DNA of 64,000 nucleotides, from the NCBI GenBank assembly GCA_937892945.1, contig CALBIL010000044.1, forward strand, positions 1-64,000. Reading direction: 5' to 3'. Position numbers and translations under genes: made by a program. Positions 1-64,000 of this stretch are shown one piece after another; positions within the stretch are counted from its first letter, which is position 1; the number at the start of each line of letters is the position of its first letter. The notes below the pieces were generated by a model. It was not told the DNA's origin. It saw only the letters and a program-made list of their open reading frames with translations, and made no database searches. Source of the DNA: an uncultured euryarchaeote (GTDB lineage: Archaea > Thermoplasmatota > Poseidoniia > Poseidoniales > Poseidoniaceae).

Positions 1-30
1 AGTAATGGTTCGGTATTCTTTTCCAGTCAT
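1..30 (-). CDS. atpB: A-type ATP synthase subunit B, N-terminal fragment
   Basis: The first ten codons are visible, reading M-T-G-K-E-Y-R-T-I-T, and the rest lies beyond the left edge. An AGGAGAGG ribosome site sits just upstream, overlapping the end of subunit A. Subunit B is the non-catalytic nucleotide-binding subunit that alternates with A in the A1 hexamer, and B directly after A is the usual archaeal gene order. The identification rests on position and the short N-terminus only. Confidence 0.8.
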   Translation of the reverse strand, partial: MTGKEYRTIT

Positions 31-43
31 GATATTCCTCTCC

Positions 44-1783
44 TCAGTTTTCCTCTACCGTATCGGCGATTTCGCTGGTCATGTTCTTGACCATGCTTTC
101 AATGTTGTCGATGTATCCCTTTTCGAAACGACCACGCATAAGGTCAGATCGTGCTGGGACGTTTACTACGTCGTCAAGTAGAGCACCGCCAGCCATAGCA
201 GACTTTGCGGAATCTTGGAACGTTAGAATTGCTTTTGCCATTTGGTATTGCAAGTGGATGTCACAGTATGCATCAACTTCGTGGAAACCATTCTGTTGCA
301 AGAAGTATTCACGAATCATTCGAGCGACTTCAAGCGTCAATTGTTGATCGGTTGGTAATGCATCGGAACCGACCAATTGGACGATTTCTTGCAATTCCGC
401 TTCAACCTGTAAAAGACCACTGATTTGTGTTCGAACTTCTGGGAAGTCCTGTGCGATGTTATCGCGGAACCATTGGTCAAGACTTTGTGGATACAAAGAA
501 TAGGAGTTCAACCAGTTAATTGCAGGGAAGTGACGTTGTCGTGCAAGACCTGCGTCCAATCCCCAGAAAACCTTGACAATACGAAGAGTTCCTTGTGAAA
601 CTGGTTCGGAAATGTCTCCACCAGGTGGGGATACAGCACCGATAACAGTGACTGAGCCATCGTCGCCGTTGAGTGTTTCAACACGACCAGCCCGTTCGTA
701 GAATTCTGCGATACGAGAAGACAGGTAAGCAGGATATCCTTCTTCACCAGGCATTTCTTCAAGACGAGATGAAATTTCACGCATTGCTTCTGCCCAACGA
801 GAGGTGGAATCTGCCATCAAAGCGACGTCATATCCCATGTCTCGGAAGTATTCTGCAATCGTAATTCCAGTGTACACAGATGCTTCACGAGCAGCCACAG
901 GCATGTTGGAAGTGTTTGCAATCATGACGGTTCGATTCATCAACGGTTTGCCGGTGTTTGGATCAATCAAGTGAGGGAATTCTTCCAACACTTCAGTCAT
1001 CTCGTTTCCACGCTCACCGCATCCGATGTAAACAACGAGTTGTGCATCGGAATACTTTGCGAGTGATTGTTGTGTAACAGTCTTACCTGAACCGAATGGA
1101 CCAGGGATTCCAGCTGCGCCACCTTTTGCAAGAGGGAAGAGGAAATCCAGAATACGCATACCGGTGATAAGAGGAGTTTCAGGAGCGTACTTCTGTTGGT
1201 AAGGTCGAGGTGTTCGGACAGGCCACTTCTGCATCATCTGCATTTCAGTACCATCTTCAAGCACACAAACTGTTTGTGTAACATTGAATTCTCCGGATTC
1301 AATAGACTTCACGACACCGCTTACGGTTGGAAGTACCATGACCTTGTGAACAATAGTTTCAGTTTCTTGGACGTGGCCAATAACTTGGCCACCGACCACT
1401 GAATCGCCAACAGCGACTTGAGGTTCGAAGTTCCAAGTCCTTTCCATGTCGAATGCGTCTGCATCAACACCACGAGTAATGAAAACACCCATCTTTTCTT
1501 CCAAGGTAGGAAGAGGACGTTGGATACCGTCATAAATCTGAGTCAAGAGACCAGGACCCAAAGAAACAGAAAGAGTTTCTTGAGTGTTCAATACAGGTTC
1601 ACCCGGACGCATACCAGAGGTATCCTCGTACACTTGGATGACAGCCTTATCGCCGTGCAGTTCAATTACTTCGCCCATTAAACCTTCATCGCCAACACGA
1701 ACCACGTCATACATTGCAGCGTTCATGCCAGTTGCAGTTACAACAGGACCGGATATTCGATAAATTACTCCTTCATTTCTCAT
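44..1783 (-). CDS. atpA: A-type ATP synthase catalytic subunit A
   Basis: Catalytic subunit of the A1 head, which makes or hydrolyses ATP at the A/B interfaces. The 579 residues match the normal length of archaeal A subunits. The P-loop GPFGSGKT is at residues 228-235 (Lys234). The archaeal/V-type non-homologous region lies before it at roughly 110-190, and the E-R-G-N-E-M-T-E segment and the S-T-S-R-W-A-E-A segment of the nucleotide fold follow. GGAGG stands 9 nt before the ATG. The gene follows subunit F (28 nt) and precedes B (13 nt), so it is mid-operon. No intein is present, although A subunits of some archaea carry one near the P-loop. Confidence 0.98.
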
Positions 1784-1811
1784 TTATATTTCCTCCATTT
1801 TTTTTGGAATT

Positions 1812-2111
1812 TCACTTCCACAGGTCGACTCCAATTGCCTTACGAATTGTATCTCGCAAGGTGGTGTCTTCTTCCGTTCCAATGCCAAGCACGGTCGGAG
1901 AGATGGATGCCGAGAGTTGGTCACGAAGACGCTCTGGCAGCGTAGTAAGGATTGTGGAGTCAACCACGACAATCCCTACATTTTTTGTATTGAGTAGTTT
2001 TTTGAAGGTAGAGATTGTTGCCTCTGTTCCTTCAGGGTTATGCAGGTTGTCTATACCTGCAAGTTGGAATCCAAGAGTGAATTCTGGTGTTCCTACGACT
2101 GCGATATCCAT
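1812..2111 (-). CDS. atpF: A-type ATP synthase subunit F
   Basis: Small central-stalk subunit (99 residues, the usual size) with the Rossmann-like start M-D-I-A-V-V-G and the V-G-I-V-V-V-D strand typical of V/A-ATPase subunit F. It sits with D inside the A3B3 head and transmits rotation and regulation. GAGGTGA lies 7 nt before the ATG. It is flanked by C and A in the same orientation, the common archaeal order C-F-A-B. Confidence 0.93.
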   Translation of the reverse strand: MDIAVVGTPEFTLGFQLAGIDNLHNPEGTEATISTFKKLLNTKNVGIVVVDSTILTTLPERLRDQLSASISPTVLGIGTEEDTTLRDTIRKAIGVDLWK

Positions 2112-2122
2112 ACATAATCACC

Positions 2123-3166
2123 TCACAAAATATGTGCTTCGAGCACTTCAACAGAGAGTCCGGCAAGGCGCCCACGAACGATAAAGCGCAAATCATTCAC
2201 TTCTTGGACCTTCATGGCCATGTAGTGAACAACGGGTAGTGCGGATACTGGATGAAGGAAACTCATTCGCTTCATGATTGCATATTCTCGTTCCTTGAAC
2301 CAAGTAACGACGGGGTCAAGGCTGTTCATTTCCTTCGAAGAAGCAAGTGCTGCTTCAAACGCAGGGAAATCAAATCGGCCTGAACTTCGTAACAAATCCA
2401 TAGCGGCGTCTTTACCACCTGCTGCAATCGAAGAGAAAGCGCGGGAAGGTATGAGGCGACCACCAGAGACAAGCATTGAGACAACGTTCTCCGAGGAAAT
2501 ACCAACTGCTTCAGCCTCAAGAATGTTCAAGAGGTTGCGGTGATCGATTTCGGCGCCAAGGAGTTCTTTCAAGAAACGGACATCTGCGCCTTTACCAGTC
2601 ATTGAAGACAAGGCTTTCTTGAAATAATGGACATCAAGTGCATCTTCGTAATCTGAAAGTCGGGAATCTTCCGGAACTGCATTGAGTGCAGGACCAAACG
2701 ATTTACGTCGCATCTGAACAACTGCAGAGCGCAAATCATCAGCATTTTCAATGATTTTCAGCCATGGCGTGTTAATGTCATTCAATTCAGGAAGAATGGA
2801 ATGTGATACTTTTTCAAGTTCCACATCATTCACTACAGCTCGAAGAACAACCTTGGCATTGTGATACTCAAACCGTGAGGTATAGGTTTCAACAATGGCA
2901 CGAATTTTCCCGTTACACATCGAAAGCATCTGTTCGAGTTCATGTTCCAAGTTATGGGTTAATGCGGCTTCAACTAAATCGCCACCAGTCATTTGCCCTG
3001 CATAGAGATCAATCTCTGCACGGTATCCCATTTCGCTGACCGCAACGGTCAGTTGTTCGGGAGATTGGTTAATCAGTTGACGTAGCCTAGAACGGTCCGC
3101 AAGCTTCTGCCGACGTGACTTAGCACGGGCAGCAACATAAGGTGTATTTCCAAGCATTACCATCAT
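2123..3166 (-). CDS. atpC: A-type ATP synthase subunit C
   Basis: Subunit C (V-type d homologue, 347 residues) is the funnel-shaped all-helical protein that couples the rotor ring K to the central stalk D/F. The sequence is helical and charged throughout, without membrane segments, and resembles the vATP-synt_AC39 family, for example a repeated L-x-x-L-L-x-x-E-x-D-x-x-N-L-x-x-I pattern near residues 200-215. The ATG follows GAGGGAT closely and lies 7 nt after the stop of subunit E, so the two genes are translationally linked. Assignment uses both composition and position between E and F. Confidence 0.93.
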   Translation of the reverse strand: MMVMLGNTPYVAARAKSRRQKLADRSRLRQLINQSPEQLTVAVSEMGYRAEIDLYAGQMTGGDLVEAALTHNLEHELEQMLSMCNGKIRAIVETYTSRFEYHNAKVVLRAVVNDVELEKVSHSILPELNDINTPWLKIIENADDLRSAVVQMRRKSFGPALNAVPEDSRLSDYEDALDVHYFKKALSSMTGKGADVRFLKELLGAEIDHRNLLNILEAEAVGISSENVVSMLVSGGRLIPSRAFSSIAAGGKDAAMDLLRSSGRFDFPAFEAALASSKEMNSLDPVVTWFKEREYAIMKRMSFLHPVSALPVVHYMAMKVQEVNDLRFIVRGRLAGLSVEVLEAHIL

Positions 3167-3173
3167 CTATCCC

Positions 3174-3737
3174 TCAGTCAAAAAGTATTGAATTAATTTC
3201 AGCGAGTTTTCCGCCCCATGTAGATTCAAGGAGGGTATCAAAGCGCATATCATAGGATACTGAACCATCTGGCGATTCAAGAACAAAGCCACCGAGCCCA
3301 ACGATTGGTTCACCAATCGTGCGCTTACCAGCAATTTCTGAAAGTGACTTACGGTCAAGTTCTACAGGTCGAATTGTGTAATCATTACCACCAATCTTGT
3401 CAGCCTTTGCCATCAAGGACTTGAGCAAACTAGCTCTGCCTGAAAGTTTCGGATTTCCAAGTTCGTCGCTGGTCAATTGGAAGGTCTCATCGAGAACCTT
3501 GCGTCGAGCAACGAGAATTTCTTTTTGGTTTGCTTGGCGAGCACTGGCTACAACTTCACGAGCAATTTGAGTTGCTTCACGTTCAGTACGAGCAGATGCT
3601 TCCGAGCGAATGGTATCGGCCTTTTCATTGGCTTCAGCAAGAATTGCCTTTGCCTCTTCATTAGCCGCTTTGACCATAGCCGAGGCTTCAGCCTCAGCAG
3701 ATTTAGCGATATCTTTTGCGAGTGTTTCAAGCGTCAT
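3174..3737 (-). CDS. atpE: A-type ATP synthase subunit E (peripheral stalk)
   Basis: Peripheral-stalk subunit E, 187 residues, normal length. Residues 1-95 are a long Ala/Glu/Lys-rich helix that would pair with subunit H in a right-handed coiled coil. The remainder is the globular domain that binds the top of the A/B head. AAAGAGGAA precedes the ATG by about 6 nt. The 63-nt gap from subunit K is the widest within the ATPase block and holds an A-rich run, but no clear terminator. Confidence 0.93.
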   Translation of the reverse strand: MTLETLAKDIAKSAEAEASAMVKAANEEAKAILAEANEKADTIRSEASARTEREATQIAREVVASARQANQKEILVARRKVLDETFQLTSDELGNPKLSGRASLLKSLMAKADKIGGNDYTIRPVELDRKSLSEIAGKRTIGEPIVGLGGFVLESPDGSVSYDMRFDTLLESTWGGKLAEINSILFD

Positions 3738-3800
3738 ATATATTCCTCTTTGTGTTTTTTTTCACTTTACTGAGTTGCCCCAGAATGTTTGTCTTCTCCC

Positions 3801-4124
3801 TCAAAGGAAGAGTGGCAAAGCACCGAGAATCACGATGGATTCTGGCAAAGCAGTGAAAATAAGTGCGACACCGAACTTGCTTCCATCTTCTGCAAGCATA
3901 CCGACAGCTGCGCTGCCAATGGCTGCTTGAGAGAGACCTGCACCAATTGCTGCAAGTCCGAGGGCAATTCCAGCACCGATAGCAGAGTATCCCGATCCGT
4001 CGGATTGGGTGAATTCTGCTGTTTCTTTTTCGGTCAATTCTGCTGCGACACCTTGAGCAACCATGGTGATGGCTGCCAAAAGGATCAGTGTTCTTAGGCT
4101 CATTTTTAGGGTATTTACGTTCAT
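3801..4124 (-). CDS. atpK: A-type ATP synthase subunit K (c-ring proteolipid)
   Basis: Rotor proteolipid of 107 residues with a single two-helix hairpin (residues about 44-75 and 84-107), so each protomer would carry one ion site. The second helix has the ion-binding glutamate in L-P-E-S-I-V-I. The first helix has a glutamine in G-L-S-Q-A-A, placed as in sodium-binding c subunits, but the tyrosine usual in Na+ rings is a leucine here. A hydrophobic stretch at residues 14-28 ending A-A-E looks like a cleavable leader, as in some archaeal c subunits. GGAGGTA lies 8 nt before the ATG. Whether H+ or Na+ is carried cannot be settled by reading. Confidence 0.95.
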   Translation of the reverse strand: MNVNTLKMSLRTLILLAAITMVAQGVAAELTEKETAEFTQSDGSGYSAIGAGIALGLAAIGAGLSQAAIGSAAVGMLAEDGSKFGVALIFTALPESIVILGALPLFL

Positions 4125-4154
4125 ATTTACTACCTCCGTTTTTTGTCCGTTGGA

Positions 4155-6515
4155 CTATGATTTGCTCTCCACGTATGAATTCTCCACATGGAGATTACGG
4201 CCACCGAGCGGTGCAAAAGCACGGCCGGACCCGTCGTAGAACTTGCCCATCCATTCCACAAAGTGGAGACGGGCAGCGTGAATAGTAGGGGAAAGGATTC
4301 CCAAAGCGATGGCAAAGACTTGGATGCCGATGAATAAGATAAAGCAAATGAGACCGACAAGGACCCCCATGATTCCGCCACTGGTAAATGCGTCAATCAT
4401 CGGTTCAAAGCCCATGGTGATGGACACTTCTGCAATCTTGACTCCAGCAACACCAACTGCCATAATTCGCAGATAAGAGAGCGTGTTTGCAAGAAGACCG
4501 AAGGTTTCGATTGGACCCATAATGAGGCCGCCTGCCCATCCGAACTTCTCAAAGACAGCAAGGCCAATGATGAGACTAATGATACCAACAATGAGTAAGA
4601 CGGTCCAGATTTGGAATTCAAACAGGTCGTTGTAGCCCGAAGCCATGTTTCGGCATTGCATGAAACCGCCGATGAGAATAAGAATCCAAGAACCCTTTTC
4701 AAAGAATGCTGCTGCTGCTCCGTGTGCGTTGAAAACATTGACAAGTCCAAGCATGAATCCAAGGAAGATGTGAATTGCACCCAAGTAAATGGAGAGAATC
4801 ACGTATTCTTGTAATCCGTGACCTGCAGATGCTCTGTGGAACGGCATGTGGAGGCCTCCAAGGTTCAAGAGGTCTGCAATTGCTCCAGGGACGTGGATGT
4901 TGGCATAGGTCCATTCATAGAATCCGTTGAATGGAGAGTCGCTGCCCATTTGACCGGTATTATCCCATACAAAGCCGAAACCTTCAGCGAAGATAATGCC
5001 CCAAATGATACACCAAACCCCCATCCATCGGAGGATAGTGATTCCTTTTTGTGCCATTGGGTCAACGGCGAAGGCTTTGCTTCCAAGCCATGCGCCCAGA
5101 AGTAGAAGGACGATTCCATAGCCCCAATCGCCTAAAATCATTCCATAGATGAATGGGAAAGTCATCATCATGAGCATGGTTGGGTCGAATGTTCCGTACT
5201 TTGGCCGACCGACTAAGTCAACCATCAGTTCAAACGGTTCGGAAGTTGAGCCATTGGTGAATTGAATAGGAGGCTCGACATCGTAGTGGCCGTCATCATG
5301 GGCCGGAGTGTTTCGGATACGAGTGAGTGTAATGTCGAGTTCGGGCAAATTGATTTTACCGTCACCATCAAGATCAACTGCTGCCATCAGTTTACCCATT
5401 TCCCATGGAGGGAGATTGGCGATTTCAGCATTCTTTAGTGCATTTTGGAATTCGTAACCATCTACGAGGCCTGAATCATCCAAATCAATTGCCTTGAAGA
5501 ATTGGAAAATAGATTGGTCGGTCTTGACCAGATAATTCGAGAGCATGATGAGTTCTTCTAATTCCGAAGTTTTCGGCTCATCGTGGTGTTCGTGATGATG
5601 CCCTCCGACATAGGCCTCGATGCTAACGTGAGAAGCTATCTCGGATAAACGGCTTTCAACTGATTCTGCTTGGTCAGCTGGAACCCAACCATCCAAAGCA
5701 AATGCTTGGTTACTCACTGCAACCAGTGTAGGTGCGGTATAGATTGCCATTTCCCGGACGAGATGTTCTTCCGCAGTGACGAGATTCCGCCCATTGCGAA
5801 GAGTCCATGCGTCAAGGGCTTCTTGGGTGCTCACGACTTTCGACTCTAAACGTTTGATTTCAACGAGAAGGGCCTTTGCCTTCTCAGCCGGTGAACCTTC
5901 CCCGGATGGGATTTGAACAGGTTTTGAACCCAACTCTGCCATGCAGATTTGGACCTCAGCAGAATGTGCAGATCGACATGCTACTGCGATGAGGCCGCCT
6001 GCAGCATGTAATTCAATCTCTGAGAGTATGTCGGAAAAAATTTCTGTGGCTTTCGAGGTGCTTCGTGCTTCTCCGACAAATACCTCAATGCCTTCAAATC
6101 CGCCCATTAACTCGAGTGGTAGGTCAAGTGGAGCCAAACGATTGAGAACATGGTATTGCTCTTGAGAAGTAGCGATAGTGGCTTGAGCATCACGGATGGT
6201 ATCGATATATGCCAATGCTGCTACGACTTTCGCTTCGAAAGAAGAAACCATCTTGATCGCTTCAGCGTGTGGGACCGGACCATCTGTATTTGATGCCTGT
6301 ACTGAAGAAGAAACTGCTTGAACCTTGACTAACAAGTTGCTAATGGCATTTGCTTCATCGGAATCCATTGATGCCCCAACGCCAATTCCATCTTCAAAAC
6401 GACCGTATTCTTCGATGTGAACACATGAAAGTTCGCTGCAGAGGCGGAGGATCTCTTCCATCTTACCGACAGGAGCTGCTACTGTAAGACGGGACATCTC
6501 AGAAGTAGCAAACAT
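4155..6515 (-). CDS. atpI: A-type ATP synthase subunit I (a) with inserted EF-hand pair
   Basis: Stator subunit forming the ion half-channels against the K ring. It has 786 residues, longer than the 620-710 usual for archaeal subunit I. Residues 1-303 are the cytosolic arm, ending with the family motif G-W-V-P (277-280). About eight membrane helices follow from residue 445, with the essential arginine in Y-L-R-I-M (Arg683). Between them, about 110 extra residues split the family's conserved junction, which resumes as V-E-P-P at 413. The insert holds a His cluster (306-311), a helix, and two perfect EF-hand loops at 344-355 (D, D, S, D, E ligands) and 381-392 (D, D, D, N, E). GAGGCGAT precedes the start. 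The insert suggests calcium sensing at the stator, which is inference. Confidence 0.96.
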   Translation of the reverse strand: MFATSEMSRLTVAAPVGKMEEILRLCSELSCVHIEEYGRFEDGIGVGASMDSDEANAISNLLVKVQAVSSSVQASNTDGPVPHAEAIKMVSSFEAKVVAALAYIDTIRDAQATIATSQEQYHVLNRLAPLDLPLELMGGFEGIEVFVGEARSTSKATEIFSDILSEIELHAAGGLIAVACRSAHSAEVQICMAELGSKPVQIPSGEGSPAEKAKALLVEIKRLESKVVSTQEALDAWTLRNGRNLVTAEEHLVREMAIYTAPTLVAVSNQAFALDGWVPADQAESVESRLSEIASHVSIEAYVGGHHHEHHDEPKTSELEELIMLSNYLVKTDQSIFQFFKAIDLDDSGLVDGYEFQNALKNAEIANLPPWEMGKLMAAVDLDGDGKINLPELDITLTRIRNTPAHDDGHYDVEPPIQFTNGSTSEPFELMVDLVGRPKYGTFDPTMLMMMTFPFIYGMILGDWGYGIVLLLLGAWLGSKAFAVDPMAQKGITILRWMGVWCIIWGIIFAEGFGFVWDNTGQMGSDSPFNGFYEWTYANIHVPGAIADLLNLGGLHMPFHRASAGHGLQEYVILSIYLGAIHIFLGFMLGLVNVFNAHGAAAAFFEKGSWILILIGGFMQCRNMASGYNDLFEFQIWTVLLIVGIISLIIGLAVFEKFGWAGGLIMGPIETFGLLANTLSYLRIMAVGVAGVKIAEVSITMGFEPMIDAFTSGGIMGVLVGLICFILFIGIQVFAIALGILSPTIHAARLHFVEWMGKFYDGSGRAFAPLGGRNLHVENSYVESKS

Positions 6516-6524
6516 GATATCGCC

Positions 6525-6836
6525 TCATTGTGAAGTAACGGCGCCGAGAAGGTTCTTGACTGCCTTTTCTTTTCGACTCGATGCTGATGATTGAATCTTT
6601 TCGACGATTGAAGCGCCGTCTTTTTGGACGCTATCTGCTTCTTTTCCTGCCTTGCTTCGGGCAGCGTCGAGAGTTTTTTGAGTATTGGTCAGTGAATCTT
6701 CAGTAGCACCAGTCACAAGTGCCGATGCTTCTCTACGAGCGTCAGCAACAATTTTGCTTGACTCTGTTTGAGCAGAGGAAAGTCGCTTTTCGGCAGACTG
6801 CTCAGCCTCTTTGATTTTTCGGAGAACATCTTTCAT
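6525..6836 (-). CDS. ahaH: A-type ATP synthase subunit H (peripheral stalk)
   Basis: Short Ala/Lys/Glu-rich helical protein of 103 residues matching subunit H (AhaH), which pairs with E to form the peripheral stalk. The start at 6836 (M-K-D-V-L) gives the family length. A longer in-frame opening reaching 6932 adds a Pro/Phe-rich stretch unlike the family and overlaps the gene upstream, so it was rejected. A possible TATA-like element (TCATAAACC) about 40 nt upstream may give the ATPase genes a promoter of their own. H-I spacing is 9 nt. Confidence 0.88.
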   Translation of the reverse strand: MKDVLRKIKEAEQSAEKRLSSAQTESSKIVADARREASALVTGATEDSLTNTQKTLDAARSKAGKEADSVQKDGASIVEKIQSSASSRKEKAVKNLLGAVTSQ

Positions 6837-6928
6837 ACCCAAGTAAACCACCAGTGGTCCGGTGAATGAGAAGGGGTTTATGAGGCTAATGGGCGGAAAG
6901 TATGGACTTCTCCAACGCAATGCGAGTG

Positions 6929-7693
6929 TCATTCCTGCTCAGGCTTGGTCGCTCGAAACCGGCTTGACATCAAAAAAGGCCACAATAAACGGCCCTGTAC
7001 ATCATCGAATCCAACATCCTTCATCATGGCACGATAGTAGCCGTTTGTACCGTATTGAGTGTATGTATTTGCAAGGCCCTTCCAAGGATGATTTTTCTCT
7101 TTCGTGACATAGCGAGCAATCCATTGAACAACCGTTGCCATCCAGATTCGACCACCAAGACCGTGAACCCAATTGGCCTTTCCTGCATCGCAAATAACGA
7201 GCCTGCCGCCGGGTTTGAGAACACGGTAGATCTCACTCAATCCTTTCTTTTTATCTTGGAAATCACGGAATGAAAAGAGACAGAATACCATGTCAAAAGT
7301 ATTGTCTTTGCAAGGTATTGATTCTGCAATTGCCTCGATATAGTGCGCTGGTAGTTCGCCACGAGATTCACGAGCGGCGTCAACACGCTTCTTTGCTACG
7401 TTCAACATCTCCGAGGAAGGGTCGAGACAAGTCACATCGAGGTCAGTGAGGTCTTCAGCGAATGAACCAGGCCCACAGCCAACTTCGAGAACTTTCATCC
7501 CCGCCGAAGCATGGTTTCGAACATTTCTTCGCCAATGTTTGTCTTGACCAAATGTCATCAAACGATTGACACGGTCATAATTTGGAATGGTTTCCTCAAG
7601 CTGCCGTTCCAATTTCTCCCATGCATCGATATCAATGCCGGAAGGATCGAAACCGCCTGTTGCCGCTCGGTCGCCCATGATGGTTCGGCACAT
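6929..7693 (-). CDS. UbiE/MenG-type C-methyltransferase
   Basis: Class I SAM-dependent methyltransferase of 254 residues. The N-terminal signature Y-D-R-V-N-R-L-M-T-F-G (39-49) matches the UbiE/MenG motif, SAM motif I is V-L-E-V-G-C-G-P-G, and the E-I-Y-R-V-L-K-P-G-G block is typical of the family. Members methylate the ring of demethylmenaquinone or a similar quinone, so a respiratory-quinone role is likely in this aerobic context. The ATG at 7693 has GAGGT very close upstream; the second ATG at 7678 is an alternative start. It lies between the KaiC-like genes and the ATPase operon on the same strand. Confidence 0.8.
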   Translation of the reverse strand: MCRTIMGDRAATGGFDPSGIDIDAWEKLERQLEETIPNYDRVNRLMTFGQDKHWRRNVRNHASAGMKVLEVGCGPGSFAEDLTDLDVTCLDPSSEMLNVAKKRVDAARESRGELPAHYIEAIAESIPCKDNTFDMVFCLFSFRDFQDKKKGLSEIYRVLKPGGRLVICDAGKANWVHGLGGRIWMATVVQWIARYVTKEKNHPWKGLANTYTQYGTNGYYRAMMKDVGFDDVQGRLLWPFLMSSRFRATKPEQE

Positions 7694-7765
7694 CCGACCT
7701 CTTTGGAGATGTCGCCAAAAAGCACCAGCCAGTGAACCGATTTTGAGCCCGAACCGTTTTGCGCT

Positions 7766-8569
7766 TCAAGCGATACGTTCAACGGTTTCTGGGGTGATTC
7801 CTTCTTCTGGAGTCACACGGAATACGAGAACTTTCAAATTTTCAGGAGCGTTTCGGAACTTCGAGACAATCATTGAAGTTTCAAAATCAGTACCGATAGT
7901 TCGAACTTGGAAAGAAAGAACCATATCAGCTATCGAAGACAACTCTTGCTTTACAAGAGGGTCCAAACCGTGGGTTGAGACCGAAATGAGTATCAATCCT
8001 CGGTTCAATTGGGCATGTGCTTGAAGCATACGCACCATTGCAATAACACGGGCGGGGTCTTCTCTTTGTAAAAAGAAATCAAGGCTGTCAATAACGGCTC
8101 TAAAGTAAGGACCCAAAGCCATGACTTCATTGGTGACTTCGGTCAAATAATCTTGTGTGTTATCATCGACAAAACGTGTTTGAGCGAGTCGTCGGATGTC
8201 ATCGAGTCGGAAACCTTCCAATCGGTAACGGCTAGCTAAAAGTTCACGTTCCAAAACCGTCGAGTTGTATTCTTCACCGATGGTTCGAACGCTGATGTCA
8301 AGTGGCCAATCGTACTTTTGGAAAATACGAATGATTTCTTGTTGTCCTTCATTGGTTGAAATGTAGAGCGTATTATCTGATTCTTCGGCAGGTGAGGTGA
8401 ATTGCTTTGCGAATAATTCACTTCCTGAACCAGTATCAGTAAACGCCACCATGATGAAACCACGTGGTACACCACCGTGCATTTCATTGTCGAATTTCGG
8501 AACGCCGAACGAACCTACTTTTCCAAAGAACTCTTCATCTTCCGGGTCAAAATCAATTTTTCGCGCCAT
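7766..8569 (-). CDS. KaiC/RAD55-like protein with degenerate P-loop
   Basis: RecA-fold protein related to KaiC and RAD55 family ATPases, 267 residues from the ATG at 8569, which has GAGGTG at ideal spacing overlapping the previous stop. The segment D-T-G-S-G-S-E-L-F (45-53) aligns with Walker A of the intact neighbour at 9190-9978, but Lys is replaced by Ser50 and Thr by Glu51, so normal ATP hydrolysis is unlikely. The Walker B-like strand V-I-D-S-L-D is kept. It is third in a row of three paralogues and may act as a regulatory partner of the intact one, which is inference. No specific function is recognised. Confidence 0.72.
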   Translation of the reverse strand: MARKIDFDPEDEEFFGKVGSFGVPKFDNEMHGGVPRGFIMVAFTDTGSGSELFAKQFTSPAEESDNTLYISTNEGQQEIIRIFQKYDWPLDISVRTIGEEYNSTVLERELLASRYRLEGFRLDDIRRLAQTRFVDDNTQDYLTEVTNEVMALGPYFRAVIDSLDFFLQREDPARVIAMVRMLQAHAQLNRGLILISVSTHGLDPLVKQELSSIADMVLSFQVRTIGTDFETSMIVSKFRNAPENLKVLVFRVTPEEGITPETVERIA

Positions 8570-8580
8570 ATAAAAACACC

Positions 8581-9186
8581 TCAATTAATGAGAACTTGCC
8601 CTCTGTCGATCAAGTCAGTACAGTATAAATCGAGATTGGAGAGAACCAAAGGAGGGGTTTGGTCGGGTACGTTGAGAATAACTGAAAGAACTTCTCTCTG
8701 ACGGAAGGTATTGATGAAAGTGTGAAGGTATTCAGCAAGCATGCGTTCGTCATTGTAGATGGCTAAGGCATTGACGCTGTCCAAAAATACGAAATTACGT
8801 ACAGATGTCGTCATGCGAAGAATGTACAAGGTCCGAAGAAGAACTGATTCGAGCATAATTGGGCTGTCGACAAAATGAATATTGGTGTAGGTAACATCAG
8901 TACCACCCAATATTCCTGATGAGACCAAATCAATAAATTGAATACGTGAAATATCTTCATCTGAAAGTCCAATGGCTTTGAATTCTTCAATACGTTCTAC
9001 TGCACCTACGCTAGCACAAATGTATACTCCGCCCATATCGTGGTCTCGCATCAATGGAATCAGTGTACTGGCGGTTACGTTGAAAGCGTTCGAATTACCG
9101 AAGCGAACTTGGATCGCACTACTAAGGCTGATATCAATTGCAAGTTGTTCAGCAATTCGGTCGTCAAGTACAATGTTAGAATGCAT
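8581..9186 (-). CDS. Degenerate KaiC-like protein lacking a P-loop
   Basis: Protein of 201 residues with alternating strands and helices. The F-V-F-L-D-S-V-N-A-L strand resembles the Walker B strand of KaiC-like proteins, but no Walker A can be found. I do not recognise a named family; position between two KaiC-like genes and this strand suggest a shortened paralogue. Its start lies 3 nt after the stop of the upstream gene, and its stop overlaps the ribosome site of the downstream gene, so the three are almost certainly co-translated. Confidence 0.6.
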   Translation of the reverse strand: MHSNIVLDDRIAEQLAIDISLSSAIQVRFGNSNAFNVTASTLIPLMRDHDMGGVYICASVGAVERIEEFKAIGLSDEDISRIQFIDLVSSGILGGTDVTYTNIHFVDSPIMLESVLLRTLYILRMTTSVRNFVFLDSVNALAIYNDERMLAEYLHTFINTFRQREVLSVILNVPDQTPPLVLSNLDLYCTDLIDRGQVLIN

Positions 9187-9189
9187 GTA

Positions 9190-9978
9190 TCAGTTCCCCA
9201 CTTTATTGGTTTTATCGTGTTGAGCGCCCCACTTGAGCATAGGAGTGAGCATGACGCCTAATGGAGTCAATTCAATTGCATGTTTAGCACGACTGTGAGC
9301 TGTTCCACGCATTTTAACGACCTGTAAGAATCTGAGAAGGTGGCCCATACGTTCAACGTCCCCCATGACAATGATGCCATCTGCAATCGCTTCTTCAACA
9401 CCGAATGATGACCAGTGGGCGTTTTCTGTTGCCGATGTGATTTCAGAGATGAGGATCGTTGTGCAACCGAGTGATGCCAATTTCTTTCCAAGGGTAAAGA
9501 GGAAATCACGAATCAGTTGTTCGGATTTAATTTTGTAACACAAGGTCGTAACTGAGTCAATCACTAAACGTGTTGCTCCAATTTCATGAACGATGTTGAT
9601 GATTGCCTTAATGAGTGCGTGGACGTCATCAAGGTCGAACGATGCTTTATCCAATCCAAGCCATGAATACAACACGTCCATATCGAAAACATTGATTTTA
9701 CCTGAATCGACCATTTTCATGTCGAAAAAGGCATATTGCCGAATATTTTCAAGTAATTTGATCGAAGGTTCGGTTGCTGTAAAATGGGCACATGATTCTG
9801 GGAATTCCGCCAAAGCCCCACGTACTAAGAATTCCATGGCAAGCGTGGTTTTCCCTGAACCACAGGTTCCAGCAGCAAGTACAGTTGAACCATGCGGGAT
9901 GCCACCCCGAAGGATTTCATCCAATCCATGGATACCCGTTACGCAACGGTCACGGGTGTAAATTGAAGTAGACTGCAT
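9190..9978 (-). CDS. KaiC/RAD55-like ATPase, intact P-loop
   Basis: RecA-superfamily ATPase of the KaiC/RAD55 type, 262 residues. The opening T-G-I-H-G-L-D-E-I-L-x-G-G-I-P is the family signature. Walker A is G-T-C-G-S-G-K-T (37-44, Lys43), and Walker B is the R-L-V-I-D-S-V strand. A single KaiC domain of this size is typical of archaeal signalling or archaellum-type (FlaH-like) ATPases, but no archaellum gene is nearby. A TATA-like TCTATTTA at 10023-10030 puts transcription start near the ATG at 9978, favouring it over the upstream ATG at 10011. It is the first gene of the cluster. Confidence 0.82.
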   Translation of the reverse strand: MQSTSIYTRDRCVTGIHGLDEILRGGIPHGSTVLAAGTCGSGKTTLAMEFLVRGALAEFPESCAHFTATEPSIKLLENIRQYAFFDMKMVDSGKINVFDMDVLYSWLGLDKASFDLDDVHALIKAIINIVHEIGATRLVIDSVTTLCYKIKSEQLIRDFLFTLGKKLASLGCTTILISEITSATENAHWSSFGVEEAIADGIIVMGDVERMGHLLRFLQVVKMRGTAHSRAKHAIELTPLGVMLTPMLKWGAQHDKTNKVGN

Positions 9979-10054
9979 GGGAACCGTACAGACCAGCGGC
10001 CATAGGTTCATGAAGCATCCGCTAAATAGAGTTCAAATCAAAAGGAGGAGGGTC

Positions 10055-11143
10055 TCAAGGATAATCTCCTGGCGTAGGTGTTTGCTGCGTACTCCAAGTT
10101 ACACCAAAACCACTTGAATTACGTTCAGCACCAAGTGATTGACCTAATGAAGTGAACAATCCAGTGCTTCCCCCCCATTCCACGCTCATTCTGTCGTAGG
10201 GATATGCCTCATCCACCTGAGTATAACGGAGTGAGAGAACACCGCGGCCATCCGTAAGAAGGTTAATTGAACCAACACCGAGGAAAGAGTTCTGTGACAA
10301 GTCAAGAACTTGGGATGCATTTCCCGATGCTTGAGAACTCGCATCCCCTGTCAAAAGAAGAGTTGAATGACCGGTGATTACACCTTCTTTGAATAACAGA
10401 TTATTCGCGCTTGAAGAGGAGGTGTGATTCAACGACCAACCACGTAAAGCAAGCGCGAAGTCATTCGGATTATAGATTTCAATCCACTCAGGCCCGGAGG
10501 ATATTGGACGAATCATAATCTCGGTCAAATAGAGGTCATTATTCTTCCTCCCGCCTTTGTGAACTTCGAGAACCACTTGGAGAAGTTCTCCATCTTGGGC
10601 GAATTGACGATTCGCAGTTGAAGAGGAGGCAGCTGTAGAACGGTCTGTACCTCCTGAAAATAATTTCTCCCCAATACGAGAAGAGGTGTTGGATTCAATG
10701 ACTTCAATCGATAAAAACAGCGTATATCCAATATCAATACCGAGACCTAACGCCATGTGTTCTTCAGAAACATTCCGAAGTGCTTCGATGCGTTGTTGAT
10801 CAAGAACCCCGTCTTTCACCAATCCAGTTTGCACCCGGCCATTGTCTAATTCAACCGCATCAAGAAGGTGCCATTCAGAGGTCGAATTTGCGTAATCCAA
10901 CCCACTTGCACCCATTGGGACAAACCAACCTCCATCCGATGTCAATCGGTCTAAGCCTTGAACTGCAAAACGGTCGATTCGGTCAACATTCGGGTCATTG
11001 GAACCCATTTGAAGTTGTGCAAGGGACAAAAATGCGGTGAGGATCATAAGAAATAATGCAAAGGCTGAAAGGAATTCAATCACAGCCGTGAGAGCATTGT
11101 CGTCTCTTTTCAGACAACAAACTTCACCACCGCGCATGAACAT
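10055..11143 (-). CDS. Pilin-like membrane protein with C-terminal lamin-tail domain
   Basis: The N-terminus has a charged K-R-D-D-N-A followed by a hydrophobic helix beginning L-T-A-V-I-E-F with a glutamate near position +5, the layout of type IV pilin-like class III signals. A single helix is followed by an extracellular region. The C-terminal third contains L-T-E-I-M-I, E-W-I-E-I-Y-N-P and L-R-G-W-S-L, hallmarks of the lamin-tail domain (LTD) found in secreted and surface proteins. Cytoplasmic Cys residues precede the signal. The start is uncertain: ATGs at 11143 and 11137 and a later TTG are all possible. Function unknown; surface adhesion or assembly is inference. Confidence 0.7.
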   Translation of the reverse strand: MFMRGGEVCCLKRDDNALTAVIEFLSAFALFLMILTAFLSLAQLQMGSNDPNVDRIDRFAVQGLDRLTSDGGWFVPMGASGLDYANSTSEWHLLDAVELDNGRVQTGLVKDGVLDQQRIEALRNVSEEHMALGLGIDIGYTLFLSIEVIESNTSSRIGEKLFSGGTDRSTAASSSTANRQFAQDGELLQVVLEVHKGGRKNNDLYLTEIMIRPISSGPEWIEIYNPNDFALALRGWSLNHTSSSSANNLLFKEGVITGHSTLLLTGDASSQASGNASQVLDLSQNSFLGVGSINLLTDGRGVLSLRYTQVDEAYPYDRMSVEWGGSTGLFTSLGQSLGAERNSSGFGVTWSTQQTPTPGDYP

Positions 11144-11212
11144 TGGTGGTATTCGACGATTCAAGAGGTTGCCGCATGGAGTGGATGTAAATCATCACAT
11201 TATCGCAAATAT

Positions 11213-11227
11213 GCCCCCTTCGGGGGC
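11213..11227 (+). other. GC-rich hairpin in leader of the surface-protein gene
   Basis: Six-base stem GCCCCC/GGGGGC closed by a TTC loop, 38 nt before the start of the large surface-protein gene. It could be a transcript-end or leader structure. No T-run follows it, so a terminator call is not supported. Confidence 0.4.
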
Positions 11228-11264
11228 GATGAGTCTTTGAAGCACCGCTGTGAGGCTCCTCTCA

Positions 11265-14216
11265 ATGTCGCGCTATGCTCCAAGTGATTCGAGTCGGAAA
11301 AGCGAAAGTCTTTCGTTGGTATTTATCCTCCTTTTTGCATCTTTTACCGGGCTGCTAAGTCTCCCAATTGCCGCCGCAGCAGAATCGGGTGATTTGTCGA
11401 TTCAAGCAACCATCGAGCCCCTGGAAGATTCATGGGGGTCATCATGGGACTCGATTGAGTTCAACATCTCGATTTCAAACCAAGGGTTGCAATCTATTGC
11501 AAATCGCGCCTTGAAGTGGTATGTCTGTGAAGGTGAAGTTGAAACTGGGATTTGTAAATCAAACTTTGATGACCGCGGAAGTTTCTCCTTGCCGACTATT
11601 TACCCAGGCACAACTCAGAATGCCACTGCCTCAAATTCTTGGAATCCTTCGGGAGATGAAGGTACTTTTACCATCGTATATGCTTTTGACTTACTTGACC
11701 AAGACCCGTCCGACGACTCTCACACCTTTCATATAAATCTCACACGTTCATTTGTAGACCTTGTTGTTGACTCTACATATGACCCAACAAGCATCTTAGC
11801 TGACTTGGCCGTCTATAACGGGAAATCCATCCTCAATACAGATTCCAATTACACCATGGAAATCAAAGGTTCAGTCACCGCATGTGGCACTTGTAACTTT
11901 GTTGCTCAACTTGGTTGGCAACTTTGGAATGAGAACAAAACAGTTTTCCTTTCCGAATCATATACAAACGTAACCAACCTTCCATCATGGGGCGGAGTAT
12001 CTCCCTTTACCCGTACGATGCCAACACTCACTCATTCATCTCAAGGGACCTTTACCCTCATCTGGGGATTGTTCGATAGTAGTGGAACACCTTATGCGGA
12101 CCTAAACCCGAACAACGACAAATCAGAGATGATTGTTGTCTTCGACAATTCCCTCGACTTGCAAGCGACTTCAATGGTCCCTGGCCATGACCCGACTTCA
12201 AGCGAATATTACTATGGAGAAGAGATGGTACATTCAACCATTACCAATAGAGGCAATCTCTCGGTCAGTGCGGTTACTGTTTCGTTCCAAGTGTATGACT
12301 CAATTGGAGATGTGGATGAAGAAAGTCAGTGCACACTCACTCATCTCAAACCTGCTGAATCTCGCACATGTATGTTCAACCTTTCAACAATTGGTGCTGA
12401 GCGCACGTTGACGATCAACATACCAACATCCTTCGCTGAAGGATTCGACACTAAAACCGGCGATAACAGCCTGAGTGAACAAACTGAAATCATTGCCGGT
12501 AGCATCAACGCTGCGATCATACAAAGTAATTCCCAGGGCACATATACCACTGGAGAGTATATAGAAATGGTTGCTCGAACCGGGTCAACAGCCGCTCAAC
12601 CACTCAACTATTCATGGTGGGTTTCCGGAATCATTAGCATTGGGTATGGACAAATGCTTAACATTTCAGGCTCGATACTCGGACTTGGTGACCACACCAT
12701 TACGCTTCGCGTGACCGATGCCTTTGGCGAACTTGAATCGGTTCACGAAGACATTACACTGTACAATTATGTCTCTCTTGATAACGAACCCTTCTTTACC
12801 GGACAAGCAGTTACACGCTCCTTATCTTACCTCGAACATGAATCAATATTACCCGTACTTGGAACTCAATACGGGATTGGTGAAGGAAGACAACCTCTGA
12901 TGCTGCTCTCTTACAAAATATTAGCAAGTGAAGACAATTCAAATAACACTGGCATGGACCGGATGGATATTCACCTCAACTCTTCAGCACTCTTACCATC
13001 AAATATACCGCTTGAATCGGTTGATATTCGTTTCTTGCCGACTCTCGAAGATAACATATGGACCTACCTTGAAGACTATTCAAAGAATTTCGACCATTCT
13101 TTTGATGTCACGCTCAATAAGAACGGTGTCTTACTGATCATCGGCAACGCACCTCCTGCAAATATCACGAGTGGTCCTCTTGAATTTACACAACTTGAAG
13201 CAGGAAGTATAGAACTCGGATGGGCACCAACTGGAGATACAGAGAACCCCTATATTGGCTCATGGAACATATACAAACTCATTGTAGAAAATGGCGCTGG
13301 AACTGTGTTCCCACCACCTTACCCAAACTTTAACGCTAACATTTGGGAACAACTTACAGAAGATACCCTCGTTGCTTCTGTAACCCCAGACACCACGTCT
13401 TGGATCGATCCATCACCACTCGCAACTGGTACTTGCGCATCATACGCAATAATGCCTGCCGACCGCGAAGGAAACTCTGACCTTTCACATATCGAAATAT
13501 CAAGTGATGATGCTGGGCAAAGTTTAGCCTTTTGTGGTGATGCAGTTGCACCAGAAAAGTCAGTATCCATGATTCAAGTAACAACGACCTTTACCAATGA
13601 TACTGAATGTTACAAGATTGAAAACGACTGGTCCATGTGCTATGATTTGAACATGACATGGGTTTGGCCTGAACAAGAAGTTACAGGGAACGTCACATGG
13701 AACTTGTATCGGACTGACCAACTGCCTGATGGAATTGATTTGACGTTCCTTCAGCCGCTGGAAATCGGCATAACAGGAGTGCCTGGTGAAATCGGCTACT
13801 ACAACACCAGTGGTATTGACGAAGAAAACATTCGGCCTTGGCGCACATTCTACTATGTTCTTGCACCTGTCGATTCTGTAGGCAATCAACTGATGCAAGT
13901 AAACTATCCAGTCAATTCAATTCGTGTGGTTATCGAGGACCAATGGTGGGACTTCAATCAGCATCTCATCCCGCTCCCAACACCAGAACCGGAACCACCG
14001 CTTGGAGTCGAATGGCTCGGCACTCTCTCGGATTATATGGCGGTTGATGAATTCCAAACAACGGGCGTGGTAGCCTTGATCACCTTAGTCATAAGTATGA
14101 TTTCTTTACCTCTGCTCATTAAGAAGCGAAAGCGATTGAAGCGTGTCGTGAATGCACGAAACCGAAGGTCAGGCGCTCGTGAGACTGCGGACGAATTCGA
14201 AGATTTCTTTGATTAA
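11265..14216 (+). CDS. Large secreted, membrane-anchored surface protein
   Basis: 983-residue protein with a signal peptide (about residues 15-40), a very long extracellular part rich in Asn-X-Ser/Thr sites and beta strands, a C-terminal membrane helix (about residues 935-955) and a basic cytosolic tail (K-K-R-K-R-L-K-R). Repeats near 40-150, 170-280 and 295-410 resemble CARDB/Ig-like modules; the stretch around 420-505 (W-W-V-S-G, T-L-R-V-T-D) resembles a PKD domain, and later parts look like fibronectin-type folds. Cys pairs such as C-G-T-C suggest disulfides. The ATG at 11265 follows GTGAGG at 8 nt; a GTG at 11250 is the alternative. Probably a cell-surface protein; no enzyme motif seen. 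Confidence 0.75.
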   Translation: MSRYAPSDSSRKSESLSLVFILLFASFTGLLSLPIAAAAESGDLSIQATIEPLEDSWGSSWDSIEFNISISNQGLQSIANRALKWYVCEGEVETGICKSNFDDRGSFSLPTIYPGTTQNATASNSWNPSGDEGTFTIVYAFDLLDQDPSDDSHTFHINLTRSFVDLVVDSTYDPTSILADLAVYNGKSILNTDSNYTMEIKGSVTACGTCNFVAQLGWQLWNENKTVFLSESYTNVTNLPSWGGVSPFTRTMPTLTHSSQGTFTLIWGLFDSSGTPYADLNPNNDKSEMIVVFDNSLDLQATSMVPGHDPTSSEYYYGEEMVHSTITNRGNLSVSAVTVSFQVYDSIGDVDEESQCTLTHLKPAESRTCMFNLSTIGAERTLTINIPTSFAEGFDTKTGDNSLSEQTEIIAGSINAAIIQSNSQGTYTTGEYIEMVARTGSTAAQPLNYSWWVSGIISIGYGQMLNISGSILGLGDHTITLRVTDAFGELESVHEDITLYNYVSLDNEPFFTGQAVTRSLSYLEHESILPVLGTQYGIGEGRQPLMLLSYKILASEDNSNNTGMDRMDIHLNSSALLPSNIPLESVDIRFLPTLEDNIWTYLEDYSKNFDHSFDVTLNKNGVLLIIGNAPPANITSGPLEFTQLEAGSIELGWAPTGDTENPYIGSWNIYKLIVENGAGTVFPPPYPNFNANIWEQLTEDTLVASVTPDTTSWIDPSPLATGTCASYAIMPADREGNSDLSHIEISSDDAGQSLAFCGDAVAPEKSVSMIQVTTTFTNDTECYKIENDWSMCYDLNMTWVWPEQEVTGNVTWNLYRTDQLPDGIDLTFLQPLEIGITGVPGEIGYYNTSGIDEENIRPWRTFYYVLAPVDSVGNQLMQVNYPVNSIRVVIEDQWWDFNQHLIPLPTPEPEPPLGVEWLGTLSDYMAVDEFQTTGVVALITLVISMISLPLLIKKRKRLKRVVNARNRRSGARETADEFEDFFD

Positions 14217-14223
14217 GAATTGA

Positions 14224-14310
14224 TGGCGCGGCAGGGGAGATTCGAACTCCCGAGGTGAAACACCACTGGATTAGCAATCCAGCGCAATGGCCAGGCTATG
14301 CGACTGCCGC
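14224..14310 (-). tRNA. tRNA-Ser (anticodon GCU), CCA encoded
   Basis: The acceptor stem GCGGCAG pairs fully with CTGCCGC. The anticodon stem is CTGGA/TCCAG around the loop TTGCTAA (anticodon GCU, reading AGC/AGU). There is a long variable arm with a GGTG/CACC stem, as expected for serine, and a T-arm GGGAG-TTCGAAT-CTCCC. The discriminator base is G, as in archaeal serine tRNAs, and CCA is encoded at 14226-14224. No intron. Confidence 0.96.
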
Positions 14311-14388
14311 AGTAACCCGGCGACCGTCGAGGCAGTCATGAACATGACGGTTGGCTCCGTCCTCAAAACAGCGGCAAAACCGATGCAC

Positions 14389-15405
14389 TCAATTCAACGG
14401 CCCGAGAATCCCAAGCCATTCTGGAGGAATCGCACAGACAGCCACAAGTGCAACATGCATCCACCCCAAGTAATACAAGGAACGGAAAAAGGAACGAGCT
14501 GCTTTTGGCATACGCCCATTTTCATCCAATTCTTCGAGCGGGTCGATTTCCCAAACGGATTTAGCATACCAGATTGTCAAACCACCTGCAAGAAGTGCCC
14601 ACAAGAGAGGCAAACCACTTTCAGGCCAAAAGAAAGGTACAGCCCCGAGCATCAATAGAAGCACACAATAGATTTTCGATAGAAACACCGTATGTTCAGG
14701 CCCTTTCACTTCATTCATCATTGGAATGTTGACTTTACCGTACTCACCGGAACGATACAGAGCTAACGCCCAGAAATGAGGTGGGGTCCACAAGAAAATC
14801 AACATAAACAACATCCATGGAATGGGGGAACCCAAATCCAAAGGGTTCGAGGAATCAATCGATGAAGCGGCTGCAGCAGCCCAACCGATCAACGGAGGAG
14901 TCGAACCTGCAATGCCTCCAATCACAATATTTTGAGGGGTGCGTCGTTTCAACCACATCGAATACACAAGAACATAGAAAGCAACAGAGAAAAACGACCA
15001 AAAAGCAGCCTTCCAATGAACCAAAAAGAACATTGAAGAACCAGATATCGCAATGATTAATCCAAAGATGAGGGCGCCTCGAGCAGATATATGCCCTTGA
15101 GGCACTGGTCGATTCATGGTTCGGCGCATATGGGGGTCGATATCCGCATCATACCACATGTTAATCGAATTTGAGCCGCCTGCCGAGAGGGTGCCGGCGA
15201 CCACAGTAAGAAGGACAGTTGAGAAGGTGTCCATCCAAGAGCGATCAACATCAAGTAATCCATGACGAGCGAGAAGGTCGTGAATGAGGATAGCGCAAAC
15301 TGCAGTGACTTGGAGCAAGACTATCACGCGAAGTTTCATCAATTGCGTGAATACCTTGAACCAACCAGGATGTGGCGTCAAACCCTCTTGAACCTCATCC
15401 GACAT
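14389..15405 (-). CDS. ctaB: Protoheme IX farnesyltransferase (heme O synthase)
   Basis: UbiA-superfamily membrane prenyltransferase converting heme B plus farnesyl diphosphate to heme O, the first step to heme A for aa3-type cytochrome oxidases. Length 338 residues, with about eight to nine membrane helices. The first Asp-rich motif is N-M-W-Y-D-A-D-I-D, followed by the R-R-T-M-N-R-P block specific to heme O synthases; the second conserved loop is Y-R-S-G-E-Y-G-K-V-N-I-P-M-M. It starts 2 nt after the ctaA stop, so the pair is an operon in pathway order. Confidence 0.96.
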   Translation of the reverse strand: MSDEVQEGLTPHPGWFKVFTQLMKLRVIVLLQVTAVCAILIHDLLARHGLLDVDRSWMDTFSTVLLTVVAGTLSAGGSNSINMWYDADIDPHMRRTMNRPVPQGHISARGALIFGLIIAISGSSMFFLVHWKAAFWSFFSVAFYVLVYSMWLKRRTPQNIVIGGIAGSTPPLIGWAAAAASSIDSSNPLDLGSPIPWMLFMLIFLWTPPHFWALALYRSGEYGKVNIPMMNEVKGPEHTVFLSKIYCVLLLMLGAVPFFWPESGLPLLWALLAGGLTIWYAKSVWEIDPLEELDENGRMPKAARSFFRSLYYLGWMHVALVAVCAIPPEWLGILGPLN

Positions 15406-15407
15406 GC

Positions 15408-16469
15408 CTATTCCTCCTCAAGTGAATCCTGGTCGGTGCTTAAGCGTAAGAAGAAAGATGCTGACATTGCTACAAGGAAACAACTAATTCCAAAAATCAA
15501 GTGAAGAAGTGAAACCCATTCTGGGAAATCTTCCATATCAGCAAGAACGATGTATGAGCCGCCGACAAGAACATTGAGTATCCATAACCCTGCTGCGAAG
15601 TCGGTAATACGCCCGAACAACGGAGTGACGTTGTGCAACCTCGCTTCACTTCGAAGACGTGCCGACCCTGAAACCAAAACCAGTCCAACAAGAACTGCAC
15701 CAAATCGGTGAATCATTTGAACCAAAACTCCAGGCCCATCGAAGGATGGAAGTAAGTTACCGTTACATTTCGGCCAGCCGTTTGGGAATCCAACTGAACA
15801 ACCTTGATTATATTGCCCACCAGCAGTTGATGAAACCCATGCCCCAAGAATTAACAGAGTAAACACTGAACCCATCATGGCATCTACACGACGACGATTT
15901 GATGTTACGTAGGCAGCAGACATAGAATATAATGCCAACTCAGAACCCTCTGCTTTTCGCATTGCAAAATATTGAAACAAGAAACTTGAAGTGAATATAC
16001 TGGCGAGAGAGAGGTGTAAGGCAACCGACCAATCGATATTATCCATCGAAACTGTCAACGCACCAACCAAAGCTTGTGCAATCAGCAAAACACCAGAAAA
16101 AAGGGTTGAACGGTACACGGTTTTACCATATTTTTCCATCATTTTCCAAGCAAGTACTGCATTCAAAAGAACAGGAATAGCAATGATGCCAACTAAGGCT
16201 CTATGGAACCATTCAGAAAAGATTTCAAACGTTGTATATCGGTGATCAATGCCGCGTGAATCGATTTCATCGGGGTTCTCTTCCCAATATACACCTTGTT
16301 CATCGGCGGAGACATCAAAGCCCCATGTGCCAAAGCATTGCGGCCAATCAGGACACGATTCACCTGCATCATTGATACGAATTGTACCGCCTGCGATGAT
16401 GATACACAGCGCCATTACGAGAAGGGCAAGTGGAAGAGCCGACGGTCGCCGCCACCATGCTTGCCCCAT
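15408..16469 (-). CDS. ctaA: Heme A synthase (CtaA/COX15)
   Basis: Membrane oxidase converting heme O to heme A. 353 residues from the ATG at 16469, with eight predicted helices in two four-helix halves. A conserved E-W-F-H-R loop and the V-A-L-H-L-S segment give the first-half histidines, and M-I-H-R-F-G-A and S-L-L-H-L-I give those of the second half. Two extracellular Cys pairs (C-P-D-W-P-Q-C and C-S-V-G-F-P-N-G-W-P-K-C) match the loop cysteines of CtaA. An in-frame opening extends to 16685 but would cross the divergent promoter and lacks family similarity. The strongest TATA-like element is shared with the opposite gene. Confidence 0.94.
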   Translation of the reverse strand: MGQAWWRRPSALPLALLVMALCIIIAGGTIRINDAGESCPDWPQCFGTWGFDVSADEQGVYWEENPDEIDSRGIDHRYTTFEIFSEWFHRALVGIIAIPVLLNAVLAWKMMEKYGKTVYRSTLFSGVLLIAQALVGALTVSMDNIDWSVALHLSLASIFTSSFLFQYFAMRKAEGSELALYSMSAAYVTSNRRRVDAMMGSVFTLLILGAWVSSTAGGQYNQGCSVGFPNGWPKCNGNLLPSFDGPGVLVQMIHRFGAVLVGLVLVSGSARLRSEARLHNVTPLFGRITDFAAGLWILNVLVGGSYIVLADMEDFPEWVSLLHLIFGISCFLVAMSASFFLRLSTDQDSLEEE

Positions 16470-16505
16470 AGGTAGTGGTGAGTGCAGTTCCCTTTTGAAC
16501 ACATT

Positions 16506-16512
16506 CCTATAC
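16506..16512. promoter_or_regulatory. Possible shared TATA element between ctaA and the thioredoxin-like gene
   Basis: CCTATACCC on the plus strand reads GGGTATAGG on the minus strand. It lies about 40 nt before the ctaA ATG and 15-30 nt before the GTG starts of the divergent gene, so one AT-rich core could serve both directions. Confidence 0.35.
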
Positions 16513-16521
16513 CCAGTGACT

Positions 16522-17415
16522 GTGGCGAGAACCAAGGTGCAGATTTTGTCAATACTAATTTTGGTATTGGTCATGGCAAGTCCATGGCCTCTATCGATGC
16601 ACGTCTCGGCAGAAGAACCTCTTTTCGCCGTCCAGTATGACGTGATTATTTTCGATTCATCGTGCATGAATTCAACCTCATGCACAGGTGAACGAGTGGA
16701 GCATTTGGTCGAATACTATGGGGCAGATTGGTGTCAACCTTGCGAATTGATTGAAGAAGATATAGAGACACTGAATCGCACGGATACCTTCGTTCTTCAA
16801 CATCACCCCTCTCCTTCCGATGCTTCATTCCTCAGTGCTTCGAAACTACGGTTTCAATATGAGCATCGATTATTGCGTTTGCCAAGTCTTGTCATCGATG
16901 GCCAAGGTTTGCTTACTGGTTCAAGTCAAGGTCTTGAACTCTCGAATGCACTTAGCCAGCGTTCAACAGCATATACCGGTTTCTCAGAAATAGAACTCCA
17001 CAATGGAAGCCTTACTTGGCAAGCATCGCAAGGTGATCGAGTCAGTGTATGGCGAACTGAGGCAATAGAACACCCAACCCGAAATCGCACACATCCAACA
17101 CTCGCCACTGACATGATGCAATTCAATGCTTCAAACGGGTCTGGAAATGTTTCTGGCTTACTTGAAAATTTCAATGGAAGTTTAGTCGTCATTTTAGAAC
17201 GAGCAGGCACGTACCAATTAGTGAATGATTCAACGAACTCGGCGGGTGGATTCGATTTGTATGATACTTCAGATACAGGACAAATGATGGGCACTCAAGG
17301 CATGTCACCTGGTCAAAGAGCGAGCCTCTGGACTGGCATTCTTCTTGCTGCTTTAGCACCCGCAATGTACATGCGTTGGAACCTCTCTAAACAAGCCACG
17401 GATGAAGAAGAATAG
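16522..17415 (+). CDS. Exported, membrane-anchored thioredoxin-fold protein
   Basis: From the GTG at 16522 (another GTG at 16537 is equally possible) the protein has 297 residues. Order: signal-like helix (7-30), a thioredoxin-type region with active site A-D-W-C-Q-P-C-E (Cys71, Cys74), a conserved L-P-S-L-V-I-D strand with the cis-proline position, a beta-rich Asn-glycosylation-prone region, then a C-terminal membrane helix (about 273-290) and an acidic tail. Such proteins reduce or form disulfides outside the membrane. Divergence from the heme A genes suggests a role in cytochrome oxidase maturation, for example reduction of Cu-site cysteines; this is inference from position. Confidence 0.75.
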   Translation: MARTKVQILSILILVLVMASPWPLSMHVSAEEPLFAVQYDVIIFDSSCMNSTSCTGERVEHLVEYYGADWCQPCELIEEDIETLNRTDTFVLQHHPSPSDASFLSASKLRFQYEHRLLRLPSLVIDGQGLLTGSSQGLELSNALSQRSTAYTGFSEIELHNGSLTWQASQGDRVSVWRTEAIEHPTRNRTHPTLATDMMQFNASNGSGNVSGLLENFNGSLVVILERAGTYQLVNDSTNSAGGFDLYDTSDTGQMMGTQGMSPGQRASLWTGILLAALAPAMYMRWNLSKQATDEEE

Positions 17416-17501
17416 GTTGCAGAATCCGATTGAACCGAGGGTTAGGTTCAAGAACAGTAGGTAAGTCGGCAGAATGCGGGTGTACTCGCAGGTGTATCTT
17501 A

Positions 17502-17756
17502 ATGGTCAAACCAGCACGACTCCACACACGATTTGAACGAGCACGGATTATTGGCGCACGCGCACTCCAAATTGGAATGGGCGCTCCGCTTTATGCAAAC
17601 GAAGAAGTCTTGCGTGAAGCGTTTATGGACGAACTCGTCTCACTCTACGGTCTAGAAGAAGCATCAGTCCGCTTCGTCCTCGACCCTCTCCAGATTGCTT
17701 TGTATGAGTATGAACACGAACTCATTCCAATCGACATCGACCCACACCTAGATTGA
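17502..17756 (+). CDS. rpoK: DNA-directed RNA polymerase subunit K
   Basis: Archaeal homologue of eukaryotic Rpb6 and bacterial omega, 84 residues. The signature T-R-F-E-R-A-R-I-I-G-A-R-A-L-Q-I is complete, and the C-terminus I-A-L-Y-E-Y-E-x-x-L-I-P-I matches the family. It clamps the largest subunit and aids polymerase assembly. The ATG at 17502 has AGGTG upstream and gives the normal size; a longer opening from 17430 is unlikely. It stands alone between unrelated genes and converges on the dioxygenase gene with a 1-nt gap. Confidence 0.95.
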   Translation: MVKPARLHTRFERARIIGARALQIGMGAPLYANEEVLREAFMDELVSLYGLEEASVRFVLDPLQIALYEYEHELIPIDIDPHLD

Positions 17757-17757
17757 A

Positions 17758-18852
17758 TCAATCATTTGCAGCAAAGCCATAGAATTCGGCTTGTTCAACA
17801 TTCGGTAGTGCTTCACGCTTCACAAGCATTGTTCGTACAGCCCAGAGATCAACAAAAACTCGGTATTTGGTCGTAGCATCAAGATAATCTACACCGCTTG
17901 AGCCACCTGTACCCATTCGACGACCAATCATTCGTTCGACCATTCGAGCATGTGCAGAACGGAAGAGTAGCATTGATTGTTCAAGCCCGACAAATGAATC
18001 GATAAGTTTTCGAGGCCAAGAAAGTAAAGGTAATTCCCGATACGATTCGATAAACAGCAAACCTGCCCTTGAACGGGAAATTATTCCATCTGGCCGTAGA
18101 AACTCAGCTGCTTGTTCAGTACCGGCTTCAATGCGAGCACGGACTGGTGCTTCTTCACCGTGGCCAATGGCAACAATATGTGCAATAACCTCTTCACCAT
18201 GCGTACGCATCGCTTCAACATGACCATCGACAAAACTTTCAATGGCTTTTGAATCACCCTCCGAGCCTGCTAATGAACCATTAATCGGAGTCCGTGCAAG
18301 CCAAGAAGAGAGGGCTTCACGAAGCGAAGGTTGATTTGATGTTGCTTCGAAATCAGCCAATACTGATTCAGTGACTTTACCTTCCTTGGCAAGTTTTTTC
18401 ATGTGCAGTAGAGGGTCCATCCCTCCCATCCGTTGTGCATTATCAAGTCCAAGAAGTACTTCTAATTCTCTCATTTGCCAAGATTCGAATCCTGATGAAG
18501 TGCCGAGTTTATCTCGGAAAGCCAAGAAGCCTTGAGGCGTGAGTGTCTCCATAACTTTCCATTGATTCGAAAGAAGTCGGAAGATTTCAGTGACACGGTC
18601 CAAATGATGAACCATTTGAGGTAATTTTTCTTCAGGGACATGTTCTTGATTAAGCAACGCATGCGTTTCTTTTAATTCACGTAAAATGAGTTTGAACCAT
18701 AATTCAAACGCTTGATGAACGATGATGAAGTGTTGTTCATCGTTGGATGGAGCCGGGCTGTAACCTTGAGGACCGTCTTGGAGAGTCAGTAACTCATCCA
18801 ATTGCAAGTAGCCTCCGTAAGTCATGCGATGTGATGGTGCGTCGTCGGTCAT
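17758..18852 (-). CDS. kynA: Tryptophan 2,3-dioxygenase
   Basis: Heme dioxygenase opening the indole ring of tryptophan to N-formylkynurenine, the first step of the kynurenine pathway. 364 residues, somewhat longer than the roughly 280-300 of many bacterial forms. Signatures: Y-G-G-Y-L-Q-L-D-E-L-L, then F-I-I-V-H-Q-A-F-E-L-W-F-K with the distal His46, R-D-K-L-G-T-S-S-G-F-E-S-W-Q, the proximal heme histidine in F-R-S-A-H-A-R-M-V-E-R, and G-T-G-G-S-S-G-V near the C-terminus. No other kynurenine-pathway gene is nearby, so whether it serves catabolism or NAD synthesis is open. It requires O2, consistent with aerobic life. Confidence 0.95.
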   Translation of the reverse strand: MTDDAPSHRMTYGGYLQLDELLTLQDGPQGYSPAPSNDEQHFIIVHQAFELWFKLILRELKETHALLNQEHVPEEKLPQMVHHLDRVTEIFRLLSNQWKVMETLTPQGFLAFRDKLGTSSGFESWQMRELEVLLGLDNAQRMGGMDPLLHMKKLAKEGKVTESVLADFEATSNQPSLREALSSWLARTPINGSLAGSEGDSKAIESFVDGHVEAMRTHGEEVIAHIVAIGHGEEAPVRARIEAGTEQAAEFLRPDGIISRSRAGLLFIESYRELPLLSWPRKLIDSFVGLEQSMLLFRSAHARMVERMIGRRMGTGGSSGVDYLDATTKYRVFVDLWAVRTMLVKREALPNVEQAEFYGFAAND

Positions 18853-18922
18853 GTTTTTCGATAGGAGTCAAGCCCTTGAACTCTTCAGTCATTCTATGGG
18901 GATTCTGAGTGTACTCTGGTAT

Positions 18923-19273
18923 TCAAGAGGTTGAGCCACTTGCAATTTTCAAACCGAATGCATAGGCGAGAAGAGTAAGAAACATTGATACTCCGAGTGC
19001 TGGCCAAAATTCCATACCTCTCTGCAGAAAAAGTGGCAAGGCGAGAAAGAACACCAAAGATGGAATGACCAACCAAAAAATGTCTTTACTAAAGATTGCA
19101 ATCTGTTCGGTATCACCTGTATCATTGTATAACCAAACTATTGCGAAAATGGAGATCAATGGCAAAGAAGCGACAAAAGCTCCGAAGACATCGTTCTTCT
19201 TTGCGATTTCACTCGCACCGACAATCAATCCACCTGAGAGAAGGAGACGGAATACGAGCTGTAACCATGCCAT
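18923..19273 (-). CDS. DUF3147-like small membrane protein
   Basis: 116-residue protein with four membrane helices. The segment V-G-A-S-E-I-A-K-K followed by G-A-x-x-A-S-L-P-L-I-S and W-L-Y-N-D-T-G-D-T-E matches, from memory, the DUF3147 family of bacterial membrane proteins of unknown function. The ATG at 19273 gives the family-type start; no ribosome site precedes it, so a leaderless transcript is likely. A run of eight G residues lies just upstream on the plus strand. It is divergent from purP. Confidence 0.75.
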   Translation of the reverse strand: MAWLQLVFRLLLSGGLIVGASEIAKKNDVFGAFVASLPLISIFAIVWLYNDTGDTEQIAIFSKDIFWLVIPSLVFFLALPLFLQRGMEFWPALGVSMFLTLLAYAFGLKIASGSTS

Positions 19274-19421
19274 ATTATTCGTTTGAGGGGGGGGTTTGTC
19301 GTTGTTGTGGCAAAAACACGATTTGAAGACGGTTACAGAGTGCCTTGAGAATGCCAAAAAAAGACTTACGGGAAGATATTCCAATCATAACACTCATATC
19401 GCAAATACTGAACCCCTCGAC

Positions 19422-20534
19422 ATGGGCGTAGATTCAGATACACTGGCGGGGTGGCTCGCCAACTACGACCGAGACAACATTACAATCGGTGTTGTAGCCT
19501 CACATTCTTCTCTGCAAATACTGCATGGAGCTCGTGTTGAAGGCTTCCGCACGCTTGGAATTGCTGTAGGTGAAAACCGACGCCGTTTCTACAAAGCATT
19601 CCCTGGAGCTGAACCCGACGAGTGGTTGATGCTCGAAAACTATCGTGAGATGCTTGACCATGCTGAATGGTTCCGAGAGAGAAATGTAGTGATTATCCCT
19701 CACGGGTCTTTAGTTGAATATCTTGGTTCGTCAAATTACCGAGAACTCAAAGTCCCGACATTTGGAAACCGTGGAATTCTCCATTGGGAAAGTAGCCGAG
19801 AGCGTCAACGTCAGTGGCTAGAAGGCGGTGGCTGTACAATGCCGAAAGTTCTCGAAGACCCTCATGATATCGAAGGTCCAGTTATTGTAAAATATGCGGG
19901 AGCAAAGGGTGGCAGAGGCTATTTCATCGCTCGAAATTACCGTGATTTCCGAAGAAATGTCGATATTGAAGAAGAGTTTACAATTCAAGAATACGTCCTT
20001 GGATGCCGATATTACCTCCACTTTTTCTTTGACCCTACAGCAACCGATGGATTCCAAGTCCGTGGTAAGGGCTCGCATGCTGGAAAGAATCTTGGCCGAT
20101 TGGAATTGCTTTCAATGGACCGAAGAGACGAGTCAAATGTCGATGAATTCTACAAATTAGGATCACTTCGTGACTTACGTGAAATGGGAGTTGAACCTTC
20201 TTTCGTCGTCACAGGCAACCAACCGGTCGTCATCCGCGAATCTCTACTCCCAAGGGCTTTTGAAATGGCTGAAGGCACTGTGGCTGAATCTTTTGAATTG
20301 GAAGAAGGAAGCCGCGGAATGATTGGACCTTTCTGCCTCGAAACGATTGTCACTGATGCACTCGAATTCAAAGTGTTTGAAATCAGTGCACGTATTGTCG
20401 CTGGTTCAAACCCCTTCGTCGGTGGCTCTCCGTACTCTGACATCAATGAACAACGTATGTCAACAGGACGTCGAATTGCTCGTTCGATTCGCAAAGCATG
20501 TGAAGGCAACAATCTCGAAGATATTCTCTCGTGA
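19422..20534 (+). CDS. purP: Archaeal FAICAR synthetase PurP (formate-AICAR ligase)
   Basis: ATP-grasp enzyme that formylates AICAR with free formate and ATP in archaeal purine synthesis, replacing the folate-dependent PurH transformylase. 370 residues from the ATG at 19422, near the usual 360. The N-terminal A-S-H-S-S-L-Q-I-L-H-G-A is the typical PurP start, I-P-H-G-S-L-V-E-Y and F-G-N-R matches follow, and the ATP-grasp loop is V-K-Y-A-G-A-K-G-G-R-G-Y-F. The C-terminal F-E-I-S-A-R-I-V-A-G-S-N is conserved. No ribosome site is seen, so it is probably leaderless. An upstream extension to 19296 is not family-like. Confidence 0.95.
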   Translation: MGVDSDTLAGWLANYDRDNITIGVVASHSSLQILHGARVEGFRTLGIAVGENRRRFYKAFPGAEPDEWLMLENYREMLDHAEWFRERNVVIIPHGSLVEYLGSSNYRELKVPTFGNRGILHWESSRERQRQWLEGGGCTMPKVLEDPHDIEGPVIVKYAGAKGGRGYFIARNYRDFRRNVDIEEEFTIQEYVLGCRYYLHFFFDPTATDGFQVRGKGSHAGKNLGRLELLSMDRRDESNVDEFYKLGSLRDLREMGVEPSFVVTGNQPVVIRESLLPRAFEMAEGTVAESFELEEGSRGMIGPFCLETIVTDALEFKVFEISARIVAGSNPFVGGSPYSDINEQRMSTGRRIARSIRKACEGNNLEDILS

Positions 20535-20618
20535 GACTCGAAGAGACTCATTCAAATGTATCGTCAAATGAATCAAATGACTGATTCATCAAGTTCAATA
20601 CAAATCAATTTGAATTGA

Positions 20619-21884
20619 TCAGTCGTCATTGCTCAAGGATTCCAAATCAGGAGCGCTTGGAACATCGGAAGCAGAAAGATATTCATCAAGTGAAACAGAT
20701 CCATCGCCATCTTTGTCGGCCTTCTTGTGAATGATTTCAGCATCTTCAATGGTCATACCAGTAGCCTTTGCAAGTTCTTCAACTGAAAGTTGAGCACTAC
20801 CATCTGCATCTGCATCGGTAAACTTGTTCTTGAGGGCTTCAAGTTCCGATTCAAGTTCACGCTTTACTCGCTCTCGTTCTGACTTTGAAGCTACAACAAA
20901 GGAACAGACTTGCATAATAGGTTCACCCTTACTGAGTTCTGCAGTATATTCTGTTGTGTCTCCACCACTGTTTACAAGGATTTGGAAACTTGTTGGATCC
21001 TTGGAACGGCGCTTCTTGTGCTTTTTGTAATAATGCACATACACATGGTATTGTCCGCCAGGGGCTGTTCCTTCTGGCCAAAAGACATTCTCGACAGGCT
21101 TACGGGTTTCTGCTCGAACATTCGCATCCACGTCAAGAATTCCGCCACAGGCTGAAGTTTTGTTTCCGCCGTGAAGACGCTCGCCTGATGGACAGACAAT
21201 GTGCAAATCAAGGTCATTGTAATTGTTCCACATAAGTGAAACTTGAACATCCGAGGATTTAGCACCTTCTCGTTCTAATCGTGCTTGGAGTTCTTTAATT
21301 GCTTTTGAATTCGCATTTGTGGAAGAGACTTGTTGCTGTTGGGCTGCTGCAATTTCTGCGAGACGAGCCTCTTCAGCAGCCAAAAAGTCAGCTTGACGTT
21401 GATTCTCACGCTCAGCAGAGAGGCGAGCCTCTTCTTCTTCACGACGTCGCGCTGCATCTTCTTGGTCACGTACATGTTGAGCGGCTTCAGACGCTAAACG
21501 CGCCTCCTCGCTTGCTGCTTCTTGAGCATCGGCATACATTTGTTGCTGCTCGGCTTCTTGCCGTGCACGGGTCTGTTCAAGTTGTTCCCTGGCTTGACGT
21601 TCTGTGGTTTCGATGGCCAATTGATTTGAAATTGACTCTTGGCGCCGGCGTCGAGTTGCTACAATTGCCAATTTCTTATCGATCTCGATTTTTGCACTTC
21701 CGAACCCTTGAGAACCAGACCCATAGCGAAGACCTTCAGGGTTCATCCCTTGACGAGTTGATACGGTTAAATCTTGACGTGTGAGAATCACCCACAGCCC
21801 CCAAACAAAACCTGTAGCAAGGATAGTCGTCAGTATCCAAGGGACAGATTCTGTCAGCATTGCCACCCACTCATTGTCCGCCAT
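20619..21884 (-). CDS. Membrane-anchored coiled-coil protein with YfaP-like and EF-hand domains
   Basis: 421 residues. Order: one N-terminal membrane helix (15-34); a long Gln/Glu/Ala/Arg-rich coiled coil (about 70-205); a beta domain (210-330) with L-M-W-N-N-Y-N-D-L-D-L-H-I-V-C-P-S-G, H-G-G-N-K and F-W-P-E-G-T-A-P-G-G-Q-Y, matching YfaP/DUF2135-type domains; then a helical EF-hand pair. Loop 2 (390-401) is canonical; loop 1 (359-370) keeps D, D, S, E but has Ala for the usual Gly at position 6. The role is unknown; calcium binding is well supported by the second loop. Second EF-hand protein in the window, convergent with purP. Confidence 0.78.
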   Translation of the reverse strand: MADNEWVAMLTESVPWILTTILATGFVWGLWVILTRQDLTVSTRQGMNPEGLRYGSGSQGFGSAKIEIDKKLAIVATRRRRQESISNQLAIETTERQAREQLEQTRARQEAEQQQMYADAQEAASEEARLASEAAQHVRDQEDAARRREEEEARLSAERENQRQADFLAAEEARLAEIAAAQQQQVSSTNANSKAIKELQARLEREGAKSSDVQVSLMWNNYNDLDLHIVCPSGERLHGGNKTSACGGILDVDANVRAETRKPVENVFWPEGTAPGGQYHVYVHYYKKHKKRRSKDPTSFQILVNSGGDTTEYTAELSKGEPIMQVCSFVVASKSERERVKRELESELEALKNKFTDADADGSAQLSVEELAKATGMTIEDAEIIHKKADKDGDGSVSLDEYLSASDVPSAPDLESLSNDD

Positions 21885-21943
21885 TAGAACTCACACGAGG
21901 TGATAGCCTTTGGTATCATCGGTGGAAATCGACTCTAAAAATT

Positions 21944-21957
21944 TAGAATTAATTCTA
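21944..21957. promoter_or_regulatory. 14-nt perfect palindrome, candidate operator
   Basis: TAGAATTAATTCTA lies in the divergent region between the EF-hand protein gene and the HTH_10 regulator gene, and is flanked by a further ACTCT...AGAGT dyad. Spacing fits an operator for the neighbouring regulator. AT-rich palindromes also arise by chance in promoters. Confidence 0.4.
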
Positions 21958-22006
21958 CAGAGTTGATATTTTTTCATCTTTCAATAAATATTTACCTGTA
22001 ATTTAT

Positions 22007-22672
22007 ATGATATTATCAAGTGGGAAGTTCGTGCAGGAAATTCATCTAAAGTGGACGGCTGAGACGGTTGCAAGGTCAGAATATGCCCCTATTGCCGAAA
22101 TTGCCAAGTCTTTAGAGGTCGTTGGCCACCTTGATATTGGCGATAAGGGGATTCGTCAGTTGATTTTTCCTCATTTCTGTGAAGGAAAGGGCCCTAAAGA
22201 CTTGAATGAGGTTCCTTTTATAACAGTTGAATCGGAATTTGATGCAGGCAAGTCCGGCTATCTTGTCGTTTGGAATTCCCATCCACTTTCGATCGCTGCC
22301 ATACATTTCTCGAATATTCATATTCTCCCACCGTACACCTATGGTGGAGATGGAATAAATATTACAGTACGGGGTGTACCAGAAGGAATCTCTCAGTTCT
22401 TGAAAATCTGTAGAGAATTGCTACCACCAGATGTCGTCAAAGTTGTGGAGATGGAAGACAATACGAGCCTTATCGAAGGTATCCTCACTGCACGTCAGAG
22501 AAAGTGCGTCAAAGTAGCCGCTGCTTCAGGATACTACGACCACCCCAAACAAATCAAATTACGACAACTCTCTGAATTGATGAAAATACCTCGTTCAACC
22601 TTACAAGAACACCTTAACCGGGCTGAATTAGCCATGATGAAGTGGTCGAGTGAGCAAATTGATTTCGAATAA
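22007..22672 (+). CDS. HTH_10 (bacterio-opsin activator type) transcriptional regulator
   Basis: 221 residues, with an N-terminal sensor-like alpha/beta region (1-150) and a C-terminal HTH_10 domain: L-T-A-R-Q-R-K-C-V-K-V-A-A-A-S-G-Y-Y, then L-R-Q-L-S-E-L-M-K-I-P-R-S-T-L-Q-E-H-L. This domain defines the archaeal Bat family. Two TATA-like elements are present (around 21982-21991 and 22001-22009); the second would place a leaderless GTG start at 22031, so the N-terminus is uncertain. It lies 41 nt upstream of the aromatic amino acid genes on the same strand and may regulate them; this is inference. Confidence 0.85.
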   Translation: MILSSGKFVQEIHLKWTAETVARSEYAPIAEIAKSLEVVGHLDIGDKGIRQLIFPHFCEGKGPKDLNEVPFITVESEFDAGKSGYLVVWNSHPLSIAAIHFSNIHILPPYTYGGDGINITVRGVPEGISQFLKICRELLPPDVVKVVEMEDNTSLIEGILTARQRKCVKVAAASGYYDHPKQIKLRQLSELMKIPRSTLQEHLNRAELAMMKWSSEQIDFE

Positions 22673-22713
22673 CACGGGCAAAACCTTGAGAACAAGCGGG
22701 TTTTGGGCGAACC

Positions 22714-23511
22714 ATGGACAAGGCATCTCGTTTGGACTCATTACTTCCAAATGGACGAGGCGTGTGGATCCCAATTGACCATGGCGCATCCGATTTTCCA
22801 GTGGATGGACTCACGGATACCGAGCATGTGATTCGTTCACTGGTTCGAGCTGGCGTTGATGCGATTGTTGCGCAAAAAGGTTTGGTAAGTCACTATAGCC
22901 ACCTCTGCCGAGACTCTTCAACCGACATGGTTGTTCATTTCTCAGTATCAACACGACATGCAGGTCCAGACAGTGCCAACAAGGTATTGGTAGGTAATGC
23001 TGATGAAGTTCTACCCAGAGGTGGGCTCGGCGTCTCTTGTCAAGTCAACATGGGTAGCCCCAATGAAGCTGTGATGATTGAACGCATGGGCCAAATGAGT
23101 CGAGCAGCACTGCATCATCAGTTGCCAATGTTTGGGATGGTATATGCTCGCGGCGAACATCTCTCAGTCATGGAGGGAGACGATACGAACGCAAACGCAC
23201 ATGCCGTTCGACTTGCCTTTGAATTGGGATGTGATGCTGCTAAAACAACATGGACAGGTGACAAAGAAAGTTTCAAGAAAATTACTTCCGCTGTACCAAT
23301 CCCCGTATTAGTTGCGGGTGGACCTGCTACTGGCGATTCGAAAGCAATTTTGACAATGGTGCGTGACGCACTTGATGCAGGTGCATCTGGAATCTGCATG
23401 GGTCGGCAAGTGTTTGCTCATCCGAACGTCGAAGCAATTGCAAAAGCATTGATGATGCTCGTACACCAAGATTCGACTGTGAATGAAGCGATGAATACCT
23501 GTGGACTTTGA
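22714..23511 (+). CDS. 2-amino-3,7-dideoxy-D-threo-hept-6-ulosonate synthase
   Basis: Class I aldolase-type transaldolase (DeoC/FbaB/LacD superfamily, 265 residues) that joins aspartate semialdehyde with a deoxy-ketohexose phosphate in the archaeal alternative entry to the shikimate pathway (often named AroA'). Signatures: I-P-I-D-H-G near the start, the barrel strands V-D-A-I-V-A-Q-K-G, G-C-D-A-A-K-T-T with the Schiff-base lysine, V-L-V-A-G-G-P, and G-A-S-G-I-C-M-G-R-Q-V-F. Position directly before 3-dehydroquinate synthase II separates it from fructose-bisphosphate aldolase paralogues. It begins a tight operon with gaps of 9, 4 and 29 nt, then an overlap. Confidence 0.93.
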   Translation: MDKASRLDSLLPNGRGVWIPIDHGASDFPVDGLTDTEHVIRSLVRAGVDAIVAQKGLVSHYSHLCRDSSTDMVVHFSVSTRHAGPDSANKVLVGNADEVLPRGGLGVSCQVNMGSPNEAVMIERMGQMSRAALHHQLPMFGMVYARGEHLSVMEGDDTNANAHAVRLAFELGCDAAKTTWTGDKESFKKITSAVPIPVLVAGGPATGDSKAILTMVRDALDAGASGICMGRQVFAHPNVEAIAKALMMLVHQDSTVNEAMNTCGL

Positions 23512-23520
23512 GGGATCTGT

Positions 23521-24549
23521 ATGGAGGTTTGGATTGATAGTCGCCTTTCTATAGAAAGTACCATCCGGGTATTTGAAGGAGCCAACCGCATGCTCCTCTC
23601 AAAACCAACTGATTCGGAAAAAGACTTTTTTACAGATGGAAGTCACGTCATGTGTAACAACCAACTTGTAGGGAGTGTCGTGACGCTTGATGGAGAAGCG
23701 TCACAAAACTATGCACGTTCATTGGTGGGGAGTGTCGAATGGTTAGTTCTCGAATTCTCTGACTGGTCGATGATTCCAATTGAGAATCTCTTAGCTGCCT
23801 GTGAGGGAACACCTACCAAAATCGCTGCTGTTCTTTCCACTCCTGAGCAAGCCCAAGGAGCTGGCTTTGCATTACAACGAGGTGTAGAGGCCATAGTGGT
23901 TAGACCCTCTGTTGCAATGCTTGAGGCCGCCTTCATCGTCAAATCCCAACGCTTGGAGTTACGTCAAGCAGAAACAAAGGAAGAGGCTTCTTTTCCTGCT
24001 AAAGTCGGCATGGGCAAACTTACCATCACATCGGTAGAATCGGGTGGAACTGCTGAACGTTATTGTGTCGACATGACTCGCTTATTGAACCAAGGCGAAG
24101 GGCTTTTACTTGGTTCGAATGCTTCAAGTTTTCTCTTCGTACATGGAGAAACGGTTGAATCTGAATTTGTACCAACACGACCTTTTCGCGTGAATGCGGG
24201 TCCACCACATGCGTATGTGCGCATGCCGAATGGAAACACGAAATATCTCTCAGAACTTCAAACTGGTGATGAGATCCTCTTGGTGAATACAGAAGATATG
24301 CTCCGCAATGCCACGATTGGCAGACTTAAAATTGAAATACGGCCAATGCTTTTGATAAAATGGGTTGATGAAAATGATAAAGAAGGGAGTATGTTCTTGC
24401 AACAAGCAGAGACAGTACGAGTCGTGGCCCTTGACGGTAAAACCAAATCAATTACTGCATTGAAAGAAGGTGATGTTGTCCTCGGATGGTGCGACGTAGG
24501 TGCGAGGCATATAGGAGCCTCAATCTCAAGTATTGTCACTGAAAGGTGA
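23521..24549 (+). CDS. 3-dehydroquinate synthase II (AroB'-type)
   Basis: 342 residues, typical of the archaeal enzyme that oxidatively deaminates and cyclises the product of the preceding aldolase to 3-dehydroquinate. It is unrelated to bacterial AroB. The C-terminal half shows the conserved V-D-M-T-R-L-L, G-E-G-L-L-L-G-S, F-R-V-N-A-G-P-P-H-A-Y and G-D-E-I-L-L-V-N blocks. Its stop codon lies within the ribosome site of the next gene. Together with its upstream neighbour it replaces DAHP synthase and AroB. Confidence 0.94.
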   Translation: MEVWIDSRLSIESTIRVFEGANRMLLSKPTDSEKDFFTDGSHVMCNNQLVGSVVTLDGEASQNYARSLVGSVEWLVLEFSDWSMIPIENLLAACEGTPTKIAAVLSTPEQAQGAGFALQRGVEAIVVRPSVAMLEAAFIVKSQRLELRQAETKEEASFPAKVGMGKLTITSVESGGTAERYCVDMTRLLNQGEGLLLGSNASSFLFVHGETVESEFVPTRPFRVNAGPPHAYVRMPNGNTKYLSELQTGDEILLVNTEDMLRNATIGRLKIEIRPMLLIKWVDENDKEGSMFLQQAETVRVVALDGKTKSITALKEGDVVLGWCDVGARHIGASISSIVTER

Positions 24550-24553
24550 TACA

Positions 24554-25447
24554 ATGGCGGTCTTAGGTTCTGGAAAGGCAAATGGTGCGTGTAGTTTACT
24601 TCATGCCGCAGGCATTGGCTATGGAGCAAGTATTGGCCTCGACTTGCCTATTGCTGTTCGTTTACTCGACCGTCCAAGCAAACGTGATGTCGACGACCCT
24701 GATGAATTACTTCCAGCCATAATCGATGCTTGGCTTGCTGGTGGATTCAAACTTCCAAACGACCTTGCCAAAGAAGAGTTGCACTGGGCGATCATTAGTC
24801 AAATCCCGCCACGCCAAGGACTCAAGTCAAGTGCTGCAACAGCCATAGGTGCTCTTCGAGCGCTTGCGGATGCGACTCAATCTGAAGTAAGCGATGAAGA
24901 ATATGTAGCAATGGCGGCCCAAGCACAACTGGATTCGAATGTATCACTTACCGGCTCAATCGATGATGCGTGGGCTTGCCTCCAACCTGGATGGAAACTC
25001 ATCGACCCACAAGCAAACAACATTGCTGAAGGCGTCTTGTTTGAAGGTGATGGCCCCAATATGGAACAATGGCTTGTCATGGTTGTGTGCCGTGGAGAAC
25101 GAACCAAGAGACCTGAATTAGAAGATTTCATACCCCACCAAAAGGCATTTCAGAATTCACTTGAAGCATTGCAAGAAATGAATGAACTGGTTGCACTAAC
25201 ATGGAATGGCCGAGGGACAGTTGCCGTCATGAATGATGTCCAAGGTCGTAGGATTACCAACGATGCAATGGTCAATGGTGCACGTGCAGCAGGGATGAGT
25301 GGTTCCGGTAATGCCATCATCGCAGTTGCACCAAGAATAAGCAAACAAAGTTGTGACCGTCTGCGGAAATTGTTTGAATCCAACAAAGATGTAGTAAAAG
25401 TGATTGAAACATCCTTCATAAGTATTGAAAGAGAAGAAACAATGTGA
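24554..25447 (+). CDS. Archaeal shikimate kinase (GHMP family)
   Basis: GHMP-superfamily kinase phosphorylating shikimate at O3, unrelated to bacterial AroK. 297 residues. GHMP motif 1 is G-S-G-K-A-N-G-A-C-S near the start, motif 2 is P-P-R-Q-G-L-K-S-S-A-A-T-A-I-G (the ATP loop), and motif 3 is A-G-M-S-G-S-G-N-A. The ATG at 24554 is chosen because GGTGAT precedes it at ideal distance, overlapping the previous stop; an upstream ATG at 24533 lacks this. The steps between dehydroquinate and shikimate (AroD, AroE) and EPSP synthase are not in the window. Confidence 0.94.
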   Translation: MAVLGSGKANGACSLLHAAGIGYGASIGLDLPIAVRLLDRPSKRDVDDPDELLPAIIDAWLAGGFKLPNDLAKEELHWAIISQIPPRQGLKSSAATAIGALRALADATQSEVSDEEYVAMAAQAQLDSNVSLTGSIDDAWACLQPGWKLIDPQANNIAEGVLFEGDGPNMEQWLVMVVCRGERTKRPELEDFIPHQKAFQNSLEALQEMNELVALTWNGRGTVAVMNDVQGRRITNDAMVNGARAAGMSGSGNAIIAVAPRISKQSCDRLRKLFESNKDVVKVIETSFISIEREETM

Positions 25448-25476
25448 GACACACCTTCTTCAAGTAAAGGTGGCTC

Positions 25477-26574
25477 GTGAAACTGAATCCAATGCATATG
25501 CACCTCGGAGAACGCATCCGGCTCACCCTTTTCGGGACAAGCCATGGACCCCACGTGGGGGTAATACTCAAGGGTGTACCAGCTGGAATTGTTCTCGATT
25601 ATTCTGCTCTTGAACAGGCGATGGCATCTCGACGCCCTGGGGGACGGTACGCCAGTAAGCGGAAGGAACCCGACCATGTCGAAATTCAAACCGGTGTAGT
25701 GGATGGCAAAACAACGGGTGATGACATTGAAATCACCATTGCTAACACAGATGCTAAATCTCGAGATTACAGTTTCTTACCCGACCACCCTCGTCCTGGC
25801 CACCAAGATATGGTGATGCATAAGCGAACCAATGGTGAGGCTGACTTACGAGGCGGGGGAAGTTCAAGTGCTCGCTTAACCGCTGCTTTAGTGGCTGCTG
25901 CGGCCGTTCTTTCACCACTTCTCGACAACATTGGCATTGAATGTGAGGCACAAGTTGGAGCCATAGGACAGGTAAAAGCACAACCGATGGAACTCTGCCC
26001 CCCAAGATGGGAAAGTGAAGCCTGCCAAGAAATGCGGTGCAGAGATCCTGTTGCCGCCCTGACGATGATTGAAACGGTTGAGCAACATCGAATGAATCGT
26101 AATTCGATTGGGAGCCGCGTCGACCTCCGTGTCACTGGCGTACCCCTTGGAGTTGGTGAACCTTGGTTTGATGGACTTGAACCTGCTCTTGCCCGTGCTA
26201 TGATGGCGATTCCTGCCGCACGAGGCGTTACTTTTGGACGAGGGTTCGATGTTGTGGAAATGTCTGGCATAGAGCACAACGATGTGTGGGGTGGGACAAA
26301 CGAACTTCCAACCTTGATGGGAGAGAAACCCGATGGCGTCCTGGCTGGCCTTGCCACAGGCTCTCCGATTCATGTATCAGTTGCTTTCAAGCCGCCATCG
26401 AGCATTGCTTCAGAACAACGAACATTGAATCTCGCAACAGATACGATCGAACCCTTGGTTGTCGGCGGACGCCATGATCCTGTACTGGGCCCACGTGCAG
26501 TTTCAGTTGTAGAAGCAATGGCCAAACTTGTCCTCTGCGACCTCGTATTACGTGGGGGTTTTCTCGATGAGTAA
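25477..26574 (+). CDS. aroC: Chorismate synthase
   Basis: FMN-dependent enzyme making chorismate from EPSP, 365 residues. Family blocks are present: G-T-S-H-G-P-H-V-G at the start, R-R-P-G-G-R-Y-A-S-K-R-K-E-P-D, H-P-R-P-G-H-Q-D, the G-G-G-S-S-S-A-R-L-T-A flavin region, and V-G-G-R-H-D-P in the C-terminus. The GTG at 25477 has AAAGGTGG 4-5 nt upstream; internal ATGs at 25492 and 25498 have none. The last codons overlap the aspartate kinase start. The flavin need links it to the riboflavin genes at 60.8-63.3 kb. Confidence 0.97.
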   Translation: MKLNPMHMHLGERIRLTLFGTSHGPHVGVILKGVPAGIVLDYSALEQAMASRRPGGRYASKRKEPDHVEIQTGVVDGKTTGDDIEITIANTDAKSRDYSFLPDHPRPGHQDMVMHKRTNGEADLRGGGSSSARLTAALVAAAAVLSPLLDNIGIECEAQVGAIGQVKAQPMELCPPRWESEACQEMRCRDPVAALTMIETVEQHRMNRNSIGSRVDLRVTGVPLGVGEPWFDGLEPALARAMMAIPAARGVTFGRGFDVVEMSGIEHNDVWGGTNELPTLMGEKPDGVLAGLATGSPIHVSVAFKPPSSIASEQRTLNLATDTIEPLVVGGRHDPVLGPRAVSVVEAMAKLVLCDLVLRGGFLDE

Positions 26575-27889
26575 AACCATTACAGTTCATAAATTCGGAG
26601 GTTCTTGCCTTCGAGATATTTCTGACCTCAACCGTATTGCTGAAGTGATACAGCACTGGCCAGGTCAATCCGTTCTGGTTGTTTCTGCATTATGGGGAAC
26701 AACCGACCGCTTGATGCGTGCCAGTCAAGAGCCACGATACGCAAGTCGGTTGGTTAGTGATCTTTCACGTCAGCATTTACGATTCGCACCAGGGTTAATC
26801 GACACCGAGAATGCGAATGTATTCAATGCGGTACTGAAAGGCATCGAACATTCACTGGAAGAGTTATCCCGAAGTCCTGACGACTGGAATGCTACAAACC
26901 GGTTACTTGCTGCTGGAGAACGTTTGTCGGCTCTGGTTGTCGCACACCATTTACAAGAGTTTGGAATCCAAGCTCATCCAGTCGGTGCTGAAGACATAGG
27001 TTTGAAACTCAAGGGAATCAATCGAGCCCCTGTTGTCGATATTGAAGCATCCATGGAGGAATTAGACAGGTCTGCACTCTATGGCACTCCAGTGATTACT
27101 GGATGGTTTGGAGAAGGTTCTGATGGTGAACTCGCTCTGCTTGGGCGTGGAGGAAGTGACCATACTGCAACTTCTATCGCTCATTTGGTGAATGCTGACA
27201 AAGTCATACTCTGGAAGGATGTCGAAGGTGTATTGCCGTTGAACCCTCGCTGGGGTATTCAATCCAAACCAATCCCTTACCTTGGCTATGGTGAAGCGGT
27301 CGAACTTGCTCGACTGGATACACCAGTACTTCACCCTGCAACGGTCGAACCCCTCCGAAGTATTGGCATCCCTCTTGAGGTTCGAGATTTACGAGGAATT
27401 CACAAAGAAAGGGCATCATCGATTATTGGGCCGGATTTACATCAAACTCGAAGAGTAAAGGCAATTGGATGTTTACCAAGCATTGCACGGATGAGTGTAG
27501 ATTCGCTATCACTTGAAGTACAAAGTGAGAAACTTGGCCGAGTCTTGATCGAATTTGCTGAAAAGGGTATTCCTTGCTGGAATTTAGAAACAGTTCCAGG
27601 GCATATCTCGTGGATTGTATCACAGCATGACCTCACCGTTGCCAAAGCAATTGTGAGGGAACACTTCGGCCAGCCCGAAATCTCGGAATTCGGAGTCATG
27701 TTTTCTTTAGTCGGGAACAAACTGCCTGAAGATTCAGAGATTCAATTAACAAATCAACTCAAAGAACTTCTCGAAGTGGAAGTACTTTCGATTACTGAAC
27801 ATGCGATTCGGCTTATCTCAAAAAACAAGGATGTGCAATCGATGCTCAAAGTATTAGCAGATCATTTGAAACTCGCCCTTGAGGCTTAA
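26567..27889 (+). CDS. lysC: Aspartate kinase
   Basis: Phosphorylates aspartate as the first step to aspartate semialdehyde, lysine, threonine and methionine. 440 residues. The N-terminal H-K-F-G-G-S-C-L motif, the L-A-A-G-E-R-L-S segment and G-R-G-G-S-D-H-T-A-T of the kinase domain are clear; the last 130 residues form two ACT-type regulatory repeats. The ATG at 26567 overlaps the chorismate synthase stop by 8 nt and is preceded by a G-rich site. Placement here is meaningful: aspartate semialdehyde is also a substrate of the first aromatic-pathway enzyme in the same operon. Confidence 0.95.
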   Translation: MSKTITVHKFGGSCLRDISDLNRIAEVIQHWPGQSVLVVSALWGTTDRLMRASQEPRYASRLVSDLSRQHLRFAPGLIDTENANVFNAVLKGIEHSLEELSRSPDDWNATNRLLAAGERLSALVVAHHLQEFGIQAHPVGAEDIGLKLKGINRAPVVDIEASMEELDRSALYGTPVITGWFGEGSDGELALLGRGGSDHTATSIAHLVNADKVILWKDVEGVLPLNPRWGIQSKPIPYLGYGEAVELARLDTPVLHPATVEPLRSIGIPLEVRDLRGIHKERASSIIGPDLHQTRRVKAIGCLPSIARMSVDSLSLEVQSEKLGRVLIEFAEKGIPCWNLETVPGHISWIVSQHDLTVAKAIVREHFGQPEISEFGVMFSLVGNKLPEDSEIQLTNQLKELLEVEVLSITEHAIRLISKNKDVQSMLKVLADHLKLALEA

Positions 27890-27891
27890 TT

Positions 27892-28818
27892 TCAATCTTC
27901 GGCACGCTTCTCACGGAAGCTTTGCAAGTGTGTTGGAAGGTTTAATGCAAACAAACCGCCAACAACACAGAACACAAAGAAAGTTCCAAGTGCCACACCA
28001 TAGACCGAAATCAGTTCAACTGACTCTTCCATACGAAGGGCTGTATCTTCGGAAAAGATTCCAACGAAGAAGGGGAGAATCGTATTCGCTGACAGAACAA
28101 TGGTTGCCAAAACAGTAGCAATGAGTGGATTAATGAGAAGTGAACGGTGGTATTTGCCGACGATTTTTTGTGGATTCATGACATATACTTCATTGGTTCG
28201 GATACTCGTATCAAGCATTGAATAACGAATTACGCCGTTGGTGAGTTCGAAATACATAATCAAAAGAACTGAATAAACAACAACAAGAGCCGAAAGTAAA
28301 AACGGCTTATCTTGGAGACCAAACATATCGTTTGAAAGCATAATCTTTGAGGAAGCAAAACGCAAGATTGCAAGAATGAACATCAAATTACTGATGAGCG
28401 TGAAACGTCCATCTCGTTGGAAAGTACCCCAGAATCCAGTACCTGTTGCAGCAGCAATAAGAAGTAATTGAAGAACGGTTGCAATTCCAAGACTACCAGT
28501 AATCATGTACCAAATTGTGCCTTCTGCAGGCGAAATCATGTACGTCATGAGGGATAAAGCGACAAGAACTCCGTAAACACCGAGTTGAAGGTTTTGAACC
28601 ATCTTTGCAGGTGGTAAGAACTTCGTCTTAGGGACCAAAGGACCACCAAGAAGACTCTCGATGAAGCTTGGAATTTCTACTTCAGGGATTGCATCTTTTG
28701 GAATTTCACTTCCAGTTCCGATTTGACCAGCAATCTTCTTTCGAGAAGGGGCAGATGAACGAACGGTCTTTCCATCGTACAAATGAGACGTGTCGCTAGA
28801 AGGTTTGGATACAGTCAT
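27892..28818 (-). CDS. Multi-pass membrane protein of a MoxR operon
   Basis: 308 residues with a hydrophilic N-terminal 70 and about six to seven membrane helices. No family is recognised. It starts 9 nt after the DUF58 gene stop with GAGGTGA overlapping that stop, so it is the last gene of the DUF4350-MoxR-DUF58 operon. Related operons often end with membrane proteins involved in cell-envelope or protein-complex assembly. The cytosolic loop N-E-V-Y-V-M-N-P-Q-K-I is polar. It ends 2 nt from the convergent aspartate kinase gene. Confidence 0.7.
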   Translation of the reverse strand: MTVSKPSSDTSHLYDGKTVRSSAPSRKKIAGQIGTGSEIPKDAIPEVEIPSFIESLLGGPLVPKTKFLPPAKMVQNLQLGVYGVLVALSLMTYMISPAEGTIWYMITGSLGIATVLQLLLIAAATGTGFWGTFQRDGRFTLISNLMFILAILRFASSKIMLSNDMFGLQDKPFLLSALVVVYSVLLIMYFELTNGVIRYSMLDTSIRTNEVYVMNPQKIVGKYHRSLLINPLIATVLATIVLSANTILPFFVGIFSEDTALRMEESVELISVYGVALGTFFVFCVVGGLFALNLPTHLQSFREKRAED

Positions 28819-28827
28819 ATTGTCACC

Positions 28828-30141
28828 TCAGAATCCTCTTGCGCCTGCAAGTGCTGTTGAGAGCAACATATCCGGCTCCCAATCCATAATATTAACGCCA
28901 AGACCACGAAGTTCACTAATGAGAACATCGCGCTCGGTCTTCATAATCTCATACCCAGTTCGGTCGATACGACGGGCATCAAACTCAAACTCAAGTGACG
29001 AAGGTGAGAGCACCGTGACATCGAAATCACGAGCACGGAAATCACGCAGAGCGTTCACAATGGTTGGGTCATCTTCGAGATTTGACAAGAAGATAATTGG
29101 ACTTCCTTTGTTGATGTGTGGCAAAATACGATTCACGACCACCTGAAGTGGAATGTTTCCTCGTGCCACGGCACCAGAAAGTTTGGTTAAGATAACATAG
29201 AGTTGTTTCTTTCCTGTATCACGATCAACACTGACAACTTCATCGCCGTAGACGACAACGCCGACGGAGTCACGACGACCAAGGAAGAACTTCGCAAGCG
29301 ATGCGGCTGCTCGGGTTGAGTAAACCAGTGCGTTACGAGAGACGGGTCCAGTTTCAGCAACTGAACGAGAATCAACGATAATGATGATGTCTGAAACAGC
29401 ATCACGTTCTCGCTCATTCACCATGAGTCTACCAGAGCGGGCATAAGCAGACCAGTTAATTGCTCGGAACGAATCACCTTCGAAATATTCACGAAGAGAA
29501 TAAAACTCTGAACCGGGACCTGGTTGACGTATGTTGACAGCACCTGTGAAAATCTTTGGAACACGAGATTTGACGAATGTATCGGAGAGGTCTTCCATTT
29601 TCGGGAACACAAGGAAGTCATTGTAGACATGCAACTCTTTTTCCTTGTGAAATAATCCGAAGGGGTCTTGAATCCTGACAGCCACAGGACCAACACTATA
29701 GAAACCTCGAAGAGGACATTCAACGGTGTATTCAATAAATGTTTCACGGCGAGGACCGAGTTCCATCAAGATGTAATTCGCACCGTCTTTGATACGCATT
29801 ACTTCAGGGACTCGATCTCGAACTTCGAGAATTTTGGCAAGCGAGGAATGATTCTGCATCCTCAGTGTAATGTTAAGTTCACCGTCTTCAAAAATACGAG
29901 CACTGGACAGTTTGCGCATAGCACTCACACTGTTCAGGGCTGCACCTTCTTCTCCGGTCCATTCTTCTGCACGACGGCCAGTAGCGGCAACGTCTGCGTG
30001 GCCGCCAAACAAGGCAGCCCAAGTTAGGAACACGAAGATAACGACAGCAATCGTAACCAGTTGGGAATTTCGCAAGGTTAAACCAAGTAAATACATGGCA
30101 ATAGCCAAGCTTCCTAACATAGCAGATTTACGACTCCACAT
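28828..30141 (-). CDS. DUF58 protein (MoxR-associated, vWA-like)
   Basis: 437 residues: two N-terminal membrane helices (about 10-45), a beta-rich region, then the DUF58 signature Y-x-x-G-D-S-F-R-A-I-N-W-S-A-Y-A-R (about 235-255) and a vWA-like strand I-I-I-I-V-D-S-R-S. DUF58 proteins pair with MoxR AAA+ ATPases and are thought to act in assembly or metal insertion of protein complexes. The ATG at 30141 has GAGGTG at 6 nt; an in-frame GTG at 30150 is part of that ribosome site. It lies 33 nt after the MoxR gene. Confidence 0.9.
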   Translation of the reverse strand: MWSRKSAMLGSLAIAMYLLGLTLRNSQLVTIAVVIFVFLTWAALFGGHADVAATGRRAEEWTGEEGAALNSVSAMRKLSSARIFEDGELNITLRMQNHSSLAKILEVRDRVPEVMRIKDGANYILMELGPRRETFIEYTVECPLRGFYSVGPVAVRIQDPFGLFHKEKELHVYNDFLVFPKMEDLSDTFVKSRVPKIFTGAVNIRQPGPGSEFYSLREYFEGDSFRAINWSAYARSGRLMVNERERDAVSDIIIIVDSRSVAETGPVSRNALVYSTRAAASLAKFFLGRRDSVGVVVYGDEVVSVDRDTGKKQLYVILTKLSGAVARGNIPLQVVVNRILPHINKGSPIIFLSNLEDDPTIVNALRDFRARDFDVTVLSPSSLEFEFDARRIDRTGYEIMKTERDVLISELRGLGVNIMDWEPDMLLSTALAGARGF

Positions 30142-30174
30142 CACATTCACCTCAAAATCAGTTTCGTTCTACAA

Positions 30175-31350
30175 TCAAACTGTAGGGACTCGGACTTCTC
30201 GTAGAATTGCTTGAATCACTTCACCGGACTCGAGACCCTTGATTTGATGCTCAGGCTTGAGAATAATTCGGTGTGCGAGTGCAAGTTCTGCGATTGTTTT
30301 GATATCGTCAGGGGTGACGAAGTCACGACCGCGGAGTGCTGCTGCAGCACGAGAAGTCTTGAGCAAAGCTTGGGAACCACGAGGAGAAGCGCCGACCAAA
30401 ACACGAGGATCTTCACGTGTTCGAGAAACGACTTCAACCATGTACATTCGGAGCGCTGGGTCAACGTAGACGAATTCACATGCTTGTTGCATGTTGATGA
30501 CCATCTCTGGGCTCGTAATCACATCGACTTCGACAGCGTCTTGTCCACGTGAAATACGGCGGCGGAGAATTTCGTCTTCGTCAGCACGGTCAGGGTATCC
30601 GACGGACATCTTGAACATGAAACGGTCAAGTTGTGCTTCAGGGAGTGGGTAAGTACCTTCTTGTTCGACAGGGTTTTGAGTTGCCATAACAATAAATGGT
30701 GCCGGGAGCTTGTGCGTCACAGTACCAATGGTAACTTGCTTCTCTTGCATAGCCTCAAGCAAAGCAGCTTGGGTCTTTGGAGGAGCACGGTTAATCTCGT
30801 CAGCAAGGAGAAGGTTACAGAACAATGGTCCTGGTTTGAAAGTAAATTCACCTTTCTTTGCATCATAGATGTTGGTACCAGTGATGTCAGCAGGAAGCAA
30901 GTCAGGCGTAAATTGAACACGCTTGAAATCGCAACCGAGTGCATCAGCAAAGGTATTGGTCATCAATGTCTTAGCCAGACCTGGGTAATCTTCGAACAGA
31001 AGGTTACCGTTGGAAAGAATGTTGATTAGAACATTATCGATAACGTGTGCTTTACCAATAATTACTTTCTGGACTTCAGCTGCGATTGCGCTTGCAATCG
31101 AACCGACGGCCTTCAACTTCTCTTTGTTTTCTGGGCTAGTTTGGTGCTTCGGCTGGGCCGGAGCGGCCGGTGCTGCAGGTGCTGGGGCCGGTGCTGGCAT
31201 TGCAGGTGCTGCGGCCATAGGCGCTGGTGCTGCGGGCATAGGTGCCGCTGGCATTGGCGCTGCTGGTGCAGGCATTACAGGTGCTGCTGGGGCCACAGGC
31301 GCTGCTGGCGCTGGCGCGGGCGGGGCTGCTGGGGGTGCGGGGGGTTGCAT
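30175..31350 (-). CDS. MoxR-family AAA+ ATPase with Pro/Ala-rich N-terminal tail
   Basis: 391 residues. Residues 1-67 consist almost entirely of Pro, Ala and Met, followed by the AAA_3 domain. Walker A is E-D-Y-P-G-L-A-K-T (120-128), Walker B is L-L-L-A-D-E-I-N-R, sensor I lies in V-M-A-T-Q-N-P-V-E-Q-E-G-T-Y-P-L-P-E-A-Q-L, and the lid domain holds G-A-S-P-R-G. MoxR ATPases are chaperone-like motors acting with vWA/DUF58 partners, here encoded next door. GGAGG stands 9 nt before the ATG, so the tail is translated. The tail is unusual for the family and may be a flexible tether. Confidence 0.93.
   Translation of the reverse strand: MQPPAPPAAPPAPAPAAPVAPAAPVMPAPAAPMPAAPMPAAPAPMAAAPAMPAPAPAPAAPAAPAQPKHQTSPENKEKLKAVGSIASAIAAEVQKVIIGKAHVIDNVLINILSNGNLLFEDYPGLAKTLMTNTFADALGCDFKRVQFTPDLLPADITGTNIYDAKKGEFTFKPGPLFCNLLLADEINRAPPKTQAALLEAMQEKQVTIGTVTHKLPAPFIVMATQNPVEQEGTYPLPEAQLDRFMFKMSVGYPDRADEDEILRRRISRGQDAVEVDVITSPEMVINMQQACEFVYVDPALRMYMVEVVSRTREDPRVLVGASPRGSQALLKTSRAAAALRGRDFVTPDDIKTIAELALAHRIILKPEHQIKGLESGEVIQAILREVRVPTV
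31149..31350 (-). repeat. Low-complexity GC-rich repeat encoding a Pro/Ala tail
   Basis: Imperfect short repeats of GCN and CCN codons, far more GC-rich than the surrounding sequence, encode the first 67 residues of the MoxR protein. The repeats create long artificial openings on the opposite strand. Confidence 0.85.
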
Positions 31351-31369
31351 GTCTATTTTCCTCCAATTA

Positions 31370-32920
31370 TCAATTTCCCCAACGTCGGATTTGCGGAATA
31401 ACTTCCCGCAGTTCTTCGTTGGAGTAGGAACGGGTGGAGCTGATGAGCTCTACCAAGCGCGGGTCTCGGACCATTTGCATGATCTCCGCAGGGGATTTAC
31501 GCATGAATTCATCACGCGTCAAGTCGTTGAACTGCCGAACTTTCGAAAGTAATGCGTCCCGAGTTCGAGCTTGGTATTGAGAGGGGTCTAATTTAGCAGG
31601 GCGTTCTCTGAAACGAGTTAGGTCAAACACATGCCGCCAGTTTTCTTTCTCAGGTACGACCATAATTGCAATGGCAAGCAAAGCAAAGAGATTGAGAATA
31701 ATGAGCCACTTGAGGACAACATCGCTTGTAAGAAGGACTACTGCACCCATTGCTTCGGTAAATGGAGAGATGAGAGGGCTCGAAACGTGTCGACTTTCGT
31801 CAAAGACCACATAGAATTCAGAAGGTGAGCGAGTAATAGTGGTGGACAATTCAGGATTGTCGAATTCCATCATGTCATAAATCAAAGCCGAGAAGTATTG
31901 GCTGTTACCATTCCATTCAATATTGCCTTGCAAAGAGGAGAGGCCATTAGGGTCGGTATCCCAGCAGTTGTGTCCGTTTTCGAGATAGGTCGGAGAGTCG
32001 CATTGTAGGTATCCATTTTCTTCAGCCAAATCAGCATCCCAGAGATGGTTTGCAAGAACCGAGTGGTCGGAGACGAATACAATAGAACCCGTCACATCGA
32101 TTTCACCGTAGTCATTATTCTTGATGACATCAAGAACACCGGAAACAGGGTAATCAATACGAATGATGAGTCCTGTCATACCTTCACCCAATGTAGGGTT
32201 TTGGTCACTGTCGATGTTATCGGGGAATTTGGCAACACGGGCAGAAGTCGATGCTGCTGCAAGAATGCTAATTTCTCGATTGGAGTCGGATTGCTCATCA
32301 AGAACTTGGATCGCTGTTGGGCGGTGGAAGAGAACTGGCATTCGACAATTGTCGATTTGGGCAAGTGCGACGGCTTGTTCGGAACATGGAATCAACTTCT
32401 CTGGGCCCATCTCACTGATGTTTTGATTGACACTTGCTGCTGACCAAAGACGTCGGTAATCGGCAGGCTGGAGAACACCTAAGTCATCTTCTACATCGTA
32501 GTAGCGTTGGTCATCATAGACAGGTGCGTCGAAATACTTGACACCGAATTCTGATGCGACAAGTTGAGCGTTGGTCGAACTTGCTGCAAGAATGACTTTC
32601 CCACCTTTCTTGGTAACGAAATCATGGAGTGCAGATGCTTCAGCAGCATCAAAGGGCTTTTCAGGCCCAGCGATAATCAACATGGTTCGGTGAGGGTCGT
32701 TCCAATCATTCACTAACATCGGCGTCGACATTGTGTTGGCGATACTGAAATCATTTCCTTCAACAACATTACGCATTTCGGTCAACTGCTGCATAGAATA
32801 TTCGTCAGCAGCATTGTTGTAAGGTGAAAGAACTGTGTTCTTGTCCCAGCTCACAACACTGATCACAAGAACCGAAAGGAAAAGTGAAGAAACAAGCCCT
32901 ACTTTAAGCCAAGTCTCCAT
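31370..32920 (-). CDS. DUF4350-type membrane protein of the MoxR operon
   Basis: 516 residues from the ATG near 32920: an N-terminal membrane helix (3-25), an extracytoplasmic alpha/beta region with M-L-I-I-A-G-P and K-G-G-K-V-I-L-A-A-S-S strands resembling DUF4350/GATase-like folds, a second helix (about 405-425) and a cytosolic C-terminus rich in Arg/Glu. A TATA-like AAATATAG about 30 nt upstream supports a leaderless transcript from this ATG; a GTG at 33019 is less likely. First gene of the four-gene operon. Proteins of this type commonly accompany MoxR and DUF58. Confidence 0.75.
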   Translation of the reverse strand: METWLKVGLVSSLFLSVLVISVVSWDKNTVLSPYNNAADEYSMQQLTEMRNVVEGNDFSIANTMSTPMLVNDWNDPHRTMLIIAGPEKPFDAAEASALHDFVTKKGGKVILAASSTNAQLVASEFGVKYFDAPVYDDQRYYDVEDDLGVLQPADYRRLWSAASVNQNISEMGPEKLIPCSEQAVALAQIDNCRMPVLFHRPTAIQVLDEQSDSNREISILAAASTSARVAKFPDNIDSDQNPTLGEGMTGLIIRIDYPVSGVLDVIKNNDYGEIDVTGSIVFVSDHSVLANHLWDADLAEENGYLQCDSPTYLENGHNCWDTDPNGLSSLQGNIEWNGNSQYFSALIYDMMEFDNPELSTTITRSPSEFYVVFDESRHVSSPLISPFTEAMGAVVLLTSDVVLKWLIILNLFALLAIAIMVVPEKENWRHVFDLTRFRERPAKLDPSQYQARTRDALLSKVRQFNDLTRDEFMRKSPAEIMQMVRDPRLVELISSTRSYSNEELREVIPQIRRWGN

Positions 32921-33144
32921 GGCTATTTTTGTAGATTCTTTGTCTGCTATATTTCTCCCTCCTTGTGCGCTTGCCGTACTCTTGAACAGTATAACAACCG
33001 TCGGAACCTCGCTCCACACTTAATGCTTTTTCATGCATGAGTGAAAGCCACAAGTTAATAGGGGACGGAAATCAATTCAGTAAGAAATGATTCGAGATGC
33101 GGAATTGAGAGCAGAATCGCTAAAAATATCACAAAAACAGCGAT

Positions 33145-34119
33145 TCAGTCTTGAGTCATGCAGCCTCTTCGAAGGGCGACCATGCTGAACAGTATCAAAA
33201 GTTCAACACCACCAACCCAAGGCAAGCTATTCGACTCTTGTGATAAACTGTCACCATCATTGGAATCACCAGTTTCAGCCGAAGTTGAAGAAGAGTCTTG
33301 CTCATCAACTGACATCACTTCGAGTTCAAAAGTTGTGCTGCGAGAAGCCTCATCACCTTCAGAGGTCAAAGCCAATGTAATTTCACAGACTCGATTCGGC
33401 TGACTCTCAGATGCTTCAAGACGAAGCGTGACATAGGTATCCTTCCCATTCTGTGCATCGGTCGTCTCCACCAGCGTATTTGCAAGGTCGTCCACCCCAG
33501 GCATAGAGAGGTGGGGGCAACTACGGAATTGGACACTCGCTTGTTTAACTGCATCTCGGGCATTTCCGTTATTGGTAAGTTTCGCTGAGAGTTCGATCCA
33601 TGAGCCTGCGTATAATGTCTCTTCAGAGAGTGTCACTTCCGGACGTAAATCAAAGATTCGCGGAACACCAACATCTCCTTCGATTTCTTGCGTACTTGCC
33701 GTAGTATCGCCAACTTTCTCTTCAGCGATTAGAATCAAAGTGGAGGTATTATCAGGATTGTATTCACGGGCATCGTCATCATCGATGGAACCGAAAGTAA
33801 TGGTGAAGGTATCATTACCGTTCGCCGCAACTGAAAAAGAATCTGGCCCATTGAATGAAAACGGAACCCAGTCCTCAAACTCATACGTGAGTTCAATTTC
33901 AAGCGGCGACATTCGATTGTTTTCAACATAGGCGGTTATTTCCCCATCTGCATCCCAATCGAGATCCATTTCCACAATATATTTCGAATCCATATCCGTC
34001 GCCCAACCAAGTGTCCAAGATGAACCATCAATCGGGCCTTGGGCCTGAACCGGAATACTGCTCATTATTGAACACCCGAGCAGAAGAGTCAACAGAATCA
34101 CGAGGAAAGATTGTTTCAT
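33145..34119 (-). CDS. Secreted protein with C-terminal membrane tail
   Basis: 324 residues with a signal peptide (about 1-27, ending V-Q-A-Q), two beta-rich Ig/CARDB-like regions (about 45-155 and 160-275), an acidic Ser/Asp/Glu linker and a short C-terminal helix followed by A-L-R-R-G. The tail L-P-W-V-G-G then hydrophobic then R-R recalls archaeal CTERM sorting tails, but the exact motif is not one I recognise. It begins 9 nt after the FAD-subunit gene of the hydroxylase and is probably in the same transcript. No enzymatic motif seen. Confidence 0.65.
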   Translation of the reverse strand: MKQSFLVILLTLLLGCSIMSSIPVQAQGPIDGSSWTLGWATDMDSKYIVEMDLDWDADGEITAYVENNRMSPLEIELTYEFEDWVPFSFNGPDSFSVAANGNDTFTITFGSIDDDDAREYNPDNTSTLILIAEEKVGDTTASTQEIEGDVGVPRIFDLRPEVTLSEETLYAGSWIELSAKLTNNGNARDAVKQASVQFRSCPHLSMPGVDDLANTLVETTDAQNGKDTYVTLRLEASESQPNRVCEITLALTSEGDEASRSTTFELEVMSVDEQDSSSTSAETGDSNDGDSLSQESNSLPWVGGVELLILFSMVALRRGCMTQD

Positions 34120-34128
34120 GGCATCACT

Positions 34129-35103
34129 TCATTCTAGCATTTTTTGAACCGCTCTCTTCGTTAAGACGCGAACCATCGATCTGCGATAACGAGGGGGCAA
34201 GGATGTATTATTGACGGGTTGGACGCTCTTTCGCACTCCGGATGCAAGTGCTTTGACCGAATCCATCCCATTCCAGCCTTCTTCAAGCACAGCCGCCACT
34301 TCTTCTGGGTGGCACCGAGGAATAGATTCCAGAGCCGTAGTCGCAATTTGAAGAGAAGTCACATCGCCAGGAATCCATGATGCTGCAACTCCTGCTTCAG
34401 GGAAATCCCATGAATCCCGTACTCGTAATTTCTGATACGAACCCACGCGTCCAGCGGCTTCTTCGGAAAGAGTCACTTTTAGCAGGAACTCTCCTTCTTT
34501 GAGGACATTTTTCGTCATGCCATCGAGTTGGTAAAACTCTGCAAGAGGGAGTGTTCGTAAACCGTTGGGTCCAATCAGATGAACTTCCGCGCCCAATACC
34601 ATCAATGTTGGAGCAATATCTCCTTGGTAGGTCGCAACACATAATGTGTTTTGATTCGGAATAACACGGCAATCGGCACCAGTTCCACAATCGGCTTTAT
34701 GGCACCAATCAATGGAACGGCGCCAGAGTTCGCCCTGGTTATACCAGAAGCATCGAGTATCGAGACAAAGATTGCCTCCAAGAGTAGCGTTACGCCGAAT
34801 GAGAGATGAAGCGACTTTACTCGCAGCTTCGACAATCAAGGGGTGTATGCCGTTTTCAAGTGTCAAATCTGCCAGCCGGGCCATGCATCCAATCTCATGA
34901 AGAGAGAGCGTGTCAACACCTTCGATTCGAGCAAGTGAAATCACATGTGGTTTCGGGTTAAGGTGCCATTTGTAATTTGGAAGAAGGTCGGTCCCTCCTG
35001 CAACCCAATCAAATGCTTCGCCTTTTTCAAGCAATATTCCAGCAAGAGAACAGGCTTCTTCGACGGTCGTAGGGTTATGAAGTGTGAACGGTGGCATTAA
35101 CAT
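34129..35103 (-). CDS. Molybdenum hydroxylase FAD subunit with 4-hydroxybenzoyl-CoA-reductase-like Cys insert
   Basis: 324-residue FAD-binding subunit of the CoxM/XDH medium-subunit family. The FAD loops are V-A-G-G-T-D-L-L-P (34-42) and A-T-L-G-G-N-L (106-112). Directly after it, residues 113-155 hold six cysteines (113, 118, 134, 139, 145, 155) in a C-L-D-T-R-C-x-W-Y-N-Q context that matches the beta subunit of 4-hydroxybenzoyl-CoA reductase, where such an insert binds an extra [4Fe-4S] cluster. Ordinary xanthine dehydrogenase and CO dehydrogenase FAD subunits lack it. The start overlaps the large-subunit stop. The substrate is unknown; aromatic-CoA reduction is a hypothesis. Confidence 0.88.
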   Translation of the reverse strand: MLMPPFTLHNPTTVEEACSLAGILLEKGEAFDWVAGGTDLLPNYKWHLNPKPHVISLARIEGVDTLSLHEIGCMARLADLTLENGIHPLIVEAASKVASSLIRRNATLGGNLCLDTRCFWYNQGELWRRSIDWCHKADCGTGADCRVIPNQNTLCVATYQGDIAPTLMVLGAEVHLIGPNGLRTLPLAEFYQLDGMTKNVLKEGEFLLKVTLSEEAAGRVGSYQKLRVRDSWDFPEAGVAASWIPGDVTSLQIATTALESIPRCHPEEVAAVLEEGWNGMDSVKALASGVRKSVQPVNNTSLPPRYRRSMVRVLTKRAVQKMLE

Positions 35104-37916
35104 TAATTTTCACCTTCCATTTGTCGCTGTTCTTTCTTGAGCCAAGCACGGCCTGCAAGTCCAAGTTCAGCAAGTTGTTCGGGATCAGGTTCTGTGGCAG
35201 TTCGCCAGCCTTCCACTTGATCTTCCAATGGAATTGTAGGGTCAAAGCCGAACAAGACACCATTCACATAGGGGCTTGTATCTTCAGTTCGTTGACGTGC
35301 CTTGTCTCGAATTTTATGTTCTTGTGCTCGAGCAACTAACTTTGGTTGCATCGAACTGAACGAAAGTGTCGGCGAAGGTAGGTCGGTTGGGTCGTCATAT
35401 TCAGACGCCTTGAGAGCCTTCTCAATTCCCTTGAATACAACGTCAGGCGTGAGTGGTAAAGTACGGAGACGGATTCCAATCGCATCGTAAACAGCATTGA
35501 CTACCGCAGGGAGTATTGGGAGGAGAGGGCCTTCACCCGCTTCCTTAGCACCGAATGGACCTTCGGGGTCGCATGATTCAATGATGATTGGTTCGACATG
35601 CGGCATTTCATGGACAGATGGGATTTTGTAATCAAGAAGATTCGCATTTTGCAGATGGCCGGTTCGGCCATACACCATCTTTTCAGAGAGAACTTGGCCA
35701 AGACCCATGTGGCAAGAACCAATGATTTGGCCTTTGACTGCCAAAGGATTGAGGGCCTTTCCGCAATCGTGTGCCGCCCATACATTGGTGCACTTAATCA
35801 TTCCAGTTTCAATGTCGACATCGACTTCTGCAACATAGGCTGAAAACGAATAAGCTGGAGCTAAACCTGCTGCTGCTCCTTTGTGAACTCCACCCATTGG
35901 CGGTGAACGATAAGCACCACTTGCAATCAATGCACCTTTGTCTTCTTGTGCTTTGTGAAGGGCTTTGAGGTATGAGACACCAATTGCAGGGTCGTGTTTG
36001 TAGTAAATACGGCGATCGTTCAAGATTAAATTATTCGGATGATAACCAAGAATCTCCCATGCAGCATTGAGAAGTTGTTCACGGATTTCGAGCGCTGCAC
36101 GTATGGCCGCATTCGCATTCATGAAGGTAACACGGCTCGAGTATGACCCCAAATCAACCGGTGATGTGTCACTTTCGTGACTTCGCACGTGAATCATTTC
36201 AATCGGGAGTGCGAGGACTTCTGAAACAACCTGAGCAACTGCAGTTGTCGAACCTTGGCCAATATCAGCAGCACCGGTGTGCACCGTTACGCCACCATCC
36301 ATGTCGACTTGCATGTGAACCGTTGCGTGCGGAAATCGGTTTGGATCCCAATGAATTGGTAGGCCTGAACCGGAGATGAAGAAACCACATCCAATACCAA
36401 TTCCCTTACCGAGAGGCATTTTACGGAACTTTTCATCCCAGTTCGAGCCTTCTCGAACCTTTTCCAGAGCTTCACGCATACCGTTTGAAGTAATTCTGAA
36501 TCCACTGATGGTTCGGCTGTGAGGTGGAAGAAGGTTTGCTAATCGCAAATCAATCGGGTCAACTTGCATGGTTTCCGCCATTTCATCCAGCCCTACTTCA
36601 ACAGCACAGCGTGTGTTCACTGCTCCGTGGCCACGCATGGCACCTGAGGCTGGCTTATTTGTCCAGACTCGAGCCCCTGTATAGTGGAACGAACCCAATT
36701 CATAGGGCGCTGTTGCTAAAACTCCGTTGTAATACGATGTGACGTGACCAAACGATGCAAAACCACCACCATCAATGAGTGCATCGATATCAAAGCCTGA
36801 AATCCGTGCATCTTCATCAGCAGTCATTTTGACTTCAATGTGGCTTGGATGACGTCCTCGGTTAATCCAATATACTTCTTCTCGGTCAAAGGTAATCCGA
36901 ACAGGCCGGCCTGATTTCCGTGATAAAATCGCTGCACACATCTCGTGGGGGAACGGGTCGGATTTACCACCAAAGCCACCGCCAACAAAGGTACGTATGA
37001 CATTGATTTGGTGCATAGGGACATCGAGTACTGTCGAAAGAGCGCGGTGTGTATAATGAGGCACTTGCTGAGGCGTATAGAGTTGTAATCGCCCGTTCGG
37101 GTCCCAGTGAGCAACCACTGCATGCGGTTCGGTGAAACCGTGATGTACACCGGCCATACTCCATTTCCCATGGGATTCAGCGTGTGGTTTTTCGACCAAT
37201 GAACGGTCTCCGAATTCTTGGAATACTCTCTTTTGGACATTGGTTTTTGCCAAGTGGTACTTCCCTCTCCAGTGAATTGGTTCATCTGCATCTTCGAGCC
37301 CCTTTTTAGGGTCAAATACCGGCTCAAGAAGTTCCCATTCGACGTCAAAGAGATTGAGCGCTTCCAGAGCGGTCGCTTCATCAATTGCAGCAACGCATGC
37401 AACCAAATCTCCAACGTGACGGACCTTCTCAACAGACATAGCATGCTCGTCTTTTGTCACCGGAAGCACACCGAAACGGTGAGGTGCGTCCGCACCTGTT
37501 GCTACGGCAAGAACGCCTGGAAGTGCTTCGACACGTGAGGTGTCAATCGACTTTATTCTGGCATAATGATGAGGTGAACGCAAAATTTTGCCGATCACTT
37601 CATTCGGTAGACGGACGTCATCTCCGTACCATGCCTGGCCCGTTACTTTTGCATTTGAATCAACCAAAGGCATTTCACGGCCAACACTGGTACCGGTTCG
37701 AACACGGTCGTGAATATGAGAGCCTGCTGGTTGCGGCTCTTTACCGCCAACGGATTCCGGGATGAAATCAAGATCTCGAGTTGACATCGTTGGTTTTGAA
37801 CCTCCTGAACCTGGTGGAGGGAACGCTTGCTTTCCTGCAACGCGCTTGCCATCTTTACGGGTAGTTTGGCCGGGGCCACCTGGCTGTTGACGGTATCCTT
37901 CTGACATGGAAATCAC
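35103..37916 (-). CDS. Molybdenum hydroxylase large (Mo-binding) subunit
   Basis: 937 residues, longer than the roughly 770 of most XDH-family large subunits because of about 85 Gly/Pro/Gln-rich N-terminal residues and a 90-residue C-terminal extension. Core motifs: the hammerhead domain begins near G-x-A-W-Y-G-D-D, then the Moco-binding F-V-G-G-G-F-G-G-K, G-A-M-R-G-H-G, G-A-A-D-I-G-Q-G, and the active-site loop G-A-K-E-A-G-E-G with the catalytic Glu795. It overlaps the small-subunit gene by 4 nt. The family hydroxylates or reduces aromatic and purine substrates or oxidises CO; CoxL's A-Y-x-C-S-F-R loop is absent, so CO oxidation is unlikely. Confidence 0.93.
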   Translation of the reverse strand: MISMSEGYRQQPGGPGQTTRKDGKRVAGKQAFPPPGSGGSKPTMSTRDLDFIPESVGGKEPQPAGSHIHDRVRTGTSVGREMPLVDSNAKVTGQAWYGDDVRLPNEVIGKILRSPHHYARIKSIDTSRVEALPGVLAVATGADAPHRFGVLPVTKDEHAMSVEKVRHVGDLVACVAAIDEATALEALNLFDVEWELLEPVFDPKKGLEDADEPIHWRGKYHLAKTNVQKRVFQEFGDRSLVEKPHAESHGKWSMAGVHHGFTEPHAVVAHWDPNGRLQLYTPQQVPHYTHRALSTVLDVPMHQINVIRTFVGGGFGGKSDPFPHEMCAAILSRKSGRPVRITFDREEVYWINRGRHPSHIEVKMTADEDARISGFDIDALIDGGGFASFGHVTSYYNGVLATAPYELGSFHYTGARVWTNKPASGAMRGHGAVNTRCAVEVGLDEMAETMQVDPIDLRLANLLPPHSRTISGFRITSNGMREALEKVREGSNWDEKFRKMPLGKGIGIGCGFFISGSGLPIHWDPNRFPHATVHMQVDMDGGVTVHTGAADIGQGSTTAVAQVVSEVLALPIEMIHVRSHESDTSPVDLGSYSSRVTFMNANAAIRAALEIREQLLNAAWEILGYHPNNLILNDRRIYYKHDPAIGVSYLKALHKAQEDKGALIASGAYRSPPMGGVHKGAAAGLAPAYSFSAYVAEVDVDIETGMIKCTNVWAAHDCGKALNPLAVKGQIIGSCHMGLGQVLSEKMVYGRTGHLQNANLLDYKIPSVHEMPHVEPIIIESCDPEGPFGAKEAGEGPLLPILPAVVNAVYDAIGIRLRTLPLTPDVVFKGIEKALKASEYDDPTDLPSPTLSFSSMQPKLVARAQEHKIRDKARQRTEDTSPYVNGVLFGFDPTIPLEDQVEGWRTATEPDPEQLAELGLAGRAWLKKEQRQMEGEN

Positions 37917-38515
37917 CGTGCATGGCCTGGAGGCATATTGGGTTCTTCTGGCCCATCTGGATGTGGGTCTGGGTGCGCATCGCTTGCCGGAGCAGCCGCT
38001 TCGACTTCTCCACGATGAATCGCCGCAGCACCTTGAATAGATTCAATAATTTGTTGATAACCGGTACAACGGCAAAGATTGCCGTCGATTGCGCAAGCGA
38101 TTTCTTGGTCCGTCGGCGTATTGTTTTCATTCAACAACGCTTGAGCACTGATTAAGAAACCTGGCGTACAAAAGCCACATTGTGAACCGCCATACTCTGC
38201 AAAACAAGATTGGATTGGTGCCAAGTGGGCGCCATCTGCTAAACCTTCGACCGTTGTAATCGCTGTGCCTTCGACTTGACCTGCTAAACAGAGACAAGAA
38301 AGGCGAGGTGCTCCATCAATCATCACGGTACAACAACCGCATGTACCAAGGTCGCATCCACGTTTTACGCCCAGAGTTCCAACTTTGTCGCGGAGCACAT
38401 CCAGAAGGATTGCATTCGAGGGGGCTAAGACTTCAACAGGCCTGCCATTCACCTCCGCAGACCAGATATTCTGAGCTGGAGAAGGGATCATTTCGATGTG
38501 TTCGCTGCCTACCAT
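37913..38515 (-). CDS. Molybdenum hydroxylase [2Fe-2S] small subunit
   Basis: 200 residues from the ATG at 38515. Plant-type ferredoxin cluster: Cys54, Cys59, Cys62 and Cys74 (G-C-D-L-G-T-C-G-C-C). The second cluster in the four-helix domain: Cys113, Cys116, Cys148 and Cys150 (C-G-F-C-T-P-G-F and C-R-C-T-G-Y). Electrons pass from molybdenum through both clusters to FAD. The family ends near residue 170; here a further Ala/Pro/His/Asp-rich tail follows. First gene of the operon, 4-nt overlap with the large subunit. Confidence 0.94.
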   Translation of the reverse strand: MVGSEHIEMIPSPAQNIWSAEVNGRPVEVLAPSNAILLDVLRDKVGTLGVKRGCDLGTCGCCTVMIDGAPRLSCLCLAGQVEGTAITTVEGLADGAHLAPIQSCFAEYGGSQCGFCTPGFLISAQALLNENNTPTDQEIACAIDGNLCRCTGYQQIIESIQGAAAIHRGEVEAAAPASDAHPDPHPDGPEEPNMPPGHAR

Positions 38516-38602
38516 AATCAGTCGCCAAAGGCGAGGTAGTGGACCCCGCATATCAACCTAGGGTATGCTCTTGGTTGGGAGAGTACAACCTCCCGACTGT
38601 GT

Positions 38603-40204
38603 TCAACTCTGGGCTGGCATTCTTTTCTTGACGGAATCAACATCATCTTTGCCCGCAGGAGGGTCAATCCAATCTTCATCTCCTGGTAAAATAAGTCCTT
38701 CACCAAGCCCAACTAAGCGTCCAGCAAGATGTCGTTGCCGATGAACTAATTCGTCCCAATTGTGCTCATCCACTTTCCATGCCTTCCAACGTTTAATTTG
38801 TCGCGATTTGACCACTAAACGGGCGTATAATCTCAAATGGAGTTTGGCTGATGTCGGCCACCACATGAACAGAATCACAAATACCAAAACCGATGGCAAA
38901 CGGGTGAGGAGGGCTAACAACCAATGGAGTTGCAAGAATTCGTTAACGGAGCTCCCCTCGGCAAGGAGCAACCAAGTGATTGTTCCAGAACTAATAATCC
39001 ACCAAAGTGGAAAGAAAACAATCGCTGAAACTACTTTGAGTGTGCCTATGATGGATTGATCAGCACCCCGTTTTTTCATAACAGATACTGCAAGAGCGTT
39101 GGCACGATACGGTACGAGATTCCCAAAAACAGCACTCCAGGTAATGAGTCCAAGCATCCAAACCGCAGACCAAGACCATGAGATCAATAATTTCATCGAG
39201 GCCCATCGAGTGAGACGGTCTGGACGTGCGTCGACATCGAGTGGAGTCAAATTTCGTTGTTCAAGTTGCTCAAAATGAGATTCACAGTCTTCGACGAGTT
39301 TCGATGTTGAAGTGGGTTCGGTCTTCGCAAAATATTCCCAACCTGCACGGATTCGTCTTGCACCCATGACTGATTCAGCATATGTAGGTTTGATCAGTTT
39401 GCCACCGGATTGACGAGTTTTCTCAGCATAAGCCAAACTTCGACTTTTCCAGATGAGTGTTCGCTCTCTCCATGTCGTTTTGGAGAGGCTGGCACGTTTC
39501 AATTCGATACCAATTGTATCTGTAACAGAAGTAACCCATGCACGGTCAAGACGGTCTTGTTCCTCTTCATTTTCAATCAGTTCGGGAGCGGCATCAAATT
39601 GCATGACGCGTTCGACAACAACAGCAGCCCGTTCTCGAAAGGTTTGAGATTCTGAATAATGAAGCCCAATTGGAACTAATTGAGGCAAAGGTTTGCCACT
39701 CAATTGAGCTTTTCTACGTGCTGCAAGAAGGATTCGTGCAGCACCTGAGCGCGCACGCTTCACGGATGAATCAGTATGCGTTGTCCCTTCAGGGAAAATA
39801 ATCAAACGCCCACCGTTTGCAACAACTGAAGCGACGCTATCCAATTGCTTTGTATTTCGGTCTTTTGCCCCGTGTTGGTCTGAACTGTCTTGAGAGCGTT
39901 CGATTGGAACCGCACCTGCACTGCGAATCATTCGCCCTAAAATTGGTATCTTGAACAGTGTGTGTTTGGCAATCATCAAAAGTTTACCGGGAAGGGATGC
40001 ATGCATGAGCATTGGGTCAATCAATCCACTCGGGTGCCAAGAAATGAAAATGACTCCCCCTTCTGGCGGTATATTTTCATCATCAACGATATTGATTTCA
40101 CGAAACCAAATACTCACTAATGACCTTGAAAATCGACGAACTAAACGATAAATTCGATTGGTTCGAGGGTGGCCGGGACCTGTCGGGTCTTTTGGCCAGC
40201 GCAT
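38603..40204 (-). CDS. PlsC-like glycerolipid acyltransferase
   Basis: 533 residues. Acyltransferase motif I is a H-P-S-G-L-I-D (His57-Asp63, the HX5D variant seen in some GPAT/AGPAT proteins). Motif III is F-P-E-G-T-T-H (137-143), and V-P-I-G-L at about 181-185 is motif IV. C-terminally there are three to four membrane helices (about 345-470). Such enzymes esterify glycerol phosphate or lyso-lipids with fatty acyl groups, unexpected for classical ether-lipid archaea. Marine Group II genomes have been reported to carry bacterial-type plsC genes (recalled knowledge). The actual acyl donor and acceptor are unknown. No ribosome site; start taken as the ATG at 40204. Confidence 0.83.
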   Translation of the reverse strand: MRWPKDPTGPGHPRTNRIYRLVRRFSRSLVSIWFREINIVDDENIPPEGGVIFISWHPSGLIDPMLMHASLPGKLLMIAKHTLFKIPILGRMIRSAGAVPIERSQDSSDQHGAKDRNTKQLDSVASVVANGGRLIIFPEGTTHTDSSVKRARSGAARILLAARRKAQLSGKPLPQLVPIGLHYSESQTFRERAAVVVERVMQFDAAPELIENEEEQDRLDRAWVTSVTDTIGIELKRASLSKTTWRERTLIWKSRSLAYAEKTRQSGGKLIKPTYAESVMGARRIRAGWEYFAKTEPTSTSKLVEDCESHFEQLEQRNLTPLDVDARPDRLTRWASMKLLISWSWSAVWMLGLITWSAVFGNLVPYRANALAVSVMKKRGADQSIIGTLKVVSAIVFFPLWWIISSGTITWLLLAEGSSVNEFLQLHWLLALLTRLPSVLVFVILFMWWPTSAKLHLRLYARLVVKSRQIKRWKAWKVDEHNWDELVHRQRHLAGRLVGLGEGLILPGDEDWIDPPAGKDDVDSVKKRMPAQS

Positions 40205-40297
40205 ACATCAAGCGATGTGTTCTGGCTTTTGAGTTCATCTCCGGAATAAGAAGAAAATGAGCGATTCGGGTTTTGACATATTCCGAATCTACTGATG

Positions 40298-42298
40298 TTA
40301 TGATTTGGTCTCTTTCACTTCAACGAGAATGGCATCGGAACTACCCGCAGTTGTGTCATCATCACGCAATGTATTGAAATCAATTCCTGCAAGAGTACCC
40401 TCTTCTTTATCGGAAATGAAATTAACAACAAAGAGAACGAGGATGAAAAGAACAATGAATGCCCCAAGTCCCATAAACATCGTAGTCGAAGACATCCCAG
40501 TGGCTTGCGTTTTCGCTTCAAAGGCTGAATCAGTATCCATCAGCATGATGTTTACAGAGATCAATGGAGACGAGGTGTGCCCACCAGTATCGTTGGCTTT
40601 GATACCACGAAGTGAGATGGTATGGTTCCCTTCAATATCGATTCCTGGCAAGTGTTCGAGTTGGTGGATGATGTCAATAGCCGTCAAGGTACCACTGGTA
40701 TCTCCGTGGTCGAAGCTGTGAATATTTGACCAGTCGTCTCGCAAATGATTGCTGCGCCATTGGATGGTATCAACATCACCAAGTGCAGCATACGACAAAG
40801 AATCTTCAGGGGACATATGGATACGGTTGTCATTGCCATTTTCAGTCATCAGTGAAACATCTAATGATGAATCAAATGCATAATCCCGCTCTGCTGCTTC
40901 ATAAACAGCATCAAGTGCTCGGACTTCTCCGTGACCGTAGACGTTGTTTTGACGGTTTTTAGGAATTAAATCTTCCACACAAGGTTCGTTTGCAGCCATG
41001 TACACACACAAGCGATAGGTTGCAGTTTCTTGCATGATATTTTTGATGTCAAAAGGTGAAAGGTCAGGATTGGCTTGGAACATCAACGCTGCAACACCTG
41101 CTGCACCTGGAGTCGCCATTGAGGTACCTGACATGGCAGTGTATTGGTCTCCAGAATTGAAGGCTACAGACATGACATTGCTGCCAACATAGGCAATATT
41201 TGGTTTAACTCGACCTTCCTCTGTTGGGCCTTGACTTGAATAGACAGCAATAGCTGAATTCTTGTCCAATGCTCCGACAGTGATGGCATCTTCTGCCGAG
41301 CCTGGCGTTCCAATTTGAGCCGAAACTGCGTTGTTCCCTGCTGCGATGAAGATTGCAATTCCAGCAGCCATCATTTCATTCGCGTAGCGATTAACACTGT
41401 CATCATCAGAAGAAGTCCACTCAGCAAGACCTGGGCCACCAAGACTCATCGAAGCACCACGGATGTTGAATTTGTAACGATTTTCAACCGTCCACTCCAT
41501 TCCAGCCATCACAGTAGCAAAGGAGCCCGAACCTCCAGCATCGAGGACTTTCACACCAACAAGGAAGGCTTGTGGTGCCATACCAACATGCTCATAATTT
41601 GGAGCACCCGTACCGGCAGTTGTACCTGCACAGTGTGAACCGTGTCCTTGGTCATCATATGGGAACACTTCAGTTCCGTTGGTAAGAGTTGGGTTGTTCA
41701 CTGGGTCATAGAAGGCGATAACCTTGGGGTCATTGGTCGAATTGTCATCATCAAGGTCATCAAGACTTGCGTGAGAACCGTCGATTCCAGTATCGATAAT
41801 AGCGACTGCTGAACCTGCCCCATCGTATCCAGTATCAGCCCAAACGGTATCGACGCCATGAAGAACAGCTGCGTCGCCGTTGTTAACGGAGAGAATACCG
41901 TCCAATTCAAGCATGACGACACCAGGAAGACGAGAAGTGTCGAGAATGTATTCAACTGGAACTCGACCTGCTAAAGCATCAATCCCTTCCAAAGTCCATT
42001 GATGTTGAAAATCAACTTCGCGTTCGAGTAAGGCGATTTCTTCTGCACCTGGCGTATGGTCAAAGTCGATAATGAGTGGAAGAGTGTTGTCTTCATCGAG
42101 GAAAAGAGGGCTGTCTTTGTGAACTTCAATCATGTCACCGATTCCATTACCGTTTCGATCGAGTGTTGTTTCAATCCACCAGTCTTCTTGTTCAATGGCA
42201 TCCTGTTCAACGGAGACCGGTACGGCCATAGCCAAAGTTGGAAGAACCATAATGCCCAAACAGAGCAAAGTAATTATTTTTCGTGATGCAAACATCAT
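40298..42298 (-). CDS. Secreted subtilisin-like protease, membrane-anchored
   Basis: 666 residues: signal peptide (about 7-25), a short Ca-type loop D-R-N-G-N-G-I-G-D-x-x-E (47-58), an inhibitor-like propeptide, then an S8 domain with catalytic Asp169 (I-I-D-T-G-I-D), His219 (G-H-G-S-H), oxyanion Asn322 and Ser393 (G-T-S-M-A-T-P). A beta domain follows, then a C-terminal membrane helix (about 607-628) and an acidic cytosolic tail. It would degrade proteins at the cell surface, in line with protein-scavenging marine archaea. The second ATG at 42295 has better spacing from GGTGA than the first at 42298. Confidence 0.93.
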   Translation of the reverse strand: MMFASRKIITLLCLGIMVLPTLAMAVPVSVEQDAIEQEDWWIETTLDRNGNGIGDMIEVHKDSPLFLDEDNTLPLIIDFDHTPGAEEIALLEREVDFQHQWTLEGIDALAGRVPVEYILDTSRLPGVVMLELDGILSVNNGDAAVLHGVDTVWADTGYDGAGSAVAIIDTGIDGSHASLDDLDDDNSTNDPKVIAFYDPVNNPTLTNGTEVFPYDDQGHGSHCAGTTAGTGAPNYEHVGMAPQAFLVGVKVLDAGGSGSFATVMAGMEWTVENRYKFNIRGASMSLGGPGLAEWTSSDDDSVNRYANEMMAAGIAIFIAAGNNAVSAQIGTPGSAEDAITVGALDKNSAIAVYSSQGPTEEGRVKPNIAYVGSNVMSVAFNSGDQYTAMSGTSMATPGAAGVAALMFQANPDLSPFDIKNIMQETATYRLCVYMAANEPCVEDLIPKNRQNNVYGHGEVRALDAVYEAAERDYAFDSSLDVSLMTENGNDNRIHMSPEDSLSYAALGDVDTIQWRSNHLRDDWSNIHSFDHGDTSGTLTAIDIIHQLEHLPGIDIEGNHTISLRGIKANDTGGHTSSPLISVNIMLMDTDSAFEAKTQATGMSSTTMFMGLGAFIVLFILVLFVVNFISDKEEGTLAGIDFNTLRDDDTTAGSSDAILVEVKETKS

Positions 42299-42453
42299 TT
42301 CACCAAATCAGTCCAACCATCCCCGACTTTTGAACCCATTGAAATAAAGTGTAAAGGAAATTGAACAACGAAATCGTATTCAAGAGTATACATCTCATCT
42401 CAAATGACGGGTCAATCATTAAAGCCTAATAGGAAATAGTTCGTTTGATTGTT

Positions 42454-45400
42454 ATGGCAGCACCAAGGCGTTCGGCACCTCGAAGAATGAATGTTCCAAC
42501 CCAAGGCTTGTTGGCCAAATCCAGCCAAAAAGCCCCTTCGAGTGCGATTTATGTCGATTCAGAACAAATCGAAATGCCAATGATGGTTCGGCCACCTGGT
42601 GAATCGATTTCTGAAGCAAATCGTTCACTGATGAAGTTTTCACAACTGATTATGATGTGTATTGCTTTAGCAGCGATATGGGGCGGTTTATTCCAAATTG
42701 CATTTGCCGAAGATGCAACAAATGATGATTTCTTAATATTGTTCGTTGGTGGATTTTTATCTGCGAGTATTGCCATTGGATGGATTTATGCTCAGAGTAA
42801 AAAGAATGATTTTGTCCTGTATGAAGTGCAAGACTACATGCTCGGCATAGGATTCTTTTTCGCAACGATTGGAACGATTTGGGGTTCGCGCTTTTTAATT
42901 GGTTTTGTCACTGGGCAAGGATGGACTGACCTCTTTGGCGATGCTGAACACTTCAATGCTGGGGGCTGGACCGATTTTGTTACCGGTGAATTTGTAGAAT
43001 GGCACCCAAATGCAAAGGGAATCTATGTTCAAACTGCAGCCATGTTGGCATTGATATTCGCTGAAGTTCAACTCTTGAAGCGCTTCAAAGGTGCAACTGG
43101 CTTCGGCCGTGCTGTTGCTGCATATGCGCCGATATTAGTCTTGGTTGCAGCCGGAATGGGCCCTTGGATGACATGGACAGAAAATACGATTTCATACGAA
43201 ATGGGACTCTCCCTCATACTACTGTGTTTTGCTGCTATGGAAATGGCACTGCGCTCAAATAAGGCACTGAATTTTGTAGTTGTGGCAGTGGTCTCTGGAC
43301 TCACTCCAATTCTCTTTGAAGTGTTCAACACAGGTGCCGATACCGACGGCGCAGGTGGCGCAATGTCTTTGCTGATTTTTATTATCGCTATCCAAGGTTA
43401 TTACGCCTCTCGACAGGAACTTCGTTCGGAATTAATACAAAAAGCATCAATTGTACTGGTTGGAGAAATCGTACTCGCCATGTATATTGCACGTATTGAA
43501 GGATTGAACCTCCATCTTGGTCCAATCAAATCATCTGAGTTAGGAATTGATCACATCTTTGGATTAAGTGTCGCTCTTTGGATTGCTGTATTGATATTCT
43601 ATTTTCCAGCAGTTCAACAGCGTCGAGTACCATGGATGCCAATTGGATTAGCGGCTGCCTTAGTGATGTTGCCAAATGAGGGGAGTACATTACCGTGGAT
43701 TATCACACTCTTGATGATACCTTACATGCTCTTTTTTGCCAAAGCAACACGACGTTGGGTTGCAGATTTCACAGTTGCTGCTTTAGCAGCATCTTACTTT
43801 TTGACGGATGTATTTGCAAATATAAACGAAATTCCACTTCGAGAAACATTTGGTTTTGATGGCATGCAGGTGCTCATTCCTCTCGCGTTATTTGGCATAT
43901 CCGAATTCGCTCGACAGAAGGACAAAATCTCTGGTTGGACACACCTCGCTATGCTTGCCTCGATTGTTCTTTCACGAACAATTCTGCAAGCAGAAGACTG
44001 GTTTATGCCGTGGATTTTCATTGGCTACATGCTTTACCTTGCCCAGAACTCTTTCAGTCGCTTGACAACTGAAAGTTCGTGGGAAAAGAAGATGCAGGCC
44101 ACAATGGTAGCTTTAATTGCGAACGCCTCAATGGTTCTTCTTGCTGTACTCGATCGATTCGATCTTCCCGAATTCTTGGGAACATTGGAAATATTACCTG
44201 AATATTTCAATTATCAAATTTTCATCTTGGGTGCAGTGAGTTATTGGATGCTTTATCCTGCTCGCAATATTGAATTGGATTTGGGGTTATTATTCAACTG
44301 GACCAAGCGATTTGCGGCTCAGGCCCCAGTTTACAATCCTAACACACATTCGTGGAACGCTCAAAACAGTGTTGGGATACAAGAAGACGGTGACTGGGTC
44401 AAGAAGAACAGTTGGAGTCAATTAACTCGGTTATCTCTCCTTATTCCATTTTTCATGATGAGTTTTAGTCTCATCACAATGGTAAATCCATGGGGTGCTG
44501 AATTCGATTCGATGGGCACTGAATCATTTGCAAGTGAACCGTGGATCTTGCTTCTCCTCGTCCCAGTGACTGCTTTGGTTCTTGAAATTAAAAATATGGA
44601 CATCATCTCCTCTACTGTTCGTTCTGCAGGGGTATGGGTTTTGTTCACAATCGCATTACCTATCGGTGTCGCATTCTCTATGATTCGCGAGAAAATGCAA
44701 ACGCATGTCGATTATATTGACACTCGTATCCTTCCAGTCGCTCTTCTTCTCGATGTCATACTTTTGAGCGCCCCGCTTTATGTCAATTGGCTCATCACCA
44801 AACGCGGGATAGATGATGACCATCTTTCGGTGAATGCAGATGCTTGGGCAATGTTTGGGCTCGTAGGTTTGGCATGCCTTGACAACTCAGGTGGATTGTT
44901 GTTGATTTCGATGCTTGGATTAATCACCGTTCGATGCGTTCAACATCGCCACATATGGCCATTGATGGTTTCTCCAATTGCATTCTTCTTACTCAACGAC
45001 CATTGGCTGGAATCAGCTGGAATCTCGAGATTTATGATCGAAGCAATCGATTCTACCAACTATGATTTTGCAGAATTTGGATTCCTCTCTCTCACCCGAT
45101 TGGGTGGTATTCTCATCACTTTGCAAATGACGTATGCCCTCATCATGGATAATAAATTCGTTAAACTAAGCGAGAAGGGACGTGAAATGTTACCTTGGTA
45201 TGGTGTATGGGGTTGGGCTCTTGTCGGCGTACTTGCTGCAACTTCAAGCGTTGGTTGGATTCCAGCAATCATGTGTGCTTACCTCATTATCAATTCATGG
45301 ACATCAGGCAATGTCGAAACAATTCCTGTACTTCATCTGGGATTAGCAATCAGCCTTCTTATTGGTATGGGAGTTGAAGAGACATTCGATACAATCGAGC

Positions 45401-46587
45401 GTGCATTCTCTTGGAGTGTACTGCTTACAGCCTGTTCTGCACTCACCTTTGTCATCATGGACAATAAAGATCTACTTTTCAAATATACATCAACTGAAAC
45501 TGGAAAAGAGATGTCTTCAGAAAAGAAAGAGGAGGTTCTCAATACTCTTTACATCCTAACCTATCTCTCATTCATTTTGAGTTTCGATGCATTGCTTGGC
45601 ATTGGAACACTGGTTGGGGCTGTTTTACTTACGCGAGATATTCTCGTAAAGGGTTATTCAAACGCTTTGTTCTTTGTTCCTGCAATACATGCGGTGGCAT
45701 TAGCAAATCTCATCATTCAATTGGAAATCGATACGCTCGATATGGGCATACCTATTGGGATTTTCCTTGTTCTTGAAGGACTGGTTATCTCTTGGTTCTC
45801 CTTACAAAATGACAAGATGTACGAACTTGAATTCTTTGAATGGGAAGATGATAATCAATTCCTTGATTTCCTTGACCGCTTAGGAATGGCAGGTGTACTC
45901 AGTGCACTTGCTGGAATATTCTTTGTGTTTGGTGAAATAGACCAATGGTCTTTGGCTTGGATTCTTACGACAGTAATTCTCATCGCAGTTGGAATTCAAG
46001 GATATGCACCCGAATATGAGGCTCGCTGGAGGCGTATCTTCGGAGGCTATGGTTCAATTCTTTCCTTTGTTGCTTTCAGCATGGAGGTTGAGAGCGATAC
46101 TATGCAGGCGCTTTCGTTTGTCGGTGTAGGATTGATTGCATTAGGATGGGGATTCCTTACCATGCAACGATTAGAAGATGATGATGTCGTCTACGAAATT
46201 GAACAAGTTCCTGCACAAAGTCTCACACCAAACGTTCAGCAAGCCTCCCTCTTAGAGAAGGGGCAGAAAAAGATCAAAGTGCAATCAGAGGTTGTGGAAG
46301 TCGTTGAAGAACTGACCGAAGAAACTCCGGAAGTGGTTGAAGAAGAATTCCAAGGAATTCCAGAACCGGTTACGAAGCAAACAGAAAAGCAACCGGAACT
46401 CGTTGAAGAGGTTCTTGTTCAAATCCCTGACACTGTTGAAACATCAAAAGGGTTTGAAATCCGCCTTCCGCCTGGTAAACTAGAAGCAATTCTCAAATCA
46501 ATCGACACAACACCACACGATGGGTACAAGCCGGTGATTGGTTTCAACCTAAACGGGCAAATAGTGATCGATTGGGTTGCAGTCTGA
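42454..46587 (+). CDS. Giant polytopic membrane protein of unknown function
   Basis: 1377 residues from the ATG at 42454 (an in-frame TTG lies at 42445). A basic, Pro-rich cytosolic N-terminus of about 60 residues is followed by roughly 30 hydrophobic helices up to about residue 1240, then a Val/Glu-rich acidic linker with V-V-E-x repeats and a small C-terminal domain ending G-F-N-L-N-G-Q-I-V-I-D-W. No transporter or enzyme motif is recognised; the size and helix count recall DUF2339-type proteins, but similarity was not established. Conserved W-x-P-W-I-x-x-G-Y patterns recur between segments, hinting at internal duplication. It faces a protease gene on either side. Confidence 0.75.
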   Translation: MAAPRRSAPRRMNVPTQGLLAKSSQKAPSSAIYVDSEQIEMPMMVRPPGESISEANRSLMKFSQLIMMCIALAAIWGGLFQIAFAEDATNDDFLILFVGGFLSASIAIGWIYAQSKKNDFVLYEVQDYMLGIGFFFATIGTIWGSRFLIGFVTGQGWTDLFGDAEHFNAGGWTDFVTGEFVEWHPNAKGIYVQTAAMLALIFAEVQLLKRFKGATGFGRAVAAYAPILVLVAAGMGPWMTWTENTISYEMGLSLILLCFAAMEMALRSNKALNFVVVAVVSGLTPILFEVFNTGADTDGAGGAMSLLIFIIAIQGYYASRQELRSELIQKASIVLVGEIVLAMYIARIEGLNLHLGPIKSSELGIDHIFGLSVALWIAVLIFYFPAVQQRRVPWMPIGLAAALVMLPNEGSTLPWIITLLMIPYMLFFAKATRRWVADFTVAALAASYFLTDVFANINEIPLRETFGFDGMQVLIPLALFGISEFARQKDKISGWTHLAMLASIVLSRTILQAEDWFMPWIFIGYMLYLAQNSFSRLTTESSWEKKMQATMVALIANASMVLLAVLDRFDLPEFLGTLEILPEYFNYQIFILGAVSYWMLYPARNIELDLGLLFNWTKRFAAQAPVYNPNTHSWNAQNSVGIQEDGDWVKKNSWSQLTRLSLLIPFFMMSFSLITMVNPWGAEFDSMGTESFASEPWILLLLVPVTALVLEIKNMDIISSTVRSAGVWVLFTIALPIGVAFSMIREKMQTHVDYIDTRILPVALLLDVILLSAPLYVNWLITKRGIDDDHLSVNADAWAMFGLVGLACLDNSGGLLLISMLGLITVRCVQHRHIWPLMVSPIAFFLLNDHWLESAGISRFMIEAIDSTNYDFAEFGFLSLTRLGGILITLQMTYALIMDNKFVKLSEKGREMLPWYGVWGWALVGVLAATSSVGWIPAIMCAYLIINSWTSGNVETIPVLHLGLAISLLIGMGVEETFDTIERAFSWSVLLTACSALTFVIMDNKDLLFKYTSTETGKEMSSEKKEEVLNTLYILTYLSFILSFDALLGIGTLVGAVLLTRDILVKGYSNALFFVPAIHAVALANLIIQLEIDTLDMGIPIGIFLVLEGLVISWFSLQNDKMYELEFFEWEDDNQFLDFLDRLGMAGVLSALAGIFFVFGEIDQWSLAWILTTVILIAVGIQGYAPEYEARWRRIFGGYGSILSFVAFSMEVESDTMQALSFVGVGLIALGWGFLTMQRLEDDDVVYEIEQVPAQSLTPNVQQASLLEKGQKKIKVQSEVVEVVEELTEETPEVVEEEFQGIPEPVTKQTEKQPELVEEVLVQIPDTVETSKGFEIRLPPGKLEAILKSIDTTPHDGYKPVIGFNLNGQIVIDWVAV

Positions 46588-47967
46588 TTAAACGAATCGA
46601 CGCTCAGCACCTTGAGAACCTGTAACAAACGGTTCTTTTGTTACGTCGGGGGATGAGGGATAAGCATTCCAGTATGCTTCACGCATGTCTTGATTTGCGT
46701 TCATGCATGCCACAACATCACCTGGTCTTTCTCCAAGGTCCGCTGATTGATTGAGATGAGCAATCATAGGCTCAATATTCGAAAGATTGACCAAACCCCA
46801 ACCTGTTTGAGTGCAAGGTGCAACAGGTGAGATTGGCATTGTCCCCGAGGTAGGGTCCCATCCAATATCCGGATACCATGCCGAACGGTTGAGGGCTTCA
46901 CGGACATCAGCATTTGAGACGGTGAAAGGATTACCATCAGCATCGGTTCCGTTCACGAGCATGCCGAGACGTAATTCAGGAGAAGCACCGGCACCAGCGT
47001 CATTGAATTCGAATCGAAGAGATTCCAAGACAAAAGAAAGAATTCCTGCGGTTCGAGGGGTTGCAAAGGAGGTACCTGAAGTCTCATGGTACCCGTCAAT
47101 ATCATCGTGGTTTGGAAGGTTTTGCGTCCAGTCAGCAGAAATATCTGGATACGAACCTGACATTATTTCCTTTTGGTCATCTCCTTCTTCGGCATATCCA
47201 GCAATACCGATGGACCAAGGTGGTCCTGCTGTAGAATCCTGAACGGCGGGAGAAGGGCTGTTATCGGCAGCACCAGTATGCATCTTTCCTTGTTCGACAA
47301 CTGCAATTTCAGTTCCTCGTTCGATTCCAGATACCGGCACTGAACCTGGTGCTCCAAAGGACGTTGAAATTACATCGACGAGAGGTTGGTTAGCCGCAGC
47401 AAGCACTGCTTCAGTACTGAACCCTTCGACGAAGAAAATGACTGCTTGTGGGTTGGCATTCAAAACTGAACCAGTTACGGCTGAACCATGACCATCACTT
47501 GGGTCATCTAAAATCAGTATTTCGCTGTCACCGTCGGGTGAAGAACCGATAATTTTCGTTCCTGGGAAGTAAACGATATCGCTTGAAGTCAATGTATTCC
47601 AACACGATTCTTTATCGGCATCATACCGTTCTTGCCAACTTCCCTCGAAGGTTAAATCACACACCTTGTTCACGCCAAGGCCGTCCAACAGCCAAGAAGG
47701 ATATGTTTCATTGGTTCGGAAATGGTCATGATAGACATTGATTCCAGTATCGATTGGGGCGACAACGGAAAAGGCTCGCCAGTCATCATTCTCGTTCATT
47801 TCAGGTGAGGACGAAGCGGAAGAGGAATCATCCGTTAATGCAAGAGCAAAAAATGAGAAAATAAGTAAAAAGGTAAGGACACTCACAGCGATGAGCGTTC
47901 TGGGTTCCATCAAAGATGGAGTCTCGAGAGAGCCTTCTGAGGCCACCAGTACAGTCTCTTCCGCCAT
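46588..47967 (-). CDS. Membrane-anchored subtilisin-like protease, short form
   Basis: 459 residues. A single N-terminal membrane helix (about 24-45) acts as an uncleaved anchor, with no propeptide of normal size. S8 residues: Asp73 (A-P-I-D-T-G-I-N), His160 (S-D-G-H-G-S), Asn236 as oxyanion residue (A-A-D-N-S) and Ser300 (S-G-T-S-F-A-T-P). All are present, so activity is expected. The spacing Asp-His (87) and His-Ser (140) differs from the other subtilase in this window, so they are not recent duplicates. GGAGGGA lies a few nt before the ATG. It is convergent with the giant membrane protein gene without a gap. Confidence 0.9.
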
Positions 47968-48017
47968 AGCAGTCCCTCCAATGAGAACTTCATAACCCTA
48001 CGCCCAATTCAAAAACC

Positions 48018-48029
48018 CCAACCGGTTGG
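48018..48029. promoter_or_regulatory. 12-nt perfect palindrome upstream of orn
   Basis: CCAACCGGTTGG ends 7 nt before the orn start, in the divergent space between orn and the short subtilase gene. It may be a regulator site, or chance. Confidence 0.3.
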
Positions 48030-48036
48030 CGAAAAC

Positions 48037-48582
48037 ATGGGTGAAAGCGATGAACGCTTGGTTTGGATTGACCTTGAAATGACTGGACTGGATATTGAAA
48101 AAGAATCCATCATTGAAATTGCAACGGTTGTGACCGATGGAGAACTCAATATTCTTGCAACTGGCCCGAATCTTGCAGTTACTGTCTCAGAAGAACTCTT
48201 GGCGGGAATGGATGAATGGAATACGACGCATCATCATCAGAGTGGATTGGTTGAACGTGTCCGTACAGTAAGCGTTTCATGCGAACAGGCGGAAGCAAAA
48301 ACACTGGCTTTTCTCAAGAAATGGGTGCCAGAGGGTTGTGCACCTCTCTGTGGAAACAGTGTTTGGAATGACAAAAAATTCATGGAAAAGGAAATGCCTC
48401 TTCTAGTCGACTATCTTCATTACCGAATGATCGATGTTTCAACCGTCAAAGAATTAGCTCGTCGTTGGTATCCAGAAGCTGGACGATACGAAAAGAAAGG
48501 TGCTCATCTTGCCTTAGATGATATTCTCGAGTCAATTGAAGAACTCCGATATTTTCGAGAACGGATATTTACTCAAAAGTGA
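48037..48582 (+). CDS. orn: Oligoribonuclease (DEDDh exonuclease)
   Basis: 181 residues, the normal Orn length. DEDDh residues: Asp12 and Glu14 ([10 protein letters not shown]), Asp112 (S-V-W-N-D-K-K-F), His157 and Asp161/162 (A-H-L-A-L-D-D). The enzyme degrades 2-5 nt RNAs, including linear dinucleotides such as pGpG, to mononucleotides. Orn is a bacterial and eukaryotic (REXO2) family and rare in archaea, so acquisition by transfer is likely. No ribosome site is present, and the gene may be leaderless. It converges with xdhC at a 1-nt gap. Confidence 0.94.
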
Positions 48583-48583
48583 A

Positions 48584-49450
48584 TTAAGTTCGCCAAGTCG
48601 GTGCTTCGGCATCGATACCCTTGAAGGAAGCCATAATTTGAGCAACAACTGCTACAGCAATTTCTTCGGGTGATTCTGCACCGATGTTCAGACCAATTGG
48701 ACAGACCACTGCATCAAGTATGGATTGTTCGATGCCTTGTTCCAGACAATTTTTCTCAAAGGCCTGCCATTTTGAACGGCTTCCGATTACACCAACCCGA
48801 GGACCTTGTTGACCATCTGGTACGGCTTTTGCATTATGGAAACGATGAAGAAGTCCTAACAAACGTTCCTGGTCTTCTGACCAGTCATGGCCAAGAAGCA
48901 AAACATCTGAAAACCGACGGAGAGTTTCGAGTGTTTCCGATTGAAGAAAGACGTCAATTGAAACTGAGGAACGTTGTTGTGCATTCGGGTACATGAGTTC
49001 ATTCGAAAACTCTGTTCGCGTGTCATGAACTGAATGTTGCCAACCTAATGCATCCAGCGACTTGGCAATTGCTTGACCGCAATGGCCACCACCCATCAAC
49101 AATACATGTGGCATAGGAATCATCACCTCAATTGCAAGCGTGACTTGACCGCCGCAAAGAGAATCAAGCGGCGTCACTTCATAGCCCTTCGCACCTTTAT
49201 TCAAGCCGTACCGTACAACTTCTCCAAAAGGCCGGTGCTGTTTTTGTAGATGCCCTTTGCAGCGTTGGAGGATTTTCAATTCTAATCCTGCACCGCCCAC
49301 TGTACCAACCCATTGTTCATCAGAAGTCATCGCTAAACGGGCACCGACTTTACCTGGCACGCTACCCGCTGTTTCGACAACACTGGCAAGAACTACGCGT
49401 TGACCTGCGGCAAGACGAGCGAGGGACCAAGCCATCACCGTCGCAGTCAT
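48584..49450 (-). CDS. xdhC: XdhC/CoxI-type molybdenum hydroxylase maturation factor
   Basis: About 288 residues. The N-terminal XdhC_CoxI domain shows S-V-V-E-T-A-G-S-V-P-G-K-V-G-A-R-L and G-T-V-G-G-A-G-L-E. A Rossmann XdhC_C domain follows with V-L-L-M-G-G-G-H-C-G-Q-A-I and I-G-S-R-S-K-W, ending V-C-P-I-G-L-N-I-G-A-E-S-P-E-E-I-A. Family members sulfurate and insert the molybdenum cofactor into XDH-type hydroxylases, so the likely client is the enzyme at 34.1-38.5 kb. TATA-like CTATAG about 40 nt upstream favours the ATG at 49450 over the GTG at 49474. Runs into the nucleotidyltransferase gene region as a maturation pair. Confidence 0.92.
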   Translation of the reverse strand: MTATVMAWSLARLAAGQRVVLASVVETAGSVPGKVGARLAMTSDEQWVGTVGGAGLELKILQRCKGHLQKQHRPFGEVVRYGLNKGAKGYEVTPLDSLCGGQVTLAIEVMIPMPHVLLMGGGHCGQAIAKSLDALGWQHSVHDTRTEFSNELMYPNAQQRSSVSIDVFLQSETLETLRRFSDVLLLGHDWSEDQERLLGLLHRFHNAKAVPDGQQGPRVGVIGSRSKWQAFEKNCLEQGIEQSILDAVVCPIGLNIGAESPEEIAVAVVAQIMASFKGIDAEAPTWRT

Positions 49451-49495
49451 GTTTACCGGTCGAAGAGGTGACACATACCCTTTTCCCTATAGGTT

Positions 49496-50089
49496 TCAGG
49501 CCATGTCGAGCAACGATAATTCATGTTGTCTGAGTAGAATTAAATCATCAGGATGATCGATATTCAAACCAAGAAGAGGAGCATTCACAGCCACTTCAGC
49601 AAAGGAAACCAATTCACGTAAAGGCGATTGGGCGGGTGCTGCAAGGACCGATTGTATGGCCTCTGCATCAAGAAGTAACGGATGGCCCCTTCGCCCATTG
49701 GATGCAAGCGTCGAACTTCTTTCTTCTAAAAGCAAAGATTTGACATGGCTAATGGACCACCCAGGTCGGTCAACTGGAGCAATAACGACTCGCCTTGGCA
49801 TTCGCCCTTTGTCTCCGGCCAGCGATAAAATGCCACACTGGATACTTCCAGTCCGTCCGTCTTCGGGTGTCTGATTTACGATGACTGTCGAACCGACGGT
49901 TGCTTGCATAATTGGAACTGAAAGTTCACTCCGCGTGACAATCAAGATGGGGGAACAACCTGCTTCAACCAACTTTCGATAGGCAAGACCCACCAATGTA
50001 GAATCCCCTACCGTCACCAAGGATTTTGGTTGACCAAGCCGTTGACTGGCTCCTGCTGCGAGTATCACTGCAGGACAAGGCTTGGCCAT
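49496..50089 (-). CDS. mocA: MocA/MobA-like molybdenum cofactor nucleotidyltransferase
   Basis: 197-residue NTP-transferase with the nucleotide loop L-A-A-G-A-S-Q-R-L-G-Q-P-K-S-L (10-24) and the metal-binding V-D-R-P-G (106-110). Single-domain proteins of this size beside xdhC are usually MocA, which joins CTP to molybdopterin to make the MCD cofactor of hydroxylases; MobA (GTP) is the alternative. The gene lies 45 nt upstream of xdhC on the same strand, though a TATA-like element between them could give xdhC its own start. Confidence 0.85.
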   Translation of the reverse strand: MAKPCPAVILAAGASQRLGQPKSLVTVGDSTLVGLAYRKLVEAGCSPILIVTRSELSVPIMQATVGSTVIVNQTPEDGRTGSIQCGILSLAGDKGRMPRRVVIAPVDRPGWSISHVKSLLLEERSSTLASNGRRGHPLLLDAEAIQSVLAAPAQSPLRELVSFAEVAVNAPLLGLNIDHPDDLILLRQHELSLLDMA

Positions 50090-50130
50090 AATTTAAATTC
50101 GAGGCCCGAGGGTTTTGTTCTTTGCTCTTG

Positions 50131-50137
50131 ATATATA
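50131..50137 (+). promoter_or_regulatory. TATA box before the unknown gene at 50.16 kb
   Basis: ATATATA lies 20-26 nt before the ATG at 50157, the distance expected for a leaderless archaeal transcript. Confidence 0.55.
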
Positions 50138-50156
50138 CTCGAAATGTTCGGTGTGT

Positions 50157-50912
50157 ATGTCGAAAGGAAAATACCGAATGTCGGAACCTGAACTTCGTTC
50201 ACTTGATATGTTGCAATCTGTTGCTAAAGGTACTCCGAATGTTCAGGTGTTCATGTTGACAAATGAGTGTATCAGGGTTCGAGTTCAAGGTGAATCGCAT
50301 CGCTGGTACCAAATCGATTCTAATTTTCAAGGCGTGAGTTCCGAACTCTTCCAAACCCCTAAATCACAATCACAATGGTCCGTTGCAGTAACTGCAGGAC
50401 GATGGCAAAATGATGTGATTTCCGAGAATCAATACTCAGTGAGCCTCTGTATACATTCAAAGAATCCAGATCTACCCATTGGTGATCGAATCGTTTCTTT
50501 GGTACTAGCACTTTACAACGACATCAAAACAGCTCTACAAATCCCTATGCTGGCACAATTCCTCATATGTACGCGTGAGATGTTAAAGGAAATTGTCATC
50601 TTTCAAGACATGATGATTGTCACCACAGCAATGATGGGTGAAGAAGACTGGGACTTTCCTGGACCCCAAGACGATGAGGATATAGGCATGAATGAGAATC
50701 AAGAAATGGACATGTATGGAGCATTTGAAAGAGACGAATTGCAAGTTTCAACCGATGAAATGTTACACCGGCAGCAAGTTTGGGAAGAAGAGATGCGTGG
50801 TCTTGAACTGGCACAGCAAGAACAGGAAGCAGCTACAGAAAAAAAAGAGACAGAGCAACAAGAGTTAATCAATTTCTGGGAACTCATGTCCGACAAATTA
50901 AACGACTCATAA
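50157..50912 (+). CDS. Hypothetical acidic protein
   Basis: 251 residues from the ATG at 50157, or 244 from the ATG at 50178, which has AAAGGA upstream. The first 150 residues look like a mixed alpha/beta domain (V-Q-V-F-M-L-T-N-E-C-I-R-V-R-V, W-S-V-A-V-T-A-G-R-W). The rest is strongly acidic with a Met/Asp/Glu-rich linker and a Gln/Glu coiled-coil end. No signal peptide or membrane helix; cytosolic. I do not recognise a family. It converges directly on the acyl-CoA dehydrogenase gene. Confidence 0.65.
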   Translation: MSKGKYRMSEPELRSLDMLQSVAKGTPNVQVFMLTNECIRVRVQGESHRWYQIDSNFQGVSSELFQTPKSQSQWSVAVTAGRWQNDVISENQYSVSLCIHSKNPDLPIGDRIVSLVLALYNDIKTALQIPMLAQFLICTREMLKEIVIFQDMMIVTTAMMGEEDWDFPGPQDDEDIGMNENQEMDMYGAFERDELQVSTDEMLHRQQVWEEEMRGLELAQQEQEAATEKKETEQQELINFWELMSDKLNDS

Positions 50913-52061
50913 TCACAGGTCTTTGGTAATTTCACGACCAATTATCATTCTCTGGACTTGAGATGACCCTTCATAAATCTGCATCACCTTTGCAGCTCGC
51001 ATAAGACGGGCGACTGGATATTCTTCGGAATATCCGTACCCTCCATAGACTTGCACAGCATCTGTGGAAACTTCCATAGCAGTATCTGCTGCGAACCGTT
51101 TGGCATGAGCAGCCGATTCAGTGTTCGGAAGTCCTGCATCGGAATCTGCAGCGGACCTCCATGTTAGCAAGCGTGAGGCTTCGATTTTTGTTTTCATATC
51201 AGCCAGCATGAATTGGATGGCTTGATGGCGGTGAAGAGGTTTACCAAAAGTCGAGCGTTCACCCGAATATTGGAGGGCATGCTCGTAAGCAGCACGGGCC
51301 AGACCAGTGGCGTGGGCGGCAATGTTTGGACGGCTCATATCAAAGGCTTTCATAGCGTTCATCCAGCCACCGGATTCCGAACCACCAATCAATTGATCTG
51401 CTGGTACACGAACATCATCGAACTGAATCGAACGGGTATCTGAACAACGTTGTCCCATGTTAATTTCTTTCTTTCCAAGCGAGAAACCTTCTGCATCTTT
51501 CTCAACAATGAAACCCGACATGCCTTTGTATCCAGCATCGACATCAGTTTTTGCTAATACGAAGAAGAAATCTGCATAGCCTGCGCCAGTAATCCACATC
51601 TTAGAGCCGTTGATGATGTAGTCATCACCATCTCGGATTGCACTTGTTTTGCATGCGGCAACGTCAGAACCTGCTCCAGGCTCAGTTACGGCATAGGAAG
51701 CTAAGGCTCCGTCTTCTGCAACCATTCGAAGCCATTTCTGCTTCTGTTCTTCGGTAGCACCGGTAATGATTGGCGCACAAGCAAGAGAAGTTGCATATGC
51801 TGCAGTGGCAAAACCAGGGTCACCCCAAGCCAATTCTTCATTGACAAGGACTTCTTCCATTGAACCTAATCCTGGGCCGCCATAATTTTCAGGAATATGG
51901 AGATTGAGCAACCCAATTTCATGAGCCGCTTGAATGGCTTCTTTTGGATAAACAGAATCTGTATCCCAATGCTCAGCATTCGGGCGTATTTCATCGACGG
52001 CGAATTCGTGTGCAAGTTCTTTCAACATCTCTTGCATTTCGTCGAGTTGGAAGTTCACCAT
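50913..52061 (-). CDS. Acyl-CoA dehydrogenase
   Basis: FAD enzyme oxidising acyl-CoA to 2-enoyl-CoA, 382 residues, the family length. A-V-T-E-P-G-A-G-S-D and W-I-T-G-A are the flavin motifs; the catalytic base is Glu364 in I-Y-E-G-S-S-Q-V-Q-R, the position used by short/medium- and short-branched-chain enzymes rather than isovaleryl-CoA dehydrogenase. The substrate is not defined by sequence reading; the 2-oxoacid dehydrogenase nearby makes a branched-chain acyl-CoA plausible. An electron-transfer flavoprotein is not encoded in the window. Confidence 0.94.
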   Translation of the reverse strand: MVNFQLDEMQEMLKELAHEFAVDEIRPNAEHWDTDSVYPKEAIQAAHEIGLLNLHIPENYGGPGLGSMEEVLVNEELAWGDPGFATAAYATSLACAPIITGATEEQKQKWLRMVAEDGALASYAVTEPGAGSDVAACKTSAIRDGDDYIINGSKMWITGAGYADFFFVLAKTDVDAGYKGMSGFIVEKDAEGFSLGKKEINMGQRCSDTRSIQFDDVRVPADQLIGGSESGGWMNAMKAFDMSRPNIAAHATGLARAAYEHALQYSGERSTFGKPLHRHQAIQFMLADMKTKIEASRLLTWRSAADSDAGLPNTESAAHAKRFAADTAMEVSTDAVQVYGGYGYSEEYPVARLMRAAKVMQIYEGSSQVQRMIIGREITKDL

Positions 52062-52100
52062 GAAGAGGCGAAGAAGTCGCCCTTTATGTCTTCATTGTTT

Positions 52101-53210
52101 TCAGAAGGTAATCCAAGAACGGTTGTATGCCTCAAGGGTAATGATGAATAAGATATACATGAGAATCAATGTGTAGCCTTCCCATTTTTTGATCTCATAC
52201 GAAGTTCGCATCAGCAATAAGGCAGCCATACATCCTGCAATAGTGAACGGAATGATGATGTAGGCAATTAATTCGAACCCATCAGAGGTGATGGCGAGAG
52301 GATGGACTAAACCAGCCAAACCAACGGAAAGCAGAGGGTCAGTAATATTAGAGCCAATAAGCGTACCAATCGCGACACCTTGGCTTTTCTTTGCTGCCAT
52401 CAAAGCAATCGTCAACTCTGGTAAAGAGGTCCCAATTCCAGAAACAGTTGTTCCGACAATAGCGTGAGGCACATGCAGTTTAGTAGCAATGAGACTTGCG
52501 TATTCCACAAGGTGGTGAGCAGCAAATACTGCAAAAGCAAGGCCTCCGATGACCATGGTTGTGTAGGCTGCAGTACTCCAATTAGAACCACTCACTTCGA
52601 CTTCCTCTCGGTTTTCATCTTCTTCCTTTTGTATTACTTTGCGATGCATTAAGAGCCATACGATGTAAATAACATACAAGAGAACGAGAATTCCAGATTC
52701 CCAACGTTGCAAGGTCCGCTCTGTGAGCAAGAAAAAGGCGAGGATCAAAACGGCTAACAGCATGATGAGGCCATCACGCTTCAACCATGATTCTCGAATT
52801 TTGAATCCTTTGTTGATTACAACAATTCCCAAGATGAGAGTGATTTGAACAAAGATCGAACCAAGGATCCCACCAATCGCAAAATCAGCAACACTTGGCT
52901 GTGAAGCCACGTCAGCGGCTGCTGTTGTCGTCACTAAGATTTCAGGCAACGAAGTTCCAATCGAGACAATCGTCAAGCCGATGACCACTTCAGGCAAACC
53001 TCCTCTGCGGGCTAATCCTTTGGCGCCTTCAATGAAAAAGTCGGCTGAGAAGACCAGTAAACCAAGTGCTAAACAAGCGATAACCAATGTAATAACCAGG
53101 CTGCTGCCTATGTCACTGGAATCGGAAAGAAAGCTTACGGCAATGATGCCGAGGAATAAAGCTCCAGTGGTGATCATTGTTTGAAAGTGGATAAGTTGAG
53201 GAATCCCCAT
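52101..53210 (-). CDS. CaCA-family cation/calcium exchanger
   Basis: About 369 residues, ten to eleven membrane helices. The two alpha repeats carry G-T-S-L-P-E (85-90, followed by G-G-I-L-G-S-I-F-V) and G-T-S-L-P-E-L-T, followed by G-T-L-I-G-S-N-I-T-D-P, the ion-binding signature of Na+/Ca2+ and Ca2+/H+ exchangers. An acidic loop (E-E-D-E-N-R-E-E-V-E) separates the halves. It probably exports Ca2+ using Na+ or H+. The ATG at 53210 is chosen for the GAGGAGA site before it. In a genome with EF-hand proteins, it would set the cytosolic calcium level. Confidence 0.92.
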   Translation of the reverse strand: MGIPQLIHFQTMITTGALFLGIIAVSFLSDSSDIGSSLVITLVIACLALGLLVFSADFFIEGAKGLARRGGLPEVVIGLTIVSIGTSLPEILVTTTAAADVASQPSVADFAIGGILGSIFVQITLILGIVVINKGFKIRESWLKRDGLIMLLAVLILAFFLLTERTLQRWESGILVLLYVIYIVWLLMHRKVIQKEEDENREEVEVSGSNWSTAAYTTMVIGGLAFAVFAAHHLVEYASLIATKLHVPHAIVGTTVSGIGTSLPELTIALMAAKKSQGVAIGTLIGSNITDPLLSVGLAGLVHPLAITSDGFELIAYIIIPFTIAGCMAALLLMRTSYEIKKWEGYTLILMYILFIITLEAYNRSWITF

Positions 53211-53311
53211 GACTTTCTCCTCGGACCCCATGCTGTCGACCAACAGTCATCACTTCTTCACGCTTGCCTTGCGATTCTTTGGAAAGGAATCGGTTTGGTA
53301 AAGAACATAAC

Positions 53312-53965
53312 ATGAAGGCTGAAGCGGTAAACATGTGGCGCAGGGGGTTGGCTGAATTTTTTGGCACAGCACTCATGGTCGGTGTTGGTTGTGGAAGTAT
53401 TGCCATGGGCGCATCTCATACCATGGTTTCACTTTCCTTTGGAATTGCAGTTACTGCAGCGATCTTGATTTTTCAACCAATCAGTGGGGCACACATCAAT
53501 CCAGCGGTTTCAATCGCTTTTTTCCGAACCGGGCACCTCGAAAAAAGGGCTTTAGTTCCTTACATTCTGGCTCAATTAAGTGGAGCGAGCGTTGCTGCTT
53601 TTTTCCTTCAGGGCGTTGGACCAACCAGAAGGGCCGCTGACGTTTCAATTTATACGGGTGGGTTGATTGAAGTATTCATTACCTTTTCACTTATGGCAAG
53701 TATATATTGGATCGTTCTCCGTTCTCAAACTCATATATCTATTGCTGTTTTTGTCGGGTTTGTAGTCGCTTTACTGGCCTTTATGTTTGGGCCTCTCACC
53801 GGCGCTTCAATGAATCCGGCTCGGACCTTTGGACCAAATATGTTCGCCGAAGAAGCCTCAAGTATTCTCTTCTATAGTTCTACTACTGTGATTGGGGCAT
53901 TGATTGCTGCCGAAATTTTTGTTCGTATGAAACTTGGAGATGACAAAGTCGAATCTCAAGATTGA
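53312..53965 (+). CDS. Aquaporin/glycerol facilitator (MIP family)
   Basis: 217 residues from the ATG at 53312, six membrane helices and two half-helices. Both NPA boxes are intact: G-A-H-I-N-P-A-V (NPA 63-65) and G-A-S-M-N-P-A-R (168-170), with the selectivity-filter Arg171. The second-loop A-R-T-F-G-P resembles water-type aquaporins more than glycerol channels (no Asp after the second NPA), so water or small-solute flux is likely. It overlaps the convergent E1 gene by 10 nt. Confidence 0.93.
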   Translation: MKAEAVNMWRRGLAEFFGTALMVGVGCGSIAMGASHTMVSLSFGIAVTAAILIFQPISGAHINPAVSIAFFRTGHLEKRALVPYILAQLSGASVAAFFLQGVGPTRRAADVSIYTGGLIEVFITFSLMASIYWIVLRSQTHISIAVFVGFVVALLAFMFGPLTGASMNPARTFGPNMFAEEASSILFYSSTTVIGALIAAEIFVRMKLGDDKVESQD

Positions 53966-56583
53966 ACCGTCAAACGTAATACTTTGATTACATGTTCGAG
54001 CGAAGGTAGAGTGAAATTTTCAAGAGGTGGAGAGAAAGGAACTGGCGTATCTAAAGCACCGATAACAAGAGGGGCTGCTTCAAGTGAATAGAAGCATGAT
54101 TCCAAGATTCTACTTTGGATACTGTGCCCCAGTCCACCACACCATTGCCCTTCTTGAAGAACGACCAAACGACCGGTTCTTTGAACGGAATCAATGCATG
54201 TTTGTGCATCGAACGGGAGGAGTGTTCGTAAATCAACGATTTCGACTTCAACATCCTCAGAAGCAAGATGTTCTGCAGCTTGTTGAGCAACATGAAGCAT
54301 GGAACCCCATGTGACCAACGTCACATCACGGCCACCACGGACGACTGCGGCTTTACCAAGTTTGTACCTCTCACCTTTAGCAATGGCTTGTTTGACCGGT
54401 TCTGTATCCACCACTTGGTTGATATTTTGACCCCACCCAGTGAGTCCACCACGTAGACCATACAAACCAATGTGTTCCAAGAACAATACAGGATCATCCA
54501 ACTCAGCACCTTCCATAAGAAGGTCATATGCATCTTGAGGCGTTCCTGCTGCAACAACAACCAATCCTGGGTCATTCGCAAACCATGATTCAATCATGTT
54601 CGCATGGAAGGGCCCAGAGCGTGTACGGCCACCCAGAGGAATACGAATCGTCATTGGACAATCAGCACCCCAGCGCCATCGAAGCATAGCTGCATTGTTG
54701 ACCAATGCATTGAATCCAAGTGCTGCAAATCCACCAAATTGAATCTCAACCATCGGGCGCATACCTGAAAGTGCTGCTCCTACGCCAGTATGAACAATCG
54801 CTGCTTCACACAACGGCATGTCGAGAAGCTTTTCTGAATGCCCTGTGTTTTTCAAAGCCATGTTCATTCCAAAGGCACCGGCAACCTCCATATCTTCGCC
54901 AATAAAAATGCAATCATCACCATGGCGTGTTGCGATATCTACCATTGCTTGCTGAATTGAACGGGCATAGGTCCAGCCGCCTTTTTCGGCATAGGTCAGT
55001 GTCGTTTCGCCAATCTCAAGAGGTGACGGAATCAATTCCTCATCTTGACGGCCTGATAAACGAGTAAAACGTTCTTGATGTGATTCAGCATCATTCAACA
55101 ACGTCACGCCTTTAGTAACCGTTTCTGGCTCAGGCCATGCCATTTGTTCAAGTTCTTCGCGAGCGGATTCGACGTCACGCTGTTCTTCGGCTTCCATGTC
55201 CAACAAGACCGATTCTTCAAGACCGAGGTCAAGAAGTAATTGCCGATGAGTTGGTATTGGATCTTTTGCTTCCCAGTAGGCGAGTAAATCACGATCGACA
55301 TAGCCAGGTGGTGTTCCTGATTCGTTTCCGAGATACAAATCGTCATGATGATGTGCATGACCGCAACCTCGCATTGTTTCGACATGAATGAGTGTTGGAC
55401 CGCCACCGTTCAAAGCAAATTCACGAGCACATGCCGTACTTGCATACCACGCAGCAGGATCAGAACCATCAATAGTCCATGCAGGGAAACCCATTGCATC
55501 GGCCTTATCGGCCCAAACCTCAACACCGGATTGCTTGATTGGAGAAGTATCTAAAGCGATTTGATTGTTTTGAAGGATATAAGTGATCGGAAGGCCTCGT
55601 GCTCCAGCAAGATTCATTGCTTCCCAAAACTCTCCAGAAGACGAAGCGCCTTCTCCAATGCACGCCACTTGGAAACGGTTCAGTTTTTGATGCCAGGCAG
55701 CAAAAGCAAGACCTGTCATTGTAACACTCGCAATAGGTAGAGGAGCTGTTGGAGGTAAAACACCAACATGCCATGCTCCAACGTGTAAGTCGCGACCACC
55801 TGCATCATCCCACCCTCCGTTTTGGTTTGAACCGACTTTCCCTAAATTAGCAGCCATGACATCCAATGGAGTATCTCCCATTGCTAATCCAAGACCTATA
55901 TCTCGAATCATTGGAGCAACAAGGTCACCGTCGTAGCCTTTTCCGGGGCGAGCATCACGAGGAGCGTCAGGTTGGCGGTCAAGAGCCGTGGCCACTGCGA
56001 CAACTCCTTCTTGCCAAGTTGAACGGAATCCTTTACCACCAAATGAAGAACCATCTGGAGTTTCAAGTCCCTCCGAAAAAATAGATTTTAATTCACCATC
56101 CAACATTCTCGTTCGGGTCATCATGGTTTGCCATTCGATACGTTGGTCAATGGTAACCGACATGTAGTGAGCTAAACGGCGGAATACGAGCCTCAAATCA
56201 AGTAAAAAGTGTTGAGATCTACGATCTAAAAACAGTGTTAAATTACGGCGAGGAATGACTTCGACATCTGCATCATCTTTCATTTTAGCATCGACCTGCG
56301 CAACCAAGCCTCGTTGAACTGCGTCGACAAACCGTTGACTGAATTGGTGCCATGAAGGGCCCTCAAATTGTTTGGATTCATTCTCAATCAAAACATCCCA
56401 AACATTCGCCATAAGGAAAAGATGCCCGTCATGCCGTTGAGCAGCAAAACGTAAAATTTCCCTTCGTGCAGCATCTGCATGTAAAGGTTGAGAGAAAACC
56501 AATGGCTCCTTCGGAGTCCAATCGGTTCCATGGATAGCCGGTAAATCTCCTTGGCTCATGGTTTGGCCATAGGCCTCCCCCAT
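53956..56583 (-). CDS. Fused E1 alpha-beta subunit of a 2-oxoacid dehydrogenase
   Basis: About 875 residues combining E1alpha and E1beta of the branched-chain 2-oxoacid/pyruvate dehydrogenase type. Before them lie about 150 residues of unknown type. The ThDP motif is G-E-G-A-S-S-S-G-E through Q-N-N-Q (about 310-340 from this start). The beta part begins near 535 with F-I-G-E-D-M-E and includes L-C-E-A-A-I-V. E1beta-type residues and H-H-D-D in the alpha phosphorylation-loop region support an oxidative decarboxylase. Fusion is unusual because most archaeal and bacterial enzymes of this type have separate alpha and beta genes. E2 and E3 are not in the window. Starts at 56583 or 56559 are both possible. 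Confidence 0.9.
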   Translation of the reverse strand: MGEAYGQTMSQGDLPAIHGTDWTPKEPLVFSQPLHADAARREILRFAAQRHDGHLFLMANVWDVLIENESKQFEGPSWHQFSQRFVDAVQRGLVAQVDAKMKDDADVEVIPRRNLTLFLDRRSQHFLLDLRLVFRRLAHYMSVTIDQRIEWQTMMTRTRMLDGELKSIFSEGLETPDGSSFGGKGFRSTWQEGVVAVATALDRQPDAPRDARPGKGYDGDLVAPMIRDIGLGLAMGDTPLDVMAANLGKVGSNQNGGWDDAGGRDLHVGAWHVGVLPPTAPLPIASVTMTGLAFAAWHQKLNRFQVACIGEGASSSGEFWEAMNLAGARGLPITYILQNNQIALDTSPIKQSGVEVWADKADAMGFPAWTIDGSDPAAWYASTACAREFALNGGGPTLIHVETMRGCGHAHHHDDLYLGNESGTPPGYVDRDLLAYWEAKDPIPTHRQLLLDLGLEESVLLDMEAEEQRDVESAREELEQMAWPEPETVTKGVTLLNDAESHQERFTRLSGRQDEELIPSPLEIGETTLTYAEKGGWTYARSIQQAMVDIATRHGDDCIFIGEDMEVAGAFGMNMALKNTGHSEKLLDMPLCEAAIVHTGVGAALSGMRPMVEIQFGGFAALGFNALVNNAAMLRWRWGADCPMTIRIPLGGRTRSGPFHANMIESWFANDPGLVVVAAGTPQDAYDLLMEGAELDDPVLFLEHIGLYGLRGGLTGWGQNINQVVDTEPVKQAIAKGERYKLGKAAVVRGGRDVTLVTWGSMLHVAQQAAEHLASEDVEVEIVDLRTLLPFDAQTCIDSVQRTGRLVVLQEGQWCGGLGHSIQSRILESCFYSLEAAPLVIGALDTPVPFSPPLENFTLPSLEHVIKVLRLTVQS

Positions 56584-56631
56584 ACAAACGCGACGGCTAA
56601 AACACACGATGTGTGCGTCCAAATAAGAGTT

Positions 56632-57417
56632 TCATTCTTCTTCAGGAACCGCATCTTGAAGCGCCTTCATCGATACACGCGTCACCACTACGGTCGCAAG
56701 TATTGATGCGAGTATTCCAAGAACAAGCATTCCATTACCCATTGGCGTTGACCGCATGCCTTCAATCCCTGAAGAATTAAGGGCGAAGCGACCTAAAGCG
56801 TGACCATAATAGGCATATGCCAATGAATAGACAAGGCCTGAACAATTTGAAATCATGTACACACGAAGGCTGACTGGCGTTGCGGACATCAAATAATTAA
56901 GCCATTCATCAGGTATCAAAGGCGATAAACGAACCAAGACTGAAATTTTCATAGCATCGACAGTGAGGGCTGTTTCAATGTTCTGTAATCTCTTGTCATT
57001 CATGATCGAACGTTGAATACTCTCTCGGAAAAGCCATCTGCCGAGAATAAACGCAATAAAACCTCCAAGAAGGGATGCTACAAAATTGGCAGCGGCAGCA
57101 ATCCAAAACGGAAAAATCGCCCCTCCTGCAACTTTGATGAGAGGAGTTGGTAGCATGATGACGACTGCCAATGAAAGTGCAAGCGTGAACACAATTGGGC
57201 CCAGTGGCCCTAAATCTTCAAACCAAAACAGGATATTCACTGCATCTCTAAACAGTAAAAAGCCGCAGACTCCACAGAGTAGAAGTATAAAGACACCAAT
57301 TAATGCTCGCCAACGATAGATCTTTGGTTGACTTTTTTTAAGTTCATCCAGGTCTGACTTTCGATCGACGAGTCTCAATTCATTGGGTCGAGGAATTGAA
57401 TACTTCGACATGTTCAT
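56632..57417 (-). CDS. VTT-domain (SNARE-associated/TVP38-like) membrane protein
   Basis: 261 residues with five to six membrane helices. The VTT core G-P-L-G-P-I-V-F, P-T-P-L-I-K-V-A-G-G-A-I-F and a later R-L-S-P-L-I-P-D-E-W-L-N-Y are typical of the TVP38/DedA relatives, which include lipid scramblases and transporters. The ATG overlaps the stop of the receiver-domain gene by 4 nt, so the two are coupled in translation. Confidence 0.85.
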   Translation of the reverse strand: MNMSKYSIPRPNELRLVDRKSDLDELKKSQPKIYRWRALIGVFILLLCGVCGFLLFRDAVNILFWFEDLGPLGPIVFTLALSLAVVIMLPTPLIKVAGGAIFPFWIAAAANFVASLLGGFIAFILGRWLFRESIQRSIMNDKRLQNIETALTVDAMKISVLVRLSPLIPDEWLNYLMSATPVSLRVYMISNCSGLVYSLAYAYYGHALGRFALNSSGIEGMRSTPMGNGMLVLGILASILATVVVTRVSMKALQDAVPEEE

Positions 57418-58502
57418 TCCTCTTCTTCAGCCTCAGGCAAAGCCACCAATACATCGCTCAACATTTGTGCAGCATCTTCAATTTGGGTAAGGAGTGTAAG
57501 ATCCGAAACAGCACCAGGGCGGCCCAGATTCCACATAAGATCTGAAACAACTTCTGTTGTTAATCGTGTCAATTCAAGAACCTGGGGATCGATAGGAACC
57601 ATTGTATCAAAGCCATGTAAAGCAATGAGGTCAGGTTGTTCATCAAGGATAGAATCCATCACCCCTTCGACTTCATCTGCAAGTCCTTGAGCTTGTGCTT
57701 CAAGGATTCCTCCCATTGAGGAAGAGATCCCCAGATTCATGTTCTGTGCAATACTACCACCGAGAGGCACTCCACGTTTGGCTTGACTTGGAGAAGATGG
57801 CCCAGATGGAGCATGTTCTTGCGCCATATCCCCTGCATTGATTTGATTTGGAGCAATGAGTTCACCATCAGCACTTGCTTGTTCTACTAACTTATTGAGG
57901 GCTAAACGAAGCATGGAAGACATAGCAGAGGAATCAATTTCAGTGTTCACTTCCAAGCCTTCCGCCCCCATTTGCGAAAGGATTTCATCGATGAAGTTCG
58001 TATTGATTTTTTCTGGCCCGACAAGCCCTTTCAGCATTGGAAGGGCCCATGTACTGTCGCCCATGGTCATTGAAACATCGAAACTTCCCCCACCACCCTG
58101 TCCCGTCGCAACATCTGCTGGAGGAGCAACAAATTGCTTCCGGGTATGTTTGTGTAATTGATCAATTAAGACCTTCGTATCAACTGGTTTTGAAATGACT
58201 TCTGAAACACCCGATTGAGCCGCACTCACTCGATATTCTTGCGAAACATTTCGTGTAAGAATGACCACACGGCATTTGAAAGCAAATTCCGGGTCCGACA
58301 TCAAACGTTGTGTGGCATCGATGGCATCACCATTTTTCCATTCACCATCAAACAAAACCACTTCTGGCATAATGACAAGGGCTGTGCCTTCAGCCTGTCG
58401 AAGAGTGGCAGCACGAGTGATATCGAAGCCTTCACGCTCAAGCGTATTGGCAAGAAGGGAACGACGACCTTCATTTTCGTCTGCAACGATGACTTTGGCC
58501 AT
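57414..58502 (-). CDS. Response-regulator receiver protein with long disordered and helical tail
   Basis: 362 residues. The receiver domain (1-120) keeps acidic Asp8/Glu9, phosphoacceptor Asp52 (V-V-L-F-D-G), Thr83 (V-I-L-T-R) and Lys105 (I-S-K-P), so phosphorylation is likely. The remaining 240 residues have no recognised output domain: Gly/Ser/Met-rich stretches and an acidic helical C-terminus. No histidine kinase is close. Translation may be controlled by a hairpin over the ribosome site (58508-58531). It is coupled by overlap to the VTT membrane protein. Confidence 0.83.
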   Translation of the reverse strand: MAKVIVADENEGRRSLLANTLEREGFDITRAATLRQAEGTALVIMPEVVLFDGEWKNGDAIDATQRLMSDPEFAFKCRVVILTRNVSQEYRVSAAQSGVSEVISKPVDTKVLIDQLHKHTRKQFVAPPADVATGQGGGGSFDVSMTMGDSTWALPMLKGLVGPEKINTNFIDEILSQMGAEGLEVNTEIDSSAMSSMLRLALNKLVEQASADGELIAPNQINAGDMAQEHAPSGPSSPSQAKRGVPLGGSIAQNMNLGISSSMGGILEAQAQGLADEVEGVMDSILDEQPDLIALHGFDTMVPIDPQVLELTRLTTEVVSDLMWNLGRPGAVSDLTLLTQIEDAAQMLSDVLVALPEAEEEE

Positions 58503-58507
58503 AAACT

Positions 58508-58531
58508 CCCTCCCTTCATCTACAGGGAGGG
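58508..58531 (-). promoter_or_regulatory. Hairpin sequestering the ribosome site of the receiver gene
   Basis: In the transcript, CCCUCCC (58531-58525) can pair with GGGAGGG (58514-58508), a perfect 7-bp stem around a 10-nt loop. GGGAGGG is the Shine-Dalgarno, with five bases between it and the AUG at 58502. When folded the site is hidden, which would allow control of translation by temperature, ligand or a protein. Confidence 0.55.
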
Positions 58532-58605
58532 CAGTAGAGACTTGAACCTCACCCTTGACAAAGGAGATGAATGTTTAATTCGCGGGTTCGAGAAGTAAAG
58601 CCGAA

Positions 58606-59811
58606 TCAATTCCGAATAATTTCGTCTGGAGCAATCGATTGCCAAGCCATGATGCCACCTTCGAGATTATACAGCGAAGAGCCTTCATATCCTGCTTGTA
58701 TCAACATCATCGCAGCCATTTGTGAACGCATTCCACTTCGACAAAGGACGACTACTTCTCGGTCTTTGGGGATCGAATCGGCCATAGAGAGTACTGCCTC
58801 GTGATTAATTTGCAAATCACTTGAAGCAACGTGGGCTTGTTGATATTCGTGTTCAGAACGAACATCGAGAATGAAGGGCATCCAGCCTGTGTTCCTCCGC
58901 TCGACAAAATCAGTCATTGAAATCGAATTGAACATTGTTTTTGACGCAGAAGTTTCTCCTTCATCAATGTCACCCATTCGAGTCACCCTCATGCACCAAG
59001 CTTCATCATCAAACATGACAGTACTCAACGCTAAATCAGAAATAACTTCACGTTCAGAATTATGCGTGAACCGAAGTGTTTCGAAGGTCATTAATTCAGC
59101 ATCATAGATGAGGAGTCGACCGTTGAGTACTTCCCCGAGTCCAAGAATAATTTTGATGGCTTCATTTGCTTGTAAGGAACCAATCACACCGGGCAAAACA
59201 CCGAGAACACCACCTTGCTCACACGAAGGAACAGATTGTGGTGGAGGTGGTTCTGAGAAGAGGTCTCGGTAACAGGGCCCATTCTTAAAATTGAAAACGC
59301 TTACTTGACCTTCGAATCGATATATAGAACCATACACCCAAGGTATATCATTCAAGAAGCATGCATCGTCAATGAGGTAACGTGTTGGAAGATTATCCGT
59401 CCCATCAATCACAACATCCCAGCCTTCACGAAAGATTGAGTCAATACGTTCTGGAGTCAAACGGATTCCAAAAGTAGAGATCTTTAATTCGGGATTCAAT
59501 TCAAGGAGACGATTACGAGCAGATTCTACTTTTGGTTCCCCTATGGTGGAAGTCGAATGAATCACTTGGCGTTGAAGATTCGAGAGGTCGACTGTGTCAT
59601 CATCTACAATCCCAATATGGCCTATTCCAGCCGCTGCGAGATAGAGAAGCACTGGACTGCCAAGACCTCCTGCTCCGATAACTAAAACGCTCGATTGACA
59701 AAGCAGCCGTTGTCCATCAAGCCCAACTTGGGGCAAGGTGATGTGACGCGCATAACGTTGAACATCAATATCCACAAGCAATCCCAAACTGCCCAAGCAG
59801 GGCTCGGACAT
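58606..59811 (-). CDS. E1-like adenylyltransferase with rhodanese domain (MoeB/Uba4 type)
   Basis: 401 residues. The ThiF/MoeB domain (15-245) has the ATP loop G-A-G-G-L-G-S-P (46-53), D-D-D-T-V-D-L-S-N-L-Q-R-Q, and Cys197 in S-C-E-Q-G-G-V-L-G. The C-terminal rhodanese domain has active-site Cys357 (V-L-C-R-S-G-M-R-S). Such fusions activate ubiquitin-like sulfur carriers (MoaD, SAMP or Urm1-type) for molybdopterin or tRNA thiolation. The zinc-site pair seen in many homologues as C-Y-R-C is C-Y-R-D here. A link to the molybdenum hydroxylase is plausible. Confidence 0.9.
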   Translation of the reverse strand: MSEPCLGSLGLLVDIDVQRYARHITLPQVGLDGQRLLCQSSVLVIGAGGLGSPVLLYLAAAGIGHIGIVDDDTVDLSNLQRQVIHSTSTIGEPKVESARNRLLELNPELKISTFGIRLTPERIDSIFREGWDVVIDGTDNLPTRYLIDDACFLNDIPWVYGSIYRFEGQVSVFNFKNGPCYRDLFSEPPPPQSVPSCEQGGVLGVLPGVIGSLQANEAIKIILGLGEVLNGRLLIYDAELMTFETLRFTHNSEREVISDLALSTVMFDDEAWCMRVTRMGDIDEGETSASKTMFNSISMTDFVERRNTGWMPFILDVRSEHEYQQAHVASSDLQINHEAVLSMADSIPKDREVVVLCRSGMRSQMAAMMLIQAGYEGSSLYNLEGGIMAWQSIAPDEIIRN

Positions 59812-59826
59812 AAACTCATTGAGAGG

Positions 59827-60753
59827 TCAATGTTGATCTTCAAGCCACTTTTCGACATCCATAGCGGCTTGACAACCCATGCCAGCTGCAGTAATTGCTT
59901 GTTTGTAACGGGTATCAACGACATCTCCGGCTGCAAAAACACCTTCAACCGAGGTCATCGTGTGTTTCTTGTGAAGAATATAGCCTTCTTCATCGACCTC
60001 GACTTGCCCTTCAAGGAACCCTGTGATTGGTTTATGGCCGATAGCGATAAAAGCGCCCGTGACATTGATATTTTCGGTTTTTCCATCTCTTGGATCTTCA
60101 AGTACCGCACCAGTCAAACCTTTTTCATCTGAAAGCCATTCCTTCACTTGGCGAAAGGTTTTGATTTCAATTTTCTCATGCTTGGCTGCTCGTTCATACA
60201 TGATGGTTGAGGCACGGAAAGTATCTCGCCGGTGGACGAGTGTTACTTTGGAAGCAAAGCGCGTGAGGAAGGTAGCCTCTTCACAAGCAGAATCGCCACC
60301 ACCAATAACCATCACTTCTTCATTTTTGAAAAAAGCACCGTCACAAGTGGCACAGGTCGAAATTCCTCTCCCTTTCTGTGCTTCTTCACCAGGGGCATTG
60401 AGCCAAATTGATTCTGCCCCAGTTGAAACAATGATGGCTTGAGTGAGGAAGGTCTCACCTTCTACAATGACTTTGTAAGGTTGCTCTGAGAGGTCAACTG
60501 ATTCGACATTTTGGTCACGGACTTCAAGTCCAAACCGTTCGGACTGCTCTCTCAATTCCATCATCATCTCAGGACCGCCAATACCCTTTGGATATCCGGG
60601 GAAGTTCTCTATGTCCGAAGTAAGCATCAACTGACCTCCGGACATATAGCCTGCGAACATAAGTGGTTCAAGCATGGCTCGGGCTGCATACAGTCCAGCA
60701 GTGTATCCTGCAGGACCTGAACCGATGATGATGACATTGTGAACTTTTGACAT
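59827..60753 (-). CDS. trxB: Thioredoxin reductase
   Basis: 308-residue flavoprotein of the low-molecular-weight TrxB family. FAD loop I-I-G-S-G-P-A-G-Y-T-A (9-19), redox-active C-A-T-C (134-137), NADPH loop V-I-G-G-G-D-S-A-C-E-E-A with H-R-R-D after it (the arginine pair that selects NADPH), and the C-terminal G-V-F-A-A-G-D-V FAD block. It lies 15 nt upstream of the E1/rhodanese gene and may supply reductant to the sulfur chemistry; the thioredoxin partner is not in the window, apart from the exported thioredoxin-fold protein at 16.5 kb. Confidence 0.96.
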   Translation of the reverse strand: MSKVHNVIIIGSGPAGYTAGLYAARAMLEPLMFAGYMSGGQLMLTSDIENFPGYPKGIGGPEMMMELREQSERFGLEVRDQNVESVDLSEQPYKVIVEGETFLTQAIIVSTGAESIWLNAPGEEAQKGRGISTCATCDGAFFKNEEVMVIGGGDSACEEATFLTRFASKVTLVHRRDTFRASTIMYERAAKHEKIEIKTFRQVKEWLSDEKGLTGAVLEDPRDGKTENINVTGAFIAIGHKPITGFLEGQVEVDEEGYILHKKHTMTSVEGVFAAGDVVDTRYKQAITAAGMGCQAAMDVEKWLEDQH

Positions 60754-60821
60754 GATATGTATCTCCTACAACCTTGTTACGAGCATTCATCACTTGAACA
60801 TTGACATCGAAACGTTAGAAC

Positions 60822-61070
60822 TTATTCGATGGATTCGGATGTATCAATCGAGTTTTTCCGACCTTTAATTTGTTTAAACAGCCAACGAGAAAAGACCATT
60901 GAACACAAAAGAAAGCCGAGTGAAACGGGCCAAGGTGCTTCGGCGGAAGTGGAAAGAAAATAGGTGACTGCAAGAATTCCAACACCGTAGAACGCCCGGA
61001 AAATTGAGAAGACAATGAAGGAGCGAAACAAGGGGTTTGCACGTAATTGCTGAAACTTCGATGCTTGCAT
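60822..61070 (-). CDS. Small two-helix membrane protein
   Basis: 82 residues with two membrane helices (about 17-38 and 47-62) and a basic loop end (K-Q-I-K-G-R-K). GAGGTTA lies 6 nt before the ATG at 61070, and the gene follows ribH by 21 nt, so it is probably the last gene of the riboflavin operon. It resembles DUF4229-like small membrane proteins only in layout; no family is claimed. Confidence 0.65.
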   Translation of the reverse strand: MQASKFQQLRANPLFRSFIVFSIFRAFYGVGILAVTYFLSTSAEAPWPVSLGFLLCSMVFSRWLFKQIKGRKNSIDTSESIE

Positions 61071-61091
61071 GTTGTAACCTCAATGCTTGAT

Positions 61092-61490
61092 TCATTGGAG
61101 CATTGATGCGATTGCTGCAACAGCAGCTCGCGCATGCGCTTCGAGGCGTGGTTCAATGTGTTCTGGTTCGGCACCGGGACCGATGATTCCCAAACCGATT
61201 GGTTTTTCATGAACCAATTGCAACTCAATGATGGTCTTGATGACGGCTTGACCCATTGCCAAGCCATGTTGAGTCTGTCCCTTTTCAATGATACCGAGGC
61301 ATGCCGCTCCATCGATCTCGTCATCAGATAACTGACGGTCAAGGGCAAGGGGGACTTCCATTGCACCAGGCACCCAGACCACATCGACAATCTCGAGACC
61401 GTGTTGTATTGCTTCTTCACGAGCCCAAGCGAGCATGCGTTCGATTTCAGCACGGTGGAACGAACCACAGACGAGGGCAATATTTGGCAT
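61092..61490 (-). CDS. ribH: 6,7-dimethyl-8-ribityllumazine synthase
   Basis: 132 residues from the ATG at 61490, which has GGAG upstream; the longer opening to 61520 overlaps ribE. Lumazine synthase joins 3,4-dihydroxybutanone phosphate with the ribityl-pyrimidine. Signatures: A-L-V-C-G-S-F-H at the start, V-P-G-A-M-E-V-P-L-A, and the catalytic His75 in G-Q-T-Q-H-G. The short N-terminus fits archaeal forms. Confidence 0.95.
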   Translation of the reverse strand: MPNIALVCGSFHRAEIERMLAWAREEAIQHGLEIVDVVWVPGAMEVPLALDRQLSDDEIDGAACLGIIEKGQTQHGLAMGQAVIKTIIELQLVHEKPIGLGIIGPGAEPEHIEPRLEAHARAAVAAIASMLQ

Positions 61491-61494
61491 ATCA

Positions 61495-62103
61495 TTAACT
61501 CCTTTTTCCTTCAAGAACACGTTCCACTGTCGCTACGATAGTCTGTGTTGTAGAATCGATTTCAAGATTGACGGCATCGCCGATTTCTTTGTCGACAAGC
61601 GTTGTCAAACGAAGTGTTTCAGGAATAAGATGTAATGAAAATGTACCTTCGTGAACTTTTCCGATGGTTAACGAAATACCATCAACGGCAATGTATCCTT
61701 TCTCCATCACATATTTCGTGATACTGGAAGGAACAAGTACAGTGTAATCAATACTTTCACCGTGTTCTTTTTTAGAATGGAGAATACCTGTATCCATGAT
61801 GTGGCCTGAAAGTAAATGGCCGCCAATTTCATCTCCAAATTTCAAAGAGCGTTCGACGTTTACTTGCTGGCCAACGGTGAGATGGCCAAGAGTGGTTCGA
61901 GTAAGTGTTTCTGAAATGACATCAAAGTCGACAACTGAACCTTGAATGGTCACTGCAGTAAGACACACACCATCAATTGAAACACTTGCGCCTGTTTCCA
62001 AGAGAGATGTATTTGGTAATTCGAGTTGTAAAGTATGGATACTCTGTTTATCTACAATGCTAAGCACTGTCGCAGTTCCTTGAATAATGCCAGTGAACAT
62101 CAA
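61495..62103 (-). CDS. ribE: Riboflavin synthase, bacterial alpha-chain type
   Basis: 202 residues made of two lumazine-binding repeats (1-97, 98-195), starting M-F-T-G-I-I and with the characteristic S-I-D-G-V-C-L-T and A-V-D-G-I-S-L-T repeat motifs. It dismutates two lumazines to riboflavin. Most archaea use an unrelated pentameric riboflavin synthase (RibC-type, related to lumazine synthase), so this bacterial form suggests gene transfer and displacement. It overlaps ribL by 4 nt; ribH begins 4 nt after it. Confidence 0.95.
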   Translation of the reverse strand: MMFTGIIQGTATVLSIVDKQSIHTLQLELPNTSLLETGASVSIDGVCLTAVTIQGSVVDFDVISETLTRTTLGHLTVGQQVNVERSLKFGDEIGGHLLSGHIMDTGILHSKKEHGESIDYTVLVPSSITKYVMEKGYIAVDGISLTIGKVHEGTFSLHLIPETLRLTTLVDKEIGDAVNLEIDSTTQTIVATVERVLEGKRS

Positions 62104-62552
62104 GCATCCTCCTCCGAATCCGATTGGGTAGATAGTTGAAGAATTCGAGCAATGATTTTACGCGTACCGTCCAAATCATCAGACAATCCTTCGACACGAG
62201 TTACTTGGATATGGCCAAATCCGAGTTGATCTAATTTGGTACGGATTCGATCTTCAGCATGTTCTTGATCATATCCTAAAGCAATGATATTAGGTTTGAC
62301 ATGAGGCAAGATGTCAAAGATTGGCACATTAGGTGGATTTCCAATAATCGCTTCATCAACTGGTTTCAATCCTTCAACCATTCTACGACGAAGTTCTTGA
62401 CCGGTGACAGGTTCATGCTTGCGCATTCGCACAGTATCGTCATGGGCAACGACGACTGTAAGATGGTCGCCAAGCGATTTTGCTTGTTCCATATAGTGCA
62501 AATGACCTGCATGAAGTAAGTCAAAAACCCCGACCGCCATGACCCGCTTCAT
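62100..62552 (-). CDS. ribL: Archaeal FAD synthetase
   Basis: 150-residue cytidylyltransferase-like nucleotidyltransferase. The HxGH motif is H-A-G-H (14-17) in V-F-D-L-L-H-A-G-H; A-L-G-Y-D-Q and the C-terminal G-T-R-K-I-I replace the usual I-S-S-T-R region. RibL adenylates FMN to FAD in archaea, which lack the bifunctional bacterial RibF. The ATG at 62552 has GGTGAG upstream, and an extension to 62588 adds non-family residues. Co-transcribed with ribE by overlap. Confidence 0.93.
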   Translation of the reverse strand: MKRVMAVGVFDLLHAGHLHYMEQAKSLGDHLTVVVAHDDTVRMRKHEPVTGQELRRRMVEGLKPVDEAIIGNPPNVPIFDILPHVKPNIIALGYDQEHAEDRIRTKLDQLGFGHIQVTRVEGLSDDLDGTRKIIARILQLSTQSDSEEDA

Positions 62553-62615
62553 CTGCTCACCTGTTGTTGTGAAAGTATAGTCCCTCAAGGTTTTACCGGC
62601 ATGCCGATGTTCCAG

Positions 62616-63326
62616 CTATCTTGTATTCAAGGCTTCAATTAACTGAGCACCTTCGATGAATGGAATGCCTCGCTCTTGCGCCCAAAGGCGTGCATCAGCA
62701 ACTGAAAGGGCATCATCACCATCACTTTGCAACATCTCTGCTCCAATCACAACAGGCGTGAGACCTGCAAGGCGTGAAAGCCCAACGGCCAATTCAGTGT
62801 GGCCCTGTCTTCGTGTAAGGCCTCCTTCAGTTTCACGGCAGATCGGGATGTGGCCAGGAGTCCGGAATTCCTTACCGAGAGCAGATTGGGCATCTATTCC
62901 AGAAATCCCTGCCTCTGTCAACTCAGCAGATAATTCCGCAAATCGACGAGTTGTAAGCGCTCGGTCATGGTCAGTGATACCGGTATAGGTGTCTCGATGA
63001 TTCATCGACAAGGTAAAAGCGGAACGAGCGTCATATTGTAAATCATTCGTGACAAGGTGAGTGAGTACTGGGAATTGATCGGTGAGAGACTTCTGCGTAT
63101 GGAGATCTTGAAGGAACGGTAGAGAAAATAATTCTCCGATTTCATGCCCAATGGCGAGAAACAAAAGGCCCCCACAATCCATCCGTAATTGTCGCATTGT
63201 TGCTGGGACAGCACTTTGGGCAGGAAACAATAAATCTGTCTCTCCTTCTCTTTTTTCAGAATCAAATAAACACACAGGCATTCCGTTCTGGAAAGCGGTC
63301 ACTGCGGCTTCGACTTGTTCGTCCAT
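62616..63326 (-). CDS. ribB: 3,4-dihydroxy-2-butanone 4-phosphate synthase
   Basis: 236 residues from the ATG at 63326 with GGAGGGTGG upstream. It makes the four-carbon unit of riboflavin from ribulose 5-phosphate. The metal-binding S-E-K-R-E-G-E-T-D-L-L near the N-terminus, H-R-D-T-Y-T-G-I-T-D-H-D-R-A and R-T-P-G-H-I-P are family signatures. First gene of the ribB-ribL-ribE-ribH set. GTP cyclohydrolase and the pyrimidine-forming steps, and a flavokinase, are not in the window. Confidence 0.94.
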   Translation of the reverse strand: MDEQVEAAVTAFQNGMPVCLFDSEKREGETDLLFPAQSAVPATMRQLRMDCGGLLFLAIGHEIGELFSLPFLQDLHTQKSLTDQFPVLTHLVTNDLQYDARSAFTLSMNHRDTYTGITDHDRALTTRRFAELSAELTEAGISGIDAQSALGKEFRTPGHIPICRETEGGLTRRQGHTELAVGLSRLAGLTPVVIGAEMLQSDGDDALSVADARLWAQERGIPFIEGAQLIEALNTR

Positions 63327-63473
63327 GAACCACCCTCCGCGGCAGGAGTTCATCAATGGTCGTATGCAATTGATTAACGATGAGTCGTCCAAAAAAGACA
63401 ATTTCGGCGGACAGCCAACGGAAAGGGGTTATCATAGGAAGACCCTTGGGTCGTTCCTGCGGAGTTGTGAATT

Positions 63474-64000
63474 ATGCCAATTAAACTCGGACCTGCAGGC
63501 GTTCCTTTGTCGTGTAAAGGACGTACAATCGTTGAAGGAATGGACGATATTATCTCTCTTGGACTCGAAACAATGGAAGTCCAAACCGTTCGCATGGTTG
63601 CTCCGCAACACTTTGAACAGTATTGGCAAGCCGGCGTTCTTGCAAACAAAACTGAGTTCGAGATGAATATTCACGGACCTTACTATTCTGAACTTCTTGG
63701 CAACCGAGTCGAACGTGGACGCTCAATGACCAAAATTGAAACTACGCTGCAGGCTGCTCGAACCATTAATGCTCGGCATATCACCCTTCACGCCGGCCAC
63801 TATGGAGGGATGAGCCCTGGAAGTGCTGCAAATGAACAAGTTGCCAATGTTTTCGCTGGCATCGTCGATCGTGTTCATGAAATTTGGCATGATGATGAAG
63901 ATGAATTCCCAGTATTCCCTTGGATTAAAGATGGAACACCGTCAAAAATTGGTGTTGAAACATCAGGCCGCCAAGAATTATGGGGGAGCTTGGAAGAAGT
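63474..64000 (+). CDS. Endonuclease IV-like TIM-barrel protein, N-terminal part
   Basis: The reading frame from the ATG at 63474 stays open to the window edge (175 codons). The start I-K-L-G-P-A-G-V-P, the strand E-M-N-I-H-G-P-Y-Y and I-T-L-H-A-G-H-Y carry the His residues expected of metal-binding xylose isomerase-like/AP endonuclease 2 barrels, and I-G-V-E-T-S-G continues it with a glutamate. Base-excision repair at abasic sites is the likely role, as for Nfo-like archaeal proteins. GGAG lies about 9 nt upstream. It is divergent from ribB. Confidence 0.8.
   Translation, partial: MPIKLGPAGVPLSCKGRTIVEGMDDIISLGLETMEVQTVRMVAPQHFEQYWQAGVLANKTEFEMNIHGPYYSELLGNRVERGRSMTKIETTLQAARTINARHITLHAGHYGGMSPGSAANEQVANVFAGIVDRVHEIWHDDEDEFPVFPWIKDGTPSKIGVETSGRQELWGSLEE

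Follow-up and report, generated by a model that had tools for sequence, protein, structure and literature searches.

An EF-hand pair at the arm/membrane joint of A-type ATP synthase subunit I in Poseidoniaceae, and its recurrence on other membrane proteins

In one genus of the Poseidoniaceae, the A-type ATP synthase has a pair of EF-hands built into its subunit I, at the joint where the cytosolic stator arm meets the membrane domain. The insertion was gained a single time, has its calcium ligands complete and evolves under purifying selection, and the same module is found on four membrane hosts: subunit I, an oxidase-fold membrane protein, and the complex I subunits NuoL and NuoJ. We tentatively read it as a transferable Ca2+-responsive EF-hand pair, repeatedly attached to subunits of oxidative phosphorylation in Ca. 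Poseidoniaceae (MGIIa), a reading which we hold to be quite possible, if still short of probable.

The gene in question, atpI (786 aa), occupies positions 4155..6515 on the (-) strand of the window, by which we mean the whole stretch of 64,000 nucleotides that was analysed; all features of this gene and its operon given below are on the same (-) strand. As read from the ORFs, it belongs to an A-ATPase operon with the order A-F-C-E-K-I-H. This comprises subunits A (44-1783), F (1812-2111), C (2123-3166), E (3174-3737) and K (3801-4124), as well as the peripheral stalk subunit H (6525..6932) upstream of atpI, all named from their sequence together with the operon order. Because a homology search of the genome returned atpI as the single full-length subunit I match, and because of this operon, the enzyme represents the housekeeping ATP synthase. 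Subunit K contains the sequence LPESIVI. It matches the MGIIa c-ring motif LPESxxI, which was taken as a sign of Na+ coupling (PMC6336850).

The atpI product matches the Pfam profile PF01496 (V_ATPase_I) with 1.1e-30 and 106.8 bits, well above the curated cut-off of 30.7, but misses the NCBIfam equivalog cut-off of the PRK05771 sub-models (best 360 vs 670 bits). Judged by these scores it is a member of the V_ATPase_I family, yet divergent from every NCBIfam sub-model. The AF2 model is nearest to subunit I/N of the Thermus thermophilus V/A-ATPase (6qum_N, Foldseek E 6.5e-19). Both proteins agree in arm, membrane domain, operon position and fold, whereas the T. thermophilus protein has at its own joint a short linker without EF-hand insert.

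According to an alignment of 27 homologues the cytosolic stator arm comprises residues 1-303 (5607..6515), and the membrane domain, delimited by the Pfam and NCBIfam matches and the alignment of homologues, residues 413-786 (4158..5279). The inserted module lies between them, consists of 84 residues (319-402; 5310..5561) and is enclosed by the two halves of a linker: the His-rich 5' half GGHHHEHHDEPKTSE (residues 304-318; 5562..5606) and the 3' half TPAHDDGHYD (residues 403-412; 5280..5309), after which VEPP starts at residue 413. Both EF-hand loops, D344-E355 with the sequence DLDDSGLVDGYE (residues 344-355; 5451..5486) and D381-E392 with the sequence DLDGDGKINLPE (residues 381-392; 5340..5375), are canonical, having 12 residues with D at position 1, Asp/Asn/Ser at positions 3 and 5, G at position 6 and an acidic residue at position 12. 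In 36 out of 36 distinct subunit I modules both loops possess their full set of ligands.

The Pfam profile EF-hand_7 is found on subunit I with 3e-8 and 34.3 bits (curated cut-off 30), and EF-hand_1 and EF-hand_6 likewise exceed their curated cut-offs. When the isolated insert is compared with the PDB it matches calmodulins, a centrin and the radial spoke protein 7, the top match having a value of 1.7e-12. In the AF2 model the helices 336-343, 353-362, 373-380 and 390-402 flank the loops, with low model confidence in this region (pLDDT about 55-70). A chance match of acidic stretches is ruled out by the Pfam scores, the PDB matches and the complete ligands in all 36 modules. An additional NCBIfam match to XopAW is meaningless, as it covers the EF-hand part alone and lies far under the cut-off.

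On these points the first-pass annotation of this DNA, which had located an EF-hand pair in subunit I where arm and channel join, holds up, including its ORF, coordinates and residue numbers (GWVP helix to about 303, HHHEHH at 306-311, the two loops and V413). It had further included the His cluster in the insertion and estimated the insert at about 110 residues, and both statements have to be revised. In the alignment insert-free relatives carry EDHHHAGDEGHQH, DDHHHAHGH and similar sequences at the same joint, and the actual unit amounts to about 84-99 aa, the protein having 786 aa as against 687 aa in insert-free proteins of the same genus. Because a His-rich linker is present at this joint in the insert-free relatives from the same genus, and also in most of the sister-family relatives that were read, the alignment indicates that the His cluster is ancestral and that the module was inserted into a pre-existing His-rich linker.

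Studying the distribution of the insert, we found it in 25 of the 27 same-genus genomes with a readable joint. When 67 subunit I proteins are placed on a tree, calculated with the insert columns left out, one change is sufficient to explain the trait: a single gain within the genus, after the branching of two insert-free same-genus lineages (SH-aLRT 94, obtained with a quick method). None of the 39 insert-bearing sequences in this tree has lost the insert after the gain. The dN/dS values of the module range from 0.03 to 0.06 in the computable comparisons, many others being saturated, and resemble those of the rest of subunit I; values this low point to strong purifying selection on the module.

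The claim that other subunit I proteins have no EF-hands is confirmed as far as it was tested, as the insert occurs in one genus and was not found in subunit I of the sampled members of ten sister genera or of the sister family. A general feature of archaeal subunit I can be rejected within this phylum sample, where the module is confined to Poseidoniales (50 of 293 phylum genomes). Absence from close relatives had been named beforehand as the mark of an assembly artefact. Such absence does exist in a weak form, since two of the 27 same-genus genomes are insert-free, but both of them split off earlier than the single gain. Dozens of genomes share the insert, among them the MG-II chromosome record CM001443.1 (one 2.06-Mb contig; L135/L243) and AG-333-I22 (L106), whose name has the style of a single-amplified genome. 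Because the insert-bearing gene is present in these two, we reject the assembly artefact.

Two observations on the sampled genomes may be added here. Between the genome of the window (G000) and genome G020 (window 5310-5561 against L006) the dS of the module (1.44) is higher than that of the arm (0.55) and of the membrane domain (0.37), a pattern which, in this small sample, resembles the outcome of recombination in the module region. Genome bins labelled as Flavobacteriales and Rhodobiaceae (L136, L153) contain Poseidoniaceae contigs and are probably misbinned.

The same genome harbours a second copy of the module, which is 71% identical to the subunit I copy over 83 residues. It stands at the C-terminal end of a membrane protein of 655 aa (G000:C98:32314-34278, corresponding to L035:2315-4279) that was recognised as oxidase-fold protein with AF2 and Foldseek. 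The AF2 model (pLDDT 79) has cbb3, NOR and ba3 oxidases as its top Foldseek matches, with an E of 6.7e-10 over about 480 columns for the cbb3 subunit CcoN. The helix-loop-helix structure of the EF-hands is clearer in this model than in that of subunit I, and a weak match to Cdc31/centrin is found as well. Sequence searches against the PDB and Pfam failed to recognise the oxidase fold, which was detected by the fold search, and gave the protein no Pfam identity outside the EF-hands: the Pfam profile COX1 does not match the protein of this genome and reaches 21.9 bits in one sister-family homologue (cut-off 34.8).

None of the columns in an alignment of 35 homologues of this protein holds an invariant or nearly invariant His, and therefore the six heme/CuB ligands are missing as a conserved set. 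Thus, although the protein has the fold of the heme-copper oxidase subunit I (cbb3 CcoN, NorB), it differs from this group by having no conserved heme/copper ligands and by its C-terminal EF-hands, and we reject it as an active oxidase. The true COX1 is encoded by a separate gene in the genome. At least nine of the eleven genera of the family, which are the nine in which the host protein was read, have the EF module on their oxidase-fold protein, whereas the sister-family homologues of this protein lack it. Both loops have a complete set of ligands in 78 of 82 oxidase-like modules. The oxidase-fold protein itself (L035, homologues L050-L098) is conserved across Poseidoniales. In some members (L081, L044, L226) the protein is extended at its end by a SAP-like domain or another additional tail, and the protein of genus g11 (L211:2797-5067, L270:2-2335) has two tandem EF modules, the first loop of each being without Gly at position 6.

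Scanning GTDB genomes with the module resulted in 80 loci, one of which encodes the complex I subunit NuoL and nearly all others either the oxidase-fold protein or subunit I. NuoL proteins with inserted module belong to genus g19 (L222, L224, L235-L237, L240) and carry it in a His-rich loop after TM12, a loop which also exists in insert-free NuoL. In these NuoL modules all ligand positions of both loops are filled (6 out of 6), and the domains Proton_antipo_M and Proton_antipo_N are found in one protein together with the EF pair (L178, L222). NuoL of the sister-family genus g9 (L231, L268) has a more divergent EF pair at the same site.

Genus g9 bears EF-hands on both NuoL and NuoJ. The C-terminal half of the split NuoJ comprises 89 aa in the genome of the window and 191-198 aa where it ends in an EF pair, its assignment to NuoJ being based on operon order and a weak Oxidored_q3 match. 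This pair belongs to genera g12 and g9 (L268:2251-2844, L269:1505-2077), being present in all six g12 genomes and in seven of the eight g9 genomes tested; the 13 further genomes searched for it lack it. In genus g16 the module is located on a 620-aa protein encoded beside the CCA-adding enzyme (L218:1691-3550, L217, L216). The syntenic gene in the genome of the window (L037:2330-3802) bears a different EF-hand.

In a tree of the modules (84 columns, many forks open, midpoint root) the subunit I, NuoL and 620-aa copies fall among the oxidase-like ones, which would fit a spread of the module from the oxidase-fold protein. Residues other than the ligands, such as PPW and LPEL, are kept across the unrelated hosts. 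This conservation hints at a common way of working.

The arm and joint of subunit I are cytosolic, as in the family in general. In the oxidase-fold protein the loop charges alternate clearly and place the EF tail on the inside, and for NuoJ a charge analysis likewise indicates a cytosolic EF tail. In the case of NuoL the hydropathy topology merged helices, and the side of the insert was taken from charge and from the finding that TM12b lines the periplasmic half-channel (PMC13144422); because the module is placed after this helix it probably faces outward. This outward copy is the main argument against one uniform role as a cytosolic sensor. Seawater contains about 10 mM Ca2+, in which the NuoL module would be permanently loaded.

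Most genomes of the family, and those of g9, give about 5-9 strong EF-hand_7 matches each, as against 1-2 in most of the remaining sister family. The lineages with EF-hands on respiratory subunits are those with this expanded EF-hand set. In PMC9258230 lineage-specific protein families with calcium-binding domains are described for these same lineages, Poseidoniaceae and Thalassarchaeaceae, and signalling is suggested, whereas ATP synthase, complex I and the oxidase-fold protein are not mentioned in the passages concerned. Na+/Ca2+ exchangers are present too, but as they are common among prokaryotes and also occur in 11 of 14 controls their presence adds little. The window itself encodes a Na+/Ca2+ exchanger family protein (52137-53087, -) and a second EF-hand protein of 421 aa (20619-21884, -), which has a membrane anchor, a coiled coil, a DUF2135-like domain and C-terminal EF-hands (match 20670-20840).

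If the module is Ca2+-responsive, the copy which sits in the genus of the window in the His-rich linker between cytosolic stator arm and membrane domain of the sole ATP synthase could work as follows. A rise in cytosolic Ca2+ would fill both loops, and the filled paired hands would switch conformation and expose a hydrophobic face. With this face the module might grip the arm next to it or the peripheral stalk, or else a partner protein common to several hosts, and coupling, activity or assembly of the ATP synthase would be altered. On the oxidase-fold protein, with its cytosolic tail, the sister module would answer the same signal, so that both hosts could be regulated in a coordinated way. 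This reading is favoured by a canonical pair above the Pfam cut-offs with kept ligands, low dN/dS and one gain without loss, by the recurrence on oxidase-fold protein, NuoL and NuoJ with shared non-ligand residues, and by the cytosolic position of the subunit I, oxidase-like and NuoJ copies in cells with an expanded EF-hand set and Na+/Ca2+ exchangers. Against it speak the low AF2 confidence in the module, the outward NuoL copy and the fact that sister genera cope without the insert. Calcium control of coupling or assembly, as proposed already in the first-pass annotation, is something we infer: the module on complex I and the oxidase-fold protein and the expanded EF-hand set lend it circumstantial support, which the side of the NuoL copy complicates. 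That one mobile EF-hand module serves the respiratory chain of Poseidoniaceae as a shared Ca2+ switch, by which the stator of the ATP synthase is tuned along with complex I and an oxidase-fold protein that is itself catalytically empty, goes further, and we consider it possible but on balance doubtful.

The conserved non-ligand residues on unrelated, mostly respiratory membrane hosts, captured separately in different lineages, could also be explained if the EF pair were permanently loaded with Ca2+ or Mg2+ and served as a common adaptor for the same partner, for example in clustering respiratory proteins, with no Ca2+ sensing involved. Such a docking tag would account for the outward-facing NuoL copy as well. 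However, with copies probably on both sides of the membrane a single partner for all of them is unlikely, and the shared hydrophobic residues may be the fold core alone; we regard this explanation as rather unlikely. We judge it unlikely, too, that the module is a Ca2+-stabilised folded spacer which stiffens or lengthens the His-rich linker without any regulatory role. The position of the insert in a long, variable and flexible linker is in line with a spacer, a marine cell may plausibly keep the module loaded with Ca2+ at all times, and a purely structural need would also give purifying selection, but the oxidase-like and NuoJ copies are free C-terminal tails with nothing to bridge, and the insert-free sisters show working-looking joints.

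Very improbable is a neutral hitch-hiking of the EF-hand cassette, spread by recombination into permissive His/acid-rich loops and tails and retained because it is harmless: although the NuoL and subunit I insertions lie in His-rich loops which pre-exist in insert-free relatives, EF-hand genes are abundant in the family, one copy sits on the unrelated 620-aa protein, and the synonymous divergence of the module exceeds that of its flanks between G000 and G020, as recombination would leave it, the ligands are complete, dN/dS is low genus-wide, no loss occurred in 39 sequences, and three of the four captures beyond the oxidase-like host hit energy-conserving membrane complexes. Leaving out subunit I, two of three captures fall on about 30 of about 1900 genes, for which rough arithmetic gives a chance near 0.001, a value that assumes independent and random capture and is a guide only.

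Returning to a Ca2+-responsive module, its nearest functional parallel is found in the external NAD(P)H dehydrogenases NDB1 and NDB2 of plant mitochondria (type II NDH), which also possess an EF-hand domain inside a respiratory enzyme. NDB1 is activated by Ca2+, half-maximally at about 1-100 uM depending on pH (PMC4587368). These enzymes are, however, eukaryotic, peripheral and non-pumping, whereas the hosts described here are an archaeal rotary ATP synthase, membrane subunits of complex I and an oxidase-fold protein, with a putative Ca2+ control. A second likeness is provided by mEAK7 and Rtc5, proteins with EF-hand-like domains that bind eukaryotic V-ATPases and act on the rotary ATPase and its assembly (PMC11066047). 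In contrast to the module of subunit I these are separate, trans-acting proteins of different domain architecture and not built into subunit a/I. EF-hands as part of NuoL, NuoJ or any prokaryotic rotary ATPase were not encountered in the open-access literature searched. The parts are already known, their combination and its recurrence are not.

Whether Ca2+ serves as an intracellular signal in prokaryotes, and what its targets are, is a long-standing question. We know of no prokaryotic rotary ATP synthase with a built-in direct control by Ca2+. If true, a shared Ca2+ switch would make this the first such enzyme known to us and would parallel the Ca2+ control of mitochondrial respiration. The capture of a domain into a rotary ATPase at a mechanically sensitive joint can be compared with a clean insert-free outgroup, and the hosts of the module are concrete, expressible targets for Ca2+ control of energy conservation outside mitochondria. 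Globally abundant ocean archaea have a putative Ca2+-binding module in their sole ATP synthase and its kin on complex I and an oxidase-fold protein, and the presence of the module on ATP synthase, complex I and an oxidase-like protein suggests that calcium may act on energy-making in these cells.
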